Source: Acidimicrobiia bacterium (GTDB lineage Bacteria > Actinomycetota > Acidimicrobiia > Acidimicrobiales > Bin134). From it: 64,000 nucleotides of DNA. Made by a program: the position numbers and the translations under genes. The stretch lies in NCBI GenBank assembly GCA_009842675.1, contig VYEX01000008.1:1-64000 (forward strand), written 5' to 3'. This document shows positions 1 through 64,000 of the stretch, piece by piece (the first letter of the stretch is position 1; every line of letters begins with the position of its first letter). Below the pieces are notes generated by a model. The model did no database searches. It saw only the letters and a program-made list of their open reading frames with translations, and was not told the origin of the DNA.

Positions 1-785
1 CGCCCGCGCCGGCAGCTCCGCCCGCGCCGACAGCCCCGCCCGCGCCGGCGACACCTTCTCGCACCGTCGGTCGGGACACGGTGGTGCCGCTCAACAACAT
101 CCGCCGCATCACCGGCGATCACATGGTGAGGTCGAAGCAGGTATCGCCCCATGTGCTGACCGCGGTGGAGGTGGACTTCGAGGGGGTGGAGCGGGTGCGA
201 CAGGCTCACCGGGCGGCGTTCAAGGCAGAGCACGGCTTCAGCCTCACCTATCTGCCCTTCATTGCCCGGGCGGTGTGTGATGCCCTTCATTCCTATCCCC
301 ACATCAATGCCTCGGTGGGAGATGGCGAGCTGGTCGTACACAACTATGTGAACCTGGCCATCGCCGTCGACCTCGACTTCCAGGGACTGCTGGCTCCGGT
401 GGTTGTCGACGCCGACGGCAAGCGGTTGGTGGCCATAGCCGAGGAGGTGGCCGATCTCTCGCGGCGGGCTCGGGCCAAAAAGCTCAACGCCGATGAGATC
501 TCCGGCGGCACGTTTACCATCACCAATCCCGGCCAGTGGGGCACGATGATGCAGTTCCCCATCATCAACCAGCCCCAGGTGGCCATCTTGTCCACCGACG
601 GAATCCGCCGCCGACCGGTGGTGGTGACCGCAGAGGACGGGAGCGAGGCCATCGCCATCCACTCGGTGGGGGTTCTGGCCTTGGCCTGGGACCATCGGGC
701 GTTCGACGGGGCCTACGTGGCCGCCTTCTTGGACCACGTCCGCTCGATCATCGAAACCCGCGACTGGCATACCGAGATGACGTGA
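1..785 (+). CDS. 2-oxoacid dehydrogenase E2 acyltransferase, 3' part (5' end outside window)
   Basis: The reading frame is open from base 3 and runs through an Ala/Pro-rich linker (roughly the first 18 codons) into a complete C-terminal acyltransferase core. The core shows the DHRAFDG active-site motif (His and Asp of HxxxDG) near the end, and the GTFTITNPG and QVAILSTDG blocks typical of E2 proteins of pyruvate or branched-chain 2-oxoacid dehydrogenase complexes. Lipoyl and E1/E3-binding domains would lie upstream of the window. E2 transfers acyl groups from a lipoyl arm to CoA in the cytoplasm. It is followed after 35 bp by the lipoate synthesis gene, so substrate protein and modifying enzyme are probably co-transcribed. 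Which 2-oxoacid is used cannot be told from this fragment. Confidence 0.9.
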   Translation, partial: PAPAAPPAPTAPPAPATPSRTVGRDTVVPLNNIRRITGDHMVRSKQVSPHVLTAVEVDFEGVERVRQAHRAAFKAEHGFSLTYLPFIARAVCDALHSYPHINASVGDGELVVHNYVNLAIAVDLDFQGLLAPVVVDADGKRLVAIAEEVADLSRRARAKKLNADEISGGTFTITNPGQWGTMMQFPIINQPQVAILSTDGIRRRPVVVTAEDGSEAIAIHSVGVLALAWDHRAFDGAYVAAFLDHVRSIIETRDWHTEMT

Positions 786-820
786 TTGCAGATCCGGGCG
801 TCATAACAGAAGATGACGCA

Positions 821-2473
821 ATGAACCCGCTCCGCATCAGGTGGCTGGGGCGGGTGTCCTACCGTGACGCTCACGCCTGCCAGCAGGCCATGTTCGACCG
901 GCGAGGCGACCACTTGCTGCTGCTGGAGCATCCCCATGTGTTCACCCTGGGCCTGCGGAGCGACGAGGCCAACATCCTGGTAGACCCCGCCGAGGTGGGG
1001 GCCGAGGTGGCATACACCGACCGGGGCGGCGATGTCACCTATCACGGCCCCGGCCAGCTCGTCGGCTATCCGGTGATGACCGTCCCCGGGAAGCGGGGCG
1101 GGGGTATGGCCGACACGGTGGCCTACGTGCGCTCAGTGGAGCAACTGGTGATCGACGCCCTGGGCGATTTGGGTTTGGCCGGTTGCGGCCGCCTTGACGA
1201 CTACCCCGGCGTGTGGGTTGACCCCGACAGCGATAACCCCCGCAAGATCGCGGCTATCGGCGTGCGCCTCAGCCGTACCCGCTCCATGCACGGCTTCGCG
1301 CTCAACGTGGACTGTGACTTGGACTGGTTCAATCGCATCGTGCCCTGCGGCATTCCCGACAAGGCGGTCACCTCCCTGGCCGCCGAGGGGCGGCGGACAA
1401 CCATGCGGGAAGTGGTAGATGCGGTGGCAGCCCGGGCTGCCGACCGCTGGGGAGCCGGGGGAGTGGACCGGGCCGACGTGGCCTGGCGGCAGCGGCCCGA
1501 GGACTTGAGCCCGTTCAGCCGGGGAATGGGACCGGGCGAGCTGCCGGGCAAGGCCGTGCGACTGCGCAGCAGGATGAACGAAGTTGGCCTCGACGGCGGC
1601 TTGGACATTACCGAGCGCAAGCCGCCCTGGATGCGGGTGGCCCTTAGGACCGGCCCCGAGTTCCGGCAGCTGCGGTCGGTGCTGCACAGCCGGAATCTGG
1701 TGACAGTGTGTGAGGAGGCCGGGTGTCCCAACATCTATGAGTGCTGGAACGAGGGCACGGCCACGTTCATGATCAACGGAGAGCGCTGCACACGGGCCTG
1801 CGGGTTCTGCCTGGTGGACACCCAGCGTCCCGAGCCCCCCGACCCTATGGAGCCCGAGCGGGTGGCCGACGCGGTGGAGGCCATGGGCTTGGACTATGCG
1901 GTGGTGACCGCGGTGGCCCGCGACGACCTGCCCGACGGGGGTGCCGCTGGATTTGCCGCCGTCACCGCCGCCATCCGCCGTCGCACTCCCGGGGTGCGGG
2001 TGGAGGTGCTCATTCCGGATTGCAAGGGCGACCCCGAGGCGCTGGTCGTGGTCTTTGATGCCCGACCCGATGTGTTGAACCACAACATCGAGACGGTGGC
2101 CCGGCTCCAGCGGGTCGTGCGGCCCTCAGCGGGATATGCCCGCAGCCTGGCCGTGCTGGCCCGGGCCAAAGCGGCGGGGCTCACCACCAAGTCGTCGATC
2201 ATCGTCGGCTTGGGCGAGACCGACGATGAGGTGGTCCAGACCATGGCTGATCTGGCCGCAGTGGGCACCGACATCGTGACCGTCGGCCAATATCTGCGGC
2301 CCACTACCCATCATCTTCCGATTGCCCGGTGGGTGCCGCCGGACCAATTCGAGCGATTTCGGGAGGTCGGCCTATCGCTGGGCATCTCCCACGTGGAGGC
2401 CAGCCCCCTAACCCGCAGCTCCCACCACGCCCAACACGCCCACGCCCAGGCTCTGGCCCTTACGACCCACTAG
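821..2473 (+). CDS. lipB-lipA: LipB-LipA fusion: octanoyltransferase plus lipoyl synthase
   Basis: One 550-residue frame holds both lipoate assembly enzymes. Residues 1 to about 235 are LipB: DRGGDVTYHGPGQL substrate motif, Lys142 (RKIAAIG) and Cys176 (VPCGIPDK), the acyl-transfer dyad, at the same numbers I recall for Mycobacterium LipB. Residues about 250-550 are LipA: auxiliary cluster CX4CX5C (Cys297, 302, 308), radical-SAM CX3CX2C (Cys323, 327, 330) and a C-terminal RSS motif. LipB moves octanoyl from acyl carrier protein to lipoyl domains and LipA inserts two sulfurs. I chose ATG 821 because LipB homology starts there; the frame is open further upstream but that part is a shadow of the E2 gene. 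An internal ATG at 1574 (residue 252), preceded by AGCAGG, could also yield free LipA. The genes are usually separate. Confidence 0.93.
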   Translation: MNPLRIRWLGRVSYRDAHACQQAMFDRRGDHLLLLEHPHVFTLGLRSDEANILVDPAEVGAEVAYTDRGGDVTYHGPGQLVGYPVMTVPGKRGGGMADTVAYVRSVEQLVIDALGDLGLAGCGRLDDYPGVWVDPDSDNPRKIAAIGVRLSRTRSMHGFALNVDCDLDWFNRIVPCGIPDKAVTSLAAEGRRTTMREVVDAVAARAADRWGAGGVDRADVAWRQRPEDLSPFSRGMGPGELPGKAVRLRSRMNEVGLDGGLDITERKPPWMRVALRTGPEFRQLRSVLHSRNLVTVCEEAGCPNIYECWNEGTATFMINGERCTRACGFCLVDTQRPEPPDPMEPERVADAVEAMGLDYAVVTAVARDDLPDGGAAGFAAVTAAIRRRTPGVRVEVLIPDCKGDPEALVVVFDARPDVLNHNIETVARLQRVVRPSAGYARSLAVLARAKAAGLTTKSSIIVGLGETDDEVVQTMADLAAVGTDIVTVGQYLRPTTHHLPIARWVPPDQFERFREVGLSLGISHVEASPLTRSSHHAQHAHAQALALTTH

Positions 2474-3606
2474 CCCTCAGGCCCATCTGGGCCTGGCTTC
2501 TTGAGCCCAATGCGCACGTAGGCCTCCTCGGGGATGGCCTCCACCGACTTGTAGATGGTCCAAGTGCACTTCGCCGGCTCAGGCCCGGAAGTCTCATCGG
2601 GGTATAGGGGGGAGTCCACCACTCGAATGGGGTGTCCCCACTGGCGGGCGGGCCACAGCTCGAGCGTGTAGCAGCAGTGGGCGCAGTAGTAGCACACGCC
2701 CTTCTCGTTCCAGGCCCAGTCGTGCTCAGCAGTGGTGACCCCGAAGTTGTAGGGCGGCTCGGAACGGGAGCCAGTGCCCTCCACGAGATCGCCGCGTTGG
2801 CCTCGGTTGCCCGACCCACAGGGGTCGAACGAGATCACAAACTTGTCTTCGTCTTCGGTTAGGTCCATGCCCCCGGCCCGATCGGGGCCAACCAGATGGG
2901 CCCGCATGGCCTCGAACGCCAGGTAGAGGTTGCGGTACAGGGTGTCCTCGTAAGACTTCTCGCGCAGGTCGAATGGCAAATAGCGCTCTTCCAGGTAGGG
3001 CGCGAGCACATGGGCGTAGGCGTCACCCACCGCGGCCTCACCCAACCGGTCGGCCACAAAGCTCAGCATCCCCGACTGGAAGTCGGCGCCTCGGTCGTGG
3101 AGCTGGCGCCAGCGCTCCCGTAGCTGATCGAGCTGGGAATGGGCTTCGGCGGCTTCGATCTCATAGGCCCGCAAGCGGTTGCCCAGCTCTCCTGCCCGTT
3201 GGGCGAGCGCCATCCACCGCGGCTCGGGCTCGAACGGTCCGCCGTCGGGGAAGGCCAGGAGTTCCCGGAGCCGGGCGACTTCGGCGTCGAGGTCGTCTTG
3301 GGTCACCCCCTGAGCGGTCAGGAAGGAACCCCATCCCTGGCCCCAAACCTGGTAGATCACATGGACGACTTTGGCTTCCTCCATCCAGTAGTCCACCAAT
3401 TGGGCGGCGGTCTCCCAGTCGCCGTTGTCGATGGCCTCGGCAATCTTGACCGTGGTGGACACCGCCTGGTCCGACCAATCCCCGGTGCGGACTCGCTTGT
3501 TGATGGCATCAGACCAGGTCAAGTAGGTGGGTGGGGCAGATGCCGTCCCCGAGATGCTGCGCGCTGGACGGCTGTCGTCCGCTTGGCTCGTTGATTGGTC
3601 GCTCAC
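2470..3606 (-). CDS. Unrecognised cysteine-motif protein, copy 1
   Basis: 378 residues starting at GTG 3606, preceded by AAGGGA. I do not recognise a named function. It is clearly homologous along its length to the protein at 19581-20699. Shared features: an N-terminal GDW.(S/T)AA.L.DY helix region, a central helical part with ...(R/K)..W.Q.HDR, then FDPCGSG, then C-x2-C-x2-C (GVCYYCAHC, followed by another Cys here), and a C-terminal KC.W..(Y/F)K...(I/V)PEE(A/Y)Y.R.G..KP block. Conserved cysteines suggest metal or Fe-S binding or thiol chemistry (inference). It has no signal peptide or membrane segment. It is the last gene of a four-gene minus-strand operon that starts at the operator at 6366, so it is probably induced with the sugar catabolic genes. 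Confidence 0.8.
   Translation of the reverse strand: MSDQSTSQADDSRPARSISGTASAPPTYLTWSDAINKRVRTGDWSDQAVSTTVKIAEAIDNGDWETAAQLVDYWMEEAKVVHVIYQVWGQGWGSFLTAQGVTQDDLDAEVARLRELLAFPDGGPFEPEPRWMALAQRAGELGNRLRAYEIEAAEAHSQLDQLRERWRQLHDRGADFQSGMLSFVADRLGEAAVGDAYAHVLAPYLEERYLPFDLREKSYEDTLYRNLYLAFEAMRAHLVGPDRAGGMDLTEDEDKFVISFDPCGSGNRGQRGDLVEGTGSRSEPPYNFGVTTAEHDWAWNEKGVCYYCAHCCYTLELWPARQWGHPIRVVDSPLYPDETSGPEPAKCTWTIYKSVEAIPEEAYVRIGLKKPGPDGPEG
2478..2495. terminator. Possible bidirectional terminator hairpin
   Basis: A perfect inverted repeat (CAGGCCCA, 2-base centre, TGGGCCTG) lies just after the lipBA stop and inside the last codons of the convergent gene on the minus strand. The two genes overlap at their ends, so a shared hairpin would make sense. 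There is no clear T tract, so this is only a candidate. Confidence 0.35.
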
Positions 3607-3629
3607 GCTTGTCCCTTCGTTGTCGGCAG

Positions 3630-4397
3630 CTAGTACATCAACATGGCGCCGCTCACGTTGATAGTGGCGCCGGAAATGAACGATGCGTGCTGGCTGGCCA
3701 AGAACACCACCGTTCCGGCCATTTCCTCGGGTTCGGCCACCCGGCCCAGCGGCGTGGCCACCGTGAGCTGCTCGAGCACTTCGGGGTCGAGATCAGTCAT
3801 CAGCATGGGGGTGTTGATCTGTCCGGGCGACACCGCGTTGACCGTGATCTGGTCGGAGCCGTAAGTGCGGGCCATCCCTCGAACCATCGAGACGATGCCC
3901 CCCTTCGATGCGCAGTAGACCACCGAGCCCCCGAAACCCCCGGTCCACCAGCCCTGGGAGGTGAAGGCGATGATGCGGCCACCCTCGCCGGCGCTCCGCA
4001 TGGCATTGGCCGCGGTCCGACACAAGAAGAATGTGGCCTTCAAGTTGGTGTCCACCTGAAAGTCCCAGTCTTGCTCGGTCACCTCATCCATCGACCCCCG
4101 CCGTTGCAGCACGGCGGCCAGATGGGCAAGGACGTACACCCCGCCCAACTCCCGCCGAGCACGGTCCACCAGCTCCTGGTGGGCTCCAAGATCAGACAGG
4201 TCAGCGCCGACGGCCACGTGTCCTGATCCCTCCAACCCGTCGACCACCTCATCGGCTGCGGCCTGGTGCAGGTCCACGGCCATGACTCTGGCCCCCGTGG
4301 TGGCGAATGCCTCGGCCACTGGTTTGCCCATGCCGCCAGCCGCCCCGGTCACAATGACCCCTCGGTCCTCGAGCCCTGCTCCCACACTCCACGTCAT
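3630..4397 (-). CDS. Short-chain dehydrogenase/reductase, member 1
   Basis: 255-residue classical SDR with an N-terminal TGAAGGMG nucleotide-binding motif, YCASK catalytic Tyr-x3-Lys, SPGQINTPM after it, and an SGATINVSG C-terminal block. The usual NNAG motif is replaced by AHLA, which is unusual though tolerated in some SDRs. ATG 4397 has a strong AAGGAGG ribosome site. SDRs oxidise or reduce sugar or polyol hydroxyls with NAD(P). In this operon, next to an enolase-superfamily dehydratase and a second SDR, it most likely acts on a sugar or a 2-keto-3-deoxy sugar acid. Substrate is not determined by sequence. Confidence 0.9.
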   Translation of the reverse strand: MTWSVGAGLEDRGVIVTGAAGGMGKPVAEAFATTGARVMAVDLHQAAADEVVDGLEGSGHVAVGADLSDLGAHQELVDRARRELGGVYVLAHLAAVLQRRGSMDEVTEQDWDFQVDTNLKATFFLCRTAANAMRSAGEGGRIIAFTSQGWWTGGFGGSVVYCASKGGIVSMVRGMARTYGSDQITVNAVSPGQINTPMLMTDLDPEVLEQLTVATPLGRVAEPEEMAGTVVFLASQHASFISGATINVSGAMLMY

Positions 4398-4408
4398 CGG
4401 CTGCCTCC

Positions 4409-5545
4409 TTAGTCCAGGACTCTCTCGCTGCGGTATCGGTCTATCACTTGCTCGTCCACTTCAATGCCCAGCCCTGCGCCGGTGGGCGGGTAGACCCAAC
4501 CATCCACATGAACCAGGGGGTCGGCGACCAGCTCGTGCTGCATAGGGTTCTCCAGCGGCTTGAGCTCGAACAGCTTGCACGCGGAACTGGAGAAGCTCAC
4601 CGCCAGGCTGGCCGCGGACACGATGGCCGACGACCACGCGTGGGCGTTGGCTTGCCGGCGGTGCTGCTCAACCAGCTCGGTTACCTTCTTGAACCCGGTT
4701 ATCCCCTCGGCTCGGCCGGGGTCGCAGCCCACCACGTCCACGGTTCCGGTGGCCAATATCCGCTGGAAGCCATCTACGGTCCACTCTTTTTCTCCATAGG
4801 CCATAGCTGCCACGGTCTTGCTGCGTAGCTCGGCGTAGCCGCGGGGATTCCAGGCGCCGAGGGGTTCCTCTATCCAATCGATCCCATGTTCATCAAATGC
4901 CCGGGTGCGCCGCACCGCGGTGGGGATGTCCCACTTGATGGCCCAGCCCAAATCGATCATGAGGTGCTTGTCGGGCCCGATTGCCTCCCGCATGGCCTGG
5001 ACATAGGCGACGTCGCGGTCGTGGTCGAAGCCCAGATGGGCGTTGCCTCGCTTGCCAAACCCGACCTTCATGCCCTGCAATCCATCGGACAGCCACTCGA
5101 TGGCCTCAACAGCCATATCGGGAATGGACTCGTGGTGAGCGTGGGAGGAGGCGATGGCCGGCAGACGTTCGTATACCGGGCCGCCCAGCAAGTCCAGCAC
5201 CCGGCATCCCAGGGCCTTGCCTTTGAGGTCCCACAGAGCGATGTCGATGGCCGAGATGGCGAATGAGGCGATGCCGCCGTCGTATCCGTACCACCAGGCC
5301 CGGTCTTTGAGTGATCGGTAGATGGCATCCAATTGGACCGGGTCTTGGCCCACCACCAGATCGGCCATCCCTTCGATGATGGCCTTGGTGGCGAAGCTGG
5401 ACTCGGGCCACATGGTTACCGACTCGCCCCAACCCACAGTGCCGTCGTCGGCGGTGATCTTGGCCAAGCACAGGTGGCGGATGGCGTCGAAGTCATTGGG
5501 CTCGGGGTAGCTCACCGGAATGGCCTCGATTCGGGCGATCTTCAT
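4409..5545 (-). CDS. Enolase-superfamily sugar acid dehydratase (mandelate racemase/MLE family), member 1
   Basis: 378 residues from ATG 5545, which follows AGAAGAGG at good spacing; a longer upstream extension lacks homology. It has an N-terminal capping domain and a C-terminal barrel. Metal-site residues appear in order: Asp of MIDLGW, Glu of DWIEEPL, and Glu of MAYGEKEW. Other catalytic candidates are the Lys of MKVGFGK and the His of NAHAW. Members of this superfamily dehydrate aldonates such as L-rhamnonate, L-fuconate or galactonate to 2-keto-3-deoxy acids. Two SDRs flank it in one operon and a lactonase is divergent, which together form the standard start of a non-phosphorylating sugar pathway. 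Exact substrate unknown. Confidence 0.88.
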   Translation of the reverse strand: MKIARIEAIPVSYPEPNDFDAIRHLCLAKITADDGTVGWGESVTMWPESSFATKAIIEGMADLVVGQDPVQLDAIYRSLKDRAWWYGYDGGIASFAISAIDIALWDLKGKALGCRVLDLLGGPVYERLPAIASSHAHHESIPDMAVEAIEWLSDGLQGMKVGFGKRGNAHLGFDHDRDVAYVQAMREAIGPDKHLMIDLGWAIKWDIPTAVRRTRAFDEHGIDWIEEPLGAWNPRGYAELRSKTVAAMAYGEKEWTVDGFQRILATGTVDVVGCDPGRAEGITGFKKVTELVEQHRRQANAHAWSSAIVSAASLAVSFSSSACKLFELKPLENPMQHELVADPLVHVDGWVYPPTGAGLGIEVDEQVIDRYRSERVLD

Positions 5546-5573
5546 GATTGGCCTCTTCTCGTGGTCTCGGTGC

Positions 5574-6320
5574 TCACCAGGTAACCAGCCCGCCATCGAA
5601 GTTGACGGCCTGACCGGTCATGTACCCGGCGCCGTCGGAGAGCAGGAACCAGATCAGCTCGGCCAGTTCGTCGGGGCTTGCGCCGCGCCCCAACGGCACC
5701 GATGACTCCCGCAGGTCGGAGAGTTGCTGGGGGGTGAGACCTCTGATGGCGGAGACCTCCTCCAGCACGGCGTCCTGCATCGGAGTGTCGATGATGCCCG
5801 GGCAAATGGCGTTGACTCGCACCGGTATCGGGGCCAGTGAGTAGGCAAACGACCGGGTGATCGACAGCACCGCGGCCTTGGACGCGGCGTAGACCGCGGC
5901 CTCGGTGGTGTTGGTCAGCTTGGCGGAAGAGGAGGAGAGGTTCACAATGGCACCGCCGGCTGGCATGGTGGCCCCGATTCCTTGGCACAAGAAGAACATC
6001 GCCTCGGCGTTCACCGCAAACACCTCGCGCCAGTCGTCCACCGTGACCTTCTCGATGGGCAGGAGGCGAATAATTCCCGCGGCCTGTACCAAGTAGTCCA
6101 CCCCGCTGGCTGCCTCGATTACCTGGTCTCGGTTGCGGGGGTCGGCTAGGTCGGCGGTCAGTGGCTCGGCCCCGAGTTCGGCAAGCGCCGCGAGGCCATG
6201 GCTGTCGATATCGGTGGCCATCACGTCCACTCCGCCGCGAAGCAGGCGCCGGGCGGCACCAGCGCCGATGCCGCTGGCCGCGCCGGTGACCAGCGCTCTT
6301 CGTGGCTTGGGCGCATTCAT
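5574..6320 (-). CDS. Short-chain dehydrogenase/reductase, member 2
   Basis: 248 residues from ATG 6320. It has a TGAASGIG cofactor motif at the N terminus, a Ser-rich NLSSSSAK segment, YAASK catalytic Tyr/Lys, and a C-terminal FDGG block. The NNAG position reads QAAG. It is the first gene of the leftward operon (SDR, dehydratase, SDR, cysteine-motif protein) controlled from the gap that holds the operator at 6366-6379. No strong Shine-Dalgarno precedes it. The frame could start further upstream, but that would translate through the operator. Likely role: NAD(P)-dependent oxidation of a sugar, or of the 2-keto-3-deoxy acid made by the dehydratase (inference). Confidence 0.88.
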   Translation of the reverse strand: MNAPKPRRALVTGAASGIGAGAARRLLRGGVDVMATDIDSHGLAALAELGAEPLTADLADPRNRDQVIEAASGVDYLVQAAGIIRLLPIEKVTVDDWREVFAVNAEAMFFLCQGIGATMPAGGAIVNLSSSSAKLTNTTEAAVYAASKAAVLSITRSFAYSLAPIPVRVNAICPGIIDTPMQDAVLEEVSAIRGLTPQQLSDLRESSVPLGRGASPDELAELIWFLLSDGAGYMTGQAVNFDGGLVTW

Positions 6321-6365
6321 GACACGCGGCGCGGTCTGGTTCGCATCATCGTCCCACCGAACTTC

Positions 6366-6379
6366 TGGAAACGTTTTTA
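6366..6379. promoter_or_regulatory. LacI-type operator, site 1
   Basis: TGGAAACGTTTTTA, a near-match to the inferred 14-bp palindrome TGGAAACGTTTCCA with the CG centre typical of LacI/GalR-family operators. It lies between the divergent SDR (start 6320) and amidohydrolase (start 6419). Confidence 0.75.
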
Positions 6380-6380
6380 G

Positions 6381-6387
6381 TAGGGTA
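6381..6387. promoter_or_regulatory. Probable bidirectional -10 element
   Basis: TAGGGTA reads as TAGGGT rightward and TACCCT leftward, both fitting the actinobacterial TAnnnT -10 pattern. It directly abuts operator site 1, so a bound repressor would block both directions. Rightward transcripts would carry the GGGAGGA ribosome site of the amidohydrolase. Confidence 0.45.
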
Positions 6388-6418
6388 ACTGCCAATCGAC
6401 TGTCTGGGAGGAATCAGC

Positions 6419-7306
6419 ATGGCCGAGAGGCTTGATTTTGTTGACACACACGTCCATTTCTGGGAGCGGCCCCATCCCAAGCTGGAGTGGGCCTGGCTGG
6501 CCGATGACGCCATTCATCCGCAGCTAGGGGCGATCCGCCCATTGAAGGACATGACCAGCTACATGGTGGACGAGCTTCGAGCTGACGCTGCGGGCCTCAA
6601 TGTGACCAAGATCGTCCATGTCCAGGCGGCTATCGGCTCGGCCGATCCGGTGGATGAGACCGAGTGGCTTCAGGCCATGGCCGACGAAACCGGCTGGCCT
6701 ACCGGCATTACCGGCGATGCCCGCCTTCAGCAACCCGATGTGGAGGCCACCCTTGAGCGTCACTGCGAGTTCTCCAACATGCGGGGTCTGCGAGACTTCG
6801 GCGAAGGCGACTACTTGGTGGATCCAGCTTTTCACCGGGGCTATGCCCTGTTGGAGAAGTACAACTTGGTCTACGACCTCGATGTGCTCTGGGAAGGCAT
6901 GGGCAAGGCCGCCGACTTGGCCCGCAAATTCCCCAACATCATCTTGATCTGCGATCACGCCGGATTCCCCCAAGAGCGCAATGACGAGTATTTCGCCAAT
7001 TGGCGCCAGGGCATGGTCAAGCTGGCCGAGGCAGAGAATGCGGTGGTGAAGATCTCGGGCTTGGGCATGGGCGATCAGATGGAAGGTGGCAACTGGACCG
7101 TCGACAGCATTCGTCCCTATGTGTATGGCTGCATCGAGGCCTTCGGCGTGGAGCGATCGTTCTTCGGCAGCAACTGGCCGGTGGATCGGATGTACTCCAC
7201 CTACCGGGAACTGCTCGATGCCTATACCGAGTTGGTGGCCGACTTCTCACATGACGAGCAGGTGGCGCTGTTCTCGGCCAACGCCGAGCGCATCTATCGA
7301 ATCTGA
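6419..7306 (+). CDS. Amidohydrolase-family sugar lactonase (TIM barrel)
   Basis: 295 residues, ATG 6419 behind GGGAGGA. It opens with the DTHVHFW metal motif of the amidohydrolase-2 family, has CDHAGFP in the middle (His ligand) and GSNWPVDR near the end (Asp ligand), and its length fits. Relatives include L-fucono- and L-rhamnono-lactonases and other dicarboxylate lactonases, which open the lactone made by a sugar dehydrogenase. It is divergent from an SDR-dehydratase operon and shares its operator, which matches a dehydrogenase-lactonase-dehydratase sequence. A decarboxylase-type relative cannot be excluded from sequence alone. Confidence 0.85.
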   Translation: MAERLDFVDTHVHFWERPHPKLEWAWLADDAIHPQLGAIRPLKDMTSYMVDELRADAAGLNVTKIVHVQAAIGSADPVDETEWLQAMADETGWPTGITGDARLQQPDVEATLERHCEFSNMRGLRDFGEGDYLVDPAFHRGYALLEKYNLVYDLDVLWEGMGKAADLARKFPNIILICDHAGFPQERNDEYFANWRQGMVKLAEAENAVVKISGLGMGDQMEGGNWTVDSIRPYVYGCIEAFGVERSFFGSNWPVDRMYSTYRELLDAYTELVADFSHDEQVALFSANAERIYRI

Positions 7307-7324
7307 ATAGCGCGACGCGGGCTA

Positions 7325-8428
7325 CTAGTCGTCGCGGTGGTGTTCCACGTAGTCCCAGTCCAACTCCAGGCCCCAGCCTGGCCCCGACGGGACGGTGTAC
7401 ATGCCTTGGGAGATGGGGGGAAGGTTGGCGATCAGATCCCAGAACAACGGGTCCCGCGTGGGATGAAACACCTCGACGAAGGTTCCGTGGGGGACTGAGG
7501 CCAGCATGTGGGCCGCGATCTGAGCCTCTTCGTGGTGGCCCATCTCCACTCCATAGACCTGGGCCATTCCCGCAATTCGGCGCCACTCGGTGGGTCCGCC
7601 CCCCCAGGATGCGTCGTAGTTGCAGACATCGATGGCGCCCGCGCTCATCAGCTCACCCATGCCCTGGCGATTGAATTCGCTTTGCCCGGCGGCCACCGGC
7701 ACTCCGGCCATGAACCGCACGTCGCGCATTCCCCGAACGTCGTTGTACCAGCGCACCGGCTCCTCGAACCATCGGACGTTCTCGGGACCGACAAGGCGCA
7801 CGAATTCCACTGCCTCGGCCACGGTGTATCCCTGGTTGGCATCCACGGTGAACACGAAGCCGTCCCCAGCGGCCGCTTGGGCCACCTTGAACCGGTGGGC
7901 GTCCTCGGCCGGTGAAAGTCCGCCGATCTTGAGCTTGCACCCGCCCAGGCCCATCTCCAGGTAGTCCTCCATCTCGGCGGCCAACTGGGCGTCGGTCTTG
8001 CCGTAGTAGCCCCCGATGGCCACGATGGGCAGGCTCGTGCGGTAGCCGCCCCACAGCTTGTAGACGGGCAGATTGGCCACCTTGCCGGCCAGGTCCCATA
8101 GGGCGGAGTCCACTGCGGCCATCGCCATCACCACCAGCTTGCGATTGCGAAGGATGTCGAACGTGGGGGGCAGCATCGCTTCCCAGCACCGCTCTACCAG
8201 CAGTGGGTCTTCCCCCATGATGAGGGGCTGAAGCTCGTCGGTGATGATCCGGGCAATCTCGTGGTGGGTGTCGGGTTCGTCGCCGTTGTAGCACTCGCCC
8301 ACGGCGCCGTCGTCGGTATAGACGCGGGTGATCAGGGTTGCCCGCTCCGACATGGAATACTTCGACCCCATGAAGGTCTCCGTGAGCGGGACCACGACGG
8401 GAATGACCTCAATTCGTTCGATCTTCAC
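7325..8428 (-). CDS. Enolase-superfamily sugar acid dehydratase, member 2
   Basis: 367 residues from GTG 8428 (VKIERIEVIPV, where the family homology starts); a TTG at 8458 is a possible longer start. Motifs in order: CKLKIGG (KxK base), VDANQGY (first metal Asp), WFEEP (second metal Glu), AAGQSEF (third ligand position, read here as Gln with Glu two residues on), and GHHEE (His). This differs from member 1 in the third metal position, so the two probably act on different stereoisomers or one is a racemase. It is divergent from the lacI gene and shares operator site 2. The 18-bp gap to the convergent lactonase has no obvious terminator. Confidence 0.87.
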   Translation of the reverse strand: MKIERIEVIPVVVPLTETFMGSKYSMSERATLITRVYTDDGAVGECYNGDEPDTHHEIARIITDELQPLIMGEDPLLVERCWEAMLPPTFDILRNRKLVVMAMAAVDSALWDLAGKVANLPVYKLWGGYRTSLPIVAIGGYYGKTDAQLAAEMEDYLEMGLGGCKLKIGGLSPAEDAHRFKVAQAAAGDGFVFTVDANQGYTVAEAVEFVRLVGPENVRWFEEPVRWYNDVRGMRDVRFMAGVPVAAGQSEFNRQGMGELMSAGAIDVCNYDASWGGGPTEWRRIAGMAQVYGVEMGHHEEAQIAAHMLASVPHGTFVEVFHPTRDPLFWDLIANLPPISQGMYTVPSGPGWGLELDWDYVEHHRDD

Positions 8429-8460
8429 GGTCTCGACAACCTCATGTAGTCCAGTCAATC

Positions 8461-8466
8461 AGGGTA
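8461..8466 (-). promoter_or_regulatory. Probable -10 element of dehydratase 2
   Basis: Minus-strand TACCCT fits TAnnnT and lies two bases from operator site 2. The predicted start of transcription is about 8454, giving a short leader before GTG 8428. Confidence 0.4.
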
Positions 8467-8467
8467 T

Positions 8468-8481
8468 TGGCAACGTTTCCA
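8468..8481. promoter_or_regulatory. LacI-type operator, site 2 (lacI/dehydratase 2)
   Basis: TGGCAACGTTTCCA, 13 of 14 matches to the inferred palindrome. It lies in the gap between the divergent dehydratase 2 and lacI genes, so the regulator probably controls its own gene as well as the dehydratase. Confidence 0.8.
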
Positions 8482-8565
8482 GTAACACAAACCATGCCAT
8501 TCCCGCTACTGTCGATATTGCGAAATCGAGTTCTCCCGCCACCGAGCCTGAGAAGGGGGGTGGAG

Positions 8566-9636
8566 ATGGCCAATCCCGATGAGGCTGGCATAAGGGAGGC
8601 GGCTACCAAGCAAGCCCCTGCCAAAGAAGTCACCATGAAGGAAGTGGCCGCCCATGCGGGTGTAGCCCTGTCTTCGGTTTCGCGTGTGCTCAATGACCAT
8701 TCCGATGTAAGTGAGTCCATGCGAAAACAGGTGCTCGACGCAATAGACGCTGTGGGCTACGAGCCGAACCTCTTGGCCTCCAGCCTGCGCCGGGGCTCGA
8801 CCATGACAGTGGGATTCATCGCCAACGACATTTCCAATCCGCTCTTTGCCGAGATCGCCATGGGCGCTGAGCGCCGCTTGAACGAGGCTGGCTATTCCAT
8901 GGTGCTGACCAATTCGGAGGGGAGCCCAGAGCGGGATGAGGCCATGATCCGGCTACTGCGGTGGCGGCGAATCGACGGGCTCATTCTCTCGGTGGCCGAC
9001 GAAGAACGGGCCGGTACGTTGGCCGAGCTGGCCAAGCTGTCCGAACCTGTGGTGCTGGTGGACCGGGAGATGCGGGGGGCGACCGCGGTTTCGGCCGTGT
9101 TGTCCGACCATGCCAACGGGATGCAGGCCGCCATCGACCACCTGCTGGAACTGGGCCACCGCCGGGTGGCGCTGATCTCAGGACGACCGGGGCTTCGGCC
9201 GGTTCGGGAGCGCGTACACGGCTTCAAGGCCGCATTCCGGGCCCGGGGTCTAGAGCTGCCCGAAGACCTGTTGAAGTTCGACAGCTTCTCGGCCACCTTT
9301 GGCGAGCAGGCCACCCATGAACTGCTGGCGGCTGACTATCCGCCCACCGCCATCGTGGCCGGAGGGAATCTCCTACTCATCGGGGTATTGCGAGCGCTTC
9401 AGACCGCCGGGCGGACGGTGGGGTCCGATATCTCGCTGGTCTCTTGTGACGATGTGCCCTTGACCGAGTTGCACTCGCCGGCCATCACGGTAATCGACCG
9501 GGACGCGTTGCAGATGGGTGAGGCGGCGGCTGAGCTGCTGCTCAAACTGCTGGCTGGCGGCGAAGGCCCTTTGGTAGCCGAGATTCCCACGTCCCTGATT
9601 CGGCGAGCCTCCACCCAGCCGCACCCGATGGGCTGA
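8566..9636 (+). CDS. LacI-family transcriptional repressor of the sugar locus
   Basis: 356 residues from ATG 8566 (behind a G-rich AAGGGGGG/GGAG ribosome site); ATG 8635 just before the helix-turn-helix is an alternative. The DNA-binding domain is MKEVAAHAGVALSSVSRVLN, followed by a hinge (NLLASSLRRG) and a periplasmic-binding-protein-like effector domain to the C terminus. The recognition-helix region and the CG-centred operators in the locus fit this family. Seven matching operators in promoter gaps of neighbouring sugar genes indicate a local regulon, released when a sugar or pathway intermediate binds. An operator in its own upstream region implies autoregulation. Confidence 0.93.
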   Translation: MANPDEAGIREAATKQAPAKEVTMKEVAAHAGVALSSVSRVLNDHSDVSESMRKQVLDAIDAVGYEPNLLASSLRRGSTMTVGFIANDISNPLFAEIAMGAERRLNEAGYSMVLTNSEGSPERDEAMIRLLRWRRIDGLILSVADEERAGTLAELAKLSEPVVLVDREMRGATAVSAVLSDHANGMQAAIDHLLELGHRRVALISGRPGLRPVRERVHGFKAAFRARGLELPEDLLKFDSFSATFGEQATHELLAADYPPTAIVAGGNLLLIGVLRALQTAGRTVGSDISLVSCDDVPLTELHSPAITVIDRDALQMGEAAAELLLKLLAGGEGPLVAEIPTSLIRRASTQPHPMG

Positions 9637-9637
9637 G

Positions 9638-9653
9638 CCGCCCGGGCGGTTTT
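9638..9653 (+). terminator. Intrinsic terminator of lacI
   Basis: A 12-bp palindrome CCGCCCGGGCGG followed by TTTT directly after the lacI stop codon and up to the end of the convergent lipoyl gene. Confidence 0.6.
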
Positions 9654-9892
9654 CAATCGGAGACGATGATGACGATGGGGTCGCCGATGTCCACCTCATC
9701 GTCGACGGCCACGAGGTGCTCGACGATGGTTCCCGACACCGGGCTGGGGACGTCGGAGTCAACCTTGTCGGTCTCAACCCGCAAGAGGTCGTCTCCTGCG
9801 GCCACGGAATCGCCCACTTCCGCCAGCCATTCGAGCACTACTACCAGCTCGGTGGTGTCTCCCAGTTTGGGGAGTTTGATGGTGTAGCGCAC
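9653..9892 (-). CDS. Free-standing lipoyl-domain protein
   Basis: 79 residues, GTG 9892 preceded by GAGGAG that overlaps the end of the E1 alpha gene. The whole protein is a single biotinyl/lipoyl hammerhead domain. The ETDKVDSD loop carries the lipoylation lysine Lys43 (a biotinyl domain would usually read AMKM). Such a domain normally forms the N terminus of an E2 acyltransferase, but here there is no E1/E3-binding or catalytic domain. It is the last gene of a minus-strand operon with E1 alpha and E1 beta. It could accept the two-electron oxidised acyl unit from E1 as a diffusible carrier, as the GcvH protein does for glycine decarboxylase (analogy, inference). Lipoylation would need LipB/LipA, such as the fusion at 821-2473. 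Confidence 0.85.
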   Translation of the reverse strand: MRYTIKLPKLGDTTELVVVLEWLAEVGDSVAAGDDLLRVETDKVDSDVPSPVSGTIVEHLVAVDDEVDIGDPIVIIVSD

Positions 9893-9903
9893 GGGATTGC
9901 TCC

Positions 9904-10887
9904 TCAGGGCGCCAGCACATGGGCGAACATGGCGTCCACCGGAGTGGGAGCACTGTCCAGCACGAGTTCCACCGCGGCGTCGATGCGGGCATTGACGGTG
10001 GCCTGGACCTCGTCAATGCCGTTCTCGCCCAGTACCCCTTCGTCTAACAGCTGGCGACCGAAGTTGACGATGGGATCCTTCTCATACCAGCTTTCGAACT
10101 CCCCGTCTGGGCGGTAGGGGGCAGTGTCGGCCCGGGAGTGCCCGGCGTACCGGTACGTCTTCAGCTCCAAGAGCGTGGGTCCGCCACCGCTGCGGGCGTG
10201 ATCCAATGCGCTGGACACGGCCTCGGCCACCGCATCGGGATCTTGGCCGTCCACGATGGTGCCGCCGATGGCATAGGACTCTGCCCGGCAGGCGATGTCC
10301 TCCACCGGGGTGGTCAGGTCGATGCGGCTGTACTCGCCGTACTGGTTGTTCTCGCAGACGAACACCACGGGGAGCTTCCAGATGGCGGCCAGGTTGAGAG
10401 CCTCGTGAAACGCGCCAATGTTGGTCGACCCGTCGCCGAAGACGGCGATGGCGGCATCGTCGGTTCCCCGCACCTGAGCGGTAAGTGCCGCTCCAGCCGC
10501 CACCGGGATTCCCGCACCGACAATAGCGAACGTGGGCATCAGGCCGATTTCCGGGTCGCAAAGATGCATGGAGCCGCCAATGCCGCCGATGGACCCCGCT
10601 TCCCGCCCCAGAATCTCCCCGAGCAGTTGGACCGGGGTCAGCCCCAGGGCCAAGGCCACACCATGGCCCCGGTAGGTGCAGGTCACCTGGTCGGTAACCC
10701 GGGCGGCAGCCGCCACTCCCACCGCCACTGCCTCTTGGCCCAGGCACAGGTGGGTGGTTCCGTGGACCAGGCCCTCGTCGAACAGGTCTTGCACCTTGTT
10801 CTCCAATGCCCGAATCTCCACCATCCGCTCGTATCGGACCTGACGGTCCTGTTGCAGTGCTTCTCGGCGTTCCAACGGTGTGTTCAT
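9904..10887 (-). CDS. TPP-dependent 2-oxoacid (or acetoin-type) dehydrogenase E1 alpha
   Basis: 327 residues. It has the thiamine-diphosphate motif beginning GDGST near residue 150 and ending with CENNQY, the TYRGHG block, and the RYAGHSRAD loop that is phosphorylated in mitochondrial relatives. Length fits the pyruvate/acetoin E1 alpha family. Its ATG overlaps the E1 beta stop by four bases (ATGA), so the two are translationally coupled. It pairs with E1 beta to decarboxylate or cleave a 2-oxo substrate onto a lipoyl arm. The partner E2 is missing here; only a free lipoyl domain follows. Being under the LacI-type operator at 13927, it is likely a catabolic enzyme rather than housekeeping pyruvate dehydrogenase. 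Confidence 0.92.
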   Translation of the reverse strand: MNTPLERREALQQDRQVRYERMVEIRALENKVQDLFDEGLVHGTTHLCLGQEAVAVGVAAAARVTDQVTCTYRGHGVALALGLTPVQLLGEILGREAGSIGGIGGSMHLCDPEIGLMPTFAIVGAGIPVAAGAALTAQVRGTDDAAIAVFGDGSTNIGAFHEALNLAAIWKLPVVFVCENNQYGEYSRIDLTTPVEDIACRAESYAIGGTIVDGQDPDAVAEAVSSALDHARSGGGPTLLELKTYRYAGHSRADTAPYRPDGEFESWYEKDPIVNFGRQLLDEGVLGENGIDEVQATVNARIDAAVELVLDSAPTPVDAMFAHVLAP

Positions 10888-11900
10888 GGCGTGTTCTCCT
10901 CACGTTGCCACCACGGGGGCGGCACCCGTCCGGTATCCAGCAACTCGGTGATCTGCTCTCCCACATAAGCCGAAGACGGCATGTAGCGCTCCTCCAGTTC
11001 CTTGCCAAACGGAACGGGCACGTCGGGAGCGGTGATCCGCAAGGGTGGGGCCTTGAGCTCACCGAACAGGTCTGCGGCCACAGCGGCCACCACGTCGGCG
11101 CCCCAGCCGCCAGAAAGCGGGTTCTCCTCCACGGTGACCAGCCGACCGGTGCGAGCCACCGATGCGTACACCAAGTCTTGATCCCAGGGTTGCAGCGATT
11201 GCAGGTCGATCACATCGGCCGACCATGAGCCATCGGCGGCGGCTTCGGTCGCGGTGCCGACAGTCGATCCCAGCGCCACCACGGTGGCGTCGTCACCAGA
11301 AGCGGCCTGTCGAGCTTGACCCAAGGCGATGATGCCCGCTTCTCCAGTAGTGACCTCTTCGCGTTGGGCGTACAGCCGCCGGGGCTCGAGAACCACCACC
11401 GGGTTGTCGTCTCGGATAGCGGCTCGCATCAAGCCATAAGCCGTCGCCGGCCCGGATGCCACCGCCAACTTGAGGCCGGGAGTGCCAACCACCCAGCTTT
11501 CCAAGGTCTGGGAGTGCTGGGTGCCGAACCCCAGTCCCGCGCCGACCGAGGCCCGCACGGTGAGCGGCACGGTGACCTGCCCCCCCGACAGATAGTGGAA
11601 CTTGGCACCCTCGGTGGAGAGCTGGTCGAGGGCCACGCCGAGGAACTCCACGAACATGATCTCCACCACTGGTCGCAGTCCGGTGGCCGCGGCGCCCACC
11701 GCCGCGCCCAAGAAACCCATCTCGGAGATCGGCGTATCCCGCACCCGCAGCGGGCCGAACTCCTCCAACAGCCCGGCCGACGTCTTGAACGGCCCCTCGG
11801 CAACGGCGACATCTTCTCCCAACACGATCACATCGGGATTAGCGCGCATCTCATCGGCGATGGCCGCCGAGATGGCCTGGTTCATTCTCATTCTGGGCAT
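10884..11900 (-). CDS. TPP-dependent dehydrogenase E1 beta
   Basis: 338 residues from ATG 11900; the frame extends upstream but homology begins at MPRMRMNQAI. Motifs: LGEDVAVAEG, DTPISEMGFLGAAVGAA, a transketolase-like pyrimidine domain, and a C-terminal transketolase domain with TVEENPLSGGWGA. It forms the other half of the alpha2beta2 E1 active site. The start overlaps the end of the epimerase gene upstream by 13 bp and its stop overlaps the E1 alpha start, giving a tight operon (oxidoreductase, epimerase, E1 beta, E1 alpha, lipoyl protein). Confidence 0.92.
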   Translation of the reverse strand: MPRMRMNQAISAAIADEMRANPDVIVLGEDVAVAEGPFKTSAGLLEEFGPLRVRDTPISEMGFLGAAVGAAATGLRPVVEIMFVEFLGVALDQLSTEGAKFHYLSGGQVTVPLTVRASVGAGLGFGTQHSQTLESWVVGTPGLKLAVASGPATAYGLMRAAIRDDNPVVVLEPRRLYAQREEVTTGEAGIIALGQARQAASGDDATVVALGSTVGTATEAAADGSWSADVIDLQSLQPWDQDLVYASVARTGRLVTVEENPLSGGWGADVVAAVAADLFGELKAPPLRITAPDVPVPFGKELEERYMPSSAYVGEQITELLDTGRVPPPWWQREENTP

Positions 11901-12757
11901 GAGTACCTCTCGGTCGCGAACTTGGTTAGCCAATCCACAGACTGGGCCACGATCTCGTGCTCTGACCAGCCAGGGGCCATGTCGGCAACTTCGACGCACG
12001 CCAAGCCGTCAAATCCGGCCTCGTTCATCACCGCCAAGGCCTGGTCTATGTCCAAATCACCGTGTCCGAGAGGCACCCCGGGCCAGTGGCCGCCGGGGTC
12101 GCCGGGGGTGGACGACCCGAGATCGAGGTCTTTGGCGTGGATCATCTTGGTGTGAGGAGCCAAAGCCGCCGCCGCAGTCAAGAGATCATCACCGATTCGA
12201 ACCACATTGGCGCTGTCGAACACCACGCCCAGCTGGGGACTGGCCACCTGCTCGATGAGTTCGCCAACCGACTCGGTGGTGAGATCGCAATGGGTCTCGA
12301 TGGCGACGTCCAGACCGCACTGGTCGGCCTTCTCGGTGATCTGGGCTACTTGGGGGACGACTCGCCGGAGCACTTCGGTTTCGTCCTCGTGGCCGAAATG
12401 GCGGGTGGTGCCGATCACGATGCGGAGCAGGTTGCACCCCAGACCGGCAGCCTGATCGACCGCGGCGAGGGCATCGGCAAATGCGTCGCGATCAAGCCCC
12501 ATGGCCAGCCCGTCGGGGTGACCCCAAGCCAGTACCCGCTCGAAGCCATGCTGGTCGAGGCGCTGGCGGAGCGACTCCACGTTGGCATCGGCGCCACTGT
12601 CCAAGAAACAGGTCTCCAGCGATACTCCTTCGACTCCGAGCTCCGAACAGCAATTCAAGAAATCGTCGGTGGTCCAGCGCTGTTCGGCGGGGGACTCGCT
12701 GGTCCTCAGCTCGCCGAAAAACCGGTGATACGAGTAGCTGTCGACGCCTATACGCAA
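11888..12757 (-). CDS. Sugar phosphate isomerase/epimerase-family TIM-barrel protein
   Basis: 289 residues if TTG 12757 is the start; no ATG or GTG fits and the frame runs open upstream into the previous gene. It begins LRIGVDSYSYHRFF and shows xylose-isomerase-like barrel motifs: AIETHCDLT (metal Glu), VVFDSANV (Asp), MIHAKDLDL (His) and ACVEVAD (Glu) at expected positions. Members (IolE/IolI/tagatose epimerase types) isomerise sugars or dehydrate inosose-like compounds. With the adjacent Gfo/Idh/MocA dehydrogenase it resembles inositol-type or oxidised-sugar catabolic pairs. The start lies in a 21-bp tandem repeat that carries the ribosome site. Confidence 0.82.
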   Translation of the reverse strand: MRIGVDSYSYHRFFGELRTSESPAEQRWTTDDFLNCCSELGVEGVSLETCFLDSGADANVESLRQRLDQHGFERVLAWGHPDGLAMGLDRDAFADALAAVDQAAGLGCNLLRIVIGTTRHFGHEDETEVLRRVVPQVAQITEKADQCGLDVAIETHCDLTTESVGELIEQVASPQLGVVFDSANVVRIGDDLLTAAAALAPHTKMIHAKDLDLGSSTPGDPGGHWPGVPLGHGDLDIDQALAVMNEAGFDGLACVEVADMAPGWSEHEIVAQSVDWLTKFATERYSCPE

Positions 12758-12802
12758 GCTGTGATCCCTTATGCGCGAGCTGTGTTCCCTTATGCGCGAG
12801 CT
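12740..12802 (-). repeat. Three 21-bp tandem units spanning the ribosome site and TTG start
   Basis: Units at 12740-12760, 12761-12781 and 12782-12802. The outer two (relative to the gene) differ at one base and each carries AAGGGA; the innermost is more diverged and holds the TTG start with the preceding unit's AAGGGA 7 bases away. The repeat fills the gap between the oxidoreductase stop (12807) and the epimerase start. In-frame length (7 codons) keeps the frame open. Confidence 0.85.
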
Positions 12803-12806
12803 GGCC

Positions 12807-13907
12807 TCAGTCGCCGACCCGCACAACGTTGCCCGACTGGGCGCTGCGCTCGGCTGCGGCCACGACCTCAACCGTGCGGGCTCCCAGATCGGCGGGCGAT
12901 CGGTTGGGCACATCCCGACCCTGCGCCAGATCCACCAGAGTGTCGGGTGGCCCATCGCAGGTATAGAGCCCGGCATGGCGGGGAAGGTCTACCTTGATGT
13001 CGAGGCCGTCGTTGCGGTAGAGCCACAGGAAGTCTCGCTCCAAGTCGGCGATGAGCTGTCCTTCAGAACCGTAGAGGCGGACTTGCAGCTGATGGCGGGG
13101 CCACGGTTCGTCGGGTTCGTCGATGGCGTTGGCCGGTCCGGGGCAGCTAGCGCCGCTGATCGATCCAGTGGCTCCCGACGCATAGCGCAGGGAGACGGCG
13201 TCGTGGAGATCCACTCGCGCCCCCCGGTTGTTCATGAAGGCGAAGACCTCTTGGGCCCGATCTCCAGTCAGCCACATGGCCAGACCCATGGCGTGGGAGA
13301 TCTGGGCCGGAGCGTAACCGCCTCCCGACAAGGCGGGGTCGGTCCACGTAGCAGCCTCGGGTGCGAAACCCTCAGCCGATCCCTCGTATCCGCCTCCGCC
13401 GGTGGAGGTGAGCAGCTCGCGGGTACCGGAGGCCATGGACACCATGACGTGCTCGACTTCGCCCACGCCGCCCTCTTCGTCCATGAGCCTCTTGGCCTCG
13501 ATACCCAAGGGCCCGTAGTTCCAGCCGAAAGAGATCACCAAATGGCGCCCCAGCCTGTCGGCGGTGCGGTGGAGGTCCCAGGCATCAGCGGGATCAACGG
13601 TGAAGGGTTTCTCGCAGAGCACGTCGGCGCCCGCTTCCATGGCAGCCTTGGCGTGCTCGTGGTGCAGGCCGGGCGGGCTGGCCACCACTACGGCGTCCAG
13701 TCCCTGATCGAGGGCATCCCGGTAGTTTTCGCTCAGGTGGGAAAAGCCGAACCGCTCGCCGATCGACTCCAATGCGTCGCGTCCCTTGCGTACGGCCGAG
13801 ACCAGCTCTACATCGTCCCGCTCCGCCAGTATGGGTATGTGGTTGCTGATTGCCCATGACCCCGCACCGATGACACCGATGCGGACCTTTTTCTCGGTGG
13901 CCGTCAT
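12807..13907 (-). CDS. Gfo/Idh/MocA-family oxidoreductase
   Basis: 366 residues, ATG 13907 with a clear AGGAGG site. It has an N-terminal Rossmann fold (GVIGAGSWA), the CEKPF motif with the conserved Lys at about residue 100, and a C-terminal substrate domain with SHAMGLAMWL (His candidate). The family uses NAD(P) to oxidise sugars, inositols or their derivatives. It is the first gene of the operon that ends with E1 and the lipoyl protein, directly downstream of operator site 3. Substrate unknown. Confidence 0.9.
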   Translation of the reverse strand: MTATEKKVRIGVIGAGSWAISNHIPILAERDDVELVSAVRKGRDALESIGERFGFSHLSENYRDALDQGLDAVVVASPPGLHHEHAKAAMEAGADVLCEKPFTVDPADAWDLHRTADRLGRHLVISFGWNYGPLGIEAKRLMDEEGGVGEVEHVMVSMASGTRELLTSTGGGGYEGSAEGFAPEAATWTDPALSGGGYAPAQISHAMGLAMWLTGDRAQEVFAFMNNRGARVDLHDAVSLRYASGATGSISGASCPGPANAIDEPDEPWPRHQLQVRLYGSEGQLIADLERDFLWLYRNDGLDIKVDLPRHAGLYTCDGPPDTLVDLAQGRDVPNRSPADLGARTVEVVAAAERSAQSGNVVRVGD

Positions 13908-13926
13908 GTCGCCTCCTGGAAAGAGC

Positions 13927-13940
13927 CGGTAACGTTTCCA
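13927..13940. promoter_or_regulatory. LacI-type operator, site 3
   Basis: CGGTAACGTTTCCA between the divergent Gfo/Idh/MocA operon and the third SDR. The plus strand contains TAACGT (13930-13935), which fits a TAnnnT -10 for the SDR, so operator and promoter would overlap. Confidence 0.75.
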
Positions 13941-13973
13941 GCCTAGGAAGCAAGTAGGGGAGCCTGCAAAGCC

Positions 13974-14726
13974 ATGACTGATATAGCGAGCCCTGGTGTT
14001 GGATTCGGGGGCGTGGCCGGGCGAACTGCGGCGGTGACCGGTGCCGCCCAGGGAATCGGAAGGGCCGTGGCCGATGCGTTATTGGCCGGTGGTGCCCAGG
14101 TTGCCCTGCTCGACATTCGGCCCCCCGACGACCAACAGGCGCTGGACCAGGCCGACAACACCATGTTCGTGGAGTGCGATGTGACCAGCGAGTCGTCGGT
14201 GGATGCGGCTTTCTCCCTGGTGGAGTCGACATGGGGAGGGGTGGACATTCTGGTGAACAACGCCGGGATCTTTGCCATCCAACCCTTGGAGGAGACCGAT
14301 TTGGACGACTGGAATCGGATGATGGCAGTGAACCTCACCGGGTGCTTCCTGTGCAGTCGGCGGGCGCTACCGCAGATGCGAGAGCGGCAGTGGGGTCGGA
14401 TCATCTCCATCGGGTCGAGCGCGGGCAAGACCGGCGGGTCCAAGAACACCGCGGCCTATGGCGCATCCAAAGCCGGAGTGATGGCCTTGGCCAAAGCCAT
14501 CGCCACCGAATACGCGCCGTGGGGCATTACCTCCAATGCGCTGGCCCCGGCCCTAATCGACACCGACATGGTGGCCGGGATCGCCGATCTGGCCGACCGA
14601 ATTCCGGTCGGTCGCCTAGGGCGGCCCACCGACGTGGCCCAGGCAGTGTTGTTCCTGGCCGGGGATCAGGCGGAATTCATCACCGGCGAGGTTATGGATG
14701 TGAACGGCGGGTTCCTCATCGACTGA
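13974..14726 (+). CDS. Short-chain dehydrogenase/reductase, member 3
   Basis: 250-residue classical SDR: TGAAQGIG cofactor loop, intact NNAGIF, IGSSAG with the catalytic Ser, YGASK Tyr/Lys, and GGFLID C terminus. ATG 13974 follows AGGGGAG. It resembles sugar (for example L-fucose, L-rhamnose or glucose type) 1-dehydrogenases and 2-keto-3-deoxy-fuconate dehydrogenases, which cannot be separated by eye. It is divergent from the Gfo/Idh operon and precedes the mutarotase gene, which has its own promoter and operator. A sugar dehydrogenase next to a mutarotase that supplies the right anomer is a sensible pairing. Confidence 0.9.
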   Translation: MTDIASPGVGFGGVAGRTAAVTGAAQGIGRAVADALLAGGAQVALLDIRPPDDQQALDQADNTMFVECDVTSESSVDAAFSLVESTWGGVDILVNNAGIFAIQPLEETDLDDWNRMMAVNLTGCFLCSRRALPQMRERQWGRIISIGSSAGKTGGSKNTAAYGASKAGVMALAKAIATEYAPWGITSNALAPALIDTDMVAGIADLADRIPVGRLGRPTDVAQAVLFLAGDQAEFITGEVMDVNGGFLID

Positions 14727-14763
14727 TTGTCGATGGGACGTGCCGGGCAAAGCGTCCGGCCGC

Positions 14764-14777
14764 TGGAAACGTTTCGC
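14764..14777. promoter_or_regulatory. LacI-type operator, site 4 (mutarotase)
   Basis: TGGAAACGTTTCGC, 12 of 14 matches to the palindrome, 24 bp before the mutarotase start and just upstream of its putative -10. Confidence 0.78.
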
Positions 14778-14787
14778 AGCCACCGGG

Positions 14788-14793
14788 TAACTT
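14788..14793 (+). promoter_or_regulatory. Probable -10 element of the mutarotase gene (leaderless)
   Basis: TAACTT ends 7 bases before ATG 14801 and no Shine-Dalgarno is present, so transcription probably starts at or next to the start codon. Confidence 0.4.
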
Positions 14794-14800
14794 GCCGGCC

Positions 14801-15115
14801 ATGGAGCGTGCCTGTTTTACCTTCGAGATCTACCCGGACATGGCTGATGAGTACAAGAAGCGCCACGATGAGATCTGGCCGGAGCTTGTCGAGCTCATCC
14901 AGACTGCCGGTTTGAAGAACTACACCCTGTTTCGGCGGGGGACGCAGGTGATCGCCTACGTGGAGTGCCATCCCGATGTGGAAACTGCGTTCGCCAAGGT
15001 CGGCGAGTCAGAAGTCAACGCCCGTTGGTCGAAGTGGTTCGAAGAAGTGATCGTGAGTTTGTCCGACGACGACGGCAATCTCTACTGGGCCGACGAGGTG
15101 TGGCACCAAGATTGA
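14801..15115 (+). CDS. L-rhamnose mutarotase-family protein
   Basis: 104 residues, the normal length of RhaM/YiiL. The core YKKRHDEIWPEL motif carries Tyr18 and His22, which correspond to the active-site residues described for the E. coli enzyme, followed by NYTLFRRG and a C-terminal W.KWFEE block. The family converts alpha and beta anomers of L-rhamnose, and some members act on L-fucose-type sugars. It has its own operator (14764) and a probable leaderless promoter. The presence of this gene is the best clue that the substrate of the locus is a 6-deoxy-hexose or a related sugar. A longer overlapping upstream frame exists but is a shadow of the SDR gene. Confidence 0.9.
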   Translation: MERACFTFEIYPDMADEYKKRHDEIWPELVELIQTAGLKNYTLFRRGTQVIAYVECHPDVETAFAKVGESEVNARWSKWFEEVIVSLSDDDGNLYWADEVWHQD

Positions 15116-15117
15116 GC

Positions 15118-15133
15118 CCGCGTCTGGTCGCGG
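15118..15133. terminator. Weak hairpin between convergent genes
   Basis: CCGCG, 6-base loop, CGCGG in the short gap between the mutarotase and the ceramidase-like gene. No T tract. Confidence 0.3.
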
Positions 15134-15141
15134 CTGGCCGT

Positions 15142-16560
15142 TCACCAGGTAGCTGAGATCAACTCCACGCTGGTCTCCACCAGAATCCGCTCGCTCTGGG
15201 GCGCGATCTGCTCGATCAGACCGTAGGAGTGGTGCGCGTAGTCGCATTCGTAGCCGCCATCGGGATACTCGGCGGCCGGAGGCATGTAAGTGAGCACGCC
15301 GTTGGTGTAGGCCGAGAACAGTGTGGTGGTGGCCGCTGAGCGCTCCTTCACTTCGATGGACAGCTCCGAGAATGCCTCGCCGGGCATGGTGGCGATCACT
15401 GTGTCGCCGATCCTCAGTGCCTGGAGGAAGGCGGGCACCTTTGGGGCGGCTTCGCCCTGTTGCACTTGACTGATGGCGTCCTCGGCCCAATTGAGGTGGT
15501 ATTCGATGGGGTTTAGGGCTACTCGGTCGGCACCAGCTAATCGAGCCTCGTCGAGTTCCCGTTGGTATCCATCTCGCTCGGCTTCGAGATCGGCCAGCGA
15601 CGGCAAAGGCTTGAGCGGGAGGTCCACCACTTTCCCCACCGCGGCCAGCGCCTGATCGGGCTGGGGCTCGATGGCTACTTGCCGGTGCAAGACAATCGGG
15701 GTGACCGAGCCGTAGTCGATCCGCTCCATCCGACGGGCGATGGGGTCAATCTGCTCCAGCACATGGAGAACTTCCACCGCCAGCTTGCGTCCGAAGGCCT
15801 TTTCGGGCCCGGGATGATCGAAGAAGCCCTGCAACGGGAGCAGGTTGCCGCATCCCCCCTGGAGGAACAGGCAGGTGGCACCGGTCACCTGCTCGACCAC
15901 ATCGCGCATAGCACCGGGAAAGTCGGGGTTCACACCCGGGTCCTCGGGGCCGACAACCACCGGATGGCAGGCATAGTTGGCCACCACGGCCATCGTCGTG
16001 CCGTCGAGACGGTCGAGTCGCAGCACGCCCACGTCCCGGTCCACCGGCTTGTCGGGGTTCCACCCGAGAATCACCCGGCCCTCGGCGTTCTTCTCCCGAC
16101 GGTTGACGGCCAAGTCCACGGTGCCGACCCCGCCCGCGGCCATCACCGGCTCCATACTGCCCGCGGCCTGGATTGCCGCGGTGACGAGATGCCCAGGGAA
16201 GGAATCGATGAACACTCGTTCATTGGCTGAGCGCTCTCGCTGGCGTCCGCCGATCTTCACCCCGTGGGTATGGGTCGTCGGGCCGCCGTGGGTGTGGCTC
16301 ACGCTGATCATGACGTGGTCGGCGGGCGTGCCCAGGGCGTCGCCGATCTCGGTCCGCAGCCGATCGGCGTGGGCGGGGAGCAAGAACGGCACATCAGCGG
16401 CAACGACTACCGCGGTCGTAGGACCCGAGCCCAGCGCCAGTGCAGTGGCGGTCAGCGGTGCTCGAATGTGCCGGGCCGGCTCGGCCCGTCGGGAATAGCC
16501 GACCAGGTCGATGGGAACGGGCGGGGTGATGTCCACCCGGGCGATACCGGCGGTAAGCAT
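15142..16560 (-). CDS. Neutral/alkaline ceramidase-like hydrolase (N-terminal domain type)
   Basis: 472 residues, ATG 16560. It starts AGIARVDITPP, the hallmark opening of the ceramidase/DUF N-terminal family, and continues with VSHTHGGP (His-x-His metal motif), NYACHPVVVGP, FLQGGCGNLLP and MPGEAFSE, all in the family order. There is no signal peptide, so it is probably cytoplasmic, unlike true ceramidases. Related proteins in sugar clusters of marine and soil bacteria are uncharacterised hydrolases. Its gene is divergent from fucose-isomerase-like protein 1 and shares operator site 5, which places it in the sugar regulon. It might cleave an acyl or amide group from a substrate (inference). 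Confidence 0.8.
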   Translation of the reverse strand: MLTAGIARVDITPPVPIDLVGYSRRAEPARHIRAPLTATALALGSGPTTAVVVAADVPFLLPAHADRLRTEIGDALGTPADHVMISVSHTHGGPTTHTHGVKIGGRQRERSANERVFIDSFPGHLVTAAIQAAGSMEPVMAAGGVGTVDLAVNRREKNAEGRVILGWNPDKPVDRDVGVLRLDRLDGTTMAVVANYACHPVVVGPEDPGVNPDFPGAMRDVVEQVTGATCLFLQGGCGNLLPLQGFFDHPGPEKAFGRKLAVEVLHVLEQIDPIARRMERIDYGSVTPIVLHRQVAIEPQPDQALAAVGKVVDLPLKPLPSLADLEAERDGYQRELDEARLAGADRVALNPIEYHLNWAEDAISQVQQGEAAPKVPAFLQALRIGDTVIATMPGEAFSELSIEVKERSAATTTLFSAYTNGVLTYMPPAAEYPDGGYECDYAHHSYGLIEQIAPQSERILVETSVELISATW

Positions 16561-16573
16561 AACGGCATTGTGC

Positions 16574-16587
16574 CAGAATCGTTTCCA
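16574..16587. promoter_or_regulatory. LacI-type operator, site 5 (weakest match)
   Basis: CAGAATCGTTTCCA. The right half-site CGTTTCCA is intact and the left half is degenerate. It lies between the divergent ceramidase-like and isomerase-like genes. Confidence 0.55.
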
Positions 16588-16655
16588 GCATGCTGGGCCT
16601 CAATGGCCGGTGAGTAAGAACCAAGCAAAGAAGGACCAGCGAGGAAGGAGCAGCG

Positions 16656-18047
16656 GTGAGGATTGGTCAGCTCTCGGTGTACTTCGGGCTTTTCGATGAC
16701 GCCATGCCCCCCGGGTTCCGGACGACACGCCTGGACTACGCCGCCGCGGTGGGAGCGATGCTGGCCGACTACGGCGAGGTGGTGGACCCCGGACTGGTGG
16801 ACAGCATGGACCGGGCGGTTGAGGCAGCTGAGGTGTTCGCCCGCGAGGAAGTGGACGTGGTGGTTTTCGCCCCCACCATGGCTGCTCCACCGGCCTGGCC
16901 CGAGCAAGCGCTGAGCGGCGTGGACGTGCCGGTGGTGGTGCTCGGGGCCCAAGAGAGCGGGGTGGTGCCCGACGACTACGACACCGAGATGGCAACCGCT
17001 CGCAGCCTGCCGGTGGGCTTGGTGATGTTCACCAACGTGTTAGTGCGAAATGGGCGTCCTTTCACATCGGCGGTGGGGGAGTTGGGTTCGCCTGAGCTGG
17101 CCGCGGCGCTGGCTCAGGCCATGCGAGCGGCCGCGGCGGTGACCGCGATACGACGGCGGCCGCTGGCCCTGGTGGGCCAGCCCATGGACGGCTACAGCGA
17201 CGTGTTGGCCACCGACGACGAACTGGCTCTGCTGGGCGTGCGGGTGGAGGACATCACCGCCCCGGAATTGTCGGAGGCCTTCGCCGCGGTCACCTCGGCC
17301 CAGGTGCAGAGGGAAGCTGAAGAAGTGGGAAGGACGGCTGATGCCGCCGCGGTTCCCGACGATGTGTTGGAGCGGTCGTGCCGGTTGAGCGTTGCCCTCG
17401 AGGGTCTGTGCGACGCCCGCCAACTGGGTGGTGGGGCGGTGAACTGCCACGGACCCACGCTGCGATGGAATCCGGAGGTGGGGATCACCGCCTGCTTGGG
17501 GGTGAGCAGACTCAGTGAGCGGGGCATCCCGTTCTCGTGTACCGGGGATGTCCCCACCGCCATCGCGCTCATACTGGGCAAGGCGGTGGCTGGCTCGGCC
17601 CTGTATTGCGAGCTCTACCAGCTTGACCTGCCCGGCAATTGGATCCTGGTGGCCAACGGAGGAGAGGGTGACTTCTCGGGTCGGGCGCCAGGGTCAACGG
17701 TTCGATTGCTGCCCGAAGACCACTATCGAGGCGAAAACGGCCCCGGAGTGGCGGTGGCGTTCGAGTTGCCTCTGGGTCCGGCCACTTTGGTGAGCCTGAC
17801 CCCGGCATTGGGGGCGACCGGCGGCTGGATTCTGGTAGTGGCTGAGGGCGAAGTGGTTGGTTCTCGGCATCACCGCATGGAGGGTCCCAACGCCATGTTC
17901 CGGTTCTCGTCGGCGCCGGTGGCGAAGGCCTACCAGCGCTGGTGTCAGGCGGGCGCCACCCACCATGCGGTGCTTCTTCCCGGCGCTCGACACGGAGATC
18001 TGGGCGCGGCGGCCGACTTGCTGGGCATTCAACTGGCCTCGGTGTGA
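16656..18047 (+). CDS. L-fucose/arabinose isomerase-like protein, paralogue 1
   Basis: 463 residues, GTG 16656 with GAGGAAGGAG in front. N-terminal Rossmann-like domains (VDVVVFAPTMAAPP, VGQPMDGY) and a C-terminal catalytic domain (AVNCHGP, IPFSCTGDVPTA, ALYCELYQLD, THHAVLLPG) match the FucI/AraA-like superfamily (COG2407 type), ketol isomerases that use a divalent metal. In relatives I recall, a Glu precedes the GDV/DV segment as a metal ligand. Both paralogues here have Thr (CTGDV), so metal binding or chemistry may differ. Cytoplasmic. Homologous along its length to 18082-19545. Exact sugar unknown. Confidence 0.82.
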   Translation: MRIGQLSVYFGLFDDAMPPGFRTTRLDYAAAVGAMLADYGEVVDPGLVDSMDRAVEAAEVFAREEVDVVVFAPTMAAPPAWPEQALSGVDVPVVVLGAQESGVVPDDYDTEMATARSLPVGLVMFTNVLVRNGRPFTSAVGELGSPELAAALAQAMRAAAAVTAIRRRPLALVGQPMDGYSDVLATDDELALLGVRVEDITAPELSEAFAAVTSAQVQREAEEVGRTADAAAVPDDVLERSCRLSVALEGLCDARQLGGGAVNCHGPTLRWNPEVGITACLGVSRLSERGIPFSCTGDVPTAIALILGKAVAGSALYCELYQLDLPGNWILVANGGEGDFSGRAPGSTVRLLPEDHYRGENGPGVAVAFELPLGPATLVSLTPALGATGGWILVVAEGEVVGSRHHRMEGPNAMFRFSSAPVAKAYQRWCQAGATHHAVLLPGARHGDLGAAADLLGIQLASV

Positions 18048-18081
18048 AGGGCGCGACCTCCCCGGCCTGGTTGCCGCGGCC

Positions 18082-19545
18082 TTAGATCACCACGCAGTCC
18101 ACCCCGGCGAATTTGGCCACCGTGGCCACAGAATGCGCCAAGTGCCCCGGGGCTATGGCGCTGTGGTGGTTGACTCCGGCACTGGCCCAGCGCGTCCATG
18201 CCTCGGTCACCGGGCTGGTGGTGAATCGGAATATCCCTCCTGCGGTGGGGTTTTTGGCCAGCTCTCGGCCGGTGATCTCCCCTTCGGCCACTACTAGACC
18301 AAATCCCGAGGGGTGACCGGGCTGGTGGGCGAACCCCACCAGCGATGCGGGGCCAGCGGGCAGCTCGAAGCGCACTCGAAAGCCAGTGCGGCGGTCGTGG
18401 GCGAACCACGGATTGGGCTCGAAGCCGGGGGTCCGCCCTTCGATGGTCCAACCCAGGTCGTGCTCGCCGGAGTTGGCAATGGCCACCTCGCCGGTATCGA
18501 AGTCGATGGCTTCGACCTCATGGTAGAGGGCGGCGCCAGACAGCCCCTTGGCCACCAGCATGGCCACTGCGGTGAGCACGTCACCCGTGCAGCTCCAAGG
18601 AATGCCCCGAGTGGTCTCGCAGCCCAGACCGAAGCACGGAGTAAGCCCCGGCTCTTCGCCGAAGCGGATCTCGGGAACGTGGCAGTTCATGGCCCCGGCA
18701 GCGATGGCGTTGTCTCGGTCCAGGGTCTCCATGGCCACGGCCAGTCGCAGCGTTCGGGATAGGTCCTCTTTGCGCTGACCGGGTTGGTGTATGTCGGCGC
18801 CAACCGCGAAGTGCCGATCAACGTCTTGTCGCCGGGCCTCGACCTCGTCATCGGTCACCGCTTGGTAGCGGTCCCGGACTTCCTGGGGGCTGATTCTCAC
18901 TACCTGCATTCCCAGGGCCCGTTGGAGTTCGTCGTCGTCGGCGTCCACACATACGTATCCGTCCATGGGATGGCCTACTCGGGCCAACCGGGCCCCTTGG
19001 AGCCGATACGCCACCGCTCCGGCGCGGAGCCGGTCGGCCACCGAAGCACCGGCTGTCGAATTCCCTGTCGACGACAGCACGAGATCAAATGGCCGACTCG
19101 TTCGGTGGAGCAGGTTGGTGAGCATGGGCGTTCCCACGGTGGCGCCCAGCGACGTGATATGGGAGGCATCGAACTCCGAAGAGATGGTGGTGGAGTCCTG
19201 TAGAGCCCAGATCACCACGGGCTGGGGGAGCTGGTCCAACATGGCCTGGACATAGGCTGGCGGCACCGCCATCGTCTGCACCACCAGAACAGCGTCGGGC
19301 CCAAGGCCAGCGACCTCGGCCCCCATGCTCAGTCCCCGTTCGGTGCTGTCGACCAGTCCCTGCCACACCACCTCTACGTCCAGCTCGCCCAACTGGTCGG
19401 CCACCGCACTCAGCAGGCTCTCGCGGCCGGTGCGAAGCGCTGGCCCCACCGTGGGTTCCCAGAAGTCCCAGTACGGGGCGACCACGGCGACCCGGGGGAG
19501 TACCGGTCGGCGATGGCCCGGTTCGTTTGGGGTGGGTATACTCAT
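18082..19545 (-). CDS. L-fucose/arabinose isomerase-like protein, paralogue 2
   Basis: 487 residues from ATG 19545; a longer frame upstream would run through the operator and lacks homology. Same domain plan as paralogue 1: VAVVAPYWDFWEP start, VGHPMDGYVCVDADDDE, AMNCHVPE, IPWSCTGDVLTA, ALYHEVEAIDF, and an NHHSAIAPG C-terminal His motif. The shared CTGDV lacks the usual Glu. The two paralogues converge tail to tail (35-bp gap), which suggests an old inverted duplication or a two-subunit enzyme. A -10-like TAACGT lies within operator site 6, 8 bases before ATG, and no ribosome site is seen, so the mRNA is probably leaderless. Confidence 0.82.
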   Translation of the reverse strand: MSIPTPNEPGHRRPVLPRVAVVAPYWDFWEPTVGPALRTGRESLLSAVADQLGELDVEVVWQGLVDSTERGLSMGAEVAGLGPDAVLVVQTMAVPPAYVQAMLDQLPQPVVIWALQDSTTISSEFDASHITSLGATVGTPMLTNLLHRTSRPFDLVLSSTGNSTAGASVADRLRAGAVAYRLQGARLARVGHPMDGYVCVDADDDELQRALGMQVVRISPQEVRDRYQAVTDDEVEARRQDVDRHFAVGADIHQPGQRKEDLSRTLRLAVAMETLDRDNAIAAGAMNCHVPEIRFGEEPGLTPCFGLGCETTRGIPWSCTGDVLTAVAMLVAKGLSGAALYHEVEAIDFDTGEVAIANSGEHDLGWTIEGRTPGFEPNPWFAHDRRTGFRVRFELPAGPASLVGFAHQPGHPSGFGLVVAEGEITGRELAKNPTAGGIFRFTTSPVTEAWTRWASAGVNHHSAIAPGHLAHSVATVAKFAGVDCVVI

Positions 19546-19548
19546 CGC

Positions 19549-19562
19549 TGGAAACGTTACCA
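19549..19562. promoter_or_regulatory. LacI-type operator, site 6, overlapping a probable -10
   Basis: TGGAAACGTTACCA, 13 of 14 matches. On the minus strand it contains TAACGT (19559 to 19554), a TAnnnT -10 placed 8 bases before ATG 19545. The whole divergent gap is only 35 bp. Confidence 0.8.
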
Positions 19563-19580
19563 AGGGGGAAGGGTCGCCAG

Positions 19581-20699
19581 ATGCCTGAGACCAGGATCGA
19601 GTTCTCTGAAGTGGTGGGGCGACGGGTTCGCCTCGGATCGTGGGAAGACCAGAAGATCTCGACATATCGGAAGATCGCCGAGAACATCGAAGCCGGAGAC
19701 TGGGACAGCGCGGCCGACCTGGCTGACTACTTCACCGACGAGGCCAACGTGTGCTTCAGCCTGTATCGCCAGTGGATAAACGACCTGCGGGGTTTTCTGC
19801 GAGATAGCGGGGCATCGGCCGAGGAAGTTGAGGCCATCGACGCCGACGTGCAGTCCAAGCTCACCTGTCCCGACGGACGCGAGTGGAATCCCCACCGTCA
19901 TTGGGATCAGTATCGCACCGAGCAGCGCCAGCTGTTGGCCAGCATCTATCGGGAGCAGCCTGCTGAGGCGCTGGAGAACCTGGCCGCCATGAAGGAGACG
20001 TGGCGACAGACCCACGACCGCGACGTCGACCACACCTACGGACTCATGTCGGCCATTCAGGAGCGCCACGGGGCCCAGGGCATCGCCGACATGTACCAGC
20101 GGGTGCTGGTTCCACTGTTCTCATGGCGGTACAACAAATTCGACATCGACCAGCACCCGTGGGACGAAGGGCTGGAGACGCTGATGCTGGTGGCTTGTGA
20201 GGCCATGCGGGGCCACCTGGTCGGCCCCGAGCGGACCGGCGATTTCGAGCTGGTGGAAACCGACGACCGATTCGTGCTGCGGTTCGATCCCTGCGGGTCG
20301 GGGCAGCGGACCGTGCGGGGCGACTGGATCGAGGACACGCCGGCCCGAATGGACCCTCCCTACAACTGGGACGTGGCCAAAGAAGAGGCCTCGTGGAATC
20401 ACTTCACCAAGGGGGTCTGCCTCTATTGCGCCCACTGCATCGTGTTGATGGAAGAGCTTCCCATCGACCGCTTCGGTTATCCGGTTCGGGTGATCGATCC
20501 GCCGGTGTATCCCGACACTGACCGGGATCCCGATGTCCGCCAAAAGTGCCAGTGGCAGATGTTCAAGGACCCCACCCAGGTGCCCGAGGAGTATTACCTC
20601 CGGGTTGGTCGGACCAAGCCCGACCGGTTCGGGTCGAGCAACTTCGACGCCCCCGAGCTGCCCGACGCCGGAGCGCTCGGTATGCCCGGAACCGGCTGA
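19581..20699 (+). CDS. Unrecognised cysteine-motif protein, copy 2
   Basis: 372 residues from ATG 19581, behind AAGGGGGAAGGG. Homologous throughout to the protein at 2470-3606. Conserved landmarks: GDWDSAADLADY near the N terminus, W.QTHDRD in the middle, FDPCGSGQR, C-x2-C-x2-C (GVCLYCAHC), GYPVRVIDPP, then KCQWQMFK..TQVPEEYY and VGRTKP. No name can be given; five conserved cysteines suggest metal, Fe-S or corrinoid-like chemistry (inference). It is the first gene of an operon with a zinc alcohol dehydrogenase and is divergent from isomerase-like paralogue 2, sharing operator site 6. The two copies lie near the two ends of the catabolic gene set. Confidence 0.82.
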   Translation: MPETRIEFSEVVGRRVRLGSWEDQKISTYRKIAENIEAGDWDSAADLADYFTDEANVCFSLYRQWINDLRGFLRDSGASAEEVEAIDADVQSKLTCPDGREWNPHRHWDQYRTEQRQLLASIYREQPAEALENLAAMKETWRQTHDRDVDHTYGLMSAIQERHGAQGIADMYQRVLVPLFSWRYNKFDIDQHPWDEGLETLMLVACEAMRGHLVGPERTGDFELVETDDRFVLRFDPCGSGQRTVRGDWIEDTPARMDPPYNWDVAKEEASWNHFTKGVCLYCAHCIVLMEELPIDRFGYPVRVIDPPVYPDTDRDPDVRQKCQWQMFKDPTQVPEEYYLRVGRTKPDRFGSSNFDAPELPDAGALGMPGTG

Positions 20700-20711
20700 C
20701 GGGAGCTCGAC

Positions 20712-21734
20712 GTGCAGGCGGCTGTGCTGCGGGGCTACGGGCAAGCACTGGATCTTGTTGAGCGGCCGGCTCTGACCCCCGGAACCGACCAGGTGGTTGT
20801 GCAGGTCAAGGCCTGTGGCGTGTGCGGCAGCGACGTGTTTCTCCGCAAAGGCGGATTCGACTCGGTGCTACCCATCGTGCCCGGCCATGAGGCTGCTGGG
20901 GTGGTGGCCCGGATCGGTCCGGGGGTGGACGGCGTGCGAGAAGGCGACCCGGTGGCCCTCTACTACATCGAGCACTGCGGGCAGTGCTCGATGTGCTCCA
21001 TCGGACGGGTGAACATGTGCCTGTCGGTGCGCCGAATGGGCGTGGAGTACGACGGTGCCTTCGCCAGCGAGGTGCTGGTTCCGGCCCGCAACATCATCCT
21101 GGTGGAACCGGAGGACGATTTGGCCGCGGTAGCGGTGCTCACCGACGCGGTGGCCACGCCGTACCACGCCCTCGTGAGGATTGCCGATGTCCAGCCCGGG
21201 ATGACCGTGGTGGTGTTCGGCATCGGCGGGATCGGGTCGAACGCCGTCCAGGTGGCTGCTCATCTCGGCTGCGACGTGATCGCCGTCAGTCGCTCGCCGG
21301 CCAAGCTGGAATTGGCTGAGCAGCTCGGCGCTCGGGTGCTCATTTCTGCGGCTGACGACGCCGGTGACGTGGTGGAAGCCGTCCGCGCCGCTGCCGGACC
21401 GGGAGGCCCGCCCATCGTGGTCCAAACCGTGGGGTCGGCCGAAGTGGACGCCCAGGCCGTTGCTGCGGTGGGCATCGGAGGCCAAGTGCTGCTCATCGGC
21501 TCGAGCGTGTCGCCATTCTCCATTCGGGCGGTGGATCTGATCTGGAAAGAGGCGTCGGTGCATGGTTCTCGAGGCTTTGTTCCCGACGACATTCGCGAGG
21601 TGCTGGCCTTGCACCGGTCGGGCGTCTTAAAAGTCGATCATTTGTTGGGCCGCCAGCGTCCCTTGTCAGAGGCCAATGAGGCGCTCGACGACCTGGAGGC
21701 CGGAAGAGTGCTGCGCTCGGTGCTCATTCCGTAG
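20712..21734 (+). CDS. Zinc-dependent medium-chain alcohol/polyol dehydrogenase
   Basis: 340 residues, GTG 20712 with GGGAG upstream. Catalytic zinc motif CGVCGSD with GHEAAG, the four-Cys structural zinc loop (CGQCSMCSIGRVNMC), and the cofactor motif VFGIGGIGSNAVQ. It fits threonine- or sorbitol-type MDR dehydrogenases that oxidise secondary alcohols of polyols or amino alcohols with NAD. It sits 12 bp after the cysteine-motif gene, so the two are probably co-transcribed from the operator-6 promoter. Substrate unknown but likely a sugar or sugar acid. Confidence 0.92.
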   Translation: MQAAVLRGYGQALDLVERPALTPGTDQVVVQVKACGVCGSDVFLRKGGFDSVLPIVPGHEAAGVVARIGPGVDGVREGDPVALYYIEHCGQCSMCSIGRVNMCLSVRRMGVEYDGAFASEVLVPARNIILVEPEDDLAAVAVLTDAVATPYHALVRIADVQPGMTVVVFGIGGIGSNAVQVAAHLGCDVIAVSRSPAKLELAEQLGARVLISAADDAGDVVEAVRAAAGPGGPPIVVQTVGSAEVDAQAVAAVGIGGQVLLIGSSVSPFSIRAVDLIWKEASVHGSRGFVPDDIREVLALHRSGVLKVDHLLGRQRPLSEANEALDDLEAGRVLRSVLIP

Positions 21735-21764
21735 CCGCCGTCAAGTAGCCCCTCCGTACGCGAG

Positions 21765-21793
21765 TTGCGCTCTCAATAAACCCCCACTAGTTT
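21765..21793 (+). promoter_or_regulatory. Promoter of the ABC importer operon
   Basis: TTGCGC, 17-bp spacer, TAGTTT. The predicted start (about 21800) falls at the edge of operator site 7, a position where a repressor would block initiation. Confidence 0.5.
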
Positions 21794-21799
21794 TTCGCC

Positions 21800-21813
21800 T
21801 AGAAACGTTTCCA
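21800..21813. promoter_or_regulatory. LacI-type operator, site 7 (ABC importer)
   Basis: TAGAAACGTTTCCA, 13 of 14 matches to the palindrome, 35 bp before the binding-protein start. Confidence 0.82.
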
Positions 21814-21848
21814 GCCAGGGCAAAAGCCCGGCGACGAGGGGAGATACG

Positions 21849-22805
21849 ATGAGCAAGAGTCTCAAGATGGTGATCGCCATTCTGGCGGTCTTCATGCTGG
21901 TTGCCACCGCGTGCGGCAACGACGACGACGGGGCCGACGGGACCGTGGGTTATATCTCCCTGGGAGATTCGGTGCCGTTCGTCAAGCTAGTTTCGGACTC
22001 GATCCAGCGGGAAGCTGACGCTGCGGGTCTCGATCTGGTGTTCTGCGATTCTGAGATCGACCCGGCCAAGGCGCTGTCATGCGCCCAGCTTCTCGGTCAG
22101 CGGGATGTGGATGTGGTCTTGAACTTCCAAGTCTTCCAGGAGTCCAGCCCGGAGATCTGTGCGGCCTATGGGGGTGTGCCCACCATCGCCATTGACATCG
22201 TGCAGCCGCCTTGTGAAGTGGCCTTCATGGGGGCCAATAACTCCGGCGCCGGGGAGATGGCTGGTGCCGCGCTTGGTAAGTACTTCAAGGACAACTTCGA
22301 CTGCGAGTACGACGGTTATATCTCGCTCGAGTCCACTGCGGCCGGTGCTGCCAACACCGATCGCATGGGCGGCTACCGCACTGGGTTCACCCAGCACTGC
22401 GAAATTGTGAACGAGCGAGTTCTTGACGGCGCCGACCGCACCGACACCGCCCTCGAACAGGTGACCGACTTGTTGCCGGCCATGCCCGGTGAGCGGATTG
22501 CCGTGGTGGCCATCAACGAGGACGGGATCATCGGCGCATTGGCGGCGGCTCGCACTCTGGGACGTGATGGCGACCTCTATTACTCCGGGCAGGGCACTGA
22601 TCCGAGCATCTGGTGCGAGGTCCGCGACAATCCGAACTACGTCGCCTCAACGGCGTACTACCCCGAGCGCTACGGGGAGATTCTGATTCCCGCCGCTCAG
22701 AAGCTGCTCGCGGGTGAGTCCGTTGACAGACTCCTGTTCACCGAGCATGAGATCATCAACTCGGAGAACATTGAGGACATCTACGAGGTCACCGACTGCG
22801 GCTGA
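21849..22805 (+). CDS. Sugar ABC importer substrate-binding lipoprotein (ribose type)
   Basis: 318 residues, ATG 21849 with AGGGGAG. The signal peptide has a lipobox ending LVATAC, so Cys22 is probably lipidated and the protein anchored on the outer face of the membrane. The acidic linker CGNDDDGADG follows. The mature part is a two-lobe type I periplasmic-binding fold related to RbsB (GYISLGDSVPFVKL, MGGYRTGF, VVAINEDGIIGALAAA). It captures the sugar and delivers it to the ATPase and permease encoded next. It is the first gene of the operon and lies behind operator site 7. Confidence 0.9.
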   Translation: MSKSLKMVIAILAVFMLVATACGNDDDGADGTVGYISLGDSVPFVKLVSDSIQREADAAGLDLVFCDSEIDPAKALSCAQLLGQRDVDVVLNFQVFQESSPEICAAYGGVPTIAIDIVQPPCEVAFMGANNSGAGEMAGAALGKYFKDNFDCEYDGYISLESTAAGAANTDRMGGYRTGFTQHCEIVNERVLDGADRTDTALEQVTDLLPAMPGERIAVVAINEDGIIGALAAARTLGRDGDLYYSGQGTDPSIWCEVRDNPNYVASTAYYPERYGEILIPAAQKLLAGESVDRLLFTEHEIINSENIEDIYEVTDCG

Positions 22806-22860
22806 TCTCACTACGAATCTCATAAGCAGTAGCAAGCTGCATTGAGAAGAACACCTGCTG

Positions 22861-24375
22861 ATGAGTGCGATCGATTCTGCGGTGTCGACGGCTCCTGTCA
22901 TCGCTACGGCGGGAATCAGGAAGTCGTTCGGCGGAGTCGAGGTGCTCAAGGGAGTTGACTTAGAGGCTCGTTCCGGCTCTGTTCTCGCCTTGCTGGGCGA
23001 GAACGGAGCCGGGAAGTCCACCCTGGTCAAGATCATTGCCGGGGACTACCGGCCCTCCGCGGGCTCGGTCGTGATCGACGGCGAGGCCCATCACGTCCTC
23101 ACTCCCATAGAGTCGAGGGCTGCGGGCATCGCCATGATCGCCCAAGAGTTCAATGATGCCCCCACCCTGACGGTGGCCGAGAACATCTGTCTGGGTCGGC
23201 TGCCCCAGAAGCGGGGAGTGGTTCAGTGGCGGGAGATGAATCTGCTGGCCCAAGAGATTCTCGAATCCCTTGAAGCGGAGATCGACCCCAAGGCCAACGT
23301 GTCCTCGCTTGCCGTGGGTGAGCGCCAGATCGTCGAGATCGCCCGGGCGCTGTCCAGCGAAGCCCGGGTGCTCATTCTCGACGAGCCCACGGCGGCGCTG
23401 TCCCAGCATGAGGCCGATGTGCTGTTCGAACAGGTACGACGCATGCGTGACCAGGGCAAGGCCATCATCTACATCACCCACCGCCTAGACGAAGTGTTCG
23501 AACTGTCTGATCGGGTACAAGTGTTGAGGGATGGGGATGTGGCTCTCGTCGCCGATACCCATGCCGTTGACCGCAGCCAGTTGGTGGCGGCCATGGTCGG
23601 GCGATACGACATCGTCACCGGCCGACCCAATGATGCTGCCGGAGACCGTGGCGAAGTTGCCCTTCGCTGGCGGGAGGCGTCGTCGCACGGCCGATTCAGC
23701 GACATCAGCCTTGAAGTCTGCCGTGGCGAAGTCGTCGCCTTGTACGGAAAGCTCGGATCGGGGGCGCTGGAAGTGGGGCGCAGTGCCTTCGGACTTGAGC
23801 CGATCCACTCGGGCGAGATCGAGGTTGCCGGTGAGCGAGTCGAGCTGTCGAGCCCGGTTGATGCCGTGATTCGAGGTATCGGCTTTTTGAGCGAGGATCG
23901 CAAGGTCGGAGGGGCATTCGCGTCTCGCCCGGTCGGTGAGAACGTCGCCGTGGCGTCATGGCCGCAACTCGCCACTCGTGGTCTGCTCACCTCCGACACC
24001 GAGCAGAAGGCGTTCGAACGCTGGTATGACCGCTTGTCCATTCGCAGTAAGGGGCGAGCTTCCCAGCCGATGGAAGAGCTGTCGGGAGGGAACCAGCAAA
24101 AGGTACTAGTGGCCCGCTGGCTCGAGCGGGGGGCGGAGGCGCTGGTGTTGCTTGAGCCCACTCGGGGCGTTGACGTCGGCGCCCGCGCCGACCTCTACAA
24201 AGTTTTGCGGGAGCTGGCCGCCGAGGGCGCCGCCATTTTGATCGTCACGTCGGACCATGAGGAAGTGGTGGCGGTTGCCGATCGCGCCTATGTGGCAGCC
24301 AAGGGAAGGATTACCACCGAGCTGCCCGGCGAGGACATCACCATGAGCTTGCTGCTCACCCTGGCAGGAGGATGA
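22861..24375 (+). CDS. Sugar ABC importer ATPase, two nucleotide-binding domains (RbsA type)
   Basis: 504 residues with two ABC domains. Domain 1 is intact: Walker A GENGAGKST, signature-like LAVGERQ, Walker B VLILDEPTAALS, and ITHRLDE. Domain 2 is altered, as in many CUT2 importers: Walker A reads YGKLGSGALEV without GKS/T, and the Walker B Asp is replaced (LVLLEPTRGVD), while LSGGNQQK is kept. Only the first site is therefore expected to hydrolyse ATP well. It powers uptake of the sugar bound by the preceding lipoprotein. Confidence 0.92.
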   Translation: MSAIDSAVSTAPVIATAGIRKSFGGVEVLKGVDLEARSGSVLALLGENGAGKSTLVKIIAGDYRPSAGSVVIDGEAHHVLTPIESRAAGIAMIAQEFNDAPTLTVAENICLGRLPQKRGVVQWREMNLLAQEILESLEAEIDPKANVSSLAVGERQIVEIARALSSEARVLILDEPTAALSQHEADVLFEQVRRMRDQGKAIIYITHRLDEVFELSDRVQVLRDGDVALVADTHAVDRSQLVAAMVGRYDIVTGRPNDAAGDRGEVALRWREASSHGRFSDISLEVCRGEVVALYGKLGSGALEVGRSAFGLEPIHSGEIEVAGERVELSSPVDAVIRGIGFLSEDRKVGGAFASRPVGENVAVASWPQLATRGLLTSDTEQKAFERWYDRLSIRSKGRASQPMEELSGGNQQKVLVARWLERGAEALVLLEPTRGVDVGARADLYKVLRELAAEGAAILIVTSDHEEVVAVADRAYVAAKGRITTELPGEDITMSLLLTLAGG

Positions 24376-24376
24376 G

Positions 24377-25435
24377 ATGAACGACACTGTCCAAACAGCC
24401 GAAGAGTCTGCGCCGACTGAGGGCGGCTCGACTGCCCCAGAGTCCGGTGGGTTGGGTTGGATGGCCCGGACCATTGCCTCTCTCCCGGAGACGGCGGCGT
24501 TGTTGTTTGTGCTCGCTGGGCTGATCCTTTACTTCTCGCTGGCTTCTGAATATTTCTTCGATTTCGACAACTTCGTCAACATCGCCCAGAACTCGGCGGT
24601 GATCGGCATCATCGCCATGCCGGCGACGGTATTGCTGATCGGCGGCCAGGTGGACCTTTCCGTCGGATCGATAGCCGGGCTCATGGGAATGACCATGGCT
24701 GTTGCCACCACTGCAACCGACGCCGAAACGACGCCGTACGGGTTGGGAGTGGGCATCGGGCTGGCGTTGGTGATCACCGTGGCTCTGGGATTGGCCATCG
24801 GTGCATTCAACGGATTCGCGGTGACCAAGATCGGACTGAACTCGATCATCGTGACGTTGGGCGGCCTGGCCATGTTCCGGGGGCTGACCAAGGTTCTGGG
24901 AGACGGGCAGACCATTCGAATAAACGGCTTCGGCGATCTGGGGGTGAGCCGCCCGTTCTTGGACATCCCCACACCGGTGTGGATCTTCATCGGGGTGTCC
25001 ATCGCCTGCCATCTGCTGCTTAAGTTCACGGTGTACGGGCGCTCCATATACGCGGTGGGCGCCAATCCCCATGCCGCCCGGCTGGCGGGTATTCGCACGA
25101 GTCGAGTGTTGTTCATCGCCTTTGTCTTGACCGCCGTCGCCACTGCCCTGGCTGGACTGATCCGGGTGTCTCAGGTGGGGAGCGCGGCAACCAACGGCGG
25201 TGCCGGATTTGAGCTCACGGTGGTTACCGCGATCATCCTCGGCGGGGCCAGCCTGTCGGGAGGTCGGGGTTCCATAGCCGGCACATTCCTCGCTTTGCTC
25301 GTGCTCAATGTGCTGGAGAACGGGCTCATCCAAACCGGCGTGCCCACGTTCTGGATCGAGTTCAGCGAAGGCGCCCTGCTGATCGTTGCCGTGTCCTTCG
25401 ACCGGTTGCGGGTTCGTTTGGGAAGCGCTGAATAG
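24377..25435 (+). CDS. Sugar ABC importer permease (RbsC type)
   Basis: 352 residues, ATG 24377 one base after the ATPase stop region and behind GGAGG. About ten hydrophobic segments, with the N-terminal 40 residues cytoplasmic. GGQVDLSVGSIAGL and the ILGGASLSGGRGSIAGT loop are characteristic of BPD_transp_2 (ribose/xylose) permeases. It forms the membrane channel of the importer. Its 3' partner gene is a peptidase-like protein, not another permease, so the channel is probably a homodimer. Confidence 0.92.
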   Translation: MNDTVQTAEESAPTEGGSTAPESGGLGWMARTIASLPETAALLFVLAGLILYFSLASEYFFDFDNFVNIAQNSAVIGIIAMPATVLLIGGQVDLSVGSIAGLMGMTMAVATTATDAETTPYGLGVGIGLALVITVALGLAIGAFNGFAVTKIGLNSIIVTLGGLAMFRGLTKVLGDGQTIRINGFGDLGVSRPFLDIPTPVWIFIGVSIACHLLLKFTVYGRSIYAVGANPHAARLAGIRTSRVLFIAFVLTAVATALAGLIRVSQVGSAATNGGAGFELTVVTAIILGGASLSGGRGSIAGTFLALLVLNVLENGLIQTGVPTFWIEFSEGALLIVAVSFDRLRVRLGSAE

Positions 25436-25492
25436 ACGGAGGCGCCAACAGATACATGGCGCTGCGCCGGTGAATGGGCAGTGAGGGGCCAA

Positions 25493-25498
25493 TAGGCT
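25493..25498 (+). promoter_or_regulatory. Probable -10 element of the M24 gene (leaderless)
   Basis: TAGGCT followed by GGCGGG and GTG 25505: six bases separate the hexamer from the start codon, so the transcript probably begins on the start codon itself. The same TAnnCT-GGCGGG arrangement recurs at 40623 and 62319. Confidence 0.45.
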
Positions 25499-25504
25499 GG
25501 CGGG

Positions 25505-26611
25505 GTGTTTGCTGAACGTCTGAGCCGGATGCGGGCGCTGATGGCCGAGCAGCAGGTAGACGTCCTGCTTCTCTCGGTGGGCGCCGACCTTCCCTACTTT
25601 TGCGGCTATGAGGCTATGGCCCTGCCGAGGCTCACCATGCTGGTTGTGCCTCAAGACGGCGACGCCCGACTCATCGTGCCCCGGCTGGAGGCCCCTCGAG
25701 TGGTCGATCGGCCCGGTGTGTTTGAGATGGCGGTGTGGAACGAGACGGACGACCCCATCGCACTGGCCCGCTCGTTTGTCGGTTCCGCCTCGGTGATCGC
25801 CGTTGGCGACCGCATGTGGGCTGGATTCTTGGTGGACTTGGCCCGACTTCTGCCCGGGGCCGAATTCCGCCGGGCATCGGAGGTCACTAGTTCGATTCGC
25901 TCTGTCAAAGACGCTGCCGAAGTGGAATCGCTGCGGGCTGCGGCGGCCGCCGCCGACCGGGTGGCGGTCGACCTTCGATCTGGCGACATCGAGTTGGTGG
26001 GGCGCACCGAGGCTGAGGTATCGGCCGAACTGGGCCGTCGTCTGTTGGCCGAGGGCCACCAGCGGGTGAATTTCGCCATCGTGGCCGCGGGCGAAAACGC
26101 CGCCAGCCCGCACCACGAGCCAGGGGAGAGGGTGATCAAGCCGGGCGAGGTCGTGCTGTGCGACTTCGGTGGAACCATGGCCAATGCCGACGGAGTGGGC
26201 TACTGCTCTGACATCACCCGGTGCGTACACCTGGGCGAGCCGCCCGCCGATCTAGTCGATGCCTACGACGTGCTGTTCGAGGCCCAGGCCGCCCAAGTGG
26301 CCGCGGCAGAGGTTGGCCGGCCCTGCCAGGATGTCGACCGGGTAGGGCGGGAGATGATCACCGAAGCAGGATTCGGCGACAACTTCATTCACCGCACCGG
26401 CCACGGAATCGGCACCGAAGCCCACGAAGACCCATACATCGTGGAAGGCAACACCCTTGAACTCCGTGCGGGCCACGCCTTTTCGATAGAGCCCGGCATC
26501 TACCTGCCCGGGCGATGGGGCTTGCGCCTGGAGGACATTGTGGTAGCGGCTACCGATGGCCCCGACAACCTCACCACCACCGATCACCGCCTCGCCGTAC
26601 TCGACGTTTGA
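25505..26611 (+). CDS. M24-family metallopeptidase (Xaa-Pro aminopeptidase/creatinase type)
   Basis: 368 residues, GTG 25505. An N-terminal creatinase-like domain precedes a pita-bread catalytic domain with the five metal ligands in order: CDFGGT (Asp), CSDITR (Asp), HRTGHGIG (His), SIEPGIY (Glu) and LRLEDI (Glu). The family includes Xaa-Pro peptidases and C-N hydrolases such as creatinase. It could be co-transcribed with the ABC importer (69-bp gap) but also seems to have its own leaderless promoter with no operator match, so membership of the sugar regulon is doubtful. Confidence 0.9.
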   Translation: MFAERLSRMRALMAEQQVDVLLLSVGADLPYFCGYEAMALPRLTMLVVPQDGDARLIVPRLEAPRVVDRPGVFEMAVWNETDDPIALARSFVGSASVIAVGDRMWAGFLVDLARLLPGAEFRRASEVTSSIRSVKDAAEVESLRAAAAAADRVAVDLRSGDIELVGRTEAEVSAELGRRLLAEGHQRVNFAIVAAGENAASPHHEPGERVIKPGEVVLCDFGGTMANADGVGYCSDITRCVHLGEPPADLVDAYDVLFEAQAAQVAAAEVGRPCQDVDRVGREMITEAGFGDNFIHRTGHGIGTEAHEDPYIVEGNTLELRAGHAFSIEPGIYLPGRWGLRLEDIVVAATDGPDNLTTTDHRLAVLDV

Positions 26612-26629
26612 CCAAGACTCTGGCCGGGT

Positions 26630-27487
26630 TCAAGTGGTGTCGAGCAGAACTCTCGCCACCAAGTCCATCCCAAATCCGGTCAAAATACCCAGATACAACA
26701 GGCCGGTCGCGGCCATGACCGCGGAGTAGAACCGCTCCCGCAGCGCGGCCCGAGCTAGAACCACCAACCCCGCGGTGGTCACCACGCAGGCCACCCAGAA
26801 CCAGCCCAACAGCCCGTTGTAGCCGTCGTCGATTGTTCCGCTGAGCACCGATCCCATGCCGGTGGGCCACAGCATCACCACCAACTCGGGCAACCACAGC
26901 AGTCCGGTCCAACGGACCAGCTCGAGCAGGGGTCCTCGGGCCAAGCCGGGCTGCACCAGATACCAATGGCCCAACAGCATGGCGTCGGTGACTGCACCCA
27001 GGAAGAACGCTCCGATCACGGTACGGGCGACCGCCAACGCGGCGGGGTCTCCGGCGTCGAGCCCGCCGGCCACCACTCCAATCAAACCCACCGCAGGGGC
27101 GATGAGATCCAGAATCGGAGGGAATTCAGCCTTGGTGCGGTCGAAGCGCTGCTCTTCCCGGTCGATGCCGGTCATCTCGGCGATCTCTGCGCTGCGCCGC
27201 TCCACCCGTTCTCTCTGGCCGCTCACACCAGCCCGTCGGCGGACCACCGATACCGCCAGCGCCGCGGCGGCAGCTGTGGCTGTGGCCGCCGCGGTCCAAT
27301 CCCGCACCGGTACCGAGTCGGTGGCGAATCCCAGCCAAGCACCGCCCGCGGCCAGCAACCCGAAAATGCTGCGCATGAGCCAGCCGTAGCCCAGTCCGGT
27401 TTCCCGCCGCCGCGTGGTGAGCCAGGTAAACGCCAGCCCGCCGACGGCCAACTGCAATAGGAGGGTGGCCGGCTGGAGTTCGATCAC
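26630..27487 (-). CDS. Polytopic membrane protein of unknown function
   Basis: 285 residues, GTG 27487. About seven to eight hydrophobic segments, with a charged cytoplasmic loop near residues 85-120 (RRRAGVSGQRERVERR, then an acidic patch) in the first half. No motif that I recognise. It follows methionine synthase on the same strand after 39 bp, so it may be read through from that gene. It converges with the M24 gene with an 18-bp gap. Confidence 0.75.
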   Translation of the reverse strand: MIELQPATLLLQLAVGGLAFTWLTTRRRETGLGYGWLMRSIFGLLAAGGAWLGFATDSVPVRDWTAAATATAAAAALAVSVVRRRAGVSGQRERVERRSAEIAEMTGIDREEQRFDRTKAEFPPILDLIAPAVGLIGVVAGGLDAGDPAALAVARTVIGAFFLGAVTDAMLLGHWYLVQPGLARGPLLELVRWTGLLWLPELVVMLWPTGMGSVLSGTIDDGYNGLLGWFWVACVVTTAGLVVLARAALRERFYSAVMAATGLLYLGILTGFGMDLVARVLLDTT

Positions 27488-27526
27488 TCGACAGATCCCC
27501 TATCCCCGCACTGCTGACCCGGCATC

Positions 27527-30500
27527 TCAGCGGGCCACGAAGTACTTGGCTTGGGGGTGGTGGCAAATGAGGGCCGAGGTGGTTTGCTCGGGCTGGTATT
27601 GATAGCTGGTTTCCTCGCCGACTTGGATGCCGATGCGGTCGGCGTCGAGGAGCTGGGCCACGGTGAAATTGTCCTCGAGGTCGGGACAGGCGGGGTAGCC
27701 CCAGGAGTAGCGGCCTCCCCGGTACTGCTGGCGGAACAGGCCGATGAGGGTGGGCCCGTCCTCATCGGCGAATCCCCATTCGGTGCGGATGCGGTGGTGC
27801 CAGTGCTCAGCGAGGGCTTCGGCCATCTCAACCCCGAGGCCGTGGAGCAGCAGGTATTCCTGGTAGCGGTTGTCGGCGAACAATTTGGCGGTGGCCTTCG
27901 ATACCTCGGCTCCCATGGTCACGATGTGAAAGGCGGCATAGTCCACCTCATCGCGGTCGGCGGGCCGGAAGAAGTCGGCAATGCACTGATAGGGGTCCTT
28001 GGGCTGTCGGGGATAGTGGAATCGGCAGAGCTCCGCGTTGCGCTCAGGGGAGTCCCACACCACCAGATCGTCACCGCTCCCGTTCACCGGGAAGTAGCCG
28101 TACACCACCTGGGGCACCAGCAATCCTTGGGCCATGGCTGAGGCGAGCTGCTCGCGCATCGTGGGGCGGATGCGCTCCTTGAATGCGGGGTCGTCCTCTC
28201 CGTCCACGGGACGGAACTGCCACTGGTTGCGGAAGAGGGCGGTCTCGTTCACATACTCGGCTATGTCGGCCACCGGTATGCCCTTGACCACCCGGGAACC
28301 CAAAAACGGGGGCTCAAAGACGGGATTGTCGGTGGCCACCGATGGCGACCTGTCCGGGATTTCGTCACCCGCTACACCGGCGGAGTCACGACGGGCCCGG
28401 CGGGGCAGATCACGGCCGCCCGGGCGGCGTCCGAAGTCGGGATCTTCGGTGCCGGTGCGGCGCAGCTCGCCTAGTCGGTCCATCACCGCCAGGCCCTCGA
28501 AAGCGTCTTTGCCGTAGAACACCCGGCCCTGATAGGTCTCCCGCATGTCCCGCTCCACGTAGGTGCGGGTCAACGCGGCGCCGCCCAAGAGCACCGGGAG
28601 GTGGTGGAGGTCTCGGGTGTTCAGCTCCTCCAGGTTGTCCCGCATTATCAAAGTGCTCTTCACCAGCAGACCGCTCATGCCGAGGGCGTGGGCGTCCACC
28701 TCCAGGGCCCGATCGATCATCTCGGTGATGGAAACCTTGATGCCCAGGTTGTGAACCTCGTAGCCGTTGTTGGTCAAGATGATGTCCACCAGGTTCTTGC
28801 CGATGTCATGTACATCGCCCTTCACGGTGGCCAGCACGATCCGCCCCTTGGCCCCGGTCTCGTCGGCCTTCTCCATGTGGGGCTCCAGGTACGACACGGC
28901 GGTCTTCATGGTCTCGGCTGACTGGAGCACGAACGGCAGCTGCATTTCGCCGGAGGCGAATAGGTCGCCCACCACCTTCATGCCGGCCAGCAGCGTGTTG
29001 TTGACGATGTCCAGCGCTGGCGCAGCCTCCAGAGCCTCGTCGAGATCGGCCTCCAGCCCGTCGCGGTCGCCGTCGATGATCCGCTGCTCCAGGCGCTGCT
29101 CCACCGGCCATCCGGAGCGGTCTTCCTTGACGGCGGCGGTGGTGGTCACGTTCTCGAATGCGGCTAGCAGCTCGGTCAGCGGGTCGTAGTCGTTCTGGCC
29201 CTCCGACGCGATCCCAGCGGAGCCGCGCCGGTCGTAGATCAGGTCTAGGCACACGTCCCGGTGGTGGGGATCGATCCGGTTCAGCGGGATGATCCGCCCG
29301 GCGTGCACGATGGCCGAGTCGAGCCCGGCCTCGAGGCACTCGTGTAAGAACATGGAGTTGAGCACATGGCGGGCGGCGGGCTTCAGCCCGAATGACACGT
29401 TGGACACCCCCAGCGTGGTGTACACGCCGGGCAGTTCGGCCTTGATCCTCCTGATGGCCTCGATGGTGGCTAAGCCGTCTTTTCGCAGGTCGTCGTCGCC
29501 GGTGGACAGCGGAAACGTCAAGGCGTCGAAGATCAGGTCGGAGGCCGCCAGCCCGTAGCGCTCGACGGCCAGTCGGTGCAGGCGATGGGCCACCCGCATC
29601 TTCCACTCCAGGTCTCGGGCCTGGCCCTCCTCGTCGATGAGCAGGCACACGACCGCCGCGCCATACTCCCGGGCCAGCGTCAGCACCTGGTCAAGCCGGG
29701 AGCCCTCGCCCTCCCCGTCTTCCAGGTTGGCCGAGTTCAGCACCGCCCGGCCGCCGATCCATTCCAAGCCGGCCTGCATAACGTCGGGCTCGGTGGAGTC
29801 GAGAACCAGCGGGGCGGCCACCCCGGTGGCGAACCGGCGGGCCAGTTCGTCCATGTCGACGGCGCCGTCGCGTCCCACATAGTCCACGCACAGGTCCAGC
29901 AGGTGGGCGCCCTCGCCCACCTGCTCTCGGGCGATCTGAAGGCAGCCGTCCCAGTCGCCCTCCAGCATGGCGTCGCGGAACTTGCGGGAGCCGTTGGCGT
30001 TGGTGCGCTCGCCCACGATCAGAAACGAAGTGTCCTGGGCAAAGGGCACTGCGGAGTAAATGGAGGTGGCCGAGGGGGGCAGTGCGCCGGGCCGGGGTCC
30101 GGGAACGAGGTCGGCGCAGCGGTCGATGACCGCTTGGAGGTGCTCGGCGGTGGTGCCGCAGCACCCGCCGATCACGCTCACCCCCAGCTCGGTGACGTAG
30201 CGGGCCAAGTAATCGGCCAGCTCGTCGGGGCCGACGTCGTAGTGCATCCGGCCGTCCACCACCTGGGGGAGCCCGGCGTTGGGGATGCAGGCCACCGGCA
30301 CCGGACACTGCTCTGACAGCACCCGCAGGTGCTCGCCCATCTCGGCGGGGCCGGTGGCGCAGTTCAACCCGAACACAGCGGGACCCAGCGGGGCCAGCGC
30401 GGCCAGCGCCGCGCCGATCTCGGTGCCGGGGAGCATCCGGCCGGTCATCTCGATGGTGACCTGCACTTGCAGCGGAATATCGCGGCCCACAGCGGCCATG

Positions 30501-31030
30501 GCCCGGCGACAGCCATTGATGGCCGCTTTGGCCCCGAGCAGGTCGTATTGGGTTTCGATCATGAACAGATCGACCCCGCCGTCAAGCAGTCCCCGGGCCT
30601 GCACCTCGAAGGCGTCGCGCAGGTCGGCGTAGCGGATTTGGCCCAGCGATGCCAGCTTTGTGCCCGGCCCCACCGAGCCGGCCACCCACCGGGGCCGGTC
30701 GGCGGCCGAGTAGCCGTGGGCTGCTTCTTTGGCGATGCGGGCCGCGGCCAGGTTGATTTCGTAGGCCTGGTCGGCGATGCCGTATTCGGCTAGGGGCACG
30801 GAGAACGCCCCGAAAGTGGCGGTCTCCACCGCGTCAACTCCCAGGCCCAGGTACAGGTCGTGCATCCCGGCGATGAGGTCGGGCCGGGTCAAGCACAAGA
30901 GCTCGTTGCAGCCCTCCAAGTCGGGACCGCCGAAGTCGTCGGCGCTCAGCGGCTGCTCTTGAACGTAGGTGCCAAACGCGCCGTCATAGATGAGGACGCG
31001 CTCTTGGGCCGCATCCTCATAGGAACCCAT
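27527..31030 (-). CDS. metH: Cobalamin-dependent methionine synthase
   Basis: 1167 residues from ATG 31030, slightly shorter than the E. coli enzyme (about 1230). Domain order: homocysteine domain (LIYDGAFGTYVQ; zinc cysteines in FGLNCATG and GGCCGTTAEH), pterin domain (ERTNANGSRKF), cobalamin cap and B12 domain with KGDVHDIGKN (DxHxxG His ligand), then the S-adenosylmethionine reactivation domain (GRYSWGYPACPD). It transfers the methyl group from methyltetrahydrofolate to homocysteine. A short low-complexity linker rich in Arg/Gly (GRRPGGRDLPRRARR) sits between B12 and reactivation domains. The frame extends 120 codons upstream, through the divergent peptidase start, but homology starts at 31030. 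Confidence 0.96.
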   Translation of the reverse strand: MGSYEDAAQERVLIYDGAFGTYVQEQPLSADDFGGPDLEGCNELLCLTRPDLIAGMHDLYLGLGVDAVETATFGAFSVPLAEYGIADQAYEINLAAARIAKEAAHGYSAADRPRWVAGSVGPGTKLASLGQIRYADLRDAFEVQARGLLDGGVDLFMIETQYDLLGAKAAINGCRRAMAAVGRDIPLQVQVTIEMTGRMLPGTEIGAALAALAPLGPAVFGLNCATGPAEMGEHLRVLSEQCPVPVACIPNAGLPQVVDGRMHYDVGPDELADYLARYVTELGVSVIGGCCGTTAEHLQAVIDRCADLVPGPRPGALPPSATSIYSAVPFAQDTSFLIVGERTNANGSRKFRDAMLEGDWDGCLQIAREQVGEGAHLLDLCVDYVGRDGAVDMDELARRFATGVAAPLVLDSTEPDVMQAGLEWIGGRAVLNSANLEDGEGEGSRLDQVLTLAREYGAAVVCLLIDEEGQARDLEWKMRVAHRLHRLAVERYGLAASDLIFDALTFPLSTGDDDLRKDGLATIEAIRRIKAELPGVYTTLGVSNVSFGLKPAARHVLNSMFLHECLEAGLDSAIVHAGRIIPLNRIDPHHRDVCLDLIYDRRGSAGIASEGQNDYDPLTELLAAFENVTTTAAVKEDRSGWPVEQRLEQRIIDGDRDGLEADLDEALEAAPALDIVNNTLLAGMKVVGDLFASGEMQLPFVLQSAETMKTAVSYLEPHMEKADETGAKGRIVLATVKGDVHDIGKNLVDIILTNNGYEVHNLGIKVSITEMIDRALEVDAHALGMSGLLVKSTLIMRDNLEELNTRDLHHLPVLLGGAALTRTYVERDMRETYQGRVFYGKDAFEGLAVMDRLGELRRTGTEDPDFGRRPGGRDLPRRARRDSAGVAGDEIPDRSPSVATDNPVFEPPFLGSRVVKGIPVADIAEYVNETALFRNQWQFRPVDGEDDPAFKERIRPTMREQLASAMAQGLLVPQVVYGYFPVNGSGDDLVVWDSPERNAELCRFHYPRQPKDPYQCIADFFRPADRDEVDYAAFHIVTMGAEVSKATAKLFADNRYQEYLLLHGLGVEMAEALAEHWHHRIRTEWGFADEDGPTLIGLFRQQYRGGRYSWGYPACPDLEDNFTVAQLLDADRIGIQVGEETSYQYQPEQTTSALICHHPQAKYFVAR

Positions 31031-31038
31031 AGAATGCG

Positions 31039-31044
31039 AGGCTA
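31039..31044 (-). promoter_or_regulatory. metH: Probable -10 element of metH (leaderless)
   Basis: Minus-strand TAGCCT, 8 bases before ATG 31030, with no Shine-Dalgarno in between. Confidence 0.4.
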
Positions 31045-31112
31045 CTTTGCGTTGGGGGCTGTTTTGATGCTGGATAACATCGCAGGGGCTTGTATCGATT
31101 TGAGGAGACCAG

Positions 31113-32585
<1,473 letters not shown>

Positions 32586-33063
32586 GCCACGCGAACACTC
32601 CATAGGCCCCGCCCACCACGACCCCGAAGAACGGGACTAGCAGCCACTGGTTGGAGTCGAACAGCTGGTCCACTGCTTCCACGGGCCACGAGGCCGCCAC
32701 CAGCCCGGCCGCCAGTGCCGCGATATTCACCGCCACATGGCGCCAAGTGGCGGGCATCTCCACTCGGCCGAAGCACCCGCAAGGCTCCCCTGAACCCGAG
32801 CGCACCATGGCCGCGGCTACCACCGCGAACCCGGCATAGAGCGCAGCGAGGGCAGTGGCGGGGACAATGCCCCCCACAATGAACGCGCTGGCCGCCACCA
32901 CGAGTTCAACAAGCCCCAAGAGCCGCACGGCCCATTGGCGGTGGTAGAGCTGGAGTCGGGCCAAGGCGGCCGATGCCGGTGCCGGGGTGACTGCTTTCGA
33001 CGCCCCTGCGGCGCCCAGCAGGACCGCGGCCATCAGATAGACCGCGGCCGCATACTCCATGGG

Positions 33064-34251
33064 CTAGCGCGTGAAGCGGCGCAGGGCGTGGCGGCGGCGC
33101 TCGGCGTTGATCGCGTCGCGCTCGTCGACGCTGAGCCGGGGGGTTTCGGGGTGAAGGCAGCCGCCGACCTCGGATACCGGTATCAGACGAAGGGTGGGCA
33201 CTGGAGCGCTATCGGCGCTGTTCCACCGGTAGGTGATGGCCCCTTGGGGGCAGCCGCCCAAGGCGATCCAGTTCTGGATGCCGGGGTCAACATGGGAGAT
33301 CACCACCCGCAGCATGCCGTCGGGGTCGAGTCGGGCTTGGGAGTCGTTCATGGTGGTGGGAAGGTTCACAAAGTCGAGGCTCTGGTACCAAGTGTCGCCC
33401 ACCTGGATGTTCCAGTACAGGCAGTCGGGCGGGGTCACCTCAAAGAGCAGGGCCTCGTCGAGGTCCACCTCATACCAGCACTGCCCGTAGGACTGCTTTT
33501 CGCTTCCTCCCTGGGCGCTCTGACTCACCTTTTGAGGCGGAACGTGATCGAACGAGTTGATCTGGCCTCGATTGCGCTGATTACCGGCGAATTCGGTCCA
33601 GAACTTGGGCACAGTGTCCACCTCCCGGGCCGCCTCGTCGAACAGCTCACAGGTTCGAACCGGGTCGAGGCGGCTGGGAGGGCCGGATGGATCGAGGCAT
33701 TCGAAGTACAGCTCGGCGTGGCTTTCCGCGGCCCAATCGGAGAAAAACTGGCGCACGAACAGCCGGCACTCAATTGGTTCCACCTGGAACCAGTCGCCGA
33801 TGTGGTCGCCGGGGTCGGGGTCGGGGCTGAAGACGACGTCGATGCGGCCGCCGCCTATGTCGGTCAGGTCGGGACTGCCCAAGTCGAGGAGTTGAGTGAT
33901 TTTGCCCCGGCCGAAGCTGTAGTCCATTAGCGACAACCCCAGATAGCGGACGGTGTCGATGCGGCCGGTGAGGCGATAGGTGCGGTTGAGGTCTACGGGC
34001 GCCGACTGATACAGCGCATCGGGGTTGTCCTGGCCCACCTTGAAGGGATAGGTCCAGCCCAGCTCGGGATGGTCGGTATCGCTGTTTTCGAGGATTCGGT
34101 CGGTGGCCCAGTAGAACATCCGCAGCTGATGGCGCAGGCCTTCGGCCTGCTCGGATGCATCAGCCCCGTTATCTGGATCGAAGATGTAGTCGGCCGACTC
34201 CTTGAGGGTGTCGCAAAGCCGATTCCAAGAAGCTCTTAGGTCGTTGTCCAC
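33064..34251 (-). CDS. DUF1214-type protein, tandem paralogue 1
   Basis: 395 residues, GTG 34251. Very similar to the next gene along its whole length. The C-terminal half shows the DUF1214 pattern: WNIQVGDTWYQSLDF, NDSQARLDPDG, VISHVDPGIQNW and GAITYRW. The N-terminal part (WNRLCDTLKESADYIFDP) is a helical region. No catalytic assignment is known for this family; in actinobacteria these are cytoplasmic or surface proteins of unknown role. A TAGACA hexamer six bases before GTG is conserved in both copies, so each copy may have its own leaderless promoter. Confidence 0.8.
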   Translation of the reverse strand: MDNDLRASWNRLCDTLKESADYIFDPDNGADASEQAEGLRHQLRMFYWATDRILENSDTDHPELGWTYPFKVGQDNPDALYQSAPVDLNRTYRLTGRIDTVRYLGLSLMDYSFGRGKITQLLDLGSPDLTDIGGGRIDVVFSPDPDPGDHIGDWFQVEPIECRLFVRQFFSDWAAESHAELYFECLDPSGPPSRLDPVRTCELFDEAAREVDTVPKFWTEFAGNQRNRGQINSFDHVPPQKVSQSAQGGSEKQSYGQCWYEVDLDEALLFEVTPPDCLYWNIQVGDTWYQSLDFVNLPTTMNDSQARLDPDGMLRVVISHVDPGIQNWIALGGCPQGAITYRWNSADSAPVPTLRLIPVSEVGGCLHPETPRLSVDERDAINAERRRHALRRFTR

Positions 34252-34303
34252 GGTGTATGTCTAGCCGCGACAATTCCATCTGGGCAGCCCAAGGACATGA
34301 TGC

Positions 34304-35488
34304 CTACCTCGTGAAGCGCCGCAGGGCGTGGAGGCGGCGCTCGGCGTTGATCGCGGCGCGTTCGTCGGCGCTGATTTGGGGGGTGTCGGGGTGGAGGCAG
34401 TCGGCGACCTCGGACATCGGCATCAGCTTCAGATCAGGCACCGGCGCGGAGTCGGCGTTGTTCCACCGGTAGGTGAGAACTCCTTGGGGGCAGTCGCCCA
34501 AGGCCATCCAATTTTGGATGCCGGGGTCAACATGGGAGACAACCACCCGCAGTACGCCGTCGGGGTCGAGTCGGGCTTGGGAGTCGTTCATGGTGGTGGG
34601 GAGGTTGATGTAGTCGAGGCTCTGGAACCAGGTGTCGCCCACTTGGATGTTCCAGTACAGGCAGTTTGGCGGGGTCACCTCAAGGAGCAAAGCCTCGTTC
34701 GGGCCCACCTGAAACCAGCACCCTCCGTAGGCCTGCTGATCGCTGCCTCCCAGGCCTTCCCCGCTGTATTTCCCCGAGACATGCTCGAATGAGTTGACCT
34801 CGCCCCGGTCGCGGTAGCCCACCGCATAGTCGGTCCAGAACTTGGGGACGGTGTCGATCTCGTTGGCTACCTCGCCGATCAGCGTCACGGTGCGAGCTGG
34901 GTCGAGTCGGCCGGGCGGATTCGTGGGGTCGAGGCACTCCAGGTGCAGTTCGGCATGGCTCTCGGCACCCCAATCGGAGAAAAACTGGCGTACCAGCAGC
35001 CGGGAAAGCTCGGGCTCAACCTGGAACCAGTCGCCGACGTGGTCGCCGGGGTCGGGGTCGGGGCTGAAGATGATGTCGATGCGTCCGCCGCCGGTATCGG
35101 TGAGGTCGGGAGTGCCCACGTTGAGCTGCTGGGTGATCCCACCTCGGCCGGAGACGAAATTCAGTATCGATAATCCCAGGTAGCGGACAGCGTCGATGCG
35201 GCCGGTGAGACGGTACGTGCGGCTCAAATCGACCGGCGCGGTCTGATACAGCCCATCGGGATTGTCCTGGCCGAATTTCGAGGGATAGGTCCAGCCCAGT
35301 TCGGGATGTTCGGGGTCGTTGTTCTCAAGAGTTCGGTCGAGTGCCAAATAAAGCATCCGGAGGTGATGGCGCAATCCCTCGGCCTGCTCGGAGGAGTCCA
35401 CTCCAAGTGCGGGGTCGAAGATGTAGTCGGCCGACTCCTTGAGGGTGTCGCACAGCCGGTCCCAGGAAGCCCTCAGTTCATTGTCCAC
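34304..35488 (-). CDS. DUF1214-type protein, tandem paralogue 2
   Basis: 394 residues, GTG 35488. Same architecture as its neighbour: WDRLCDTLKESADYIFDP start, DLSRTYRLTGRID, then WNIQVGDTWFQSLDY and VVSHVDPGIQNW. Differences cluster in the middle (after VPKFWT) and in a Ser/Gly-rich loop before the DUF1214 part, so this is a tandem duplication that has begun to diverge. The promoter-like TAGACA before GTG is also duplicated. Function unknown. Confidence 0.8.
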   Translation of the reverse strand: MDNELRASWDRLCDTLKESADYIFDPALGVDSSEQAEGLRHHLRMLYLALDRTLENNDPEHPELGWTYPSKFGQDNPDGLYQTAPVDLSRTYRLTGRIDAVRYLGLSILNFVSGRGGITQQLNVGTPDLTDTGGGRIDIIFSPDPDPGDHVGDWFQVEPELSRLLVRQFFSDWGAESHAELHLECLDPTNPPGRLDPARTVTLIGEVANEIDTVPKFWTDYAVGYRDRGEVNSFEHVSGKYSGEGLGGSDQQAYGGCWFQVGPNEALLLEVTPPNCLYWNIQVGDTWFQSLDYINLPTTMNDSQARLDPDGVLRVVVSHVDPGIQNWMALGDCPQGVLTYRWNNADSAPVPDLKLMPMSEVADCLHPDTPQISADERAAINAERRLHALRRFTR

Positions 35489-35497
35489 GCCGTATGT

Positions 35498-35938
35498 CTA
35501 GCGTCCTGTTCCCAAAGCTGGGGACTTGGGCGTGGAGTAGTAGGAGGTGTGGGAGCGTTGGAGGTGGGTGGGCAGCCGGCTGAGCTGGGCGTTGTTGAGC
35601 GGCGGCAGTCGGCGCCTGACGGCATAGCCGGCGTGGCCCTCCGAGGCCAGGCGGAACATCACCAGGCGGTGCAGGGTGCGGTGCAGGCCGCCCCGGGGTC
35701 CGGCTTTGGGACTGATCCCCAGTTGCAGGGCGATGGGAGCCACGGAGAGTTCGAAACCGTCGGGCGAGCTTTCGAACTCATGGGCCACATGGCGCAGAAG
35801 CCAGGCGGCGGTGGGGCCGATGACCCCCAGCCAGAATTGCTCCACATATCTAGATCGGGGGTCGTGCCCGCTCTCCTCGGTAACCGAGTCGCGCCAAGGC
35901 TCAATCCAAAGAGAAGAGTGCATGAAGAGGGAGGCCAT
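35498..35938 (-). CDS. Conserved actinobacterial protein of unknown function
   Basis: 146 residues from ATG 35938 (ATG 35923, five codons later, is as likely). The motif GHDPRSRYVEQFWLGVIGP and the C-terminal RRRLPPL...RLP..LQ..H are features I recall from a short family common in high-GC actinobacteria with no known function. No signal peptide or membrane segment. Possibly in one operon with the DUF1214-type pair, 9 bp away. The ORF can be extended to 35998, but the N-terminal extension shows no family resemblance. Confidence 0.7.
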   Translation of the reverse strand: MASLFMHSSLWIEPWRDSVTEESGHDPRSRYVEQFWLGVIGPTAAWLLRHVAHEFESSPDGFELSVAPIALQLGISPKAGPRGGLHRTLHRLVMFRLASEGHAGYAVRRRLPPLNNAQLSRLPTHLQRSHTSYYSTPKSPALGTGR

Positions 35939-36044
35939 GAAAGGATCGTTTCTGCGAGCCGATGCTCTGCAAGGTACTGAGGGGAAGATTTGAGTCAATT
36001 TTGTCTACTATCATGTAATGCTGTCAACAGTTAGATAGGAAAAA

Positions 36045-36818
36045 ATGCGGCCGATCCAAGAACTGGGCGATGAGATTGAGATGGCCCGATCGGTGCTGCG
36101 CTCCGCGAGGAAAATCGTGGTGCTTACCGGGGCGGGGATCTCCACCGACAGCGGCATTCCTGACTTCCGGGGGCCGGAGGGGCTGTGGACCAAGAATCCC
36201 GAGGCCGAGAAGACGGCCACCCTGTCGCACTACGTGTCCGACCCCGAGCTGCGCAAGCGAAACTGGCAGCGGCTGGTCGAGGGTTCGATGTGGGAGGGCA
36301 AAGTGCCCAATCCCGGCCACCAGGCGCTGGTGGAGCTGGAGCGGCAGGGAAGGCTGCACACGCTGATCACCCAGAACGTGGACGGACTCCATCGGGCGGC
36401 GGGCACCTCGGAGGACCGATTGGTGGAGATCCACGGCACCACGTCCAAAGTCCGCTGCCTGGACTGCGGGGACACTGCTCCTATGGAGTACGCCCTGGAG
36501 CGGGTGAGGGCGGGGGAAGCCGACCCGCCGTGTCGCATCTGCGGCGGGATCTTGAAGTCGGCCACCATCTCGTTCGGCCAGAATCTGGTGATGGCCGACC
36601 TGCACCGCTCGGAGCAGGCTGCCATGGCCTGTGACACTCTGCTGGCGGTGGGCTCCACCCTCACCGTGTACCCGATCGCCAATGTGGTGCCCATCGCCCA
36701 TCAGGCTGGTGCCCCAGTGGTGATTGTGAATGCCGAGCCCACTCCCTTCGACGGTTTGGCCGCCGCAGTGGTGCCGGCTTCGATCAGCGAGGCGCTGCCG
36801 CTGATCGTTGCCCAATGA
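36045..36818 (+). CDS. NAD-dependent protein deacylase of the SIR2 family
   Basis: 257 residues with all sirtuin landmarks: GAGISTDSGIPDFRG, TQNVDGLH, the HG catalytic His (EIHGTT), zinc cysteines CLDC and CRIC, and GSTLTVYP. It removes acyl groups from lysine using NAD. ATG 36045 follows TAGGAAAAA. The 100 bp upstream is distinctly AT-rich for this genome and probably contains the promoter (TTGAGT at 35990, then TGTAAT at 36014 with an 18-bp spacer). Substrates cannot be predicted; acetyl-CoA synthetase is a common one. Confidence 0.93.
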   Translation: MRPIQELGDEIEMARSVLRSARKIVVLTGAGISTDSGIPDFRGPEGLWTKNPEAEKTATLSHYVSDPELRKRNWQRLVEGSMWEGKVPNPGHQALVELERQGRLHTLITQNVDGLHRAAGTSEDRLVEIHGTTSKVRCLDCGDTAPMEYALERVRAGEADPPCRICGGILKSATISFGQNLVMADLHRSEQAAMACDTLLAVGSTLTVYPIANVVPIAHQAGAPVVIVNAEPTPFDGLAAAVVPASISEALPLIVAQ

Positions 36819-36922
36819 ACCGGCCCGGGGATTGGTAAAATCGGACTAACTCGGTAGGATTTGTTGGGAATTCCCCCCGACGCCTGAACCGATGTCCCGC
36901 CACGATCGAGGTGATTTTGGCC

Positions 36923-38086
36923 ATGTCCACATTCAGAGACCTGCTGAGAGAGGCCAAGGCCGTGATACGGGAGACCGACCCCGCGGGCGCCGAGGCGATG
37001 CTGGCCGAGGGAGCGGTGCTCCTCGACGTTCGCGAGCCTGACGAGTACGAGCAAGGGGCGATACCCGGCTCTGTCCATATCCCCCGGGGCAACCTCGAGC
37101 CCAACGTGGAAAACCGGCTGTCCGACAAATATGCCCCGGTGGTGGTCATGTGCGCGGGCGGGGTTCGCTCGGCGTTCGCGGCCCAAACCCTTCAGGAGAT
37201 GGGCTACGGCGACGTGGTGTCCATGGACGGCGGATTCAACCAGTGGAAGGACGAGGGCCGGGATTGGGCGCTGCCGGTGTCGCTGACCCCCGACCAGCGC
37301 AACCGGTACCACCGCCACCTGCTGCTGCCCGAGGTGGGCACCGAGGGACAGATCAAGTTGCTAGATGCCAAGGTCCTGTGCCTGGGCGCCGGGGGGCTGG
37401 GTTCTCCCGCCGCCCTGTACCTGGCCGCAGCGGGGGTGGGAACCGTGGGCATCGTGGATATGGACGTGGTAGACGCCTCCAATCTCCAGCGCCAGATCCT
37501 CCACAACTTCGACCGGGTGGGGGACCGCAAGGTGGACTCGGCCAAGAAGACGCTCAATGCTTTGAACCCGGACGTGAACGTGGTGACCTACGACGTGCGG
37601 CTGGGGGCCGACAACATCGTCGACATCATCAAGGACTACGACGTGATCGTGGACGGCGCCGACAACTTCCCGGTGCGCTACATGCTCAACGACGCCTCAG
37701 TGAAGCTGGGCATCCCCGTGGTCCACGGGTCGATCTTCCGGTTCGAGGGCCAGGTTACGGTGTTCGATCCCCGCAACGGCCCCACCTACCGGGACATGAT
37801 CCCCGAGCCGCCTCCCGCCGAGATGGCCCCGAGCTGTGCCGAGGCCGGCGTGCTGGGCGTGCTGCCCGGCATCGTGGGGTCGATCCAGGCGCTGGAGGCC
37901 ATCAAGCTGATCCTGGGCCACGGCGACACCCTGGTGGGGCGGCTGTTGGCGTTTGACGCCAGCGAGATGTCGTTCCGGGAGTACAAGCTGCGGCCCGATC
38001 CGGATCAGCCCGTGACCTGGGAGAACCGGGACAAGATCCAGGTTGTCGAGCTCGACGGCCTGTGCGCCCCCGCCCCGGTGGGTTAG
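36923..38086 (+). CDS. Rhodanese-MoeB/ThiF-type activating enzyme (domain order reversed)
   Basis: 387 residues from ATG 36923 (GAGG nine bases upstream; GTG 36911 is an alternative). Residues about 20-115 are a rhodanese domain with active-site MCAGGVRS. The rest is an E1-like adenylating domain: GAGGLGSPAALYLAAAGVG, DMDVVDASNLQRQ, DGADNFPVRY and SCAEAGVLGVLPG. In MoeZ of mycobacteria the rhodanese lies at the C terminus; here it is first. The CxxC zinc pair of E. coli MoeB (CYRC) reads TYRD. It would adenylate and thiolate the C terminus of a MoaD/CysO/ThiS-type sulfur carrier. No carrier gene is in view. Confidence 0.9.
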   Translation: MSTFRDLLREAKAVIRETDPAGAEAMLAEGAVLLDVREPDEYEQGAIPGSVHIPRGNLEPNVENRLSDKYAPVVVMCAGGVRSAFAAQTLQEMGYGDVVSMDGGFNQWKDEGRDWALPVSLTPDQRNRYHRHLLLPEVGTEGQIKLLDAKVLCLGAGGLGSPAALYLAAAGVGTVGIVDMDVVDASNLQRQILHNFDRVGDRKVDSAKKTLNALNPDVNVVTYDVRLGADNIVDIIKDYDVIVDGADNFPVRYMLNDASVKLGIPVVHGSIFRFEGQVTVFDPRNGPTYRDMIPEPPPAEMAPSCAEAGVLGVLPGIVGSIQALEAIKLILGHGDTLVGRLLAFDASEMSFREYKLRPDPDQPVTWENRDKIQVVELDGLCAPAPVG

Positions 38087-38095
38087 ACGCCTGGC

Positions 38096-38461
38096 CTATT
38101 CCTCGGTTGGGGCGTCTTTTCGCTGCTCTTCGAGTTCTCGGCGCAGGAGCGCCACCTCTTCCATAAGGATCTGGATGCGCTGCTCGGTGCGGCTGAGCTC
38201 CCAGGAGTACTGCACCAGCACGATCAGCACGAATCCCAAGGCGGCCATGAACACCAGCGACGGGGTGTAGTCCACTCCGAGCCAGCCCCCCACGGTGTCG
38301 GCCACATCGGGGGCCGCGGCCAGCACCAGCATCAATGCCGAGGTGACCATCCACAGCAGCCCGTACTTGGAAACCATCCCGCCCCGGCGCTGGAGATTGA
38401 GGATGATGGCCACCACAACGGCGGCCAATAGGGCTGAAACGATTCGGGCGGTGAGGCTCAT
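38096..38461 (-). CDS. DUF2304 membrane protein
   Basis: 121 residues with three hydrophobic segments and a charged C-terminal coiled coil (RTEQRIQILMEEVALLRRELEE). DUF2304 proteins accompany polyprenyl-phosphate glycosyltransferases in actinobacteria. Here the start overlaps the glycosyltransferase stop by four bases (ATGA), which supports a functional pair, perhaps as membrane anchor or flippase helper (inference). Confidence 0.85.
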   Translation of the reverse strand: MSLTARIVSALLAAVVVAIILNLQRRGGMVSKYGLLWMVTSALMLVLAAAPDVADTVGGWLGVDYTPSLVFMAALGFVLIVLVQYSWELSRTEQRIQILMEEVALLRRELEEQRKDAPTEE

Positions 38462-39168
38462 GATCGACCTCCGATGAAGACAGCGAGCAGGGTTCGGGCG
38501 TAGTGGAAGACCAGCGTGGCCCCCTGGGTCGAGGGTTGTCCCCCTTTGCGGGGGACCATGGCCACGGGCACCTCCTGGATGTCCAGCCCAGCGCGGGCGG
38601 CGATCGACAGGCCGAGCAGGTTGTCAAGGTACCCCGCCGGCAGCTGCTGGGAGAACAGCTCCACGCAGGGCCTCGACATGGCCCAAAACCCCGATGTGGG
38701 GTCGGTGAGCATCACGCCGCGGCGATATCGGAGCACTCGGCTGATCAGGCGCATGGCCGCACGACGGATCCGGGAGACCGGGTAAGGAGCGGCGCAGTCG
38801 GGGTGGAATCGGCTGCCCAGCACCAGATCGGCCCCCGAGCGGGAGGCGGCCAGCAGAGCGGGAATATCGGCGGCGGCGTGCTGGCCGTCAGCATCCAGAA
38901 CAAGGGCATGGTCCCACTGGCGGCGGGCGGCGTAGCGGAAGCCCAGCCGGAGGGCGGCCCCGTAGCCCAAGTTCACCGGCAGTCTCAGGACAGTGGCCCC
39001 GGCGGCGGTTGCCTTCTGGGCAGTGTCATCGGCCGAGCCGTCGTCCACTACTACGACCTCTACTGTTCCAGTGGAGGACCGCTGCACATCGGAGATGACT
39101 GCCCCCACGGTGTCCGCCTCGTTGAAGGCGGGGATGACAACGATCAATCGGGGGGCGGACACGGTCAC
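38458..39168 (-). CDS. Family 2 glycosyltransferase, dolichol-phosphate-mannose-synthase-like
   Basis: 236 residues. N-terminal IPAFNEADTVGAV, DDGSADDT and ALVLDADGQH (DxD-type metal site) identify a GT-A fold of the DPM1/GtrB kind, which transfers a sugar from a nucleotide to polyprenyl phosphate. The C-terminal RKGGQPS loop is also family-like. It has no transmembrane segments of its own; the DUF2304 protein may provide them. It would feed the integral membrane glycosyltransferase-like protein encoded just upstream (gap of 3 bp). Confidence 0.9.
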   Translation of the reverse strand: MTVSAPRLIVVIPAFNEADTVGAVISDVQRSSTGTVEVVVVDDGSADDTAQKATAAGATVLRLPVNLGYGAALRLGFRYAARRQWDHALVLDADGQHAAADIPALLAASRSGADLVLGSRFHPDCAAPYPVSRIRRAAMRLISRVLRYRRGVMLTDPTSGFWAMSRPCVELFSQQLPAGYLDNLLGLSIAARAGLDIQEVPVAMVPRKGGQPSTQGATLVFHYARTLLAVFIGGRS

Positions 39169-39171
39169 AGC

Positions 39172-40575
39172 CTAGGAAGCAACGCCGGCAAGCGCGGCTC
39201 CCGCCGTGGCCAGAACCACGGCGGTGAGACCCCAGCGGATGATGCGGTTGTCCAAGACCGGCACGAAGGCGGCCACCGCGAAGGGCAGAAGCGAGAGCCC
39301 GTATCGGGGATTTGTGTCGAAGTAGATCCCCAGAGACAGATAGCTGGCGACCATGGTCACCACCCCGGTGGCCACCATGCCGACGGCCGCAGCGGCGGCT
39401 AGGGCGCGATGGTTCGATCCTTTGGCCGCGAACAGCGCGACCGCACCCAACCCCACGATCACCAGCAGGTTCAGGAGACCTCCCAGGGGCTCGAGCAGGC
39501 TTCGGGGGAGGGTGTCGGGAACGAATGGGTCGCGCAGCGGGCTGAGAGTGGAGAAGAGCTCGTCGCCCAGGCGGTCCCATTGGAAGCTGTCAACCTGGTA
39601 AATGGCGTTGGTGGGCAGCTGCTCCGCATCGATGTGGCCTCGGGCATCCTGGACCGCCGACCACGTGATGATCGAGGCCACCGTCACGATAACCGCGGCA
39701 CCGGTCACCATCGACCAACGGCGGATCTTGGCTGGGGTCAGGTCGTCACGGCGCTGCCAGGCCCGCACCGCCAGGTACACCACGGTCGCGCCCACCGCCA
39801 CCGAGTTGGTGAACTTGAGCCACACTGCCACCAGGGCGGCCAGTGGCAGCAGCCAGCTCGGTGCCCGTCCGCCCTCCCAGCGCAAGGCGGCGGCCAACAC
39901 CAGGGCCCCGCCCAGCAAGGCGGTGGTGTCGGGATTGATGATCGACGACTCGTGGAGCACGGTGGGCGACACCACCAGCAAGCCAATCAACAGCGTCTTG
40001 ATCCAGCTCGAGGCCCCCAGGCTGCCCAGCACGTACCACAACACCACCGCCGCGGCCCCCAGCCACAAGATGCCCGCGAGGCGGGCACCGGTGATGGGGC
40101 TGTCGACGCCGGGCACGGCCTCGATCGCCTCCCCGCCCAACGCGGTGGCGGTGTAGTACACCGGCGGATGGGGAGAGGCGGTGTTGAGGCCAGAGTTGGG
40201 GAACTGGTCGGGGCTCAACAGGAGCGACCGACAGGGGGGCAATTGCACCTGAACGATGCTGTCGGGGCTCAGCTGGGGGACTCCCCGCTCACCGGTGAGA
40301 TGGAGCCAGTCGTTTAGGGCGTCAATGGACAGACGCAGCGGATAGTCGATTCCCCGGCAGGCGGCCTCTTCCATGGCTTCCTGGCCGATGGTGTCGCCGT
40401 GTCGGGGCACATGGAATGGCGACTTGAGGGTGTAGTCGGCGTGCTGGAGCTCGTCTATGTGCGATAGGGCCGGATGGTCCCGCACATGTAGCCCCACCAG
40501 CACCGCCACGGCAACCAGCACCGCAGCCAGCGCCATCCGGTCCCAGTTCACCTGCCCAGCGTAGACACCGCGCAT
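39172..40575 (-). CDS. Polytopic membrane glycosyltransferase-like protein (GT-C type, tentative)
   Basis: 467 residues with an N-terminal membrane segment, a large extracytoplasmic loop (residues about 40-130, containing HIDELQHADY, an acidic motif resembling the GT-C DE/DD site) and about nine further membrane helices. This layout fits enzymes that use polyprenyl-linked sugars outside the membrane. The assignment rests on topology and context. ATG 40575 is five bases from a minus-strand TATGGT -10; GTG 40551 is an alternative start. The operon continues into the family 2 glycosyltransferase and DUF2304 genes. Confidence 0.7.
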   Translation of the reverse strand: MRGVYAGQVNWDRMALAAVLVAVAVLVGLHVRDHPALSHIDELQHADYTLKSPFHVPRHGDTIGQEAMEEAACRGIDYPLRLSIDALNDWLHLTGERGVPQLSPDSIVQVQLPPCRSLLLSPDQFPNSGLNTASPHPPVYYTATALGGEAIEAVPGVDSPITGARLAGILWLGAAAVVLWYVLGSLGASSWIKTLLIGLLVVSPTVLHESSIINPDTTALLGGALVLAAALRWEGGRAPSWLLPLAALVAVWLKFTNSVAVGATVVYLAVRAWQRRDDLTPAKIRRWSMVTGAAVIVTVASIITWSAVQDARGHIDAEQLPTNAIYQVDSFQWDRLGDELFSTLSPLRDPFVPDTLPRSLLEPLGGLLNLLVIVGLGAVALFAAKGSNHRALAAAAAVGMVATGVVTMVASYLSLGIYFDTNPRYGLSLLPFAVAAFVPVLDNRIIRWGLTAVVLATAGAALAGVAS

Positions 40576-40580
40576 AGGGG

Positions 40581-40586
40581 ACCATA
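40581..40586 (-). promoter_or_regulatory. Probable -10 element for the leftward glycosyltransferase operon
   Basis: Minus-strand TATGGT five bases before ATG 40575, without a ribosome site. Confidence 0.35.
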
Positions 40587-40622
40587 ACTGCCGGCAGGGT
40601 CGCCGGGCTGTCGGTGTGGTCG

Positions 40623-40628
40623 TACACT
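40623..40628 (+). promoter_or_regulatory. Probable -10 element of rmlA (leaderless)
   Basis: TACACT followed by GGCGGGCGC and ATG 40638. The 13-bp string TACACTGGCGGGC recurs at the same place before the LCP gene at 62333. Confidence 0.5.
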
Positions 40629-40637
40629 GGCGGGCGC

Positions 40638-41738
40638 ATGAAAGGGTTGATCTTGTCGGGAGGGGAGGGGACGCGGCTGCGTCCGCTTACCCACACAAGG
40701 GCCAAGCAGTTGGTGCCCATCGCCAACAAGCCGGTGTTGTTCTACGGCATAGAGGAGTTGGCGGCCGCAGGTATCACCGAGATCGCCATCGTCGTGGGTG
40801 AGACCCACCAGGAAATCCGGGATGCAGTGGGCGATGGCTCGGATTTCGGGGTGAGCGTGACCTACATCCGCCAGGAGGCCCCGTTGGGGTTGGCTCACTG
40901 CGTGCTCATCGCCGAGGAATTCCTGGGCGACGACTGCTTTGTCATGTATTTGGGCGACAACATGCTGGAGCAGGGCCTGGGGGAGTTCGTCGATAGGTTT
41001 GAAAAGTCCCGGGAGCAGACACCCAGCCTGATGGACGACGCCGGACCCAGCCGGGCCCAGATACTGCTCACCCCGGTCAACAATCCTTCATCGTTCGGGG
41101 TAGCTGAGCTCAACGCCGACGGCGACGTGGTGAACCTGGTGGAAAAGCCCGCCGACCCGCCGTCCAATCTGGCTCTGGTGGGGGTGTACATATTCGACTC
41201 CGCAATCCACGAGGCGGTGCGGTCCATCGAGCCGTCGGCCCGGGGCGAGCTTGAGATCACCGATGCCATCTTCTGGCTGATACAGAACGACTATCGGGTG
41301 AGCCATCAGCTGTTGGACGGATGGTGGATCGACACCGGCAAGAAGGATCCGCTTCTGGAGTGCAATCGCCTGGTGTTGGACACGGTGGTCCGGCGGTTGG
41401 AGGGAGCGGTGGACGATGCTTCCAAGGTCGAAGGGCGGGTGGTGATTTCAGAAGGGGCCAAGATCGTCAATTCCACCGTGCGGGGACCGGCGGTGATCGG
41501 GGCCAACACCCGGATCGAAAACACGTTCATCGGGCCCTACACCTCCATTGGCGACGAATGCGTGGTGGTCGACGCCGAATTGGACCACTCGGTGGTGCTT
41601 GAGGGCTGCCGCATCGATGGGATCGGCCGGATCACCGACTCCCTGATCGGCCAGCACGTTCAGGTGACCCAATCACCTGAGCGTCCTCAAGCATCTCGGC
41701 TCATGCTGGGCGATCATTCCCATCTGGAACTGGGATAG
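40638..41738 (+). CDS. rmlA: Glucose-1-phosphate thymidylyltransferase, long form
   Basis: 366 residues from ATG 40638. N-terminal nucleotidyltransferase with GGEGTRLRPLT, KQLVPIANKP, YLGDNML (metal Asp) and EKP. The C-terminal hexapeptide-type beta-helix (AVIGANTRIENTFIGPYTSI) is seen in the long, archaeal/actinobacterial form, not in the 290-residue E. coli RmlA. It makes dTDP-glucose, the first step to dTDP-L-rhamnose; rmlC, rmlB and rmlD follow directly. Confidence 0.93.
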   Translation: MKGLILSGGEGTRLRPLTHTRAKQLVPIANKPVLFYGIEELAAAGITEIAIVVGETHQEIRDAVGDGSDFGVSVTYIRQEAPLGLAHCVLIAEEFLGDDCFVMYLGDNMLEQGLGEFVDRFEKSREQTPSLMDDAGPSRAQILLTPVNNPSSFGVAELNADGDVVNLVEKPADPPSNLALVGVYIFDSAIHEAVRSIEPSARGELEITDAIFWLIQNDYRVSHQLLDGWWIDTGKKDPLLECNRLVLDTVVRRLEGAVDDASKVEGRVVISEGAKIVNSTVRGPAVIGANTRIENTFIGPYTSIGDECVVVDAELDHSVVLEGCRIDGIGRITDSLIGQHVQVTQSPERPQASRLMLGDHSHLELG

Positions 41739-41743
41739 AACGA

Positions 41744-42310
41744 GTGGCCGCGGTAAGCCCCTGTGAGGCGATTGCTGGCGCATTCATCGTGTCTCCCGAC
41801 ATCCACGGTGACGAGCGGGGTGTGTTTGTGGAGACCTACCGCCGGGAGTGGATTCCCGGTGCCCGGGAGATGATCCAGGCCAATCGGGGCGACCGGCGAT
41901 CCGGCTCTGTGGTCGGACTGCACTACCACCTCCATCAGGCCGACTACTGGTACGTGCCGGTGGGACAGGCCCGAGTGGTGCTGCACGATCTTCGGTCGGG
42001 TTCGCCCACCGACGGGCAGACCGTGGCGCTTCCCCTGGGCACCGAGCCCGACGGAGTCAACCACCATCGAGGGGTGTATATACCGCCCGGTGTGGCGCAT
42101 GGGTTTGCCGCTCTCTCGGACATGACCATCACATACCTGGTTGACGGCTACTACAACCCGACCGATGAACTGGGTGTGGCTTGGGATGACCCGGAGATTG
42201 GCGCCGATTGGGGCGTGGACAGCCCCGTGCTCTCGGCTCGCGACCAGTCGAACCCCCGCCGGTCGGAAATCCCCGATCACTTGATTCCCCGGTTCGGCCC
42301 GCAGATATGA
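41744..42310 (+). CDS. rmlC: dTDP-4-dehydrorhamnose 3,5-epimerase
   Basis: 188 residues, GTG 41744, 5 bp after rmlA. A cupin fold with DERGVFVETYR, VGLHYHLHQADYWYV (catalytic His) and YIPPGVAHGFAAL, in family order; the sequence is more diverged than textbook RmlC (LHYHLHQ in place of LHFQ). It epimerises dTDP-4-keto-6-deoxyglucose at C3 and C5. Placement in rmlACBD order supports the call. Confidence 0.9.
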   Translation: MAAVSPCEAIAGAFIVSPDIHGDERGVFVETYRREWIPGAREMIQANRGDRRSGSVVGLHYHLHQADYWYVPVGQARVVLHDLRSGSPTDGQTVALPLGTEPDGVNHHRGVYIPPGVAHGFAALSDMTITYLVDGYYNPTDELGVAWDDPEIGADWGVDSPVLSARDQSNPRRSEIPDHLIPRFGPQI

Positions 42311-42311
42311 C

Positions 42312-43274
42312 ATGAAACTGCTGATCACCGGGGGCGCCGGATTCATCGGGTCGAACTATGTGCGTTGGCTGCTGGCCCATACCGACGACGCGGTGGTGGT
42401 GTACGACGCCCTCACCTATGCCGGCAACCGTGACAACTTGAGGGACTTCGACGACGATCCCCGCTTCGAGTTCGTCCACGGCGACGTGTGCGACCGTGAC
42501 GCGGTATTCGAGGCCATGGCGGGCTGCGATGCGGTGGTCCACTTCGCGGCGGAGAGCCATGTAGACCGCTCCATCGTTGGCCCCGATGCCTTCGTGCGCA
42601 CGAACTGCGATGGCATGAATGTGGTGTGCGACACGGCCCGGCAGCTGGAGGTGGGCAAGCTGGTGCAGGTTTCCACCGACGAGGTGTACGGATCGATTGA
42701 GGAGGGCTCCTTCGCCGAGACCGACCGGCTGGAACCCCGCTCGCCCTACTCGGCGTCCAAAGCCGGGGCCGACTTGATCGCGCTGGCTTATGGGGAGACC
42801 TTCGGCCTGCCGGTGGCCATTACTCGAACCACCAATAACTTCGGGCCCTATCAGCACCCCGAGAAAGTTGTCCCCCTGTTCACCACCAACCTTCTCGACG
42901 GCCTGACGGTGCCCCTATACGGCGACGGCTTGAACGTGCGGGACTGGTGCCATGTGGACGACAACTGTGCGGCCATCGACTTGGTGCTGCGCCAGGGCCA
43001 GTCGGGAGAGATCTACAACATCGCCGGAGGAAACGAGCTCACCAACCGAGACCTGACCGAACGACTGCTGGTTTTGTGCGGTCGGGACGAATCGTTCATC
43101 CGCTACGTGGACGACCGGCTGGGACACGACCGGCGCTACTCGGTGGACGCGGCCAAGATCGGCAGACTGGGGTGGTCGCCGAAGCGGGAGATGGATGAGG
43201 CCTTGGCCGCCACCGTGGAGTGGTATCGGGACAACCGCTGGTGGTGGGCGCCGCTCAAAGAGGCTGAAACATGA
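42312..43274 (+). CDS. rmlB: dTDP-glucose 4,6-dehydratase
   Basis: 320 residues. N-terminal GGAGFIGSNYVRW NAD motif, FAAESHVDRS, VSTDEVYGS and YSASKAG (Tyr/Lys), TRTTNNFGPYQ. Extended SDR that converts dTDP-glucose to the 4-keto-6-deoxy sugar. It starts one base after the rmlC stop, so translation is coupled. Confidence 0.95.
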   Translation: MKLLITGGAGFIGSNYVRWLLAHTDDAVVVYDALTYAGNRDNLRDFDDDPRFEFVHGDVCDRDAVFEAMAGCDAVVHFAAESHVDRSIVGPDAFVRTNCDGMNVVCDTARQLEVGKLVQVSTDEVYGSIEEGSFAETDRLEPRSPYSASKAGADLIALAYGETFGLPVAITRTTNNFGPYQHPEKVVPLFTTNLLDGLTVPLYGDGLNVRDWCHVDDNCAAIDLVLRQGQSGEIYNIAGGNELTNRDLTERLLVLCGRDESFIRYVDDRLGHDRRYSVDAAKIGRLGWSPKREMDEALAATVEWYRDNRWWWAPLKEAET

Positions 43275-43287
43275 GGGCCGCGCGGCG

Positions 43288-44133
43288 ATGAGGGTTCTGG
43301 TTACCGGGGCGGCCGGACAGCTCGGCTGTGACGTGGCGGCGCAATTTGCTGCTTCGGGCCACGAGGTCGTTGCCGCCAGCCGCAGCGTTGTCGATATCTC
43401 CCGGAGAGAACCGGTACTCGGTGTTGTGGGCTCTGTCCGGCCCGATGTGCTGGTCAACTGTGCGGCCTACACAGCGGTGGACGCTTGCGAGACCGATGCC
43501 GAGCGGGCCTATGAGGTCAACGCCTGGGCAGTGCGCCACCTGGCCGAGGCAGCCCGCCGGTTTGACGCCCACCTGTGCCACGTTTCCACCGACTATGTGT
43601 TCTCCGGCGACAAAGCCGAGCCCTACCACGAATGGGACCAGCCCGATCCCCGGTCGGTCTATGGCGCAAGCAAGCTGGCCGGCGAGCAGGAGGCCGGTTC
43701 GGCGGCCACGGTGGTGCGGACCTCGTGGCTGTGCGGACGCCAAGGCTCCAATGTGGTGGCCACCGTGTTGCGGCTGGCTGCCGAAGGCGGGCCGCTCCGA
43801 TTTGTGAGCGACCAGCGGGGCTCGCCGTCGTTCACCTCCGATGTGGCCGCGGTGATCGAGCGGCTGTGCGTGGACCGATCCCCGGGGCTGTATCACGTGA
43901 CCAATCAGGGTGATGTGTCGTGGTATGAGTTCGCGCAAGAGATCATGGCCGCCGCGGGCCATGATCCCGACCGAGTGGCGCCCATCAAGACCGCGGAGCT
44001 GGATCCCCCCCGGGCGGCCCCCCGTCCGGCCAACTCGGTGTTGGAGAACCGGGCGCTGGGCCTGGCTGGTCTTGACCTCCCCACAGATTTTCGGGAGCCG
44101 CTGGGGCGACTGGTGGCCGAGCTGCTGAACTGA
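43288..44133 (+). CDS. rmlD: dTDP-4-dehydrorhamnose reductase
   Basis: 281 residues from ATG 43288. GAAGQLGCDVA cofactor motif, NCAAYTAVD, VSTDYVFSG and YGASKLAGE, then RTSWLCG. It makes dTDP-L-rhamnose, the sugar donor for rhamnosyltransferases downstream. This is the last gene of the rml operon. Confidence 0.95.
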   Translation: MRVLVTGAAGQLGCDVAAQFAASGHEVVAASRSVVDISRREPVLGVVGSVRPDVLVNCAAYTAVDACETDAERAYEVNAWAVRHLAEAARRFDAHLCHVSTDYVFSGDKAEPYHEWDQPDPRSVYGASKLAGEQEAGSAATVVRTSWLCGRQGSNVVATVLRLAAEGGPLRFVSDQRGSPSFTSDVAAVIERLCVDRSPGLYHVTNQGDVSWYEFAQEIMAAAGHDPDRVAPIKTAELDPPRAAPRPANSVLENRALGLAGLDLPTDFREPLGRLVAELLN

Positions 44134-44137
44134 ATCC

Positions 44138-44151
44138 AGCCGATTGCGGCT
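44138..44151. terminator. Weak hairpin between rmlD and the SpoIID-like gene
   Basis: AGCCG, 4-base loop, CGGCT in the 21-bp convergent gap. No T tract, so only a candidate. Confidence 0.3.
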
Positions 44152-44154
44152 ACG

Positions 44155-47100
44155 TCAACCCGCACCCGCTTGGATATGGGGCTCGCAATCATCGGTTGCC
44201 TCTTTGTCGGGTTCACCGAGGGTTTGCGGTCCCCTTTGACAATTCAAGTTGAAGGAGAACTCATAGAGGAGTTCCAGTTTGGGCGAAGCGTTGGCCAAGT
44301 GCTCCAGTGCCTTCTGGCGGGCCACCGCGGCCCGGCGAGTCCGGGGTAGAGCGCAGACGTCGGCCACTCCGTCGCCGTCGCTGTCGAAGGCATAGGTGGT
44401 CGGCCCCCCCAGGCTGTAGTTCAAGCAGAAATCCGGCCCGTCGATGATGCCGGAAAAGAACATCCGGTCGGCTGCTGTGTAGGAATCGGGATCTTCAGCA
44501 GGCGGCAGCTCTTGGGCTCCGCTGCCGCCATTGGCCGGCGTGAGCCCGCCGGGGGCATTGCCGGCGAATTCCCGGTACTGCTGACACTCGTCGGAGGCCT
44601 CCTTGTCGGGCTCGCCGAATGTCTCCGCCACCGAGCGGCACTCTTCGGCGAAGCGAGCAATGAAGATGTCCCGCTCCACCAAAGCCAGATCCTCCAGGGT
44701 CCGCTGATGGGCTACCGCCTCTCGGCGAGTACGGGGCAGGGAGCACACGTCGGCGATTCCGTCGGCGTTGCTGTCGAAGGCGTAGGTGATCGGTCCGCCC
44801 AGACTCCGATTCAAACAGAAGTCTTGGCCGTTGATGACTCCGGAGAAGAACACATCGTCGGCGGGGGTTATGTCCCCGGGTTCACCCGGATCGGCTGGCG
44901 TGGTCGTAACGGTGGCCAGAGGAACGGCAAAGCTGAAGAGCGTGGACAAGAGCTGGTTCTGTCCGCTTTCTCGAGCCGCAGTATTGATCCGGGCCTGAAG
45001 CCGGTTGCCGCTGACGGTGACCGAACGAGAGGTACCGGTGATTCGGATTTGGGCCTTGTCCAGCCGGCCCGATGCGCCGATGCCGCCCACAATTTCCATG
45101 CTGATGAGCTGGCCCACTGCGGTATCGGTGTGGTCGTTCAGCCACCGGTTCAGGTCGGCAACGGAATAGGAGCGCGTCCATGAGGCGTACGGATTGATGG
45201 CTTGGTCGTCGAATGCGTCGGGCTTGGAGGGAAGGTAAGGGAGGTCGGCGGAGAACACGTATCCGCTGCGCTCGGTGTGGCCGCCGTTGGATGCGTGGTA
45301 GAACGCTCGGATGGGCGCGCCGCCATGGTAAAGCACCTGACCCGCGGTCTCCTCCACGGCCCGAAGCCACGTTGCGGCATCGGCGTGCTTCTCTCTGAGG
45401 TCTCCCACATATGCCTGATCCCACACGGTGGAGTACAGGTCGAATGGCCGAGTCCACCTAGCGGAGGCCCGCCGTTCTCGCATTGAAGCGCTGGCATAGC
45501 TTCGGGCCGCGATGGCCTGGGCCTTGTGAACCGACAGGCCCCAGTTCATAGGGCTCTCCGCGATGCCCCTCAGATAATCCTCCATCGACAGCGAATCCAC
45601 GATCACGTAGAACTCGCTGGGGTCCCCCCCCGACGGCACCAAGTTGATGCGGCCATGCGAGTAGGAGCGACCGGTGTTGGACACCGTCACCGAGGTGTTG
45701 GTGGCGAAGTGGAGTTGGACGGAATTTCCGGAACATCCGTTGCCGCAGACGTCGGAACCGCTGTGGACAATGTGCCAGTGCCCAGCGTGGCGGGTAATGG
45801 CGACCGGATATCCCGCGGGCACTCGAATCTCGCCTTGGCCGTCAATGGTGATTCGGTTGGCTCCCTGGGGGGTCAGCGTGGTGCCGGTGGTGGTGGTCAG
45901 ATGTACGCGGATCGCTTCTTCGGGGTAGGCCGGCTCAGGAGCGGGCTCGATGACCGGTTCTGGGGTGGTGGGGAGAGGTCCGGCCGATGCGGTGGGCAAC
46001 CCGCTGTGGGGATCGCGGAAGAACTTCTCGATGGTCAGGGAGTCGACGGTGATGTGGAATCGGTTCGGGTCGCCGGCGACGGCGATGAGGTTGATGCGGC
46101 CGTGGGAGTAGGAGCGGCCGGTGGTGGACACGGCCACGGCGGTGTCGGTGCCGAAGTGGAGTTGGGCGGTCTGACCCGAGCAGCCGGTGCCGCAAACGTT
46201 GGTGCTGCCGTATTGGATCCGCCACAAGCCGTTTACCCTGGTAACCGTGATGGGGCTGTTGGCCGGGGCCCTAATCAAGTTTTGGCCGCCGTAGGAGATG
46301 TTGGCGTTGTCGATGGTGATGCGGTTGAGCCCCCCAGGGGTCAGCGTGGTGGCCTCGGTGGTGGCCAGCAGTAACTGCACCGAGTCTTCGGACAGGCCGT
46401 GGTCGACATTCAGAGGGCCGGGATCGTTGTGAGGATCGTTTAGGAACTTCTCGACGGTTAGGGAGTCGACGGTGATGTGGAACCGGTTCGGGTCGCCGGC
46501 GACGGCGATGAGGTTGATGCGTCCGTGGGAGTAGGAGCGGCCGGTAGTTGATATGGCCACGGAGGAGTCGGTGGCGAAGTGGAGTTGGGCAGTCTCCCCG
46601 GGACAGCCGTTGCCGCAAACGTCGGTGGTGCCGTAGGTGATGCGCCAGAGGCCGCCGGCCCGGGCGATGACGATGGGGGTTCCCGCCGGGGCCCGGGCTG
46701 CGTTCTCGCCGCCGACGGCGATGTTCTGGTTGTCAACGGTGATGCGGTTGAGCCCCTGGGGGGTGAGAGTGGTGGTGTCTGTGGTGGCCAGCAGGATCTG
46801 GGCTGGATCTTGGGCAGTGGTTGGGAATTGTTTTGCCGTTGAGCCGGTGACCGGAGTCGGCGTCGGGGTGGGGGTTGGGATAGATCCGGAATAGCCGTAA
46901 TTCTCCACCAGTTGGGTGTTCTCGTAGTAGAAGTCCAGGATCTCCGCGGGGCTGTGCCCGGCCTGAGAGCGGGAGTTGGCTCCCCACTGGCTCATGCCCA
47001 CTCCGTGCCCCCAACCCTTGCCGGAGAAGCTGACCGCCGACGATGGGTCGACGATGAGCACCGGTTGGGGGTTGGGGCTGTTCTGGGCCGAACTCGGAAC

Positions 47101-47199
47101 TGCAACCAGAACTGATGCCGCGACGAGCAGGACCGAAGCGGCGGCGAGTATCAGGGAAAAGCGAGGGCGGTTCAGCACCACCGACCGCTGCCAATGCAT
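44155..47199 (-). CDS. Secreted SpoIID/LytB-like repeat protein
   Basis: 1014 residues from ATG 47199, where a signal peptide begins (hydrophobic residues 14-34, likely cut after SSA at 38). Order: GWGHGVGMSQWGA motif at 62-74, a TPTPTPT linker, three repeats of about 120 residues with paired Cys (CGNGC, CGTGC, CGNGC) and RSYSHGRINL, then the SpoIID core (MEDYLRGIAES, KAQAIAARSYA), then a tail with two DFCLN...FDS.(A/G)DG.ADVC repeats that look like calcium-binding loops. In SpoIID of Bacillus the GWGHGVGMSQ motif lies at the end of the core, so the domain here is split or permuted. SpoIID cleaves peptidoglycan glycan strands. It is probably an exported cell-wall protein. Confidence 0.85.
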   Translation of the reverse strand: MHWQRSVVLNRPRFSLILAAASVLLVAASVLVAVPSSAQNSPNPQPVLIVDPSSAVSFSGKGWGHGVGMSQWGANSRSQAGHSPAEILDFYYENTQLVENYGYSGSIPTPTPTPTPVTGSTAKQFPTTAQDPAQILLATTDTTTLTPQGLNRITVDNQNIAVGGENAARAPAGTPIVIARAGGLWRITYGTTDVCGNGCPGETAQLHFATDSSVAISTTGRSYSHGRINLIAVAGDPNRFHITVDSLTVEKFLNDPHNDPGPLNVDHGLSEDSVQLLLATTEATTLTPGGLNRITIDNANISYGGQNLIRAPANSPITVTRVNGLWRIQYGSTNVCGTGCSGQTAQLHFGTDTAVAVSTTGRSYSHGRINLIAVAGDPNRFHITVDSLTIEKFFRDPHSGLPTASAGPLPTTPEPVIEPAPEPAYPEEAIRVHLTTTTGTTLTPQGANRITIDGQGEIRVPAGYPVAITRHAGHWHIVHSGSDVCGNGCSGNSVQLHFATNTSVTVSNTGRSYSHGRINLVPSGGDPSEFYVIVDSLSMEDYLRGIAESPMNWGLSVHKAQAIAARSYASASMRERRASARWTRPFDLYSTVWDQAYVGDLREKHADAATWLRAVEETAGQVLYHGGAPIRAFYHASNGGHTERSGYVFSADLPYLPSKPDAFDDQAINPYASWTRSYSVADLNRWLNDHTDTAVGQLISMEIVGGIGASGRLDKAQIRITGTSRSVTVSGNRLQARINTAARESGQNQLLSTLFSFAVPLATVTTTPADPGEPGDITPADDVFFSGVINGQDFCLNRSLGGPITYAFDSNADGIADVCSLPRTRREAVAHQRTLEDLALVERDIFIARFAEECRSVAETFGEPDKEASDECQQYREFAGNAPGGLTPANGGSGAQELPPAEDPDSYTAADRMFFSGIIDGPDFCLNYSLGGPTTYAFDSDGDGVADVCALPRTRRAAVARQKALEHLANASPKLELLYEFSFNLNCQRGPQTLGEPDKEATDDCEPHIQAGAG
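44175..44865 (-). repeat. Two C-terminal calcium-loop-like protein repeats
   Basis: Unit a 44585-44865 and unit b 44175-44480. Both encode FFSG.I.G.DFCLN.SLGGP.TYAFDS, then a DxDxDGxxDxC loop, LPRTRR.AVA.Q..LE, and a terminal GEPDKEA..(E/D)C. The linker between them is Gly/Pro-rich. Confidence 0.8.
45565..46815 (-). repeat. Three repeats of about 120 codons in the SpoIID-like gene
   Basis: Units 46430-46815, 46005-46390 and 45565-45925 in protein order 1 to 3. Units 1 and 2 are nearly identical in their second halves at the DNA level (region around NRFHITVDSL), which points to recent duplication or gene conversion; unit 3 is more diverged and runs straight into the SpoIID core. Confidence 0.85.
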
Positions 47200-47339
47200 A
47201 GAACGTCCAAAATCGATTGGCCGCCCGCCGGGCAATTCTCCCAGTTTCGGCCCTGGCCATCAAGTACACACCAATTCCCGGCGCGGCGTTCAAGGCCGTG
47301 GAGGTGGATTCGAGTGAAAGGGAAACCGGGGTGTACAGG

Positions 47340-47345
47340 TAGGGT
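47340..47345 (+). promoter_or_regulatory. Probable -10 element of the large glycosyltransferase gene (leaderless)
   Basis: TAGGGT ends six bases before GTG 47352, with no ribosome site. The rest of the 152-bp divergent gap (47200-47351) shows no other feature I can identify. Confidence 0.4.
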
Positions 47346-47351
47346 GTCGTA

Positions 47352-50300
47352 GTGGTTCGTCGTCTCCTTGAGCGAGCTCTGCCCCGGGGTACCCGCCGCC
47401 GACGGCTGGTTGGCGGGGCAATGGTGATCGTCCGGGAGACCGGCAACACGCTCACCCGCATAAGAGACGAGTGGCAGCGACGCCGCAATGAGGGGAATCC
47501 CGAGGCAGAGCTGCTTGTACCGGCTGCGGAGCACCTGGAGTCGGGTGACGAAGCGGGAGACGAGGCCGAGCCCGCGCCACCGCGCCTACCGGCCGGAGTG
47601 ACCTATCGGGAGTGGTTCTGCCGACTGTCGGCCGATCCGAGTGTTCTGGAACTTCAGCGGCAGTGGTATCAGGAATGGCCCCAGCCTCTGAAGGTGTGGG
47701 GACTGGTGGTGGACGACGGCGGCGACGTCGCCGCCACAGAGACGTCGCTCCACAACCAGTCGTGGGGGTTGGTCGAGGTGGTCAAAGTCGAGGTCGGCGG
47801 GCTGGCTGAAGAATTCGACCGGTTGTCGCAGCACTGCCCCAAGGATCTGGTGCTGCTGCTGCGGGCAGGCGATCGGCTTCGGCCCGACGCGGTGTTCAAT
47901 ATTGCCCAAGCCGCGTGGCGCGATCCCTGGTTGGAACTGATGTACTGGGACGACGACCGGGTCGGTCTGGCCGAGGTATGGGATTGGCACCTGGCGGGAA
48001 TGCCAGAAGGCATCTACTTTGACGACGATCTGGATCGCTTGAGCAGGCCCCGGCTCAAGCCGGGCTGGTCTCCCGACCTCCTGGCCTGTTCCAACTACAT
48101 CGGACGGGCCTTTGCCGTGAGAGCCCGAGGCCTTCAATCCGAGGCGGCGCGGCGCTATCGCGATGCCGGAACCGACGACGACTCCCTTTGGTGGGACCTG
48201 CTGTTGAGTCTGGAAGTAGCCGAACAGCAGGTGTGCCGGCTGCCCGCGGTTTTGCAGGCCGCTGATCGCCGGGACGAGCGCATTGAATCGCACCATCTTG
48301 AATTGGTGAACCGCTGGGTGGCTCGTCAGGGCTGGCCGGCCCGAGCCGAAGCAGGGGCCAGCGGAGTCCACCTGGCTTGGGTGCCGGACGGTGTCATATC
48401 GGTCAGCGTCATTATCGCCACCCGGCACAACCGAGAGTTATTGGAGGGCGCTTTCGACCTGATCCGCTCAGCCAACCATCCCAGCGTTGAGCTCATCATC
48501 GTGGACAACGGCGGCCAAAGTGACGAAAACGAGGCCTGGTATCAGGATTGGGCTGCTGATCTGAGTCCTCGGATCGTCTGGTGGGAAGAGCCGTTCAACT
48601 ACTCGGCGGTGAACAATCGGGCCGCGGCCCAGGCCACCGGCGAGGTGCTGGTGTTCTTGAACGACGACACCTCGAGCGGCCACCCCGGGTGGCTCCAAGA
48701 ACTCATCGGCTGGGCTCAGTGCCCCGAGATCGCGGTGGCCGGCCTTCAGCTCATTGACGACGACGGCCTGATCCAACACGGCGGGGTGATCATCGGGATG
48801 ACCGGCTTGGCCGGGCACCTGTTCCAGGGCATGGCCCCGCACTCCGACAGCGTGATGGGACCCACCGATTGGACCCGCAACACCGTGGCGGTGACCGGCG
48901 CCTGTCTGGCCGTGCGCCGGTCGGTGTTCGAAGAGCTTGGCGGATTCGACGAGCGCTTGGAGCTGTGCGGCAGCGATGTAGTGCTGGGTCTTCGGGCCCG
49001 GCAGGCCGGATTCCGCAATGTTGTTTCGGCGGCCACTCCGATCACCCACAGAGAATCGGCCACCAGAGGCCCGAACATCCCCGACGGCGATGTGTTTGCC
49101 AGCTATTGGGCCTATCAGCGCTGGCTGATGGGCGGCGACCCCTATTTCTCCCCAAATCTCGACACATCCCAGTCGAAGCCGGTGGTGCGCTGCGAGGAGA
49201 AGCCCGGCGTGCTGAAGCAGCTCACCGAGATGCTGGGTCGGCCCATGGAGATCTTCTATCAGCGCAACGAGACCGGGGAGGCCCACGCGCTGGCATTCGC
49301 CTCCGAAGCAGATCGGGAACTGGCCGAGTTGGTTCATCAAGAACACCGGGCGGTCCAAGGTCGACACGAGGTGAGAACCGTCAACTGGTTTGTGCCCGAG
49401 TTCCAAAACCCGTTCTACGGCGGCATCCATACCGTGTTCCGGTTGGCCGACCATCTGGCCGTGCACCACGGGGTGGAAAATCGGTTCATGGTGATGACCG
49501 GGCCCGTCGACCACGACGAGCGGTGGTACCGGTCAGGGATCTCCGCGGCCTTCCAGTCGCTGGCCGACAGTCCTATCAGTTACCACGACTCCTTTGCCTT
49601 TGATCCCAAGGAAATCCCCTCCGCCGATGCAGCCATCGCCACCATGTGGACCACTGCCTACTTCGCGGCCCGCACCCCTGGTCAGACCCGCCGCTTCTAC
49701 TTGATCCAGGATTTCGAGCCCATGTTCTACCCGGCGGGCACGCTCTACGCCCTAGCCGAGCACAGCTATCGTCTGGGACTCTACGGGCTTTGCAACACCG
49801 GCCATTTGGCCGACATCTACCGGGATCGCTACGGGGGAGTAGCCGATCACTTTTGGCCCGCGGTGGACGACTCGATCTTTCACGTCCGCAACCGCATCGA
49901 ACCTGATCCCGACCGGCCGGTGACCGTGTTCATCTATGCCCGCCCTGGTCATCTGCGAAACTGCTGGGAGTTGGCGGCCAGAGCCGTGCGTCTCGTGAAG
50001 GACGAACTAGCCGACAACGTGCGCATCGTGACCGCGGGATCGTGGGCCTTCCCCGAGCACATGGACTCCCTCATCACCCACATGGGTCAGCTTGACTATC
50101 GAGAGACCGGCCCGCTGTACCGATCCTGCGACATCGGTGTGGCCCTGACCACCTCTGAGCACCCCTCCTATCTGCCGCTGGAGCTGATGGCCTGCGGCGC
50201 CGCGGTGGTGGCATTCGAGAATCCGGCGGGGGACTGGCTGCTGCGCCACGACCACAACTGCATGCAGTCGCCCCAGACCGCTGACGGGCTGGCCGCCGAG

Positions 50301-50444
50301 ATCGTTGCCCTAGTGCGGGATCCCGCCCGCCGACAGCGGCTGGCCAAGCAGGGCCTGACCGACATCGCCGCCCGCCACGCTCGCTGGGATCTGAATCTGG
50401 GTGGGGTGTACGACCATCTGTGCGATCCCGAGCCGCAGATATGA
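47352..50444 (+). CDS. Three-module glycosyltransferase, rhamnan-assembly type
   Basis: 1030 residues, GTG 47352 (ATG 47421 is an alternative). Module 1 (about 90-320) is a GT2-like domain with YWDDD and RPRLKPGWSPDLLACSNYIG. Module 2 (about 345-600) is a full GT2: VSVIIATRHN, IIVDNGG, NRAAAQATGEVLVFLNDDTS. Module 3 (about 675-1025) is a GT4 fold starting WFVPEFQNPFYGGIHTV, which resembles WsaF-type rhamnosyltransferases, with SEHPSYLPLELMACG at its donor site. No membrane segment. With rmlACBD before it and the Wzm/Wzt exporter after it (4-bp ATGA overlap), it probably polymerises a rhamnose-containing chain on the cytoplasmic side. Confidence 0.87.
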   Translation: MVRRLLERALPRGTRRRRLVGGAMVIVRETGNTLTRIRDEWQRRRNEGNPEAELLVPAAEHLESGDEAGDEAEPAPPRLPAGVTYREWFCRLSADPSVLELQRQWYQEWPQPLKVWGLVVDDGGDVAATETSLHNQSWGLVEVVKVEVGGLAEEFDRLSQHCPKDLVLLLRAGDRLRPDAVFNIAQAAWRDPWLELMYWDDDRVGLAEVWDWHLAGMPEGIYFDDDLDRLSRPRLKPGWSPDLLACSNYIGRAFAVRARGLQSEAARRYRDAGTDDDSLWWDLLLSLEVAEQQVCRLPAVLQAADRRDERIESHHLELVNRWVARQGWPARAEAGASGVHLAWVPDGVISVSVIIATRHNRELLEGAFDLIRSANHPSVELIIVDNGGQSDENEAWYQDWAADLSPRIVWWEEPFNYSAVNNRAAAQATGEVLVFLNDDTSSGHPGWLQELIGWAQCPEIAVAGLQLIDDDGLIQHGGVIIGMTGLAGHLFQGMAPHSDSVMGPTDWTRNTVAVTGACLAVRRSVFEELGGFDERLELCGSDVVLGLRARQAGFRNVVSAATPITHRESATRGPNIPDGDVFASYWAYQRWLMGGDPYFSPNLDTSQSKPVVRCEEKPGVLKQLTEMLGRPMEIFYQRNETGEAHALAFASEADRELAELVHQEHRAVQGRHEVRTVNWFVPEFQNPFYGGIHTVFRLADHLAVHHGVENRFMVMTGPVDHDERWYRSGISAAFQSLADSPISYHDSFAFDPKEIPSADAAIATMWTTAYFAARTPGQTRRFYLIQDFEPMFYPAGTLYALAEHSYRLGLYGLCNTGHLADIYRDRYGGVADHFWPAVDDSIFHVRNRIEPDPDRPVTVFIYARPGHLRNCWELAARAVRLVKDELADNVRIVTAGSWAFPEHMDSLITHMGQLDYRETGPLYRSCDIGVALTTSEHPSYLPLELMACGAAVVAFENPAGDWLLRHDHNCMQSPQTADGLAAEIVALVRDPARRQRLAKQGLTDIAARHARWDLNLGGVYDHLCDPEPQI

Positions 50445-51268
50445 GGGCAGTGACTGACCGAGGCAGCGCCCTGGAGATCTGGGGCTACCGGGAGCTGATC
50501 GGCCGTCTGGTGCAGCGGGAGCTGGGCTCGCGCTACAAGCGGTCGGTGCTGGGCTGGCTGTGGTCGATGCTCAACCCCGCGGCCACCCTGGCCATATACG
50601 CCCTGGTGTTCGGCGTGCTGTTGAAGTTCGACCCACCTCGGGCCGGCAATGGCCGCTTCGACAACTTCGCCCTCTATCTCTTCTGCGCCCTGGTTATGTG
50701 GAACGCCTTCTACGGGGTGATCACCGGGGCCATGACTGCGCTGCTGGACCTGGGGTCGCTGCTCGGCAAGGTGTATTTCCCGCCCGAGGCCCCGGCGGTG
50801 GCCGCCCTGCTCACAGTGCTGTTCCAAGCGGCCATCGAGGCGTCGATCTTGATGCTGATCTTTATCTGTCTGGTCAACGTGAGTTGGACTTTCTTGCTTT
50901 GGCCGGTTCTGTTGCTGCTTCTGTCGATCTTCGCCCTCGGGATCGGCCTGATGCTCAGCGTATGGAACGTGCGCTATCGCGACGTGGGCTACCTGTCCAC
51001 CATTGCCCTGCAATTTCTCTTCTACGTGACCCCCATCGTCTACCCGCTGTCGTTGATTCCCGAACGGGCCATGGGATTGCCAGTGCGAGACATCATCCGG
51101 CTGAATCCGCTGTCCCAGTTCACCGAGGCCTCCCGCGAACTGCTGTACGGGCTGGACTGGCCCGGGCTGCTTCGATTGGGGCTCATGGCTCTCATCTCGC
51201 TGGCCGTGGGTGCAGCTGGCTGGCTTATGTTCAAGGCCCGAACCCGAGACATCGCCGAGGAGCTGTAG
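50441..51268 (+). CDS. Polysaccharide ABC exporter permease (Wzm)
   Basis: 275 residues from ATG 50441, overlapping the preceding stop. ABC-2 type permease with amphipathic N terminus (ELIGRLVQRELGSRYKRSVLGWLW), six hydrophobic segments and the FYVTPIVYPLSLIP loop. It forms the channel that moves lipid-linked polysaccharide across the membrane, together with the ATPase encoded 3 bp downstream. Confidence 0.92.
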   Translation: MRAVTDRGSALEIWGYRELIGRLVQRELGSRYKRSVLGWLWSMLNPAATLAIYALVFGVLLKFDPPRAGNGRFDNFALYLFCALVMWNAFYGVITGAMTALLDLGSLLGKVYFPPEAPAVAALLTVLFQAAIEASILMLIFICLVNVSWTFLLWPVLLLLLSIFALGIGLMLSVWNVRYRDVGYLSTIALQFLFYVTPIVYPLSLIPERAMGLPVRDIIRLNPLSQFTEASRELLYGLDWPGLLRLGLMALISLAVGAAGWLMFKARTRDIAEEL

Positions 51269-51271
51269 CCG

Positions 51272-52498
51272 ATGGGCGAAAACGCGGTAGTGGTCGATGG
51301 TGTATCCAAGCGCTTTCAGCTGACCTTGGACCGACCCCTCAGCCTGAAGGAAGCGTGGACGGGGCTGCGTCCCGGATCGGGCCGACCGTTCCGCCGGTTG
51401 CGCAGCGAGCCGTTCTGGGCCCTTCGCGATGTCAGCCTGGAGGTTCCGCAGGGCTCGATGTACGGACTGGTCGGACGCAACGGATCGGGCAAGTCCACCC
51501 TGTTGCGGGTCATGGCCGGGATTTACCGGCCCACCGAGGGCCGGGTCGAGGCCAGGGGCCGGATTTCGGCCCTCCTGGAACTGGGGGCGGGCTTCCACCC
51601 CGCTTTGAGCGGTCGGGAGAACATCTATCTCAACGCCTCCGTGCTGGGAGTGCCCAAGTCGCAGATCGACGAGCGAGTGGAGCAGATCGTCGAGTTTGCC
51701 GGCCTGGAAGAGTTCATCGACAGCCCCGTGAAGATCTACTCCAGCGGCATGTACGTACGGCTGGGCTTTGCGGTTGCCGTCCACGTCGACCCCGAGATCC
51801 TCATTGTCGACGAGGTGGTCGCCGTGGGCGACGAGGAATTCCAGCTCCGGTGCTTCAGCCATTTGGAGTCGTTGCGATCCCAGGGGGTGACCATCGTGCT
51901 GGTCAGCCACGATCTGGGCCTGCTGCGGGCCAACTGCGATCAGATGGCCTGGCTTAACCGGGGGCTATTGGCTGCGGTCGGCGACCCCCAGGAGGTGATC
52001 AACGCCTATCTCGACACCATCGACACCGAGGGGGCCGCCTCCGTAGGCCATCGCCCCCGGCCCGACGACGAAGAAGCGACGCCACTGCGCATAACCAACC
52101 TGGAGTTCTTCGACGAGGCCGGCCATCAGCCCAAGTCGTTCGCATCGGGCGACTCGCTGGTCGTGCGCATTCACTATTCCGCCTCGGAGCCGATCCAAGA
52201 CCCGGTATTCTCACTGGGGTTCTACGACCACAACAACCTTCACCTGGCTGGACCCCGCTCTCATGTCGACGGATTTCGACCTGGCAAGGTTGACGGTGAG
52301 GGATGGGTGGAGTTTCGCTTGTTCCGTATTCCGTTCCGCTCCGGTGCGTTCCATGTCAATGCCGCGGTGCAGGATTCGGACGCATCGTTCCTCTATGACC
52401 GTCGGGCCCGGGAGTTCTGGCTTCAGATCTCCGGCGAGCCCGACCCGCAGGCCAATGGGCTGTTGAATCTGGAGGGCGACTGGCGGTCCGGAGTCTGA
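51272..52498 (+). CDS. Polysaccharide ABC exporter ATPase with C-terminal sugar-binding domain (Wzt)
   Basis: 408 residues. ABC domain: GRNGSGKST Walker A, IYSSGMYVRLGFA signature, ILIVDEVVAVGD Walker B, VSHDL switch. Residues about 270-400 form a separate beta-rich domain (LRITNLEFFDE, VVRIHYSA, FRIPFRSGAFHVNAAV) of the Wzt_C kind, which in O-antigen systems binds the modified non-reducing end of the finished chain before export. Together with the WbdD-like gene 11 bp downstream this suggests export coupled to chain termination. Confidence 0.92.
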   Translation: MGENAVVVDGVSKRFQLTLDRPLSLKEAWTGLRPGSGRPFRRLRSEPFWALRDVSLEVPQGSMYGLVGRNGSGKSTLLRVMAGIYRPTEGRVEARGRISALLELGAGFHPALSGRENIYLNASVLGVPKSQIDERVEQIVEFAGLEEFIDSPVKIYSSGMYVRLGFAVAVHVDPEILIVDEVVAVGDEEFQLRCFSHLESLRSQGVTIVLVSHDLGLLRANCDQMAWLNRGLLAAVGDPQEVINAYLDTIDTEGAASVGHRPRPDDEEATPLRITNLEFFDEAGHQPKSFASGDSLVVRIHYSASEPIQDPVFSLGFYDHNNLHLAGPRSHVDGFRPGKVDGEGWVEFRLFRIPFRSGAFHVNAAVQDSDASFLYDRRAREFWLQISGEPDPQANGLLNLEGDWRSGV

Positions 52499-52509
52499 GG
52501 TGACTTGGG

Positions 52510-54432
52510 ATGTCCTTTGAGCCCTTGCCAATCAGCTCAATCGGCGAACCGCTTCCCTATTCCGATGGGGCTGAGGCCGAGCTGCTGAAACTGTTCCGAA
52601 CCGTCGAGGATCGCCGGGTGGGGTCGGATGAACTGGCGTCGGCGGTGCGCGACTGGCCCACCGCCTATCACCTGGCGCCAGAGCGGGCCGTGCTCTTGGC
52701 TCCGGTCGTCATCGGACCAGATGACCGGGTGCTGGACGTGGGGGCGGGCTCGGGAGTCAACACCCGGATCTGCGCCGACCGGGGGGCGGCGGTGACCGCG
52801 GTGGAGGGCAGTGCAGCCCGGGCGGAGCTGATCGCCCATCGCTGTGCTGGCCTGAAAGACGTCCGAGTGCTTTGCGGGCCGCTTGAGGGGCTGGGAGACG
52901 ACGATCGCGGAGCCTACGACGTCGTTTTGTTGGTGGGGGTGCTGGAATATGCCAGCACCGGCCAAGGTGGGGGAGAGGGGCCAGAGGCCCTCCTAACCCG
53001 AGCGGTCGATGCCTTGGCCCCCGGTGGTGTTTTGGTGCTGGCAATTGAGAACCGCCTCGGGCTCAAGTACCTGCTGGGCTTTCCCGAAGATCATCTGGGG
53101 CTGCCATGGGTGAGCTGGGAGGGCTACCGCCCCGGCGAGCCGACCACTTGGTCTCGACGGGAGCTGGCCCGAATGCTGGCTGACGCCGGGTTGGCGGCCC
53201 AACGGTGGCTGTACCCGTTTCCCGACTACAAGCTGCCCACTGCGGTGCTGGCCGAGGAGATTTACGATCGGCCAGACGCAGTCGACATGGTCGACCAGGT
53301 CGTGGGCCATCCCACGACCAGTGAGTATTTCCACCCAGTTCTGGTCGCCGACGATCGGGCCGCCCACCGGGCGCTGCTGACGGCCGGACTGGGACCCGAT
53401 GTGGCCAACTCCTTTTTGGTTGTAGCCGGTAGGAGTCCCCAAGCGGTGGCCGAGCGAGTCGACCATCGGGCGCTGGCGTGGCGGGTGGCTCCTGATCGAC
53501 GGCGGCGCTGGCGACAGCAAGCAGTCGTCGTCGATTCGGAACAAGGCCTGATCATGAAACGCCGCCTCATGGCTGAAGACAGGGCCTCTGATTTTGAGGA
53601 GTGGCTGGGGCAGGCCGAAGTGGCCGAGGAGGCCTACTTCGAGGGTCGCAATCTCGAGCAGTGCTTGCTGGAGTCAGCCCGCGAAAACAACACCGACGAA
53701 ATCGCCAAGTTGTTGGGGGCATGGCGGTCGGAGTTGGCAGCTCACGAGACACCCATTGACTCAGTCGCCGCGCCCCACCCCTATCTGCCCGCCGATGCCA
53801 TGAGGGCGCTGCCCCCTGATTGGTTGGATGCCGGGCCAGACAATTTTGTGGTGACAGCCGATGACCTCAAGTTCGTGGATCGGGAATGGTTGGCGGCCGG
53901 GGGAGTGGATGTGCGGTTGGCCGTGGTCAGGGGGCTTTGGAAGACGGTCTCAGCCATGTTGAGCGCCCGCTGCCATCTGCCCTGGCCGACCACCTGGAGC
54001 AACGACCGCCTCGTGGCCCATCTCGGCACCCTGATCGGCGAGGACATCGACGAAGGGCTGATGAAGCAGTGGAGGCAGGCGGAAGATGAACTGGTGCGCC
54101 TGGTGTACCGCCAGCCGGCGGCGAGGCTGGCTGAGCTGCACGATGCTGGCAGCCGCTCCCGGATGGACCTCTTGGCGTCACCCATGGCCCCATACCGGCG
54201 CATGGAGCACTTGGTCCATCGGCAGCAGGAACTGATAGCCCAGCTGACCGAACAGCATGAGACGGCGGCGAGTCTGGAGGAAGCCCAAGCCCGTTTCGCT
54301 CAGGCCGAGGCTCAACTGGCGGAACTTCAGATCGAGCTCGCCGACGCCCAAGCCCGCTTGTCCCGAGTGGCCTGGCGGGAGCGAATCCACAACAGGATCG
54401 CGGCGCTGATTCGAGGCTTCCGCACCCGCTGA
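52510..54432 (+). CDS. WbdD-like chain-terminating methyltransferase/kinase-like/coiled-coil protein
   Basis: 640 residues. Residues about 55-215: SAM methyltransferase with VLDVGAGSG (74-82), VVLLVGVLEYA and PGGVLVLAIENRLGLKYLLGF. Residues about 330-500: a kinase-like region with Lys350 (GLIMKRRL) in the place of the ATP lysine and D457-R-E459 (LKFVDREW) resembling an aminoglycoside-kinase-type metal motif. Residues about 565-620: coiled coil rich in Gln/Glu/Ala. This order (methyltransferase, kinase, coiled coil) is that of WbdD, which caps and measures E. coli O9a chains. No catalytic HxD loop is obvious, so the kinase may be degenerate. The neighbour Wzt with a sugar-binding tail is the expected partner. 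Confidence 0.72.
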   Translation: MSFEPLPISSIGEPLPYSDGAEAELLKLFRTVEDRRVGSDELASAVRDWPTAYHLAPERAVLLAPVVIGPDDRVLDVGAGSGVNTRICADRGAAVTAVEGSAARAELIAHRCAGLKDVRVLCGPLEGLGDDDRGAYDVVLLVGVLEYASTGQGGGEGPEALLTRAVDALAPGGVLVLAIENRLGLKYLLGFPEDHLGLPWVSWEGYRPGEPTTWSRRELARMLADAGLAAQRWLYPFPDYKLPTAVLAEEIYDRPDAVDMVDQVVGHPTTSEYFHPVLVADDRAAHRALLTAGLGPDVANSFLVVAGRSPQAVAERVDHRALAWRVAPDRRRRWRQQAVVVDSEQGLIMKRRLMAEDRASDFEEWLGQAEVAEEAYFEGRNLEQCLLESARENNTDEIAKLLGAWRSELAAHETPIDSVAAPHPYLPADAMRALPPDWLDAGPDNFVVTADDLKFVDREWLAAGGVDVRLAVVRGLWKTVSAMLSARCHLPWPTTWSNDRLVAHLGTLIGEDIDEGLMKQWRQAEDELVRLVYRQPAARLAELHDAGSRSRMDLLASPMAPYRRMEHLVHRQQELIAQLTEQHETAASLEEAQARFAQAEAQLAELQIELADAQARLSRVAWRERIHNRIAALIRGFRTR

Positions 54433-54446
54433 GGCTGTTTGCCGGG

Positions 54447-55508
54447 TTAGACCCGGGCTTCGACCAAGTCCTTTAGCGCGATCCACATCTGCTCGCGCGT
54501 GACTGAGATATCGAATCGCTGGGCCGCCTTTATGCCCCGGTCCCGCAGGCCAATCCTCAATTGCTCGTCGTCCAAGACTCGGTCCAGAGCAGTAGCCATT
54601 GTCGCTGGGCGCTTGTCGCTGAGCACGATGCCTGCTCCGTCCACCGTTTCGGCCACTGCGGCGGCGTCGTAGGCCACAACGGGCAGGCCGTTGGCCATAG
54701 CCTCCACCAAGGGCACTCCAAATCCCTCGTGCTCCGATGCGCAGGCCAACACGTCCGACAGCTGATACCACCGGAGCAGGTCCTTGTCGGAAACCTTGCC
54801 GGCAAAGACCACCCGGCCATACACGCCGAGCCGCCGAGCGAGGCCCTTTAGAGAGAGCAGGTATTGAGGAGGAGACGCGTCGCCGACAAGCACCAGGCGA
54901 GATTGAGGCCGGAAGCGAGATAGCACCGCTAAGGCGGCGATGAGGTCGTGCTGGCACTTGTTGGGGGCTAGTCGTCCCACGAACAGCACGGTGCCACCTT
55001 CTTTGGAAACCTCCGATTTGTCCTGTTCGGGTTGGCCGACTCGGCCGCCCAACTGCCATAGCACCGGGGACACCACCACGTCGTCGATGCCCAAGCCCTT
55101 CAACTCCTGGGCATTGAATTCGGAGTCGGCTATCCCTCGGCGGGTGAGTGACGCCAGTTGGCTGAGTTGCTGCCGTCCTCGTTCAACGCTTCTGGCCAGT
55201 TCGGGCTGCCAGGCCTGGAAGTAACTCGCGGGCGTGATGTTGTGGTAGTTCAGCACGATCGGAGATTTGTTGCGGATCACACTCTGGGCGACTTCTGAGC
55301 CAATGGAGTGCTGAAGAATCGAGACTCGGGCATCGCCCTTCCACTTCTCGATCGGGATTGTGCTGCTGTCTGCTCGGGTTCTGCGCTCGACGACGATGCG
55401 AACTTCGAAGCCCTTCTCTTCGAGCATTTCCTGAATGAGCCGCGTGTGGTTGCTGGTGGCATCCGCCGAAGCCATCTGGGGAATCAAAATGTCGACAGCC
55501 GGGCTCAT
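54447..55508 (-). CDS. Family 4 glycosyltransferase
   Basis: 353 residues with a GT-B fold: acceptor domain to about 165, then GTVLFVGRLAPNKCQHDLI, VLVGDASPP and the donor-site EHEGFGVPLVEAMANGLPVVA with the EX7E glutamates. It transfers a sugar from a nucleotide donor, probably within the same surface polymer. It overlaps the methyltransferase gene by 4 bp and converges with the WbdD-like gene (14-bp gap). Confidence 0.92.
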   Translation of the reverse strand: MSPAVDILIPQMASADATSNHTRLIQEMLEEKGFEVRIVVERRTRADSSTIPIEKWKGDARVSILQHSIGSEVAQSVIRNKSPIVLNYHNITPASYFQAWQPELARSVERGRQQLSQLASLTRRGIADSEFNAQELKGLGIDDVVVSPVLWQLGGRVGQPEQDKSEVSKEGGTVLFVGRLAPNKCQHDLIAALAVLSRFRPQSRLVLVGDASPPQYLLSLKGLARRLGVYGRVVFAGKVSDKDLLRWYQLSDVLACASEHEGFGVPLVEAMANGLPVVAYDAAAVAETVDGAGIVLSDKRPATMATALDRVLDDEQLRIGLRDRGIKAAQRFDISVTREQMWIALKDLVEARV

Positions 55509-56518
55509 GGTTCCCTCGATTCGGAGTCGTTCGAGGAGTTTGCCGAGGAGCGGTCTGAGGAGTTGGCCGAGCGGTGGGCCACGACAATCTGGCTGATGCG
55601 GGAGTTAGCGCAGGGCTCAAGCCGGGCGTCGAAGCCGGCGTGCTCCAGCAGGTGTCGCCAGGTGATCGGCGAGATGCCCAACCCTGATCCAAGCTCCGAC
55701 TCGACCTGGCCCCTGGTTGCCGGATCGGCCACGGCCACGATGATCCGGCCAGTGCTCTTCAGCTTCAAGCTGGCTTGGTTGATCATTCCAATCAGGTCTT
55801 TCAGCGGGAGGGTCTCCACCATGCCGGCGAGCACGATCGTTCCGAATTCCCCGTCTTCGGAACCCACCAGATGGGCGAGCATGTCGCCGGTTCGAATGCC
55901 GATTCGACGGCTGAGTCCGGTGAATGCTCGGTCGGGATCTTGTTCCACGCCATGGGTAGGTATACCCCGGTCGCCAATGGCCTCGACGAGGGCTCCTTGT
56001 CCCGCGGAGAGCACCAGGCACGGCCCCGACCCGGCAAGCCCGGCCACCTGAGCGACAACCTCCGGAGCTGGCTCGGGGGGATCGTCCAGCAAACCCAGCC
56101 CAGCGGGAACAGACTGGTCGATTGGCAAACCAGCGGCGGCCTCCAAGCGGCCCATGCGGGCTTCAAGGTTGCGCAAATGCCGAATCAGCACTCCGGCGAA
56201 CAAGTTGAATTGGTCGGTCAAGAAGCGTACGTACCAGTAGGTCAGCTTGCGGATTGCCCACTTGATGCCCCGTAAACCACGGCGCGAGCCAATGGGCACC
56301 TGTGGGTCGAGTGCAGCCAGACTCGCAGTCTGGTCGAGAAGGTGGCCGTCGTGGCTGACGGCATCAAAGGAGTTTCCGGAAGGAGACAGGTCGGCCCAGG
56401 CTTGCTCGATTTCAAGTTCGAGCAGGGCAATTTCGCTGTCTTGCCGCCGGCGGTTGTCGGCCTCAGCCTCGAAATCCGCACTGACTCGCTTCGTGTCGAC
56501 CGATTCGGGCCTAGACAT
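55505..56518 (-). CDS. Methyltransferase-like protein of the polysaccharide locus
   Basis: 337 residues. The N-terminal 140 residues are helical with a WAIRKLTYWYVRFLTDQFN stretch seen in other sugar methyltransferases of such loci. A Rossmann-like domain follows (CLVLSAGQGALVEAI, GVEQDP, GTIVLAGMVETL, STGRIIVAVADP). The SAM-binding GxGxG is degenerate (SAGQGA), so activity is uncertain. The tail is Ser/Asn/Asp-rich and repetitive. Co-transcribed with GT4 and GT2 genes by short overlaps. Confidence 0.78.
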   Translation of the reverse strand: MSRPESVDTKRVSADFEAEADNRRRQDSEIALLELEIEQAWADLSPSGNSFDAVSHDGHLLDQTASLAALDPQVPIGSRRGLRGIKWAIRKLTYWYVRFLTDQFNLFAGVLIRHLRNLEARMGRLEAAAGLPIDQSVPAGLGLLDDPPEPAPEVVAQVAGLAGSGPCLVLSAGQGALVEAIGDRGIPTHGVEQDPDRAFTGLSRRIGIRTGDMLAHLVGSEDGEFGTIVLAGMVETLPLKDLIGMINQASLKLKSTGRIIVAVADPATRGQVESELGSGLGISPITWRHLLEHAGFDARLEPCANSRISQIVVAHRSANSSDRSSANSSNDSESREP

Positions 56519-57716
56519 TTCGGCGCGGTCCTCGAGCGAGCCTCCGAGCTAGCCGGATGATGGCCGATCGAGCAAGATCCTCGTGCAGGCGAAGGTTCTC
56601 GGCCCCCAGTTCGGCGATGCGGGCATCCTTTTCGGCCATGCGTATGTCCCGTTCGGCGATGCGGGCGTCTCGCTCGGCGATGCGGGTGTCCCGCTCGGCG
56701 ACTCGGTCCTTCCACTCCTCGATGCGGCTGTCCCGCTCGTCGACCCGTTCTTCCAGCTCCGCAATTCTGTCGTCTTGATTGGAGACGCGGTCGGAGAGCT
56801 GCTGGCTGCGGGTTTCGGCGCCTAAGGCTTGTTCGCGCAGGCTGAGAATCTCGTGGCGGATCTGCTCGCGATCCTCGCCATCGACCAGGTCTGCGGTCAT
56901 GGGTGAATCGTAGTGGTGGCCCGTCGCAGAATTGACGGGGAGGGACCACGAGTTGGCGTCCTCGCCATAACGGGCGATGAACCTCTCCCATTCCCAGGGC
57001 TCGATCACCGGCTCCCGGCTAGCGCTCTCGTGGTGCACGAGGGTGGCAGCGGGCTCCACCACCACCCGCAAGCCCGATCGGAGGAGCCGGAGGCACAGAT
57101 CGATGTCGCCGTAGGAAGATGGGAATTCCTGCGACATCCCACCAACGTTCAGCATGTCGCTGCGTCGGGTGAGCAGGCAGGCCCCGGTAACGCTGATCAC
57201 ATCTCGGGCCACATCAGCCCCGGCCGCAGCGGCCTCAGAAAGCTGGCATCCCCGGAACGAGTGGATGGGTTGGTCGTCTCCAATCTCTATGCCGATGTGT
57301 TGAATCGACCGGTCGGCATACAGCAGGGTTGCACCGACTGCACCGATGGCAGGATCGTCCAGATGGGTGGCCATTTTCCCAATCCAGTCGGTGGATTCTG
57401 CCTCGATGTCGTCATTGAGCATCAGAACAAGATCCCCGCCGCTGGCCAACAGCCCGCAGTTGATGGCCCTGGAGAAGTCGAAGGATCCCGGGCCCCGGTG
57501 TATGACCTTGATCGGCAGGCTGTTCACTTGTCGGGGTGGATCACCCTGAAACTCATCGCCCACGACCACGATCACCTCTTTGGGCGAGGGCTCGAGTTGG
57601 GCCAGAGTGGCCAGGCAGCGGTCCAGCATCGACGTCTCCGCGCCGGGCAGCGATTGGCCGGCGCTGGGAATGATGATCGAGGTGCTGGCCTGTGAAAGCG
57701 GTTGGGGGTCGACCAT
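56511..57716 (-). CDS. Family 2 glycosyltransferase with long C-terminal coiled coil
   Basis: 401 residues, ATG 57716. GT2 domain to about residue 265: SIIIPSAGQS, NCGLLASGGDLVLMLNDDI, VTGACLLTRR and SSYGDIDLCLRLLRSG. Residues about 280-385 form a continuous coiled coil built from seven-residue units (RIAERDA, RIAERDI, RMAEKDA, RIAELGA) encoded by a 21-bp DNA repeat. The tail is Arg-rich (RLARRLARGPRRNV) and may contact the membrane. First gene of a three-gene leftward operon; a -10-like TAGCAT lies 12 bases before the ATG. Confidence 0.87.
   Translation of the reverse strand: MVDPQPLSQASTSIIIPSAGQSLPGAETSMLDRCLATLAQLEPSPKEVIVVVGDEFQGDPPRQVNSLPIKVIHRGPGSFDFSRAINCGLLASGGDLVLMLNDDIEAESTDWIGKMATHLDDPAIGAVGATLLYADRSIQHIGIEIGDDQPIHSFRGCQLSEAAAAGADVARDVISVTGACLLTRRSDMLNVGGMSQEFPSSYGDIDLCLRLLRSGLRVVVEPAATLVHHESASREPVIEPWEWERFIARYGEDANSWSLPVNSATGHHYDSPMTADLVDGEDREQIRHEILSLREQALGAETRSQQLSDRVSNQDDRIAELEERVDERDSRIEEWKDRVAERDTRIAERDARIAERDIRMAEKDARIAELGAENLRLHEDLARSAIIRLARRLARGPRRNV
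56615..56765 (-). repeat. 21-bp minisatellite coding a heptad coiled coil
   Basis: About seven imperfect 21-bp units inside the GT2 gene; the middle ones are nearly identical and encode (R)(I/M)AE(R/K)D(A/I/T). In-frame repeats of this sort can expand or contract by slippage, altering coiled-coil length. Confidence 0.8.
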
Positions 57717-57775
57717 GAAGCTTGGTCGATGCTACCGGGGGGTTGGCCGGGCTGACAGCCGGCGCAATGCGGCGT

Positions 57776-59539
57776 CTATTCGATGACCGCGACCACGTCG
57801 CCGCCACCCACCGAGTCGCCCTCGGCCACCTTGATCTCGGTCACCGTGCCGGACTTCTCGGCGCACACGTTGTTCTCCATCTTCATGGCCTCGAGCACGA
57901 CGATGGGATCACCGGCCTCCACTTTGTCGCCCTCGGCCACCATGATCTTCACGATGGTTCCCTGCATGGGAACGATGACGTCACCGCTCCCGCCGCTGCC
58001 TCCGCTCTTGCTGGCGGCGGCTCGCTTGGGGCGTTTGGCTCCACCCGGCCCAGAAGCGACGGCGGCCGGGGCGGTTTCGGGCACCCACATCCGCACCGAG
58101 TAGCGCTGTCCGTTGACCTCCACGTCGATGTTCCGGGCCACCAGTGGCTCGGTGTCGGCGGGCGGGGTCTCTGCTGCCGGAGAGCTCTTGATTCCGGTGA
58201 GGTCCAGGGACTCCTCCACCCATTTGGTGGAGTGGTCCAGCGCGGCGAAATCGGGGTGCGACAGGATGGCCACATCGGCGCTGATGGTGGTGGCCACCCC
58301 GCTCACCTCCAGTTCGTCGAGAGCCCGGAGGGTTCTGGCGATGGCGGTGGGCCGGTCTCGGCCCCAGCAGATCAGCTTGCCCACAAGATTGTCGTAGAAC
58401 TGGCTGATCTCGTCGCCGGCCTCGTAGCCACCGTCCCAGCGAGTGCCGTAGCCGCTGGGCACTTGCAGCCCGGTAATCGGCCCCGGCGATGGCAGAAAGG
58501 CGCCCTCGGCGGGGTCTTCAGCGTTGATTCGCACTTCGATGGCGTGGCCAGAGATCTCGATGTCGTCTTGGGCAAATGGCAGGGGCTCGCCGGACGCAAT
58601 CCTGATCTGCTGCTCCACCAGATCGATCCCGGTGACCAGCTCGGTGGCCGGATGCTCTACCTGGAGTCTGGTGTTCATCTCCAAGTAATAGAAGTCGCCG
58701 TCCTCGTAGAGGAACTCCACCGTTCCGGCGTTCACGTAGTCGCAGCCCTGGGCCACCTTCACGGCGGCCTCCCCCATGGCCGACAAGATGTCGGGGTCGA
58801 TGCCCGCCGCGGGCGCCTCTTCGATGAGCTTCTGATGGCGGCGCTGGGCGGAGCAGTCGCGGGTGCCGAGATACACGCAGTTGCCGTGGCTGTCGGCCAG
58901 TACCTGCACCTCAACGTGGCGGGGCTTCTCCAGATAGCGCTCCATGTAGATCTCGTCGCGGCCGAAATAGCTGAGGGCCTCTCGCTGGGCCGACTCGATG
59001 GCCTCCTCCACCACGCTCTCGTCAGCCACCACCTTCATGCCCCGGCCACCGCCGCCATAGGCCGCCTTGATGGCCACGGGATAGCCGTGCTCATCTCCGA
59101 AGGCCCGCACCTGGGCCGGATCGGTGATGAGATCGGTGGTGCCGGGAACACCGCTCACCCCGACCCGCTCGGCAGCCTGGCGGGCGGAGATCTTGTCGCC
59201 CATGACCTCGATGGCCTCGGGGTTGGGGCCGATGAACGCCACGCCCCGTTCGGTGATGGCTCGGGCGAAGTCGGCGTTCTCGGAGAAGAAGCCGTAACCG
59301 GGGTGGACGCCGTCAGCTCCGGTGCGCTCGATCACATCGAGGATGGCCTCGGTGTTGAGGTAGCTCTCGGCTGCGGTTTGACCGCCCAGCGCGTGGGCCT
59401 CATCGGCCATCCGCACGTGGAGGGCATTGCGGTCGAGTTCGGAATACACGGCCACGGTGGTGATGCCCAACTCCCGGCAGGCTCGGATCACCCGGACGGC
59501 AATCTCCCCCCGGTTTGCGATCAGCACCTTGGACAACAC
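57776..59539 (-). CDS. Acyl-CoA carboxylase alpha subunit (biotin carboxylase plus biotin carrier)
   Basis: 587 residues, GTG 59539 (TTG 59536 next to it). Biotin carboxylase domain: LIANRGEIAVRVIRA, HPGYGFFSEN, the Gly-rich AAYGGGGRGMK ATP loop, and EMNTRLQVEHP. After a linker with Ser/Gly/Lys-rich stretch, the C-terminal biotinyl domain carries EAMKMEN with the biotinylated Lys. This is the AccA3/PccA type of actinobacteria; it carboxylates biotin for acetyl- or propionyl-CoA carboxylase, whose beta subunit is not in the window. It is divergent from biotin ligase, its modifying enzyme. Confidence 0.95.
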   Translation of the reverse strand: MLSKVLIANRGEIAVRVIRACRELGITTVAVYSELDRNALHVRMADEAHALGGQTAAESYLNTEAILDVIERTGADGVHPGYGFFSENADFARAITERGVAFIGPNPEAIEVMGDKISARQAAERVGVSGVPGTTDLITDPAQVRAFGDEHGYPVAIKAAYGGGGRGMKVVADESVVEEAIESAQREALSYFGRDEIYMERYLEKPRHVEVQVLADSHGNCVYLGTRDCSAQRRHQKLIEEAPAAGIDPDILSAMGEAAVKVAQGCDYVNAGTVEFLYEDGDFYYLEMNTRLQVEHPATELVTGIDLVEQQIRIASGEPLPFAQDDIEISGHAIEVRINAEDPAEGAFLPSPGPITGLQVPSGYGTRWDGGYEAGDEISQFYDNLVGKLICWGRDRPTAIARTLRALDELEVSGVATTISADVAILSHPDFAALDHSTKWVEESLDLTGIKSSPAAETPPADTEPLVARNIDVEVNGQRYSVRMWVPETAPAAVASGPGGAKRPKRAAASKSGGSGGSGDVIVPMQGTIVKIMVAEGDKVEAGDPIVVLEAMKMENNVCAEKSGTVTEIKVAEGDSVGGGDVVAVIE

Positions 59540-59550
59540 GGCAATATGGT

Positions 59551-59650
59551 GGCAGACAGTCTGTTGACCACGCGAATAATGTCGGGCATCGCGGCGATCG
59601 AATAATCCTTCTGATGGGCGGCAGACGGGTTCTCAAGCACGCGAATAATG
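59551..59650 (+). repeat. 31-bp imperfect direct repeat, 69 bp apart, before birA
   Basis: Copies at 59551-59581 and 59620-59650 begin GGCAGAC and end with an identical CACGCGAATAATG. The second copy contains the birA ATG (59648). The first contains an in-frame ATG (59579) that would encode an eight-residue peptide ending TAA at 59603-59605. The 109-bp divergent gap (59540-59647) holds nothing else recognisable. Confidence 0.8.
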
Positions 59651-60430
59651 GCAGTTCGACAAATCGGAGTTTGGCGCGTGGACATGAACGAGGTTGCCGG
59701 CTATCAGGTGGAATGGGTATCCGAAACCGGCTCGACCAATGCCGATCTTTTGGCGGCGGCCCGCCGAGGCCCCGAGACAAACCGGGTTCTGGTGGCCGAC
59801 TATCAGAGCGCGGGGCGAGGGCGCCGGGGTAGGACCTGGGAGGCGGCACCGGAGTCGAGCCTGCTGTTCTCGGTGTTGACCAGGCCCGAGGTTCCCGTCG
59901 TCGCGGCCCATCTAGTGACCACCGCGCTGGCTTTGGGTGCGCTGGAGGCCTGCGACTCGCTGGCCGGGGTTCGGCCCAGCTTGAAGTGGCCCAACGATTT
60001 GGTGGTGGCAGATCGCAAGCTGGCCGGAGTGCTGGCCGAATCGGTGGTGGCTGGTGACTGGCTCGAGGCTGTAGTTGTGGGCATGGGCCTCAATGTGCGG
60101 ACCGGAGCAGCGCCCAGCGAGGCCGCTGAGTCGGCGGTCGCTCTGGAGGACTTATGCGGTTCAGCCGTTGACCGCCGAGAGCTCCTGGCCGCATCGCTGG
60201 CGGGCTTTGCCCGCTGGATGGATCAGATCGAAGCGGACGCCGGCCAAGCGGAATTGATTGATGCGGCCCGTCGGGAGTCAGCCACCCTTGGTCGCCGAGT
60301 ATCCGTTGAGCTGGGTGACGGGAGCGTGCAGGAGGGTCTGGCTCAGAATCTAGACGAGCGAGGTGCTTTGGTGATGGAGGACGGGTCGCGGGTGGTGGTG
60401 GGAGATGTGGTGCACCTGCGAACCACTTAG
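59648..60430 (+). CDS. birA: Biotin-protein ligase
   Basis: 260 residues from ATG 59648, or 248 from ATG 59684. Catalytic domain: SETGSTNADLL, QSAGRGRRGRTW (biotinyl-AMP loop), LKWPNDLVV and GKLAGVLAES-like RKLAGVLAES. C-terminal SH3-like domain ends ALVMEDGSRVVVGDV. No N-terminal DNA-binding helix-turn-helix, so it is a monofunctional ligase and not a repressor. It biotinylates the carboxylase encoded divergently. Confidence 0.93.
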   Translation: MAVRQIGVWRVDMNEVAGYQVEWVSETGSTNADLLAAARRGPETNRVLVADYQSAGRGRRGRTWEAAPESSLLFSVLTRPEVPVVAAHLVTTALALGALEACDSLAGVRPSLKWPNDLVVADRKLAGVLAESVVAGDWLEAVVVGMGLNVRTGAAPSEAAESAVALEDLCGSAVDRRELLAASLAGFARWMDQIEADAGQAELIDAARRESATLGRRVSVELGDGSVQEGLAQNLDERGALVMEDGSRVVVGDVVHLRTT

Positions 60431-61290
60431 GGGTCGATATCTGTGGCTTTGAGGCGGGCGAAGGCTTGGGCCGCGGCTTGGGTGAGGGGGCCGGGAGCAG
60501 AGGGGAGAGGATGGCCGTCGACGGCGTGGATGGGGTGAACGTCGCGGGTGGTGGAGGTGAGAAACGCCTCGTCGACGTCGGCCAGGGACTCGAGGGGCAC
60601 ATCTTGCTCCACTGCACCGGTCAGCTCGATGACCAGTTGGCGGGTGACTCCGGCCAAACATCCTGAGGCCAATGAGGGGGTTATCAGTCGGCCCTGATGG
60701 GCCAAGAAGATGTTGCTGCCGGTTCCCTCGCACAGGTGCCCCTGGGTGTTGGCGAATATGGCTTCGCTGGCCCCCAGTTCTTTGGCCGCAGCCAGGGCCC
60801 GCACGTTGGCGCCATACGACACGGTCTTGAGGCCGGCCAGGGGACTGCGCTCGTTGATGGTCCAGTCGACGGTGGCCACCGCGATGGTGGCTGGCCAAGG
60901 AGCTTGGGGGGTGGCGGCCACTGTGGCGGTGGGAGGGCTGTCGCCGCGGTTGCTGCCCAACGGGCCAGTCCCGCTGCTGACTGTGACCCGCAGCCGACCC
61001 TCTTGGAGTCCGTTGGCGGTGGCCACCGCGATCATGGCCTCCCGCAGCACCTCGGTATCGGGCACGGTGACGCCCAAGTGTTTGGCTGAGTAGGCCAGCC
61101 TCTCCAAGTGGCGGCGAGCGGCGAACGGCATTCCCCGCACGATGATCAGGGTCTCGAACACCGCGTCGCCCACCAGCCAACCATGGTCGAATGGCGAGAT
61201 CCGGGCTTCGTCCTCAGGCAACAGCGCCCCGTTGATCCACACCGTGCGGGCCTTTGGCGAAGTCTCAGCAGGCGTCGGCGTCTCCGTCAT
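60427..61290 (-). CDS. pabC: Aminodeoxychorismate lyase (class IV aminotransferase family)
   Basis: 287 residues, ATG 61290. PLP fold IV: ISPFDHGWLVGDAVFET, LKTVSYGANV (PLP Lys), EGTGSNIFL and LAGVTRQLVIEL. It releases pyruvate from aminodeoxychorismate to give p-aminobenzoate for folate. Its start overlaps the pabB stop by four bases, which favours PabC over branched-chain or D-amino acid aminotransferase readings. Converges with birA (4-bp overlap). Confidence 0.87.
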   Translation of the reverse strand: MTETPTPAETSPKARTVWINGALLPEDEARISPFDHGWLVGDAVFETLIIVRGMPFAARRHLERLAYSAKHLGVTVPDTEVLREAMIAVATANGLQEGRLRVTVSSGTGPLGSNRGDSPPTATVAATPQAPWPATIAVATVDWTINERSPLAGLKTVSYGANVRALAAAKELGASEAIFANTQGHLCEGTGSNIFLAHQGRLITPSLASGCLAGVTRQLVIELTGAVEQDVPLESLADVDEAFLTSTTRDVHPIHAVDGHPLPSAPGPLTQAAAQAFARLKATDIDP

Positions 61291-62303
61291 GTCGCGATGT
61301 GCTCCCCGGTGGCCACGGCCAGGAGACGCCTGGCCTTCAGTTCGGTTTCACACCACTCGTCTGCGGGGTCGCTGTCGAAGGTGATGCCGCCGCCGGTTCC
61401 CAGGTGCAAGTGCTCGTTTTCGATCCAAAGGGTGCGGATGGCCACGTTCAGGTCGCCCCGCTGGCGGTCGGCGTCCACCCAGCCCACCGCGCCGCAATAC
61501 ACCCCTCGGGGCTGGGACTCCAGGACATCTATGGCGTCAAGGGCGGCCAGCTTGGGGGCACCGGTTACCGACCCTGGGGGGAAGGTGGCGTCGATCAGCT
61601 CCGGCCATCCGCAGCCGGCGGCCAGCCGTCCCCGAACGGTGCTCACCAAGTGCACGAGGCCGGGATGGTGCTCCAAGGAGAACAAGGCGGGCACGCTCAC
61701 CGAGCCGTAGTCGCACACCCGGCCCAGATCGTTGCGCACCAGATCGACGATCATCAGGTTTTCGGCCTGGTCCTTTGGCGTCAGCCCCGACGGGTCGGCC
61801 GCGGTGCCCTTGATGGGCGACGACTCCACCCACCGCCCATTGCGTTCCAAAAACCGCTCGGGTGAGGCTGAGGCGATATGAACGCCGTGGTTGGGGAGCC
61901 GCAGCACGGCTGCGTAGGGGGCAGGGTTGCCCTCGGCCAGCGCCGCTCCCAGCGCGGCGATGTCGGTGTCGGGGTCGATGAGCGGCGCGCTCAGTCGACG
62001 GGTGAGGTTTACCTGGTAGACATCGCCTTCGGCAATCATGCCCCGGATAGCCGACACTCCGGAGGTGAAACTGGCCCTATCTAGTGAGCTGGTCCAGGAG
62101 TCGGCGGGGAGACCCTTCCAAGGACGGCCCCTCCAAGGGCGAGCCGGGCGCACTGAGTCGAATCGGGCGCACACTGCCTTGCCGTGGAAATCGATGGCCA
62201 CTGCCCAAAAGCCCTTGGACTCCAAGGCGCCCAAATCGTCGGTGACGTCGGCCAGCCTGGAACACAGGTGATGTCCCACCACGGCAATAGCCGCCACCTC
62301 CAT
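61287..62303 (-). CDS. pabB: Aminodeoxychorismate synthase component I
   Basis: 338 residues from ATG 62303. Chorismate-binding enzyme with GDVYQVNLTRR, SSPIKGTAADP, ENLMIVDLVRNDLGRVC and PPGSVTGAPK. Shorter than typical PabB (about 450) because the N-terminal tryptophan-binding lobe is reduced, as in many actinobacteria. The glutaminase partner PabA is not next to it. Product goes to PabC. Confidence 0.92.
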   Translation of the reverse strand: MEVAAIAVVGHHLCSRLADVTDDLGALESKGFWAVAIDFHGKAVCARFDSVRPARPWRGRPWKGLPADSWTSSLDRASFTSGVSAIRGMIAEGDVYQVNLTRRLSAPLIDPDTDIAALGAALAEGNPAPYAAVLRLPNHGVHIASASPERFLERNGRWVESSPIKGTAADPSGLTPKDQAENLMIVDLVRNDLGRVCDYGSVSVPALFSLEHHPGLVHLVSTVRGRLAAGCGWPELIDATFPPGSVTGAPKLAALDAIDVLESQPRGVYCGAVGWVDADRQRGDLNVAIRTLWIENEHLHLGTGGGITFDSDPADEWCETELKARRLLAVATGEHIAT

Positions 62304-62309
62304 CGGGTG

Positions 62310-62325
62310 CAGTGTACTTACACTG
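62310..62325. promoter_or_regulatory. Palindromic bidirectional -10 between pabB and the LCP gene
   Basis: Perfect inverted repeat CAGTGTA-CT-TACACTG. Both strands read TACACT, ending 8 bases before the LCP ATG (62333) and 7 bases before the pabB ATG (62303). The whole gap is 29 bp and neither gene has a ribosome site, so a symmetric leaderless promoter is likely. It could also be an operator. Confidence 0.55.
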
Positions 62326-62332
62326 GCGGGCA

Positions 62333-63709
62333 ATGAGTCGCGGCCGTCGGCGAAGAGAACGCAAGCGAACTTGGAGGCAGCTGATGGTGGTGCTGGCCGG
62401 TCTGCTGGTGTTTGTGGCCGCGGTGGGTGGGGCAGCCGGTTTGGGCATGGTGAAATCGCAGGTCAGCCAGATACCCCGGGTGTCGGTGGGGTTGTCGCTG
62501 GACTTGGTGGGAACCTCGGTGCATCCCGATGAGCCTGGCGTAAATCGCAGTTCAGAGGCACTGAACTTTCTCCTGGTGGGGATCGACAACGCGGCCGGAA
62601 TCGACCCCGACAGCCCCATCCACATCGATCGGGACGTAAACACCCTGCTGACCGACTCGGTGATCCTGGTGCGTATCGATCCCGATGCGGACCGGGTGGC
62701 CATGCTTTCGATTCCCCGCGACCTATGGGTGCCCATAGCGGGCAAGGGATGGAGCGAGCGGGTGAACACCGCTCGGGGCATCGGCGGACCTGGAACCTTG
62801 ATTGAGACGGTGTCGGAGTTCCTGGGGGTGCCCGTCCACCACTACGTGGAGATCAACTTCGCAGGGTTTCTGCGAATCGTGAGTGCAGTCGATGGGGTGC
62901 CGGTGGAGATTGCCCAGCCCATTCGGGATGATTCGCTGGGACTGCGCATCGAGCAGTCGGGCGTGATCACCCTCGATCCCGACACCGCGTTGGCCTATGT
63001 GCGGACCCGTCGGCCGCTGACACTGGCAGAGGGGGGCAATCCGGCGAACGACGACGATTGGGTGCGGCTCGGAGTGTGGAATGACCTGGAGCGCAACCAG
63101 CGCCAGCAGGAGTTCATGGTGGCCACGCTCAAGCGGGCGGTGGAGCAGGGAATCCGCAACCCGCTCACCCTGCGCAGGGTGGCCAACGAACTGCTGGACG
63201 ACGACAATCCCAGCATCACGTTGGACGACCGCATCACCGTGGGACAGCTCGTGGACCTGGGTGACGAATTCCGGTCATTCCAAGTGGACCAGATTGAGCG
63301 CTACCGGCTTCCGGTTGTGGACGACACCATCGACGGCAAGCAGGTGCTCTTGTTGCTGGAGGAGGAGGCCCAACCGGCGCTGGAGTTCTTCCAGGCCGGG
63401 AGCCTGGCCGGGGTGCGGGTGCGGTTGTTGAACGGCACCAGCTCGGGCACCGTCGCCGGAGTGGAGGCGGCATTGGAGCGAGCCGGTTTCTCCGTGGTGG
63501 ACCGGGGCAATGCAGCCCGGTTCGATGTGGCCAGAACCACCGTCCGCTATAGCGAGGCGGCTGCCAATGAGGCGCAGACGCTAGCCCGATACCTGGAGCC
63601 CCCGCCGCTGCTCGAATTGGTGGCCGAGATCGAAGGGGCAGATGTGGAGTTGGTGGTGGGCGCTGACTATTCCGGAGTGTCAGAAAGCCCTCGAGACTCG
63701 GCTTCCTGA
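62333..63709 (+). CDS. LytR-CpsA-Psr (LCP) family cell-wall glycopolymer ligase
   Basis: 458 residues from ATG 62333. Short basic cytoplasmic tail, one membrane helix (about 17-40), then the LCP domain outside: FLLVGIDN, TDSVILVRIDP, MLSIPRDLWV, the NFAGFLRIVSAVDGV block and ALAYVRTRR. A LytR_C domain (VRLLNGTSSGTVAG...) ends the protein. LCP enzymes transfer lipid-linked polymers such as arabinogalactan or capsule to peptidoglycan. It is a candidate to attach the polymer made by the 38-57 kb locus. The first 35 codons of the frame overlap nothing else. Confidence 0.93.
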   Translation: MSRGRRRRERKRTWRQLMVVLAGLLVFVAAVGGAAGLGMVKSQVSQIPRVSVGLSLDLVGTSVHPDEPGVNRSSEALNFLLVGIDNAAGIDPDSPIHIDRDVNTLLTDSVILVRIDPDADRVAMLSIPRDLWVPIAGKGWSERVNTARGIGGPGTLIETVSEFLGVPVHHYVEINFAGFLRIVSAVDGVPVEIAQPIRDDSLGLRIEQSGVITLDPDTALAYVRTRRPLTLAEGGNPANDDDWVRLGVWNDLERNQRQQEFMVATLKRAVEQGIRNPLTLRRVANELLDDDNPSITLDDRITVGQLVDLGDEFRSFQVDQIERYRLPVVDDTIDGKQVLLLLEEEAQPALEFFQAGSLAGVRVRLLNGTSSGTVAGVEAALERAGFSVVDRGNAARFDVARTTVRYSEAAANEAQTLARYLEPPPLLELVAEIEGADVELVVGADYSGVSESPRDSAS

Positions 63710-64000
63710 CGGTTGGCCAAATACCACCGGTAGGTGCGGCGCAGCCCTTCGGCGAACGGAGTGGAGGCCGAGAAGCCGAACAGCTCTTTGGCCCGGCTGG
63801 GATCGACGCAGCGGCGGGGCTGACCGTCGGGCCGGGATGAATCCCACTCGATCCGGCCGGCGAATCCGGTGACCTCGGCTATGTCCTCAACCAGTTCCTT
63901 GACCGCGATCTCCTGGTTGGCCCCCAGGTTTACCGGCTCTGCCCCTAGATAGTGCTCGGCAGCCAGCAGGATGCCCTCGGCCGCGTCGTCCACGTAAAGG
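63667..64000 (-). CDS. GDP-L-fucose synthase, C-terminal part (5' end outside window)
   Basis: The frame continues past the right edge. The visible 111 codons match the C-terminal end of Fcl/WcaG: LYVDDAAEGILLA, PVNLGANQEIAVKEL, SRPDGQPRRCVD and SRAKELFGF. The enzyme epimerises and reduces GDP-4-keto-6-deoxymannose to GDP-L-fucose. Its last 43 bp overlap the 3' end of the convergent LCP gene. Presence of GDP-fucose synthesis suggests fucose in the surface polymer. Confidence 0.85.
   Translation of the reverse strand, partial: LYVDDAAEGILLAAEHYLGAEPVNLGANQEIAVKELVEDIAEVTGFAGRIEWDSSRPDGQPRRCVDPSRAKELFGFSASTPFAEGLRRTYRWYLANRQEAESRGLSDTPE

Follow-up and report, generated by a model that had tools for sequence, protein, structure and literature searches.

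The window, by which we mean the whole 64,000-nt stretch of DNA analysed, carries at 821-2473 (+) an uninterrupted frame of 550 codons that is closed by a TAG stop, included in these coordinates. This single coding sequence, lipBA, encodes a fusion of LipB with LipA, as Pfam placed an LplA/LipB catalytic domain at residues 14-204 and a radical SAM domain at residues 321-477, and NCBIfam models assigned residues 2-208 to LipB and the part from about residue 263 onward to LipA. No second match to the LipB-LipA protein was detected in the host genome at E 0.001. The proposal of an earlier, sequence-only reading that LipB and LipA are fused in one 550-residue polypeptide was thus borne out, since the frame is open, both halves passed family cut-offs, and relatives agree, as described below.

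The LipB (octanoyltransferase) domain comprises residues 1-207 (821-1441, +; Pfam PF21948) and exceeded the cut-offs of PRK14345 (188 bits, cut-off 155) and TIGR00214 (131.9 bits, cut-off 83.55), with matches to the other LipB models PRK14341, PRK14343, and PRK14342 falling below their own cut-offs. By fold, this half aligned with Mycobacterium tuberculosis LipB (1w66) over 199 residues (Z 29.2, rmsd 1.6). Lys142 (1244-1246, +) and Cys176 (1346-1348, +) form the Lys/Cys dyad of LipB, align with a Lys and a Cys of 1w66 and are invariant in 80 aligned fusions; we take Lys142/Cys176 to be the numbering of the dyad in the M. tuberculosis enzyme as well, a dyad reportedly described by Ma et al. in 2006. 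The fusion is the sole LplA/LipB domain over the Pfam cut-off in the host genome. Another LplA/LipB-like protein, 242 residues long, narrowly missed this cut-off of 27 bits (26.3 and 26.7), so a protein of the ligase type may be present alongside the fusion and share the attachment step.

The LipA (lipoyl synthase) domain comprises residues 264-550 (1610-2470, +) and likewise exceeded its family cut-offs (TIGR00510, 349.1 bits, cut-off 310.25; PRK05481, 390.2 bits, cut-off 203), while the match to the N-terminal Pfam model LIAS_N fell slightly below the cut-off (25.5 versus 27). Two cysteine motifs are invariant in the 80 fusions and align with M. tuberculosis LipA (5exi), namely CX4CX5C (Cys297, Cys302, and Cys308; 1709-1744, +), presumably the ligands of the auxiliary cluster, and CX3CX2C (Cys323, Cys327, and Cys330; 1787-1810, +), which we assume to bind the radical-SAM cluster. 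A C-terminal Arg-Ser-Ser at residues 532-534 (2414-2422, +), conserved in at least 90% of the 80 fusions, is what we take to be the RSS motif of LipA. The further claim that active sites are complete in both halves therefore held at the level of residues, with the predicted catalytic residues present in LipB and LipA alike. By fold, the LipA half aligned with M. tuberculosis 5exk over 295 residues (Z 41.6, rmsd 1.8), with fusion residues 245-548 corresponding to chain residues 11-306, such that the alignment begins inside the linker. The M. tuberculosis proteins (LipB 1w66, LipA 5exi/5exk) are the closest solved relatives by sequence and fold but are two separate proteins. The LipA half also shares its fold with human LIAS in complex with H protein (8ugo, 8v0j). 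This complex is a solved structure that pairs a lipoyl synthase with a lipoyl carrier, and PMC12246082 names the octanoyltransferase LIPT2 as a separate protein.

The linker spans residues 208-263 (1442-1609, +). Among 15 congeners its omega was 0.18, compared to 0.11 for LipB and 0.13 for LipA, indicating purifying selection within the genus and that the linker is read as protein. Its length, counted in alignment columns, ranges from 5 to 104 residues across the 80 aligned fusions, and a long linker segment is absent from several congeners (e.g. L040, L042, and L069); this spread is unlike a tightly built channel. An AlphaFold2 model of the window fusion, built with 80 fused sequences, had a mean pLDDT of 89.3 and a pTM of 0.91, with residues 233-244 below a pLDDT of 50 and a helix at 246-254 preceding LipA, while a model of a short-linker congener (51 sequences) had a pLDDT of 91.5 and a pTM of 0.92. 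Since the two domains comprise about 210 and 285 residues, we take pTM values of 0.91 and 0.92 to mean that their relative placement is confidently predicted in these models. Because the 5exk alignment starts at residue 245, the linker helix is probably the counterpart of the N-terminal segment of free LipA, and the linker seems to carry this old N-terminal segment. Separately, a group of loci from genomes of 0.9-1.1 Mb (f49: L144-L146, L148-L150, and L152) has retained the fusion, joined by a group-specific and largely conserved linker that reads mostly FTPRQLK...IDxxVxxGVF.

The sequence-only reading had suggested searching for the same fusion in relatives. Among 197 Acidimicrobiia genomes, drawn evenly with a requested completeness of at least 90%, 189 had a match and 8 did not, and the joined frame was found in 188 of the 189. 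Among the 150 matches listed, 149 were full length, of which 147 were free of stops; the two others (G178, locus L083, which has 16 N, and G187, locus L086) contain a TGA, yet no stop lies between their LipB and LipA matches. In the other 40 matched genomes, 20 and 14 loci were read as fused, some being cut by contig ends or N, and five genomes (G067, G097, G121, G144, and G148) were counted as fused from a stop-free junction in the match rows alone. The remaining genome, G202, has a locus (L159, G202:C113) in which a PurD-like N-terminus, identified by eye, runs straight into the lipBA linker and LipA, and this locus is probably a chimeric contig. At the level of loci, 38 of the 47 in the genome_contigs set were fused, 7 were not fused, and 2 were without one half; a set of 68 fused loci represented 55 distinct core sequences, all of which show the joined frame and 15 of which are long-linker congeners, window included. 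The class was recognised as Acidimicrobiia from the names of related records and from the lineage that NCBI gives for Candidatus Poriferisocius. The LipB-LipA fusion is near-universal in the sampled Acidimicrobiia.

The exceptions within the class were few. A search with a LipA model, which detected LipA in 12 of 14 known genomes used as a positive control, yielded nothing over the cut-off in the eight class genomes without a match, G109 giving one weak match below it, and likewise no LipA over the family cut-off in G031 and G057 (70% and 63% complete). In a Sva0996 bin134 genome (G014; locus L066, identical to L078), the linker carries an insertion of 40 nt, within L066 1330-1620, that breaks the lipBA frame and leaves both halves intact, so this locus represents either a natural fission of the fusion or an assembly error. 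The G010 locus, 2,359 nt long, has no LipB and apparently runs up to a contig edge next to LipA. One further genome, G105, has a fused copy and, on a contig of 5 kb (L158, G105:C83), a second lipB-lipA pair whose genes are separate. Upstream of this pair lies a frame that looks E2-like by eye, and the pair reflects either contamination or transfer.

Outside the class, the arrangement differs. A phylum-wide sample of 246 genomes, 25 in Acidimicrobiia and 221 outside, gave matches in 182 of the 221, and no stop-free full-length match outside the class was present among the 150 matches listed; the three full-length matches outside the class among those listed (G410, G340, and G385) contain two stops each. 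Of 20 stretches read from 19 genomes of other Actinomycetota, 12 carry separate lipB and lipA genes in this order, the two matches lying no more than 304 nt apart in 11 of the 12 and ~1.2 kb apart in L129; the remaining eight comprise one with lipB in another arrangement, six with LipA alone, and one with neither. The frames surrounding LipA in eight loci, including the long frames of L120, L124, L125, and L126, were read for fusions outside the class, and by eye the residues upstream of LipA in these loci resemble a chance high-GC reading and not LipB. The separate LipB (EC 2.3.1.181) and LipA (EC 2.8.1.8) of other Actinomycetota thus belong to the same families and lie in the same gene order as in lipBA, and 9 of 17 split loci from other classes have an E2 gene no more than 1,500 nt upstream. 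However, a stop, a frame change or, in L129, ~1.2 kb separates their halves, in contrast with the single polypeptide of lipBA.

Since lipB and lipA are separate neighbours outside the class, the simplest view of the fusion is that an old lipB-lipA pair lost the boundary between its two genes. This loss would have occurred on the line leading to Acidimicrobiia, and the fusion would have been kept since. Trees of 54 fused and 19 split rows, a subset of the loci, required 2 changes in both the LipA-only and the LipB-only tree, and a single clade of fusions was not rejected (p-AU 0.886 and 0.446); in the joint tree, the fused clade forms one side of a branch with support 0. A single origin is therefore not contradicted and appears compatible with the sequence trees. 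A profile comparison of the linkers of the two fused groups, made to look for shared ancestry, gave a probability of 20% with the conserved ends and 1% without them. Independent LipB-LipA fusions may exist in other phyla, the all-phyla scan reaching close relatives only.

A fusion of comparable design is defined by the family model NF053790 (LplA_LipA_fuse, bifunctional lipoate--protein ligase/lipoyl synthase), in which, judging by its name and model length, a lipoate-attaching enzyme likewise precedes LipA. By name, however, the enzyme in front is a ligase, in contrast with the LipB of the window fusion, which did not reach the 800-bit cut-off of this model (352 bits, model positions 330-605 only). 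A literature search, judged by titles and the openings of abstracts and with most subscription journals outside its coverage, found no description of a LipB-LipA fusion, and none is mentioned in the accessible parts of PMC10332631, PMC3917532, PMC12246082, and PMC4398509.

The gene upstream of lipBA encodes the E2 acyltransferase of a 2-oxoacid dehydrogenase, of which the window holds the C-terminal part (3-785, +; Pfam PF00198, 219.6 bits), cut by the contig start; it ends 35 nt ahead of lipBA. Of the 93 distinct fused loci for which 500 nt or more of upstream sequence exists, 82 have E2 as the immediate upstream neighbour, at a median distance of 20.5 nt, and in 11 it was not found. The E2 encoded upstream is likely the substrate protein of LipBA. 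Another contig of the same genome, C21, breaks off within an E2-like gene that includes a lipoyl domain and comes after a dihydrolipoamide-dehydrogenase-like gene (both genes, though not the domain, named by eye). The contigs appear to break inside E2 in a Pro/Ala-rich stretch (window 1-785 and L110 1-521), with the lipoyl part ending C21 and the catalytic part starting C77. Given the end of C21 and the start of the window, the order lpd-E2-lipBA is likely, spanning an unjoined contig break.

The host genome encodes four lipoyl/biotinyl-type domains and a GcvH, and further acceptors are likely a second E2-like protein on C11 (by eye), the lone lipoyl domain in the window, and the GcvH on C47. 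The lone domain (9665-9883, -; PF00364, 68.4 bits) lies in a 119-residue frame adjoined by E1-alpha-like (9907-10887, -; PF00676) and E1-beta-like (10887-11999, -; PF02779/PF02780) genes. Since a 119-residue frame has no room for an E2 catalytic domain, these genes possibly encode a split 2-oxoacid dehydrogenase. On the other side of lipBA, a gene for a 378-residue protein (2470-3606, -) overlaps the lipBA end by 4 nt at its 3' end; this protein has no Pfam match and contains a Cys/His-rich stretch, GVCYYCAHCCYTLELW.

Taken together, we consider it likely that lipBA encodes one bifunctional lipoate-assembly protein, which would have arisen by boundary loss and whose domains may dock for hand-over of the intermediate. 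The protein would be made as one uncut polypeptide with both halves active. Its N-terminal LipB would move the octanoyl group from octanoyl-ACP to an acceptor lipoyl domain, above all that of the upstream E2 and of other lipoyl proteins too, and its C-terminal LipA would then insert two sulfurs at C6 and C8. With LipB and LipA docked, the octanoylated lipoyl domain could pass between the sites with little release. To our knowledge, the route by which octanoylated lipoyl domains travel from LipB to LipA has not been settled. LipA is a slow, sacrificial enzyme. Channelling between the sites is plausible from the models, given confident two-domain predictions in two congeners and the adjoining E2 gene, and the wide occurrence of the joined protein in Acidimicrobiia suggests that the two lipoate steps work side by side.

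This last step, and not the existence of a single bifunctional protein, is what a simple tether would contest: the fusion would only fix equal amounts and common synthesis of the two enzymes, and the octanoylated lipoyl domain would be released and rebind. We judge the chances of this alternative to be evenly balanced. The wide variation in linker length and the loss of the long segment in several congeners are in its favor, and neighbouring operon genes commonly fuse. However, retention of the fusion in 188 of 189 matched class genomes and confident placement of the domains even with a short linker suggest more than a tether. The stronger proposal that a docked two-site lipoate assembler is a trait defining the class, with the lipoyl domain of the neighbouring E2 passed from LipB to LipA without full release, is put forward as a tentative one that we hold to be somewhat unlikely.

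It is improbable, in our estimate, that the locus yields two products, namely the full-length fusion and a free LipA made from an internal start, be it the one at 1574 or a different in-frame codon within the junction. The sequence-only reading had suggested that an ATG at 1574 preceded by AGCAGG (1568-1576, +) may give free LipA. Both elements are present, and the in-frame ATG is kept in all 15 long-linker congeners, but their use as a start was not supported. AGCAGG (1568-1573) touches the ATG with zero spacing and occurs in 4 of the 15 congeners, window included. Across the 80 fusions, this codon encodes Met in 9, which all belong to the genus of the window, Leu in 46, and Thr, Ser, or Phe in 3, and it is missing in 22; no Met at all occurs in 58 of the 80 linkers. 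Synonymous change was not clearly lowered either, since third-base differences at four-fold sites, 0.28 overall, were 0.39 over the 12 columns of codons 226-261 and 0.26 over the 3 columns of codons 244-255, and pS was 0.43 in codons 245-262 versus 0.30 in LipB and 0.35 in LipA. The start at 1574 was rejected on these three grounds.

Duplex energies, computed without the 3 bases adjoining each start, were -1.8 kcal/mol at 1574 and ranged from -0.6 to -6.5 when the homologous ATG was scored in the 15 congeners; they do not decide the matter for 1574, since the accepted start at 821 is about as weak (-2.4). Two other codons outscored the accepted start, such that some internal initiation is possible: GTG 1463 (-7.0), with GGGGAG 8 nt upstream, and GTG 1478 (-9.3), a conserved Val that is GTG in 15 of 15 congeners; some GTG or TTG is also present in most junctions scanned. 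Nevertheless, the codon at 1463 is not conserved, being GTG in 7 of 15 congeners, and GGGGAG lies 14 nt from 1478, although this second codon may still serve as a start. Finally, it is exceedingly improbable that an artefact of assembly or sequencing conceals a stop separating two genes. The gene does lie 820 nt from the start of its contig, the draft assembly comprises 81 contigs, and the frame is broken in one congener, but 188 of 189 matched class genomes agree and the single-contig assemblies G007, G015, and G027 show the fusion; the missed stop between the halves that the earlier reading had raised against itself is thus countered by the joined frame in relatives.

The probably bifunctional LipBA fusion, kept in nearly all sampled genomes of the class, provides a single protein in which the hand-over between the two lipoate steps could be measured directly, and its predicted structure offers a likely geometry for the contact between LipB and LipA. 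The fusion is also a candidate genomic marker for Acidimicrobiia. If the docked assembler is true, LipB and LipA would as a rule work in partnership, and a contact that is only transient in other bacteria would be frozen by the fusion.
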